A stretch of DNA of 18,019 nt from Tidjanibacter sp. (GTDB lineage Bacteria; Bacteroidota; Bacteroidia; Bacteroidales; Rikenellaceae): NCBI GenBank assembly GCA_017379955.1, contig JAFNVE010000115.1, positions 1 to 18,019 on the forward strand, in the 5' to 3' direction. Position 1 is the stretch's first letter, and each line of letters opens with the position of its first letter. The notes under the pieces are model-generated. The model was not told where the DNA came from, made no database searches, and saw nothing but the letters and a program-made list of their open reading frames with translations. A program made the translations under genes and the position numbers. Below, in pieces: positions 1 through 18,019 of this stretch.

Positions 1-74
1 CTGCAAGCAGCCTCTGCCCTCGCTTAATCGCAACGTTCCTATAATTCCCATTACTCCTATTACTCCCACAAACC

Positions 75-199
75 AAAAAAGTCATATGATTGAGGGAATT
101 TTAGGCGGGGGAGTCTTGACGGCCACGCGCATACTTGTCGTATGTAAGTGGTCGGCAAGGCTCCCCCAACACCAAATTCACCAATCAGATGACTTTTTT
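75..199. repeat. Structured palindromic repeat, copy A
   Basis: This 125-bp element is bounded by an 18-bp inverted repeat, AAAAAAGTCATATGATTG (75-92) against CAATCAGATGACTTTTTT (182-199), with one internal A/G mismatch. Inside it is a second inverted repeat of 20 bp (107-126 and 148-167) with three mismatches. At the apex is CATAC-TTGTC-GTATG (130-144). It begins 8 bases beyond the GH3 stop codon. Read on the minus strand the hairpin ends in a run of T, so it could serve as that operon's terminator. Copies B (9313-9432) and C (9449-9646) share the architecture; A and C also share AATTTTAGGCGG and AACACCAAATT. The structure is visible directly; a terminator role and mobility are inference. 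Confidence 0.8.
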
Positions 200-207
200 A
201 GGCTTTT

Positions 208-2562
208 TTACTTTTTGAGGACATTAAGCTCACGGGTAGGGTGAAGCACATCGTGAGTCTGCTCAACGATCTTCTCCTTAGCAACAGTGAGGGCTACCTG
301 AGCCTTCACGTCGCGCGACGAAGCAGCGAGCAGGATGTTGTAGTTACCAGCCTCGGTCACCCAAGCGCTGCGAGCAACATCGTACCAAGCAAGCTCGTAG
401 TCGGTGAAGTTGAAGGTAAGAGTCTGAGTCTCGCCAGCAGCCAACTCCTTGGTCTTAGCGAAAGCAACAAGCTCCTGCATAGGACGACCCTCCTCGATAG
501 CGGGTGCGTTCATATAAACCTCAACAACCTCCTTACCAGCAACCTTACCGGTGTTGGTAACGTCTACGGTAACGGTGTAAGCACCCTTGTCAGCTACCAA
601 AGTGGGGTTGCTGTACTCGAAGGTGGTGTACGACAGACCATAACCGAAGGGGTACGATACATCCTTACCGAACGAGTCGAAGTAGCGGTAACCTACATAT
701 ACATCCTCCTCATAGTTGGTGTAGTCAACGTTCTTGCGATCGTGCTTAGCATCGCCTACCGAGTTAGCACCAAACGAGAAGTCGATAACCTCTGCGTTGA
801 AGGGGAAGTTTGCACTCGAAGCGTGGTCCATATAGTCGATGGGGAAGGTCATCGAAAGTTTACCCGAGGGATTAACCTTACCTGCCAATACGTCAGCAAC
901 GGTGTTACCACCCTCCTGGCCTGCCTGCCAAGCGAGGAGCACTGCATCGGGAGTATTCTTCCACGAAGCAGTCTCAATAACACCACCTACGTTGAGAACA
1001 ACAACTACCTGCTTGCCGGCAGCGTGGAACGCAGCAGCAACATTGTCAATCAGACCCTTCTCCTCTGCGGTCAGAGCGAAGTCGCCCTCAACCTTACGGT
1101 CAGCAAACTCACCCGAGTTACGACCGATGGTGATAAGAGCAACGTCGCTGCCCTTAACAGCCTGTGCCAACTGACGCGAGTTGGGTACAAACTCACCTGC
1201 GCGCTCCTTGGTCATAAATGCGCTGAGCTGATCAACGGGACCTGCTGCAGCAGCCAGACGAGCAGCCTCTTCAGCAGCGTGCTTGGTGTACATATCCTTA
1301 ACCTCTGCATTTACAGCGTAACCAGCATTCTTCAAACCCTGCTCGAGGTCGATAACGTATGCCTTGTTTACATCACCCGAACCGGTACCGCCAGCGATGA
1401 AGTCGTAGGAGGTAGTACCGAAGAGTGCTACGTTCTTAATATTCTTAGCGAAGGGAAGAGCACCGTTGTTCTCCAAGAGTACCATACCCTCAGCAGCCGA
1501 GTTACGGGTAACCTGAGCGTGAGCGGTGAGGTCGGGCTGGTTGTCATAAGCGAAGCCTTTGAAGCGGGGAGTCTTAACGATAAGCTCCAATACTCGCTCA
1601 ACGCAGGTATCGAGATCCTCCATCGAGAGAGTACCGTTCTCAACAGCCTCGATGATATCGAAGTACTGACGGTCAGTACCGGGCATAATCAGGTCGTTAC
1701 CAGCGTGAATCTGTGCGGGCGAGGAGTTACCACCGAACCAGTCGGTCATAATAAGACCCTCGAAGCCCCACTCATCACGAGCGATATCGGTGAGAAGCTC
1801 GCGGCTCTCCGAAGTATAAACGCCATTGAGGTGGTTGTACGACGACATAATAGTCCAAGGCTGAGCATCCTTTACAGCAATCTCGAAACCTTTGAGATAG
1901 ATCTCACGGAGTGCACGAGGAGTAACGATAGCGTCGTTCATCTGACGGTTGGTCTCCTGGTTGTTCACTGCGAAGTGCTTAATCGAGGTACCTACGCCAT
2001 TGCTCTGAACACCATTAACCATTGCAGCAGTAATCTTACCGGTGAGGTAGGGGTCCTCCGAGTAGTACTCGAAGTTACGGCCACACAAGGGGTTACGGTG
2101 GATGTTGAGTGCGGGAGCAAGGAGCACGTCAGAACCATACTCCAAAACCTCCTCACCCATAGCCTTACCTACCTGCTCTACGAGCTCGGTGTTCCAAGTA
2201 CAAGCCATCAGAGTACCTACGGGGAAACCGGTGCAGTAGAAAGTAGCATCGGTACCCTCACGGGTGGGGCTGATACGCAGACCAGCAGGGCCGTCAGCGA
2301 GTACGATAGCGGGAATGCCAAGACGCTCGATAGCAGCGGTGGTACCTGCTGCACCAGGAACGAGGTCGTTAGTAGCACCTACAACAGCGGTCGAGCCATC
2401 GAAACCTGCCATACCGGTACCATTTACCAAACGAGCCTTCTCCTCAAGGGTCATTGCCTTAACGACCTTCTTGATGTTCTTCTCGTTGAGTTGGGGTTCC
2501 TTCTCGGAACATGCAGTGAGGCCTACAAACAAGACCGCAGCTGCGAGAATTACTTTCTTCAT
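208..2562 (-). CDS. Glycoside hydrolase family 3 lipoprotein (beta-glucosidase type)
   Basis: This 784-residue protein probably removes terminal beta-linked sugars (glucose or xylose) from oligosaccharides outside the inner membrane. The N-terminus is a lipoprotein signal with lipobox LTAC (Cys18), followed by SEKE, an acidic stretch resembling the Bacteroidota surface-export signal. GH3 landmarks in order are VLADGPAGLR (about 87-96), GRNFEYYSEDP (161-171), KHFAVNNQE (195-203) and the nucleophile motif IMTDW with Asp274. Then come the alpha/beta sandwich domain (roughly 370-600) and a C-terminal fibronectin III-like domain (about 690-765). Length is normal for the family. It is the last gene of a three-gene operon, 44 bp after a CE1 esterase gene. 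There is no SD; an A/T-rich leader precedes ATG. The family call is firm; the exact sugar specificity cannot be read from sequence. Confidence 0.93.
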   Translation of the reverse strand: MKKVILAAAVLFVGLTACSEKEPQLNEKNIKKVVKAMTLEEKARLVNGTGMAGFDGSTAVVGATNDLVPGAAGTTAAIERLGIPAIVLADGPAGLRISPTREGTDATFYCTGFPVGTLMACTWNTELVEQVGKAMGEEVLEYGSDVLLAPALNIHRNPLCGRNFEYYSEDPYLTGKITAAMVNGVQSNGVGTSIKHFAVNNQETNRQMNDAIVTPRALREIYLKGFEIAVKDAQPWTIMSSYNHLNGVYTSESRELLTDIARDEWGFEGLIMTDWFGGNSSPAQIHAGNDLIMPGTDRQYFDIIEAVENGTLSMEDLDTCVERVLELIVKTPRFKGFAYDNQPDLTAHAQVTRNSAAEGMVLLENNGALPFAKNIKNVALFGTTSYDFIAGGTGSGDVNKAYVIDLEQGLKNAGYAVNAEVKDMYTKHAAEEAARLAAAAGPVDQLSAFMTKERAGEFVPNSRQLAQAVKGSDVALITIGRNSGEFADRKVEGDFALTAEEKGLIDNVAAAFHAAGKQVVVVLNVGGVIETASWKNTPDAVLLAWQAGQEGGNTVADVLAGKVNPSGKLSMTFPIDYMDHASSANFPFNAEVIDFSFGANSVGDAKHDRKNVDYTNYEEDVYVGYRYFDSFGKDVSYPFGYGLSYTTFEYSNPTLVADKGAYTVTVDVTNTGKVAGKEVVEVYMNAPAIEEGRPMQELVAFAKTKELAAGETQTLTFNFTDYELAWYDVARSAWVTEAGNYNILLAASSRDVKAQVALTVAKEKIVEQTHDVLHPTRELNVLKK

Positions 2563-2606
2563 TTTACTTTTCTAATAGTTTTGTGATATAAATAGTTGTA
2601 CTAAAA

Positions 2607-3695
2607 TTACTCTTGTTTCTCAGTGGCAGGTTTCCAATACTGGCCAAGTCGGTTGACCAAAGTCACATAACTTGCCTCCCAGAACACCCAATCGTGCGCT
2701 CCCGAACGAAGAATATACTCGTGCGGGAAGCCCACCGATGCAAGGTAGTTGTGGGTATTGATATTGGCATACAGACACATAGAGTCCTCAGTGCCGCAAT
2801 CCATAATATAGGTCGGCAGCGAGCCAAAGTTATCTGCCGAGTAGCCCTCACGCTCGAAAATCTGTTTGAGCGAGGGCACCAACTGAGTACCCATACCCTC
2901 GACAGCACCACTCATCTCATAGCAGAGGAAGAACTCCTCGGGGTGAGTAAATGCGTAGTATGTACAGCCGAAGCCTCCCATCGACAGACCTGCAATCGCT
3001 GTCTGACTGCGCTCGGTGCTCACCGGGTAGTTACTCTCGATGTAGGGTTTGAGGTCGTTCCAGAAGAAACTCTCATAGTTGATACCCTTCATATAGCCAT
3101 CCACATAGAATGAGTCGTAGGCATTGGGCATCACCACAATCATCTCAGCCAGCTTACCGCCCTTAACAGCAGCATCTGTAGTCTGTTTGACCTTACCATT
3201 GTCAAGCCACTCGTTGTTGTGACTCCACATACCGTGAAGTAGGTAGAGTACGGGGTACTTCTTGCCTGTTTCGAGCGCCTCCTGATAGTCGGCAGGGAGA
3301 TAGATTGAGTACTTGCCTCGGTCGCCATTAAGGTTAGAGGTCGAGAGCGTCAAATCTTTCTGCACGCTACTTACAAGTCGTGCCTTCTGAGTGATGCCGA
3401 TAGCCACATCATCCATACCCTCTGCCGAGAAGGTAACAACAGCGGTGCGATCTTTATAGGCGGTGTTCTTGGGAACAGTGACTATCACTTTATTCTCCGA
3501 AACACTATTTACCCAATCCTCCGAGATAGTTACACTCCAATCTGTGGCATTGGTCTCGACCAAAATCTCGATATCTCCGCCCGCAGCATCAATATCATAG
3601 ATGGTCTTCGATGTTTTCAAGAAAAGATTACTCCCCTCACCACACGCCACCAGCATAAGTGATAGCAGCGTCATCCACACAAGGGCTCTCTTCAT
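2607..3695 (-). CDS. BACON-domain CE1-type esterase lipoprotein
   Basis: This 362-residue secreted esterase probably removes acyl groups (feruloyl or acetyl) from hemicellulose. The signal peptide ends in lipobox LVAC (Cys18). Residues about 25-105 form a BACON-like beta-sandwich, with a DWSV...DWV pattern and an ITQKA ending. This is a Bacteroidota domain thought to bind glycans or act as a spacer. The catalytic part is an esterase-D-like alpha/beta hydrolase with YLLHG (151-155), nucleophile elbow GLSMGG (Ser238), an acid near CGTED (about 304) and His334 in GAHDW. It sits 53 bp after the upstream esterase gene and 44 bp before the GH3 gene, and is surely cotranscribed with both. It differs in accessory domain from its neighbour, suggesting different substrates or cell positions. 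Ferulate versus acetate specificity is undecided. Confidence 0.88.
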   Translation of the reverse strand: MKRALVWMTLLSLMLVACGEGSNLFLKTSKTIYDIDAAGGDIEILVETNATDWSVTISEDWVNSVSENKVIVTVPKNTAYKDRTAVVTFSAEGMDDVAIGITQKARLVSSVQKDLTLSTSNLNGDRGKYSIYLPADYQEALETGKKYPVLYLLHGMWSHNNEWLDNGKVKQTTDAAVKGGKLAEMIVVMPNAYDSFYVDGYMKGINYESFFWNDLKPYIESNYPVSTERSQTAIAGLSMGGFGCTYYAFTHPEEFFLCYEMSGAVEGMGTQLVPSLKQIFEREGYSADNFGSLPTYIMDCGTEDSMCLYANINTHNYLASVGFPHEYILRSGAHDWVFWEASYVTLVNRLGQYWKPATEKQE

Positions 3696-3748
3696 AATTA
3701 AATTGTATTAGTTATTGGTTTGTTAAGGTTTGTCGGTAGAGGTAGTGG

Positions 3749-4897
3749 CTATTTGAAAATCTGAGGTACAAACTTGCTCAGATAGTCGCGCCAGTTACGC
3801 CAGATGTGACCACCCTCAGTCTCGTAGTAGATGTAGTCGTGACCACGAGCGTCGAGACCCTTCATAAAGTCGCGGTTGTTCTGGATAAGGAAGTCGGTGT
3901 TGCCACAAGCAATCCAATAGAGTTTCACACCCTTTGCAAACTGAGTGTCAACCTTCTGGTCTACGTTCTGGTAGATAGGCGAGCCCTGCTGCTGACCGTT
4001 CACGTTGAGAGCAGCCGAGAAAAGACCTACATAGTTAAACATATCGGGGTACTCCTTCGAGATATGCATCGAGTGGAAACCACCCATCGAAAGACCAGCG
4101 ATTGCACGGCTGCTCTTCTTAGCGATGGTGCGGTACTTGCCGTCGATGAACTTAACAACCTCGGGGAAAGCAGCCTCAAACGAACCCTCCATAGTCTTGG
4201 GCAGACCCATGCTGGGCACGGGGAAACCCTCGGGACCATAACCGGGAGCAGCCTGCTGCGAGATATTGCCATTGGTCATAACAACAATCATAGGCTCAGC
4301 CTCGCCCTTTGCGATGAGGTTATCGAGAATCTGCGATGCACGACCCAGATCCATCCAAGCCTCCTCGTCGCCACCAATACCGTGCAAGAGGTAGAGCACG
4401 GGGAAACGCTTCTTGCCATCATAAGCAGCGGGAGTGTAGACAGTCAGACGACGAGTGAAGTTCTCCGATGCACTGTAATACCAATCCTTGTGAATCGAGC
4501 CGTGAGGCACATCGTTAGTCAAATAGAGATCCGCCTGACCACCACCGATGATGAAGTAGTTGGTCACCGATGCCACGTCGCGAATCTGATATACATTCGA
4601 AGGGTCAGCAATCTTTACGCCGTCCATAGTAAATGCATAGCTGTAAAGTTCGGGTGCCAGAGGCTCGGTGGTGTACTCCCATACGCCACGCTCGTTCTGC
4701 ACCATATTAGCCACACCATCAGCGAAGTCACCCGATACCTGTACGGCACGAGCCTTGGGTGCGTTAAGACGGAAAGTTACCGAGTTGTCTGCATTAATCT
4801 CAGGCGATACAGTTGTTGCACCACCCCACAGCGCCTGCTGTGCCATAGCCGCAACGCTCATCATAAGAGCAACGGCAAGAATAGTAAGTTTTTTCAT
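3749..4897 (-). CDS. CE1-type esterase with N-terminal CBM48/E-set domain
   Basis: This 382-residue esterase resembles the feruloyl esterases of gut Bacteroidota. It starts with a classical Sec signal (MKKLTILAVALMM, likely cleaved after AMA, residue 19) and has no lipobox, so it is probably periplasmic. Residues about 30-118 form an E-set/CBM48-like domain (VTFRLNAPKARAVQVSGDF...). The catalytic domain carries YLLHG (169-173), nucleophile elbow GLSMGG (Ser270), Asp335 in CGNTD and His364 in GGHIW, a complete triad. It is the first gene of the operon, with a promoter candidate about 100 bp upstream and no SD. The combination of two CE1 esterases with a GH3 suggests finishing of decorated xylo-oligosaccharides. 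The esterase call is firm; the ferulic ester substrate is inferred from family resemblance. Confidence 0.9.
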   Translation of the reverse strand: MKKLTILAVALMMSVAAMAQQALWGGATTVSPEINADNSVTFRLNAPKARAVQVSGDFADGVANMVQNERGVWEYTTEPLAPELYSYAFTMDGVKIADPSNVYQIRDVASVTNYFIIGGGQADLYLTNDVPHGSIHKDWYYSASENFTRRLTVYTPAAYDGKKRFPVLYLLHGIGGDEEAWMDLGRASQILDNLIAKGEAEPMIVVMTNGNISQQAAPGYGPEGFPVPSMGLPKTMEGSFEAAFPEVVKFIDGKYRTIAKKSSRAIAGLSMGGFHSMHISKEYPDMFNYVGLFSAALNVNGQQQGSPIYQNVDQKVDTQFAKGVKLYWIACGNTDFLIQNNRDFMKGLDARGHDYIYYETEGGHIWRNWRDYLSKFVPQIFK

Positions 4898-4966
4898 AGT
4901 GTTTATTAGTTAATAGTGTTAATAATAGCCTTAAAAACGGGTACAAAAATCTTGTTTCGTAAACTC

Positions 4967-4985
4967 TTTGGTATATTATACCAAA
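4967..4985. promoter_or_regulatory. 19-bp perfect palindrome, candidate operator
   Basis: TTTGGTATA-T-TATACCAAA is a perfect 9-1-9 palindrome. It lies just downstream (minus-strand sense) of the -7 box at 4994-5001, so it would cover about +1 to +20 of the esterase/GH3 transcript. The one-base centre makes a DNA-binding dimer site more likely than an RNA hairpin. The regulator is not in this window. Confidence 0.55.
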
Positions 4986-4993
4986 ATAGTAGG

Positions 4994-5001
4994 CAAATAT
5001 A
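4994..5001 (-). promoter_or_regulatory. Candidate -7 box of the esterase/GH3 operon
   Basis: On the minus strand this reads TATATTTG, an exact match to the Bacteroidota -7 consensus TAnnTTTG. A weak -33-like TTTC lies 18 nt upstream. It would give a leader of about 90 nt before the first esterase gene. Confidence 0.55.
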
Positions 5002-5122
5002 CCCATTTACTTTCGGATTGAAATACTACTATCTTTCAAACCTATATCAATTTTGTTCAAAAGCAGGCGAATTGAGAGAATAAAGCCAATATACAGAGAG
5101 CAACCAGCAATCTTCGAGGTGG

Positions 5123-5156
5123 AATTATGGAATCTATCTTAATTATGGAAACTATC
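5123..5156. repeat. Pair of 16-bp direct repeats upstream of the esterase operon
   Basis: AATTATGGAATCTATC (5123-5138) and AATTATGGAAACTATC (5141-5156) differ at one base and repeat with an 18-bp period. They sit about 120-160 bp upstream of the esterase operon promoter and outside any gene. Position and geometry suit an activator site, but no regulator is encoded nearby. Confidence 0.5.
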
Positions 5157-5179
5157 ACTTCTCCGCTCCTCCCCAACAA

Positions 5180-5220
5180 AAAAACATCCGAGAGCAGTCG
5201 GACCACTCTCGGATGTTTTT
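5180..5220. terminator. Rho-independent terminator downstream of gcvT
   Basis: A perfect 15-bp stem, AAAAACATCCGAGAG (5180-5194) and CTCTCGGATGTTTTT (5206-5220), encloses an 11-nt loop. It lies about 36 bp beyond the gcvT stop. The A- and T-runs on either side make it symmetrical, so it could act in both directions and would shield the esterase operon from the gcvT transcript. Confidence 0.9.
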
Positions 5221-5256
5221 CTGTTTATCTCGGCTTGCGTATATCGCGTCTGCCGA

Positions 5257-6354
5257 TTAAACAAAAGGCAGTTTGACAACCTCGGCTTTGAGCAGTCTGC
5301 CGCGTACGGGGACATAGATAATTGAGCCGACAGCAGCCAGCGCCGAAGGCACATAGCCCATACCAACGCCCACCTTCAAGCAGGGCGACATAGTACCCGA
5401 AGTAACCGAGCCAATCACATTGCCCGCCTCATCTGCCAGGTCATAGCCGTGGCGAGGAATACCTCTGTCAATCATCTTAAAACCAACGAGTTTGCGGGTT
5501 GTACCCTCCTTCTTCTGTGCTTCAAGAACGGGTCGGTCGATAAAATCTTTACCCTCAGCAAACTTGGTAATCCAGCCCAAGCCCGCCTCGATAGGCGAAG
5601 TGGTGTCGTCGATATCGTTGCCATAGAGGCAGAAACCCTTCTCCAAGCGGAGAGTATCGCGTGCGCCCAGGCCGATATTCTTCAAGCCAAACTCCTCGCC
5701 AGCCTTCCACATAGCCTCCCAGAGTTGGTCTGCATCCTCGTTAGCCACATAAATCTCGCAGCCACCCGCACCTGTATAGCCGGTTGCCGAGAGGATAGCA
5801 CCCTTGATACCTGCCACCTCAGTCTTGACAAAGGTATAATAAGCCAAGTCCTCGATAGCCTCGGGGCACATCTTCTGCACGAGTTTCATCGCCAGAGGAC
5901 CCTGAATTGCCAGCTGGCAAATCTCGTCCGAAGCATTATAGAGTTCCTTGCCGGGGGTAAGACCAAATTTCTCGCCCTCTGCGCAGAGGTGAGCCCAATC
6001 CTTATCTACATTGGCAGCATTTACCACCAAGAGATAGGTAACCTCGTCAATGCGATAAACCAAAATATCATCCACAATACCACCCTTACCATTGGGCAGG
6101 CAGGAGTACTGTACCTTGCCGTCAAAGAGTTGTGCGACGTTGTTCGAGGTGACATACTGAAGGAAAGGGAGAGCCTTAGGACCCTTGACCCAAATCTCGC
6201 CCATGTGGCTAACGTCAAATACGCCCACCCCGTTACGAACGGTCAGGTGCTCGTCGTTGATGCCGCTAAATTCGATAGGCATATTGTAACCTGCAAACTC
6301 GGCCATCTTGGCTCCTGCTGCAATGTGATACTTGGTGAAAGCTGTTGTTTTCAT
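5257..6354 (-). CDS. gcvT: Aminomethyltransferase, glycine cleavage T protein
   Basis: GcvT moves the methylene group from the aminomethyl-lipoyl arm of the H protein to tetrahydrofolate and releases ammonia. It is cytoplasmic and works with GcvP, GcvH and lipoamide dehydrogenase. The 365-residue length is standard. Recognisable blocks are [31 protein letters not shown] (holding the conserved folate/catalytic region), [25 protein letters not shown] and a C-terminal barrel with [17 protein letters not shown]. The start ATG lies 19 bp after the stop of the GNAT-like gene with no SD, so the two are probably cotranscribed. The genes for GcvH and GcvP are not in this window, so the system is split on this chromosome, as is common in this group. 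A strong hairpin follows the gene. Confidence 0.96.
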
Positions 6355-6373
6355 TGTTCTATGTTATTGATTT

Positions 6374-7600
6374 TTAATTATTTTGTTTCTCTCTTGCTGC
6401 GGCTGCCTGTTGTGCCGACATCAGTCTGGGGCAACGCTTGAACTCCTTGTTCGGGTCAAAAAGCAGGCGATAGGTGATGTGGCGTTTGAAGCGTTTAGCA
6501 CCCACATACTGCTCGACCATACGCATCATCACGGGGTTGAAGTCACCCATCCAGGCGAGTTCCATCTCCTTATACTGCTTGCACTCGCCAGCCTCAACCG
6601 TCTCGCCAAAGCAGTTGATGATTCCCGACTCAATGCCGCGACCCTGATACTCAGGCGTTACGGCAAAGATAATGGCAAAAATGCGGTCGAGCTTCTTGGT
6701 CTTAATCCTGTACAGCAGACGCAGTGTGTTGAACAGGTTTAGTTTGCCGTTAAAATCGCCAATACCTTTATTCAGGTCGGGTACCATAATATAGAAACCA
6801 ATCGGCTCGCCCTTGTGGAACGCCAAATAGATGAGGTTGGGGTCGATAATCAGCTTCATCGTCTTGAACATCTTCTCGGTGTCCTCCTTGGTGAACTGAC
6901 GCACGCCGGGGAAGTGTGCCCACGCCTTATTATATATGGTGCGGAAGATTTCGGGCAGGGTATCGTAGTCCGCCTTGGTGATGTGGCGGAAGTGGTACTC
7001 GCCACTCTCCTTCAAACGCTTGACACGATTGAGCACACTCTCGCTAAGACCTTTGGTGGTCAACTCGCGTGAGTAGGTGTGCTGGTTGAAATATACCTTA
7101 AACCCGTAATTCTCAAATAGTTGTTGGTAGTATGGAGGGTTGTATGGGTTGGCATAGAGAGGCTTACTCTCAAACCCCTCAACGAGCAATCCCCACCACT
7201 CATCACGCGAGCCGAAGTTGATAGGGCCATCCATCGCCTCCATCCCTTTGCTCTGCAACCACGCCTTTGCAGTATCGAAAAGCAGGTTGGCAACTTCCTG
7301 AGAATCAACACTCTCGTAGAATCCGCAACCACCCGTTGGCTGCTCCTCAATAGAGGCCTGCTCGTGGTTGTAGAAGGCAGCAATACGGCCCACAACCACA
7401 CCCTTCTCATCGCGCACTACCCAGCGGATAGCCTCACCACCGGCAAAGAGCAGGTTTTTCTCAGGATTGAAGACACCATTAATATCCCCGTCGAGTGGGC
7501 ATACCCAATATTTGTTGCCTTTGTAGAGTCGCTTGGGCAGGTCAAGAAACTCCTTTTCCAACCTCTTACCAACAACCTCTTCGATAATATACTTACCCAT
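6374..7600 (-). CDS. Conserved hypothetical protein with GNAT-like acetyltransferase fold
   Basis: This 408-residue cytoplasmic protein belongs to a conserved family seen in Bacteroidota, but I know no assigned substrate. There is no signal peptide or membrane segment. The N-terminal half carries W/Y-rich blocks (NKYWVCPLDGDIN; GPINFGSRDEWWGLLVEGF; NPYNPPYYQQLFENYGF). The C-terminal half has the GNAT acetyl-CoA-binding signature in VTPEYQGRGIESGII, preceded by IYLAFHKGEPIGFYIMVPD, a typical GNAT beta4 strand pair. It is the first gene of a two-gene unit with gcvT (19-bp gap) and has its own candidate promoter. Pairing with gcvT hints at amino-acid or one-carbon metabolism, but that is only positional. 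The GNAT-like fold is fairly sure; the reaction is unknown. Confidence 0.85.
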   Translation of the reverse strand: MGKYIIEEVVGKRLEKEFLDLPKRLYKGNKYWVCPLDGDINGVFNPEKNLLFAGGEAIRWVVRDEKGVVVGRIAAFYNHEQASIEEQPTGGCGFYESVDSQEVANLLFDTAKAWLQSKGMEAMDGPINFGSRDEWWGLLVEGFESKPLYANPYNPPYYQQLFENYGFKVYFNQHTYSRELTTKGLSESVLNRVKRLKESGEYHFRHITKADYDTLPEIFRTIYNKAWAHFPGVRQFTKEDTEKMFKTMKLIIDPNLIYLAFHKGEPIGFYIMVPDLNKGIGDFNGKLNLFNTLRLLYRIKTKKLDRIFAIIFAVTPEYQGRGIESGIINCFGETVEAGECKQYKEMELAWMGDFNPVMMRMVEQYVGAKRFKRHITYRLLFDPNKEFKRCPRLMSAQQAAAAREKQNN

Positions 7601-7626
7601 CTTCTTGTGCTTTATGTTAGTCCCTA

Positions 7627-7634
7627 CAAAATTA
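7627..7634 (-). promoter_or_regulatory. Candidate -7 box for the GNAT-like gene and gcvT
   Basis: On the minus strand this reads TAATTTTG, matching TAnnTTTG, 26 bp before the ATG of the GNAT-like gene. No clear -33 TTTG is seen, so support is moderate. Confidence 0.45.
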
Positions 7635-7739
7635 ATAAAGTTTTGCAGTTTTTATCCTTCCGATGGCTTTTTTATTCTCAAAGATTGGTAAAAGTGAAAA
7701 TTATTTTGGAATTTTGTGACAAACTCTAAGAAAAGGTTG

Positions 7740-7747
7740 TATATTTG
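7740..7747 (+). promoter_or_regulatory. Candidate -7 box for gdhA
   Basis: TATATTTG matches the Bacteroidota -7 consensus exactly, with a TTTG at 7713-7716 as a -33 candidate (23-nt spacing, slightly long). The leader to the gdhA ATG would be about 63 nt and is A-rich without an SD. Confidence 0.6.
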
Positions 7748-7816
7748 AGAATGGATTGCAACTATTTCTATAAAATTGAATAGTTACCTTAAAACTACAA
7801 TAAAAACTAAAAGACA

Positions 7817-9154
7817 ATGAACGTACAGAAATTGATGGCCGAGTTGGAGCGTAAGCACCCCGGCGAGAGTGAGTATTTGCAGGCGGTACGCGAGGTTCTC
7901 GTGACCGTAGAGGAGGTCTATAACCAGCACCCCGAGTTCGAGGCAGCACGCATCGCAGAGCGTATCGTAGAGCCCGACCGTAGTTTTACCTTCAAGGTAG
8001 TGTGGGTTGATGACAAGGGTGAGGTGCAGGTGAATACAGGCTACCGCTTCCAGTTCAACAACGCAATCGGCCCCTACAAGGGCGGTCTGCGTTTCCATCC
8101 CAGCGTAAACCCCAGCATCCTGAAGTTCCTCGGCTTCGAGCAGTGCTTCAAGAATGCCCTCACCACACTCCCTATGGGTGGTGCAAAGGGTGGTTCGGAC
8201 TTCAACCCCAAGGGTAAATCCGATGCAGAGGTTATGCGTTTCTGCCAGGCCTTTATGACCGAGCTCTGGCGTCACATTGGTCCCGAGACCGACGTGCCCG
8301 CAGGTGATATCGGTGTTGGTGGCCGCGAGATTGGCTACCTCTATGGTATGTATCGCAAGCTCGCTTTGGAGAATACAGGTGTCCTTACCGGTAAGGGTAT
8401 GACCTTCGGTGGCTCGCTGATTCGCCCCGAGGCAACAGGTTATGGTGCAGTATATTTCCTCTGCCAGATGTTGGCTGAGAAGGGTATGGATATCAAGGGT
8501 CAGACCATCGCAATCTCGGGCTTCGGTAACGTGGCTTGGGGCGCAGCAAGCAAGGCAACAGAGCTTGGTGCTAAGGTGGTAACCATCTCGGGTCCTGACG
8601 GTTATATCTACGACCCCGCTGGTCTGGACAAAGAGAAAATCGCTTATATGCTCGAGCTCCGCGCATCGAACAACGACGTGGTTGCTCCCTATGCAGAGAA
8701 GTTCCCCGGCTCGACTTTCACCCCCGGTCGCAAACCTTGGGAGGTTAAGGTGGATATCGCTATGCCTTGCGCTACCCAGAACGAGCTCAACGGCGAGGAC
8801 GCTAAGCAGTTGGTGGCAAATGGCGTGAAGATTGTGGCTGAGGTGTCGAATATGGGTTGTACCCCCGAGGCTATCGAGACCTTCATCAGCGCAAAACTTC
8901 CCTACGGCCCCGGTAAGGCTGTCAACGCAGGTGGCGTAGCAACCTCGGGCTTGGAGATGAGCCAGAACTCGATGAAGTATAACTGGACTGCCGAGGAGGT
9001 AGACGCTAAGTTGCACCAGATTATGTCGTCGATTCACGCTGCTTGCTTGGAGTATGGTACTGAGCCTGACGGCTTTATCAACTATATGAAGGGTGCAAAC
9101 GTCGCTGGCTTTATGAAGGTAGCGAAGTCGATGTTGGCTCAGGGTATTTTGTAG
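7817..9154 (+). CDS. gdhA: NADP-type glutamate dehydrogenase
   Basis: GdhA joins ammonium to 2-oxoglutarate to make glutamate, the main ammonia-assimilation step in many gut Bacteroidales; it is a cytoplasmic hexamer. The 445-residue length and the sequence fit the small hexameric NADP(H) class. Key blocks are GPYKGGLRFHP (85-95), LPMGGAKGGSDF with catalytic Lys124, PAGDIGVGGREIGY with the conserved Asp163/164 region, the Rossmann turn SGFGNVA (234-240), and VNAGGVATSGLEMSQN near the C-terminus. Cofactor preference for NADPH is inferred from overall resemblance rather than a single residue. It is monocistronic: divergent from the GNAT-like gene, convergent with infC, and followed by a strong terminator. 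It is the only plus-strand gene in the window. Confidence 0.97.
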   Translation: MNVQKLMAELERKHPGESEYLQAVREVLVTVEEVYNQHPEFEAARIAERIVEPDRSFTFKVVWVDDKGEVQVNTGYRFQFNNAIGPYKGGLRFHPSVNPSILKFLGFEQCFKNALTTLPMGGAKGGSDFNPKGKSDAEVMRFCQAFMTELWRHIGPETDVPAGDIGVGGREIGYLYGMYRKLALENTGVLTGKGMTFGGSLIRPEATGYGAVYFLCQMLAEKGMDIKGQTIAISGFGNVAWGAASKATELGAKVVTISGPDGYIYDPAGLDKEKIAYMLELRASNNDVVAPYAEKFPGSTFTPGRKPWEVKVDIAMPCATQNELNGEDAKQLVANGVKIVAEVSNMGCTPEAIETFISAKLPYGPGKAVNAGGVATSGLEMSQNSMKYNWTAEEVDAKLHQIMSSIHAACLEYGTEPDGFINYMKGANVAGFMKVAKSMLAQGIL

Positions 9155-9208
9155 TGCCATAGAGTTATCCGACAGACACATATTGCACTTCTCGGAGTGT
9201 AAACTATA

Positions 9209-9250
9209 AAAGAAGCGAGAGTAGTATCAAAAAACTACTCTCGCTTCTTT
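9209..9250. terminator. Rho-independent terminator of gdhA
   Basis: A perfect 17-bp stem, with left arm AAAGAAGCGAGAGTAGT (9209-9225) and its reverse complement at 9234-9250, encloses an 8-nt loop and is flanked by A and T runs. It begins 54 bp after the gdhA stop. It is symmetrical enough to work in both directions. Confidence 0.92.
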
Positions 9251-9269
9251 ATAATTATGCATTAATAAT

Positions 9270-9446
9270 AAGCGTCACAGACGCTTCCCCAGAATATAAC
9301 CAACAACGCCAAGAAGCCACTATGGCTGAGGGATTTTGGGGCTTCGTGAAACGAGGCTGTCCGCAGCATACTTGACGTATGTGAGGAACAGCCTCGTAAG
9401 GGAAGTGCAAAAATCACCAGCCAGATGGCTTCGTGAAGCGTCACAG
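9270..9446. repeat. 11-bp direct repeats flanking structured repeat B
   Basis: AAGCGTCACAG occurs at 9270-9280 and again at 9436-9446, bracketing repeat copy B. It could be a target-site duplication or the scar of a local duplication. A second 11-bp direct repeat, GGCTTCGTGAA, is at 9340-9350 and 9427-9437. Confidence 0.45.
9313..9432. repeat. Structured palindromic repeat, copy B
   Basis: The outer arms are GAAGCCACTATGGCTG (9313-9328) and CAGCCAGATGGCTTC (9418-9432). The inner arms are CGAGGCTGT (9352-9360) and ACAGCCTCG (9388-9396), and the apex is CATAC-TTGAC-GTATG (9367-9381). The stem sequences differ from copies A and C but remain complementary, while the apex and the TATG/CAGA pair around an unpaired A/G position are kept. 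It lies between gdhA and infC in sequence that encodes nothing recognisable and is separated from copy C by 16 bp. Confidence 0.75.
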
Positions 9447-9448
9447 CC

Positions 9449-9646
9449 AAAAATAGTCGTATGGCTTAGGAAATTTTAGGCGGAGGGGTCTCGGGGGAAG
9501 CGAGCATACTTATCGTATGTGAGCAATCCCCGAGGCCCCTCCAAAGTTGCGATTTAGCTGAGAGCAGAGACTGCTCGCAGGCTCTGCCGAAGCGGAGCAA
9601 CTAAAAGGAACTTAACACCAAATTTACAAGCCAGACGGCTATTTTT
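9449..9646. repeat. Structured palindromic repeat, copy C, overlapping the infC stop
   Basis: The outer arms are AAAAATAGTCGTATGGCTT (9449-9467) and AAGCCAGACGGCTATTTTT (9628-9646). The inner 15-bp arms are 9482-9496 and 9528-9542, with one T/G mismatch. The apex is CATAC-TTATC-GTATG (9505-9519). The right arm includes the last two lysine codons and stop codon of infC (9639-9646). Read on the minus strand, the transcript folds and then reaches a T-run, so a terminator role for the seven-gene operon is plausible. It is longer than copies A and B because of a nested hairpin at 9545-9602. Confidence 0.8.
9545..9602. repeat. Nested 58-bp hairpin inside repeat C
   Basis: AGTTGC (9545-9550) and GCAACT (9597-9602) bound a segment absent from copies A and B. 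Within it, CAGAG-A-CTGC-TC-GCAG-G-CTCTG (9565-9586) forms a second hairpin. It looks like an insertion of another small palindromic unit into the repeat. Confidence 0.55.
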
Positions 9647-10244
9647 TAGGTTTTGGTGCAAGCATCATCGTCATACGCTTGCCCTCCAACTTAGGCATCA
9701 TCTCGACCTTAGCAATCTCTTCGAGATCGGTGGCGAAACGCAACAGCAGAATCTCACCCTGCTCCTTGAAGACAATCGAACGACCGCGGAAGAATACATA
9801 GGCCTTAACCTTGGCACCCTCCTTGATGAAGTTCTGCGCGTGGCGCAACTTGAAGTTGTAGTCGTGATCGTCGGTCTGAGGGCCGAAGCGAATCTCTTTT
9901 ACAACCACCTTCACCGATTTGGCTTTCAGCTCCTTAGCGCGCTTTTTCTGCTGATACAGGAATTTCTGGTAGTCAGCCAAACGGCACACTGGGGGATCAG
10001 CCTTGGGAGAGATCTCGATAAGGTCGAGTTCCTTCTCGTCGGCCAGTCGCAACGCCTCACGAATAGGAAGCACAAGGGCTCCCTCGATCTCCTCACCCAC
10101 TACTCGTACGTTGGGTGCGGTGATCTCATCGTTTACGCGATATTGGTTCTGGGCAGCGTTTTTCGGGGGCTGCGGGCCGCGTCCTTTATTCTGCTGACCG
10201 GCAGGATTAGCCGGCTTAGGCGGAAAGGGTTTTGTCGTGTTGAT
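9639..10244 (-). CDS. infC: Translation initiation factor IF-3, with ATC start codon
   Basis: IF3 binds the 30S subunit, blocks premature 50S joining and proofreads the start codon and initiator tRNA. From the proposed ATC the product is 201 residues. It has a Pro/Lys/Gln-rich extension (1-35), an N-domain opening with [14 protein letters not shown] (35-48), a Lys-rich linker (about 115-125) and a C-domain ending in KPKK. The frame upstream contains a TAA, then no ATG, GTG or TTG before the conserved VNDEI block. A perfect TAAGGAGG (10253-10260) lies 8 nt before ATC. A GTG at 10098-10100 would delete the start of the N-domain and lacks an SD. Non-AUG starts (AUU, AUC, AUA) are well known for infC and underlie its autoregulation. 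It follows thrS by 61 bp; the stop lies in repeat C. Confidence 0.93.
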
Positions 10245-10252
10245 AGTTTTGT

Positions 10253-10260
10253 CCTCCTTA
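10253..10260 (-). promoter_or_regulatory. Perfect Shine-Dalgarno of infC
   Basis: On the minus strand this reads TAAGGAGG, fully complementary to the usual 16S anti-SD, with an 8-nt spacer to the ATC at 10242-10244. Nearly all other genes here lack an SD, as usual in Bacteroidota, so its presence both fixes the infC start and is notable in itself. Confidence 0.85.
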
Positions 10261-10305
10261 GTTAATTATACAAATCAGTTGTTTCTCTTGTGTTGGTTGC
10301 GATAC

Positions 10306-12255
10306 CTACTCTTTGATATCCACTCCTTCGACCTCGGCAGCTACCATCTCCTTCACCAATGCGGCAAACTGATCGGCAGTCATCACGCCCTTGTCGCCCT
10401 CGCCCTGTGCGCGTACCGATACTGTTCCATCGGCCTGCTCCTTCTCACCAACGATGATAAGGAAGGGGATTCGTTTGAGCTCGTTATCGCGGATTTTCCT
10501 GCCAATCTTCTCGTTACGGCAGTCAACCTCAGTGCGAATATCGCAATTATTTAGATATTTTGAAACTTTTTCAGCATAATCGTTGAATTTTTCGCTAATT
10601 GGCAGTACAACAGCCTGCTGAGGGGTGAGCCACAAGGGGAATTTACCGCCTGTATGCTCGAGCAACACAGCCACGAAACGCTCCATCGAGCCGAAGGGTG
10701 CACGGTGAATCATAATGGGGCGGTGAGGCTTGTCGTCAGCACCGGTATATACGAGGTCGAAACGCTCGGGCAGGTTGTAGTCCACCTGGATAGTACCAAG
10801 CTGCCACTTGCGACCGATAGCATCCTTCACCATAAAGTCGAGCTTGGGACCATAGAAAGCGGCCTCGCCATACTCAACAACGGTGTTCAGACCCTTGTCC
10901 GAAGCAGCCTTGATGATAGCAGCCTCTGCCTTCTCCCAATTCTCGTCCGAGCCGATATACTTCTCGCGGTTGTTGGGGTCACGCAACGAAATCTGAGCGG
11001 TGTACTCCTTGAAGTTCAGGGTCTTGAAGATATAGAGCACGATGTCGATAACGTTCTCAAACTCCTCCAAGAGTTGGTCGGGACGTACGAAGAGGTGTGC
11101 ATCGTCCTGAGTAAATCCACGCACGCGGGTCAGACCGTGCAACTCACCACTCTGCTCATAGCGATATACGGTACCGAACTCCGCAAAGCGCAAGGGGAGA
11201 TCCTTGTACGAACGGGGTTTGAAGCGGTAGATCTCGCAGTGGTGGGGGCAGTTCATAGGTTTGAGCAGGAACTCCTCGCCCTCATAGGGGGTATGGATAG
11301 GCTGGAACGAATCCTTACCGTACTTAGCATAGTGACCCGAGGTTACATAGAGGTCCTTCATACCGATATGGGGAGTGATAACCTGCTCGTAGCCGTAACG
11401 CTTCTGCACATTGCGCAAGAAGTTCTCCAAGCGGCCACGCAGTGCAGCACCCTTGGGCAACCACATAGGCAGACCCTGACCTACACGCTGCGAGAAGGTG
11501 AAGAGTTCGAGTTCCTTGCCGAGCTTACGGTGGTCGCGCTTCTTAGCCTCCTCCATCATCGCTACATACTCATCCAGGAGCGCCTTTTTGGGGAAAGAGA
11601 TACCGTAGATACGGGTAAGCATCTTGTTCTTCTCATCGCCACGCCAATAAGCACCCGCTACCGAAGTCAGTTTGATAGCTTTGATAGGTGCGGTGTTGGG
11701 CAAGTGGGGACCACGGCAAAGGTCGGTAAATGCGCCGTTGGTGTAGAAGCTGATAGTGCCATCTTCGAGACCCTCAATCAACTCTACCTTATACTGATCG
11801 CCCTTCTCGGTGAAGGTTTTCAGAGCCTCAGCCTTAGCAATCTCGGAGCGAACGATAGGCTCCTTGGTGCGTGCCAACTCCTCCATCTTCTTCTCGATGG
11901 CTGCCAAATCACCCTCGGTGATAGGGGTGGGCGAATCTACATCATAATAGAAACCGTTCTCAATGCTCGGGCCGATACCGAACTTAATGCCGGGGTAGAG
12001 CGACTCGAGAGCCTCCGCCAAAAGGTGCGACGAGGTGTGCCAGAAGGTACGGCGGCCATCCTCATCCTCCCACTTGTTGAGTTTGAGAGTAGAATCCTGG
12101 TTGATAGGTGTGCTCAGGTCGCACACTACATCGTTGATAGTAGCCGAGAGGACCTCCTGTGCCAATCGCTGGCTGATACCTTCGGCAATCTGCATCGCAG
12201 TTACTCCCTCGGCATACTCACGAATGTTGCCGTCGGGAAAAGTGATTTTAATCAT
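10306..12255 (-). CDS. thrS: Threonine-tRNA ligase
   Basis: ThrS charges tRNA-Thr with threonine in the cytoplasm and clears mischarged serine. The 649-residue length is full. Domains in order are TGS (about 1-60, starting IKITFPDGN); the second additional editing domain, with HTSSH (His73, His77) and TDLCRGPH (Cys180, His184); and the class II catalytic core. In the core, LKPMNCPHH supplies the zinc ligand Cys336, motif 2 is [17 protein letters not shown], and motif 3 is [11 protein letters not shown]. The anticodon-binding domain follows (about 540-649). It lies 43 bp after the CPBP gene and 61 bp before infC. The thrS-infC linkage is widely conserved. No T-box or E. coli-like operator is evident in the short leader. 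Confidence 0.98.
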
Positions 12256-12298
12256 AGGTTTTGTTTGTTTTTATAGTTTTGTTTCGAGCGTTTCCGCG

Positions 12299-13237
12299 TT
12301 ACGAGGCGAAACTTCGCTCTGCTTTATTTTTATCTTTAAGTAGCATCCAGAGAGTCATACCCCCAAACACCACTGTTGTTACAATACTTCCTTCCAGGCC
12401 GAACTCTCCGCCACTTATCCAGCGGGGTGCGCCCTCCAACACACTGAAACTGAGCAGTGTATCTCCCGCACTACTACCACTCACCGCCACACCAAAGATA
12501 TTACCCTGGCAGAAGTTCCACGCCGAGTGGAGCGCTCCGATACCCCAGATGTTGTCGTATCGCAACATAAACACTGCTGCAAAGATACCAAACAACACAA
12601 GGTTTACAAGCGATAGCGGGGTCAAACCTGCATTTCCTCCGTGCATAAATGCAAATAGCAGCGAGGTAATCGCCACCGATAGCCACACCGGCATACGACC
12701 CGCAAGGCTCACAGTGAGGTAGCCACGCAACATAACCTCCTCGCTCATACCCTGGACCAAAAAGCCCACAAGGGTCAGCAACCAGAGAGTCATATTAGGC
12801 TTTGTTGCCTCGCTTATCCCCAATCCGCCCATAGCCAGCGCAAGTAGCAGTGCCACCGAGCACATAGTCAGACCCGTTCCGAAGCCTTTGAGGTAGTGTC
12901 GCCACCACCCCCTCCTCACAAAACCCATTGAGGCCATCGAGCGACCCTCCAATACCTTAATATATAGTATCGCTCCGAGTATCGGGAAGATGGTCATAAA
13001 TAGTGAGCCGAGCATACTGTTCTCCGCAGAGAATATCTCATAGACGCTATCTGCTCCACCTCCAAAAAGCCCGATACAAACGCCTATCAAAATAGTGGCA
13101 AGCAACATCGAGCCGATATATATCAACGGAAAGAGTATAATCTGCCAGAGCGGGTTGGGCTTGATGCGCGCCTTAGCCGCCGAGGAGAGTATTACCGAAC
13201 TGCTCCTGAAGCTATATTCTCTTTCTCCTATCTTCAC
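12299..13237 (-). CDS. CPBP-family intramembrane metalloprotease (CAAX/Abi type)
   Basis: This is a 312-residue multi-span membrane protein of the CPBP (Abi/CAAX protease) family. Visible hydrophobic spans include IILFPLIYIGSMLLATILIG, a segment near MTIFPILGAILYI, one near MCSVALLLALAMGG, and several in the C-terminal half. The glutamic-protease signature is intact: EEVMLRG (EExxxR), then FAFMHGG with the motif 2 histidine, and HSAWNFCQG near the end. The substrate is unknown; relatives process prenylated or signal proteins or give bacteriocin immunity. I choose the GTG at 13237, one base after the pdxA stop, because GAGGAGG lies 9 nt upstream inside pdxA. A further upstream in-frame ATG at 13303 would overlap pdxA by 65 bp. 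Translation is probably coupled to pdxA. Confidence 0.88.
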   Translation of the reverse strand: MKIGEREYSFRSSSVILSSAAKARIKPNPLWQIILFPLIYIGSMLLATILIGVCIGLFGGGADSVYEIFSAENSMLGSLFMTIFPILGAILYIKVLEGRSMASMGFVRRGWWRHYLKGFGTGLTMCSVALLLALAMGGLGISEATKPNMTLWLLTLVGFLVQGMSEEVMLRGYLTVSLAGRMPVWLSVAITSLLFAFMHGGNAGLTPLSLVNLVLFGIFAAVFMLRYDNIWGIGALHSAWNFCQGNIFGVAVSGSSAGDTLLSFSVLEGAPRWISGGEFGLEGSIVTTVVFGGMTLWMLLKDKNKAERSFAS

Positions 13238-13238
13238 T

Positions 13239-14336
13239 CTACAAAGCCTCCTCAATCTCCGGCAGGTCGCTTGCCGAAACATCGCGACCCTTATCGCGCT
13301 CATAGTGGCGCAGGGGGTTACGACTCATCTCGGCATAACGCTGACGATTGCGATATACATCTATCGCCATATAGATAGCATTGCGCATCGACTGTGCATC
13401 TGCCTTATCCGAGCCAGCAATATCATAGCCTGTGCCGTGGTCGGGACTGGTACGCACGATATCCAGACCTGCGGTATAGTTCACGCCATCGGGCGAGAGA
13501 GTCTTGAAGGGGGTCAAGCCCTGATCGTGGTACATAGCAACCACTGCATCGTACTTCTTCCACGCACCGCTTGCAAAGAAGCCATCTGCTGCAAAGGGAC
13601 CAAAAGCAAGGATCTTCTCACCAAACGCCTCTTCGATAGCGGGCTTGATAATCTCCTGCTCCTCCTTACCCAACAGGCCACCATCGCCAGCGTGGGGGTT
13701 GAGTGCCAATACTGCAATGCGGGGAGCAACAACACCAAAATCCTCAATGAGCGAGCGATTGAGCACCTTCAAAGTACCAACAATGCCCTCCTTTGTGAGG
13801 TGTGCGCTCACCTCCGATACGGGAAGGTGGATGGTGGCGAGTGCCACACGCAGATTCTCGCTACACATAATCATCACAGGCTCGCCCTCGCGCTCAGCAG
13901 CCAGAAACTCGGTATGACCGGTGTAGGGGAAGTTCTCTCCGTGCACATTTTCCTTGTTGATAGGGGCGGTAATGAGCAGATCCAAATCACCGGCATCGAT
14001 ATCCTCCATCGCCTTCTGCAATGCTGTAACAGCCACCGCACCCGACTCGGCAGTTGCTCTGCCTACATCGATACGGATATCCTCCGGGCCACACTCTACA
14101 AGATTCACACGCTTGGGAGCAGCCTCGGCAGCCGACTGTACAAGAGATACGGAGAAGTTCTCCACACCCTCGATGCCACGTTTGTAAAATGCAAACGCCT
14201 TTGCAGAGCCATACACAACGGGGATGATATTATCGTAGATGCGGCTATCGGCAAGTGCTTTGATAATCACCTCTGTACCGACGCCGCCAAGGTCGCCTGC
14301 GGTGATACCTGCACGCAAAACTCTATTCTCACTCAT
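13239..14336 (-). CDS. pdxA: 4-hydroxythreonine-4-phosphate dehydrogenase
   Basis: PdxA oxidises 4-phosphohydroxy-L-threonine, and the product condenses with deoxyxylulose 5-phosphate (via PdxJ) to make pyridoxine 5'-phosphate, the DXP-dependent vitamin B6 route. The 365-residue protein is slightly longer than the E. coli enzyme. Conserved blocks are GDLGGVGTEVIIKAL at the N-terminus, PINKENVHG with YTGHTEFLA, ALNPHAGDGGLLG, YHDQGLTPFKTL and VRTSPDHGTGYDIAG. Together they provide the metal-binding histidines and the phosphate and NAD sites. A C-terminal Arg/Asp-rich tail extends past the usual end. It lies 29 bp after trmB and overlaps the SD region of the CPBP gene. The function is well supported. 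Confidence 0.97.
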   Translation of the reverse strand: MSENRVLRAGITAGDLGGVGTEVIIKALADSRIYDNIIPVVYGSAKAFAFYKRGIEGVENFSVSLVQSAAEAAPKRVNLVECGPEDIRIDVGRATAESGAVAVTALQKAMEDIDAGDLDLLITAPINKENVHGENFPYTGHTEFLAAEREGEPVMIMCSENLRVALATIHLPVSEVSAHLTKEGIVGTLKVLNRSLIEDFGVVAPRIAVLALNPHAGDGGLLGKEEQEIIKPAIEEAFGEKILAFGPFAADGFFASGAWKKYDAVVAMYHDQGLTPFKTLSPDGVNYTAGLDIVRTSPDHGTGYDIAGSDKADAQSMRNAIYMAIDVYRNRQRYAEMSRNPLRHYERDKGRDVSASDLPEIEEAL

Positions 14337-14365
14337 ATATTATTTCTCTGTTTTTCTCGTCAATT

Positions 14366-15094
14366 TTAATTTTCGTCTGCTGCTAAGAGATTGTCCGGCT
14401 CAAACTCGGGAGCCTCGAATTCGGTGCGCTCGTCCAAGCGGAAGCGGAGATATGTAATAGGAATACCCTCCGCCAAGAACTTGGTTTCGTAAGCCGTCTT
14501 AATCGACAAGGTGGGATCTGCATAGCCGGTGCCATAGATATCCTCGCAGCACTCCTCAACCGCCAAGCCGTTGACCTCAGCCACCGCACGAGTGTAGTGG
14601 TGAAGGTGTGCCGAGTCGGTTTTGAGGTTTATCGCGCCACCCTTACGCAACAACTGTGCATAGTAGCCCAGGAAGATAGGAGAGGTCAGACGCTTGTTTA
14701 TCCTGCGCTTTTTGAGCTGAGGGTCGGGGAAGGTAATCCAAATCTCGTCCACCTCGCCCTCGGCAAATATCGAGCAGATATTCTCGATGCGGATGCGCAG
14801 AAAGGCTGCATTGGTCATACCCGCCTCAGTAGCGGTCTTAGCACCACGCCACATACGCGCGCCCTTGATATCGACACCGATAAAGTTCTTGTCGGTATGC
14901 TTCTCGGCGAGTGCAACGGTATACTCACCACGGCCACAGCCAAGTTCGAGCACAATAGGTGCCGAGTTGCCGAAGAATTCGTGCCAATGTCCCTTCATCG
15001 GGTGATCCTTGCGGAATACCTCTTCAAAGTCGGGCTGTACCATATTTTTGAAGGTCAGGTTCTCTGCAAACCTTCTTATCTTATCTTTTCCCAT
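14366..15094 (-). CDS. trmB: tRNA (guanine-N7-)-methyltransferase
   Basis: TrmB methylates G46 in the variable loop of many tRNAs using S-adenosylmethionine. The product is 242 residues. The Rossmann SAM motif is VLELGCGRGEYTVALAE (about 49-65), followed by FIGVDIKGARMWRGAK with the acidic residue that binds the ribose. The family hallmark is WITFPDPQLKKRR (about 119-131), then TSPIFLGYYAQLLRKGG and a C-terminal YETKFL block, all typical of TrmB. It lies 24 bp after gldH and 29 bp before pdxA, in the middle of the seven-gene run. There is no SD. Its neighbours thrS and infC also serve tRNA and translation, which fits shared expression. Confidence 0.96.
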   Translation of the reverse strand: MGKDKIRRFAENLTFKNMVQPDFEEVFRKDHPMKGHWHEFFGNSAPIVLELGCGRGEYTVALAEKHTDKNFIGVDIKGARMWRGAKTATEAGMTNAAFLRIRIENICSIFAEGEVDEIWITFPDPQLKKRRINKRLTSPIFLGYYAQLLRKGGAINLKTDSAHLHHYTRAVAEVNGLAVEECCEDIYGTGYADPTLSIKTAYETKFLAEGIPITYLRFRLDERTEFEAPEFEPDNLLAADEN

Positions 15095-15118
15095 CTATCT
15101 CTGTTTTTACTTTGTTTC

Positions 15119-15577
15119 CTATTCTCGGGTTATGCCAATCGCCCACACACCCTCCACCCTGCGGGTCGCTGAGTGAGTGAAACGAAAGGTGTAGTTGCCC
15201 TCCTCGGCAAGCCTTACTCCTGCCACGAGCGGTTGTTCCCACTCCTGCATATACGAATGCTCCGCCTTCGGGTCGCCATAGAGCGTGGTGCGAAAGAGAG
15301 CCTGCTCGCCACTCGGAGCCTCAACCGACACGGTGAGTGCCAATGAGTCGAAATCGTAGCGCGAGTCGCTCCTCACAACAAGCCTTAGGTCGCTCAGCGA
15401 GAGTGTGTCGCTATTGGGGAGTTCGACGGCAATGCTGCGGCCTCTGGTCCAACCCTCGGGGTCGACTGAGGTAAGGGAGGTCTCAATAGGCGAGGTGCAT
15501 CCAACCATAGCAAGCACAATCGCCGCCATCGTTACCACACCTCGGAGCACTCCTGCACCACCGCTAACACCACGCAT
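15119..15577 (-). CDS. gldH: GldH-like lipoprotein
   Basis: This small lipoprotein of about 152 residues resembles GldH, first found as a gliding-motility protein in Flavobacterium but present in non-gliding Bacteroidales too, where its role is unclear. The N-terminus is a signal peptide with lipobox AMVGC, followed by a beta-rich domain (LRLVVRSDSRYDFDSLALTVSVE; YTFRFTHSATRRVEGVWAIGI), as in that family. The position directly after a PSP1/RicT gene supports the call. I choose the ATG at 15577. A GTG at 15589 overlapping the last base of the ricT stop codon is an alternative that adds four residues. The region is GC-rich compared with the rest. Family assignment is probable; a role in motility is not implied. 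Confidence 0.8.
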   Translation of the reverse strand: MRGVSGGAGVLRGVVTMAAIVLAMVGCTSPIETSLTSVDPEGWTRGRSIAVELPNSDTLSLSDLRLVVRSDSRYDFDSLALTVSVEAPSGEQALFRTTLYGDPKAEHSYMQEWEQPLVAGVRLAEEGNYTFRFTHSATRRVEGVWAIGITRE

Positions 15578-15588
15578 CACTCTCACCA

Positions 15589-17145
15589 CTACTCGGCTTT
15601 GGGTTTGTTCTGCTCACCACCCTTGCTACCGCCCTGCCTATTGTTGTTGTGACGACGGTTGTGGTTATTGTGGTAGTGCTTCTTCTCCTGTCGCTGACCC
15701 TCTGCGGGCTTAGCACTCTGCTGCTCGCCACCCTGCTGAGGTTTCTGCTCGCCCTGCTGAGGTTTCTGCTCGCCCCTGTCGGGACGCTGCTGGCGGTTGC
15801 GGTCGTTGCGGCCACGGTTATTGTTGCGCTGACGCTGCTCACCTCTCTGCTCGCCCTTCTGCTCACCACCGTTCTGGTGTTTCTGTTCGCCTGCATTGTT
15901 GTGCTTCTGCTCGCCACCCTGCTGGCTCTTGTGTTCGCCCTTGTCGTTATGCTGAGCATTATGCTGATTGTCGTTCTGCTTCTTGCCGCCCTTGCCACCG
16001 CGTTTCTTCTTGCGACGCTTGTTGTCAAAGCGCGAGATGCTGTCCTCGCCAATCACATTTACAAATTCGGGCTCCTCGACCATATTGTTCAGCGCATTCT
16101 CCGACAAGAGCTGGTCGGGCTTGCGACCCTCAGCATTGAGGCGCATAATCTCTCTAACCCTGCGCACGGAGATAGTCTTCATACCTACCAGCGAGTGGGG
16201 CTCGGTGCTAAAACTCATTGTATGGGCAAGGATATCGCTCTTGACGTGGTAGTAGTCGGCATCCATAGTCTGCAAAGGACCATTAAGACGCGGGAAGTCC
16301 TTGCGAGCGTCAATATAACTATCAAGCTCATAGACCAGACAGCATTTGAGTTTACTGCACTGACCGGCCAACTTCTGGGGGTTGAGCGATAGATCCTGAT
16401 TGCGCGCCGCACCCGTAGTCACAGAGACAAACGAGGACATCCACGAGGCACAGCACAACTGACGACCACACGAGCCCAGACCACCGATGCGGCCTGCCTC
16501 CTGACGTGCGCCAATCTGTTTCATCTCTACTCGGATGTGGAACTGCTCGGCAAAGACCTTAATCAGCTCGCGGAAATCGACTCTCTCGTCGGCAATGTAG
16601 TAGAAGATAGCCTTAATCTTGTCGCCCTGATACTCCACATCGCCAATCTTCATATTGAGGTTCATATCGGCGGCAATCTCGCGGGCACGAATCATCGTGT
16701 CGTGTTCGAGAGCGATAGCCTCCTGCCAACGCTCAATATCGTAACTCTTGGCCTTGCGATAAATCTTGCGGAACTCACCGTTTTGAGGATTGAAACCCAC
16801 TCTCTTCATCTGACGAGCCACCAAATCACCCGTGAGCGAAATGATACCGATATCGTGACCAGGCGACGCCTCTACAGCCACAATATCGCCCTCTTTGAGG
16901 TCGAGGTTGTGGACATTGCGGTAGTAACCACGGTGGGTGTGTTTGAAGCGCACCTCGAAAATATCGTTGGGAAGATTGTCGGGATACTCTGCCAACCAAT
17001 TGGTAGAGTGGAGTTTATAACTTGAACTATGAGCCTTGGCCTCGCTACCCTCCTCGGAGGAGCAGAAGCAGCAACCACGCTCAACATTGAGCACAGACTC
17101 CTTCTTTTCGGGGCTTACGGTTTTGTTGTTATTATCGTCGTTCAT
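15589..17145 (-). CDS. ricT: PSP1-domain protein, RicT-like, with repetitive disordered tail
   Basis: This 518-residue cytoplasmic protein has a PSP1/RicT core (about 60-345). In Bacillus, RicT joins RicA and RicF in an iron-sulfur complex that influences RNase Y and phosphorylation; in Bacteroidota the role is not settled. Cysteines cluster in SCGRQLCC (226, 231, 232) and CSKLKCC (263, 268, 269), with a third group near the N-terminus (CCFC, 25-28), as expected for the family. Residues 377-518 are a low-complexity tail rich in Gln, Asn, Gly, Lys and Arg. It opens with the basic stretch KRRKKKRGGKGGKK and contains nine GEQ motifs. It is first in a seven-gene run with a promoter candidate just upstream. 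The core call is firm; the tail is an unusual extension. Confidence 0.88.
   Translation of the reverse strand: MNDDNNNKTVSPEKKESVLNVERGCCFCSSEEGSEAKAHSSSYKLHSTNWLAEYPDNLPNDIFEVRFKHTHRGYYRNVHNLDLKEGDIVAVEASPGHDIGIISLTGDLVARQMKRVGFNPQNGEFRKIYRKAKSYDIERWQEAIALEHDTMIRAREIAADMNLNMKIGDVEYQGDKIKAIFYYIADERVDFRELIKVFAEQFHIRVEMKQIGARQEAGRIGGLGSCGRQLCCASWMSSFVSVTTGAARNQDLSLNPQKLAGQCSKLKCCLVYELDSYIDARKDFPRLNGPLQTMDADYYHVKSDILAHTMSFSTEPHSLVGMKTISVRRVREIMRLNAEGRKPDQLLSENALNNMVEEPEFVNVIGEDSISRFDNKRRKKKRGGKGGKKQNDNQHNAQHNDKGEHKSQQGGEQKHNNAGEQKHQNGGEQKGEQRGEQRQRNNNRGRNDRNRQQRPDRGEQKPQQGEQKPQQGGEQQSAKPAEGQRQEKKHYHNNHNRRHNNNRQGGSKGGEQNKPKAE
15731..15772. repeat. Perfect 21-bp tandem duplication in the ricT tail
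   Basis: Two identical 21-bp units (15731-15751 and 15752-15772) encode consecutive GEQKPQQ heptads of the RicT tail. The unit is a multiple of three, so gain or loss would keep the frame. Confidence 0.85.
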
Positions 17146-17177
17146 TGTATTCGGTTCACTAATGTGTATAAATCATA

Positions 17178-17185
17178 CAAAAATA
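17178..17185 (-). promoter_or_regulatory. Candidate -7 box of the ricT-infC operon
   Basis: On the minus strand this reads TATTTTTG, matching TAnnTTTG, about 33 bp before the ricT ATG. No clear -33 box is seen. No comparable -7 box occurs in the short gaps between the seven downstream genes, so this may drive all of them. Confidence 0.5.
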
Positions 17186-17235
17186 GTGATTTTTTTTCGA
17201 TTCATCACCACCTTTGAGGCAACTTTATGCTATTA

Positions 17236-17252
17236 TTCAACTTTTAGTTGAA
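17236..17252. promoter_or_regulatory. 7-3-7 palindrome upstream of the ricT promoter
   Basis: TTCAACT-TTT-AGTTGAA is a perfect inverted repeat about 50 bp upstream of the ricT -7 box. It lacks a following T-run, so it is more likely a protein site than a terminator; it may also be chance in A/T-rich sequence. Confidence 0.3.
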
Positions 17253-17299
17253 AAGAGGTGATTTTTACACATTGGTTGTACGACAAAAACCAACAGAAA

Positions 17300-17314
17300 A
17301 CGACAGAGGGTCGT
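17300..17314 (-). terminator. Weak hairpin after the MATE gene, possible terminator
   Basis: On the minus strand ACGAC-CCTCT-GTCGT is followed by T-rich sequence. It lies about 28 bp beyond the MATE stop. The stem is only 5 bp, so support is low. Confidence 0.35.
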
Positions 17315-17342
17315 GCCAGAAAAGAGCCAAAACGAAAAAAAA

Positions 17343-18019
17343 TTACTCGGCACGAGCAAACAAATCGTCGGATGAGAGCTGACGACGGAAACGGCGAATA
17401 AGAAGCACTGCCGCAATCGTAAGACCCGCAATAAAGCCTATCCAGAGAGCAGGTGCGCCCCACCCCACAACAAAGCAGAGCAGATAGCCGAGAGGCACAT
17501 TGATAATCACATACGCCACAAGCGCAATGCGCAGAATTACAGCCACATCCTTGATACCTCGCAACAGACCTGTCGAGATACACTGCAAGCCGTCCGAGAA
17601 TTGGAACAGACCGCAAAAGATGAGCAGCATACCCGCCGTACGAACCACCTCGGGGTCGTTAGTAAAGAGGAGCGGAATATGGTTACGCAGGAGTATAAAC
17701 GAGAGGGCAGTAATGGTGTTCCATGCCAAGCCGACGGTATAGGAGGCTCGCGAAACAGCCTTGATTTGTGCTCTGTCGCGCGCACCGTAGGCGTGGCTGG
17801 TGAGGATAGTGGTTGCCGAGCCTATACCAACAACCATCATAAATGCCACATTTGCCATTGTCGTAGTTATCTGATTTGCAGCAATCTCCACCGTGCCAAT
17901 CCAACCCATCATCAGGCTGGTGATGCAGAAGGCCGAGTTTTCGAGGGTGAGGTGTCCGGCAATGGGCAGACCCACTCGGAACAGCTCTTTGCAGTAGCGA
18001 TTACCCTCGCGCGAAAGAC
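17343..18019 (-). CDS. MATE-family transporter, 3' part only (5' end outside window)
   Basis: This is the C-terminal roughly 225 residues of a multidrug and toxin extrusion (MATE) family exporter, an inner-membrane antiporter that expels cationic or drug-like compounds using a sodium or proton gradient. The frame is open to the right edge, so the true start lies beyond 18019; a GTG at 17975 is internal. Visible features are FRVGLPIAGHLTLENSAF at the start of a repeat half, TTTMANVAFMMVVGIGSATTILTSHAYGA (a conserved MATE stretch), and several hydrophobic spans up to LTIAAVLLIRRFRR. It ends in a short polar tail. A weak hairpin follows the stop. It is separated from ricT by 197 bp that contain the ricT promoter, so it is a distinct unit. 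The substrate is unknown. Confidence 0.88.
   Translation of the reverse strand, partial: LSREGNRYCKELFRVGLPIAGHLTLENSAFCITSLMMGWIGTVEIAANQITTTMANVAFMMVVGIGSATTILTSHAYGARDRAQIKAVSRASYTVGLAWNTITALSFILLRNHIPLLFTNDPEVVRTAGMLLIFCGLFQFSDGLQCISTGLLRGIKDVAVILRIALVAYVIINVPLGYLLCFVVGWGAPALWIGFIAGLTIAAVLLIRRFRRQLSSDDLFARAE

Follow-up and report, generated by a model that had tools for sequence, protein, structure and literature searches.

The window that we analyzed, an 18,019-nucleotide stretch of a Tidjanibacter sp. contig (Rikenellaceae), carries three long hairpin elements alongside its protein-coding genes (Table 1). Element 1 lies 9 bases from the stop codon of a glycoside hydrolase family 3 (GH3) gene, while elements 2 and 3 form a tandem pair, with element 2 second, that separates infC from the convergent gdhA-like gene; the infC stop codon falls within the first bases of element 3. 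A preliminary description of this DNA had reported hairpin repeats at 75-199, 9313-9432, and 9449-9646, and all three are present there, with limits that shift slightly under our covariance model. An Rfam search of the window returned two sub-threshold microRNA rows and zero matches at the elements, and a terminator scan, whose stem and loop limits are unsuited to hairpins this long, reported none of the three.

Table 1. Features of the window discussed in the text.
Feature	Position	Strand	Remarks
Element 1	70..202	-	Covariance model positions 1-134; apex 130-144; 3' of GH3 gene
GH3 gene	208..2562	-	Stop codon 208-210
Glu/Leu dehydrogenase gene (gdhA-like)	7817..9154	+	Convergent with infC
Element 2	9305..9438	-	Subtype TTTTGCACTTCCC...GGGAAGTGCAAAA; apex 9367-9381
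Element 3	about 9449..9645	-	Starts on infC stop codon; apex 9505-9519; with 71-bp insert
Insert within element 3	about 9543..9613	.	71 bp; end read from sequence
infC (translation initiation factor IF-3)	9639..10100	-	Stop codon 9639-9641

We found that the elements belong to one family by both sequence and structure, with many copies and strong hairpins. Our covariance models have 134 positions and describe an unbranched hairpin; on the genome under study (G000), 110 rows were returned at an E-value of at most 0.1. After removal of opposite-strand echoes, a 34-base contig-end piece (C83:1-34), and rows with E-values above 6e-4, a nested palindrome of about 130 bp remained at 73 or more places, so the family is multi-copy, as the preliminary description would have it. 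The genome contains 20 exact instances of the apex pattern CATACTTNNCGTATG and 0 of a reversed control. This apex had been described as fixed, and it is constant in this species group, although the apex stem varies among relatives (CTTAC/GTAAG, TTTAC/GTAAA, and CCTAC/GTAGG). Full units measure about 120-135 bp and have the ends AAAAAGYC...GRCTTTTT. Against dinucleotide shuffles, folding z-scores, obtained for elements 1 and 2, were -8.40 (minus strand) and -10.55 (plus strand) for element 1 and -9.45 and -8.65, respectively, for element 2.

The stems differ between copies and yet stay complementary, as originally noticed. Of the stem cells in 73 Rikenellaceae copies, 89.1% are paired versus 63.6% after shuffling, and 38 of 43 pairs are changed on both sides (26 of 43 in 18 genome copies), with none of 500 shuffles equal on any measure. 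The further claim, that compensation of this kind is a sign of selection on the fold, drew a mixed answer. In its favor, the mismatched bases flanking the apex are near constant (TCA in 69 of 73 rows, CTGC in 57 of 73), which suggests a recognized structure. Against it, G-U pairs do not outnumber A-C on the transcribed strand (G-U 99 versus A-C 243, 67 copies), and orthologous sites in two close species often carry different inner stems: at 22 shared sites, the inner stem was kept at 8 and was a different one at 12. Of 23 comparable sites, 13 fall below 75% identity beside flanks of 82-99%; at C186_5255, counted among these 13, the difference is an extra element. These observations suggest that replacement of whole inner stems is a source of covariation. 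Since orthologous sites so often hold a different inner stem, exchange or re-insertion can account for much of the covariation in place of base-by-base compensation, and covarying stems among repeat copies do not in themselves prove that each base pair is under selection. Alternatively, the differing stems could reflect an element that was lost and another that inserted anew at that stop codon, or misassembly of the drafts.

It is also conceivable, although we consider it unlikely, that fold-back template switching (quasi-palindrome correction) produced most of the covariation, with no selection on individual pairs. Single-sided stem changes are few and double changes many among the 73 copies, as this process would leave them; the sense strand lacks a G-U excess, and 12 bases of the infC coding end reappear mirrored in the right arm of the G013 copy. 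What speaks against it is that the apex-adjacent mismatches persist, that the largest changes are explained by whole-stem differences at shared sites, and that complementarity past the element ends is short. In 67 G000 copies, complementarity beyond the ends scored 0.81 on average, versus 0.54 with shuffled partners; the corresponding values for 74 other copies were 0.84 and 0.62, and a score of 6 or more was reached in 0 of 67 and 0 of 74. As complementarity hardly passes the element ends, we rejected copying of the outer arm from the neighboring gene as a general rule. The infC site of G013 resembles a case of such copying.

Several comparisons bear on whether the elements move. Two close species differ in element presence at several orthologous sites: element 1 is missing from the corresponding site of G006, and the sites C10_6087 and C157_70 are empty in that genome. 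The infC site is occupied in six of eight genomes, the exceptions being G003 and G009. Three polymorphic sites (C93_291, C30_1823, and C186_5255) are, judged by eye, compatible with a repeated TA, although a TA at the right end was not seen in most copies read. The insert of element 3 is itself a dispersed repeat, its segment at 9543-9607 of the window giving 25 matching rows (G012, G017, G013, and G020), and G006 contains a copy of element 3 with the same insert (C31:91002-91198, 91%) 3' of another gene. Presence and absence at orthologous sites thus support the mobility proposed in the preliminary description. If the elements were intrinsic terminators of the ordinary kind, diversified at their present sites without moving, the sense position directly behind stop codons would be accounted for, and A-tract and T-tract ends occur in two thirds of copies (at least four T at the right end in 48 of 73). 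We nevertheless find this reading very improbable, given the clean empty sites in close species, an insert-bearing element that stands behind different genes in two species, an apex and internal loop that are the same in distant bacteria, and terminators of element-free relatives that start, by eye, some 20-90 bases past the stop.

Position relative to stop codons proved strongly asymmetric. When only copies testable at both ends were counted, the left end lay on the stop codon of the upstream gene, in sense orientation, in 34 of 49 G000 copies, versus 2 of 49 from the other end. Other Rikenellaceae gave 49 versus 1 of 58. ERIC copies that sit on stop codons reportedly (De Gregorio 2005) have one common orientation, and the Rikenellaceae copies behave in the same manner. 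Enterobacterales rows found with our model R3 (described below) gave 12 versus 1 of 15, two of these rows being one site, while the six ERIC loci themselves gave a weak 3 versus 2. The rule was missing in Holosporales (1 versus 5 of 12) and in other Bacteroidota (1 versus 2 of 8).

Which protein might move the elements was addressed with profile searches. The preliminary description had likened them to REP/BIME repeats mobilized by a fold-recognizing RAYT protein (Y1 transposase). The two kinds of repeat are alike as dispersed intergenic palindromes with constant mismatches, and near-constant unpaired bases at fixed places could make a single-stranded fold recognizable. However, PF01797 (Y1_Tnp), which matched in E. 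coli as a positive control, revealed no RAYT or IS200 gene in any of the genus's 15 genomes that carry elements (59-99% complete), its one match among 23 genomes being in G007, which itself has no elements. A REP unit is described as 20-40 bp long (PMC3733652), so the units here, at about 120-135 bp, are at least three times that length, and three sites are compatible with a repeated TA. With no Y1 match in the genomes that bear the elements, we give this reading almost no credence.

A somewhat better, though still quite doubtful, candidate is that the elements are MITEs of an IS630-type transposon, an origin that has been suggested in the literature for the ERIC-related MITEPlu5 of Photorhabdus, whose ends are reported to resemble IS630-type insertion sequences (PMC6267812). 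The three sites compatible with a repeated TA and the TA at the ends of Holosporales copies fit this possibility, but none of 23 genomes, draft or complete, gave a match to DDE_3 (PF13358) above the cut-off, and its three weak matches all lay in element-free genomes; this null is tempered by the 77% completeness of G000, and another DDE family may serve. In one Holosporales MAG, where most ends form inverted pairs about 130-146 bp apart, the four single-end loci that we inspected held no autonomous partner with the same ends, and our searches found no mobilizing gene for the elements. Integron attC sites were considered and dropped, as the copies sit singly at ordinary genes.

Related copies were found in two Holosporales MAGs, one Cyanobacteria MAG, Pantoea, and other Bacteroidota, while viral contigs gave 0 matches to the apex pattern. 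We also compared the family with the ERIC repeats of E. coli. R3, a covariance model built from 66 rows with gammaproteobacterial sequence excluded, placed six ERIC loci at ranks 1-6 of 16 (E-values of 2.7e-7, 3.5e-7, 2.9e-5, 0.0016, 0.0087, and 0.027; the next was 1.8), matching on one strand only and never on the opposite one, despite the palindromic nature of the repeats. Because L214 and L217 are one site in two E. coli strains, the six loci amount to five sites. With a narrower model (R2), five of the six loci were among the six best of 15 rows (E 7e-5 to 0.46), the sixth having an E-value of 6.5, and ERIC was missed by the R1 model on its own (6.3 bits, E 2, second of 4 rows). A profile built from the Rikenellaceae copies on sequence only matched the Holosporales and Bacteroidaceae copies and missed ERIC, so the link depends on structure, short motifs, and rough E-values. 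An anatomy common with the published ERIC consensus (PMC2759123), CTGCGTT...TCA-YNTAC/GTANR-CTSC...CGCCTT, and the existence of intermediates count in favor of kinship. We conclude that the hairpin family is probably a distant relative, in another phylum, of the E. coli ERIC repeats.

Taken together, we consider it likely that the elements are nonautonomous, miniature mobile palindromes of the ERIC/IRU type, about 130 bp long, that act as 3'-end modules in this Rikenellaceae genus. They would probably insert at TA, often the TA of TAA or TAG, which would leave the stop codon intact. Transcripts of the upstream gene would then extend into the hairpin, which, by analogy with ERIC in Yersinia, may serve as a two-sided terminator, a stability or processing element, or both. 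Counting against this reading, right-end runs of four or more T are confined to 48 of 73 copies. A trans-acting protein may recognize the apex and the TCA/CTSC internal loop, and the stems may covary because nested inner palindromes are swapped between copies and only foldable copies persist. More tentatively, and with less than even expectation, we raise the possibility that ERIC represents just the enterobacterial arm of an ancient mobile palindrome family whose range takes in, at a minimum, Bacteroidota, Alphaproteobacteria, Gammaproteobacteria, and one Cyanobacteria MAG. For two or more of these groups, a trans-acting factor recognizing the apex together with the TCA/CTSC loop would aim the elements in sense at translation stop codons, and seated copies would exchange inner stems as nested cassettes, such that the site stays while the hairpin changes. 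A probable ERIC relative that is present in tens of copies among Bacteroidota of the gut, and whose occupancy of many sites differs between close species, provides a second independent system in which to ask what moves ERIC, why its copies settle on stop codons facing the same way, and whether they are terminators or mRNA stability elements.

Among other known systems, the BrickBuilt MITEs of Porphyromonas gingivalis are likewise a MITE family in Bacteroidales and are reported to be strictly intergenic (PMC10969869), but, by description, they are set apart by their minisatellite content (PMC4596501). QMITE2 of Coxiella burnetii is described as 150-190 bp long, with a stable stem and a location mainly in 3' untranslated regions and intergenic DNA; compared by description, it differs in having 7-11 nt direct repeats and a GTAG REP (PMC5896051). 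The closest comparison is with the ERIC/IRU/RU-1 repeats of Enterobacteria and Vibrios (MITEEc1; MITEPlu5 in Photorhabdus), which one review places in Enterobacteriaceae and Vibrionaceae (PMC10969869); no paper among the literature matches listed, from which subscription literature largely fell outside, dealt with ERIC-type repeats beyond Gammaproteobacteria. For ERIC, one report describes TA at the termini, target duplication, an orientation-dependent effect on upstream mRNA, and an RNase E site (PMC2229807). The elements studied here differ in occurring in another phylum, in matching ERIC nowhere by sequence only, in a right-end TA that is often not visible, in carrying different inner stems at shared sites, and in their termini, AAAAAGYC...GRCTTTTT rather than the TATACCC...GGGTATA given for E. 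coli (PMC2759123). What the two share is a single long imperfect hairpin of similar size (127 bp versus about 130 bp here), a TCA/CTSC internal loop below a YNTAC/GTANR apex, and CTGCGTT...CGCCTT flanks; a repeated TA would, by eye, fit three of our sites.

The three hairpins of the window were proposed in the preliminary description to follow one plan, with a constant apex and differing stems, and the sequence agrees. They belong to a family of nested hairpins of ~130 bp, whose exact apex pattern occurs at 20 places in the 1.49-Mb draft genome of this Tidjanibacter sp. (G000; 77% complete) and whose reversed control occurs at none. We aligned 18 copies, choosing the strand on which the apex loop reads GNNAA, and RNAalifold predicted 43 pairs from this alignment, 26 of them with at least one double change. 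A first covariance model of the family (R1) returned 110 rows from G000 at E<=0.1, from which we kept 73 places after discarding echoes on the opposite strand, one 34-base piece, and all rows with E above 6e-4. The ten proteins scanned in the window are ordinary: GH3, two esterases, gcvT, acetyltransferase-like, gdhA-like, infC, thrS, a CAAX protease, and PSP1. A long frame antisense to the GH3 gene is probably a by-product of codon usage.

Features of the window, with predicted folding energies (kcal/mol) of both strands
Feature	Position	Strand	Preliminary limits	GNNAA strand	Other strand
Element 1 (site C157_70)	70..202	-	75-199	-57.2	-66.6
Element 2	9305..9438	-	9313-9432	-58.0	-64.0
Element 3	9449..9645	-	9449-9646		
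Insert in element 3	9543..9613				
64-bp core of the insert's repeat	9543-9607				
Stretch resembling the insert's repeat, by eye	~1-36				
781-codon open frame antisense to GH3 gene	241-2586	+			
Ordinary terminator-like hairpin (perfect 17-bp stem, T-tail) lying between gdhA and element 2	9209-9250				

The stems had also been said to differ yet remain complementary, a claim that held against shuffling. In an alignment of 73 Rikenellaceae copies, 71 of them distinct (A4), which was fitted to the model and so gives pairing figures biased towards structure, 89.1% of pairing cells are paired versus 63.6% when shuffled. Double changes occur in 38 of the 43 pairs versus 32.5 in shuffles, and only 39-50% of cells pair when the partner is slid by 1-3 columns. 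Across the 71 distinct rows three pairs are invariant, one below the internal loop and two in the apex; the unpaired bases are TCA left of the apex stem in 69 of 73 rows and CTGC (57 of 73), CTTC (5), or CTCC (4) right of it. That these mismatches stay constant while the stems next to them vary freely suggests a structure that is recognised. On the GNNAA strand, the aligned pairs of 67 copies (six of the 73, with an unclear apex, were left out) comprise 3068 Watson-Crick, 99 G-U, 243 A-C (constant columns included), and 618 other; given 99 G-U versus 243 A-C, there is therefore no sign of selection for the GNNAA RNA strand in particular, and for elements 1 and 2 the opposite strand is predicted to form the more stable hairpin.

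We compared the inner 70 bases of elements at 23 sites shared with G006, a close relative of G000 with 94-96% identity in the infC region. Eight sites are 97-100% identical and two intermediate; at the other 13 the inner part is below 75% identity, with flanks at 82-99% (71% versus a flank of 98.8% at C186_222). With C186_5255, an extra element, removed, the inner stem differs at 12 of 22 sites, and at C83_15082 the outer arms are the same while both inner-stem arms differ. A contiguous inner block exchanged between copies would produce co-varying stems without base-by-base compensation; alternatively, loss followed by re-insertion at the same stop codon could leave different inner stems. Misassembly is a caveat, with 22 of 55 G000 element contigs ending within 300 bases of the element's right side; only three of 55 end that close to the left side, and the ends on the right are perhaps due to further repeats behind the elements. 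At the infC 3' end of G013, the right arm of one copy mirrors 12 bases of the coding end (AAATCTAAAAAG / CTTTTTAGATTT) and looks as if copied from the gene; such mirroring is not general among the other copies compared.

Occupancy of sites also varies. The infC stop codon holds an element in six of eight genomes examined and none in G003 and G009. For 35 sites the upstream flank was located in the part of G006 that was covered; 11 of them lack the apex by pattern, though an element is present at C197 and C180 at least. Element 1 and C10_6087 are absent at their sites in G006, and C83_13338 has an internal deletion there. At C186_5255 the second element of G000 is flanked by TA, and G006 reads GACTAAAAATTAGCC; C93_291 and C30_1823, the latter with a tail of ~40 bases, are by eye likewise compatible with a repeated TA. 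Element 3 with its insert aligns end to end with C31:91002-91198 of G006, 3' of a different gene, and the counterpart in G000 is an insert-free element, C197. The insert is its own dispersed repeat, with 25 rows for its core (G017 12, G012 11, G013 1, G020 1). On C53 of G006, the relative orientation of gdhA and infC is changed from that at 7700-10400 of the window, a rearrangement adjoining elements. The tails behind many elements of G000 and G006 are composite intergenic arrays of short modules: GCGTCTGTGACGC hairpins, GGGTCGCAGACCC, runs of AATTCAAAATTCAAGATTC, and isolated right arms belonging to further elements.

The upstream gene lies on the GNNAA strand for 69 of the 70 copies having one called, and 39 of the 70 elements start -3 to +4 bases from its stop. 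In a test free of gene calls, we counted copies with an open frame of at least 80 codons stopping -20 to +25 bases from the left end, which faces the upstream gene, with the right end as control and only copies testable at both ends. Left versus right counts were 34 versus 2 of 49 in G000, 49 versus 1 of 58 in other Rikenellaceae, and 12 versus 1 of 15 in Enterobacterales rows (L367 and L382 are one site). They were 3 versus 2 of 6 for loci of the enterobacterial repeat ERIC, 1 versus 5 of 12 in Holosporales, 1 versus 2 of 8 in other Bacteroidota, and 1 versus 0 of 3 in a Cyanobacteria MAG. The stop-codon rule therefore applies to two groups that are far apart and fails in others.

The family suspected from the window extends well past it: beyond the 73 places in G000, R1 matches 17 of 60 genomes at E<=0.01 (own included; 56 candidates scored per genome). 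These comprise 15 of 23 genomes within the genus and two from other families; 13 other Rikenellaceae genera, sampled by one genome each, gave no match at this threshold. Two genomes of the genus have sequence in common with MAGs filed as Tidjanibacter, a genus of Rikenellaceae: the start of a contig in G018 and a stretch in G020. The apex plus internal-loop pattern, scanned over one genome per species in a collection of 84,980 species, found at least 114 stretches; the matches listed include Rikenellaceae, Bacteroidaceae and other Bacteroidales MAGs, two Holosporales MAGs, one MAG filed as Cyanobacteria (MAG labels are as filed), and Candidatus Pantoea deserta. A second model built from A4 (R2) scores Holosporales rows at 48.9-79.3 bits, most spanning the whole model and some its middle, and a sequence-only HMM detects the copies of Holosporales (E 4.7e-6 to 4e-16) and Pantoea (2e-5) and does not detect ERIC. 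Whole-genome rows at E<=0.01, echoes included, number 40 and 24 in the Holosporales, 46 in the Cyanobacteria MAG, and 5 in the Pantoea. In a Bacteroidota sample with 8 candidates scored per genome, at least 37 of 394 genomes match (own included), in at least 6 of 172 genera, and two genera of a single family in another class account for 32 of these 37. Two copies in a Bacteroidota genus (L355, L358) start directly behind an apparent tRNA 3' end, ctcgagggttcgaatccctccctct.

The suggested analogy to REP elements moved by RAYT proteins found no counterpart, as no Y1 transposase was found in the 15 element-bearing genomes of the genus. IS630 DDE_3 likewise gave no match over the cut-off among 23 genomes; for the ERIC-related MITEPlu5, an excerpt of PMC6267812 reports ends similar to IS630-type ends.

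In the fold of the ERIC consensus printed in PMC2759123, a TCA/CTC internal loop lies below a CTTAC/GTAAG stem, and CTGCGTT and CGCCTT occur at the places that match the family here. R1 gave nothing convincing for ERIC, and R2 placed five of six ERIC loci within its six best rows, with E between 7e-5 and 0.46; the remaining locus had E 6.5 (E-values of ERIC searches are rough, from short calibration). A third model (R3) drew on 66 rows from Rikenellaceae, other Bacteroidota, Holosporales, and the Cyanobacteria MAG and contained no gammaproteobacterial sequence. It ranked all six loci on top, with E from 2.7e-7 to 0.027 and the following row at 1.8; two of the six (L214, L217) are one site in two E. 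coli strains. At E<=10, R3 never reported ERIC's other strand, which is equally palindromic, and its match is therefore not to palindromes in general. Among 119 genomes in the order of Pantoea, R3 has matches at E<=0.01 in 28, one of which is the Pantoea named above. We judge kinship between this family and ERIC to be probable.

At least four T in a row stand near the right end in 48 of 73 copies and at least four A near the left end in 49 of 73, runs that would fit a two-sided terminator. An excerpt of PMC2229807 describes cotranscription of ERICs and orientation-dependent loss of upstream mRNA via an exposed RNase E site. Judging from these runs and the ERIC-like placement, we favour a mobile 3'-end module that may act in termination or mRNA stability, with the Bacteroidota copies occupying the same kind of place as the ERICs in that excerpt.
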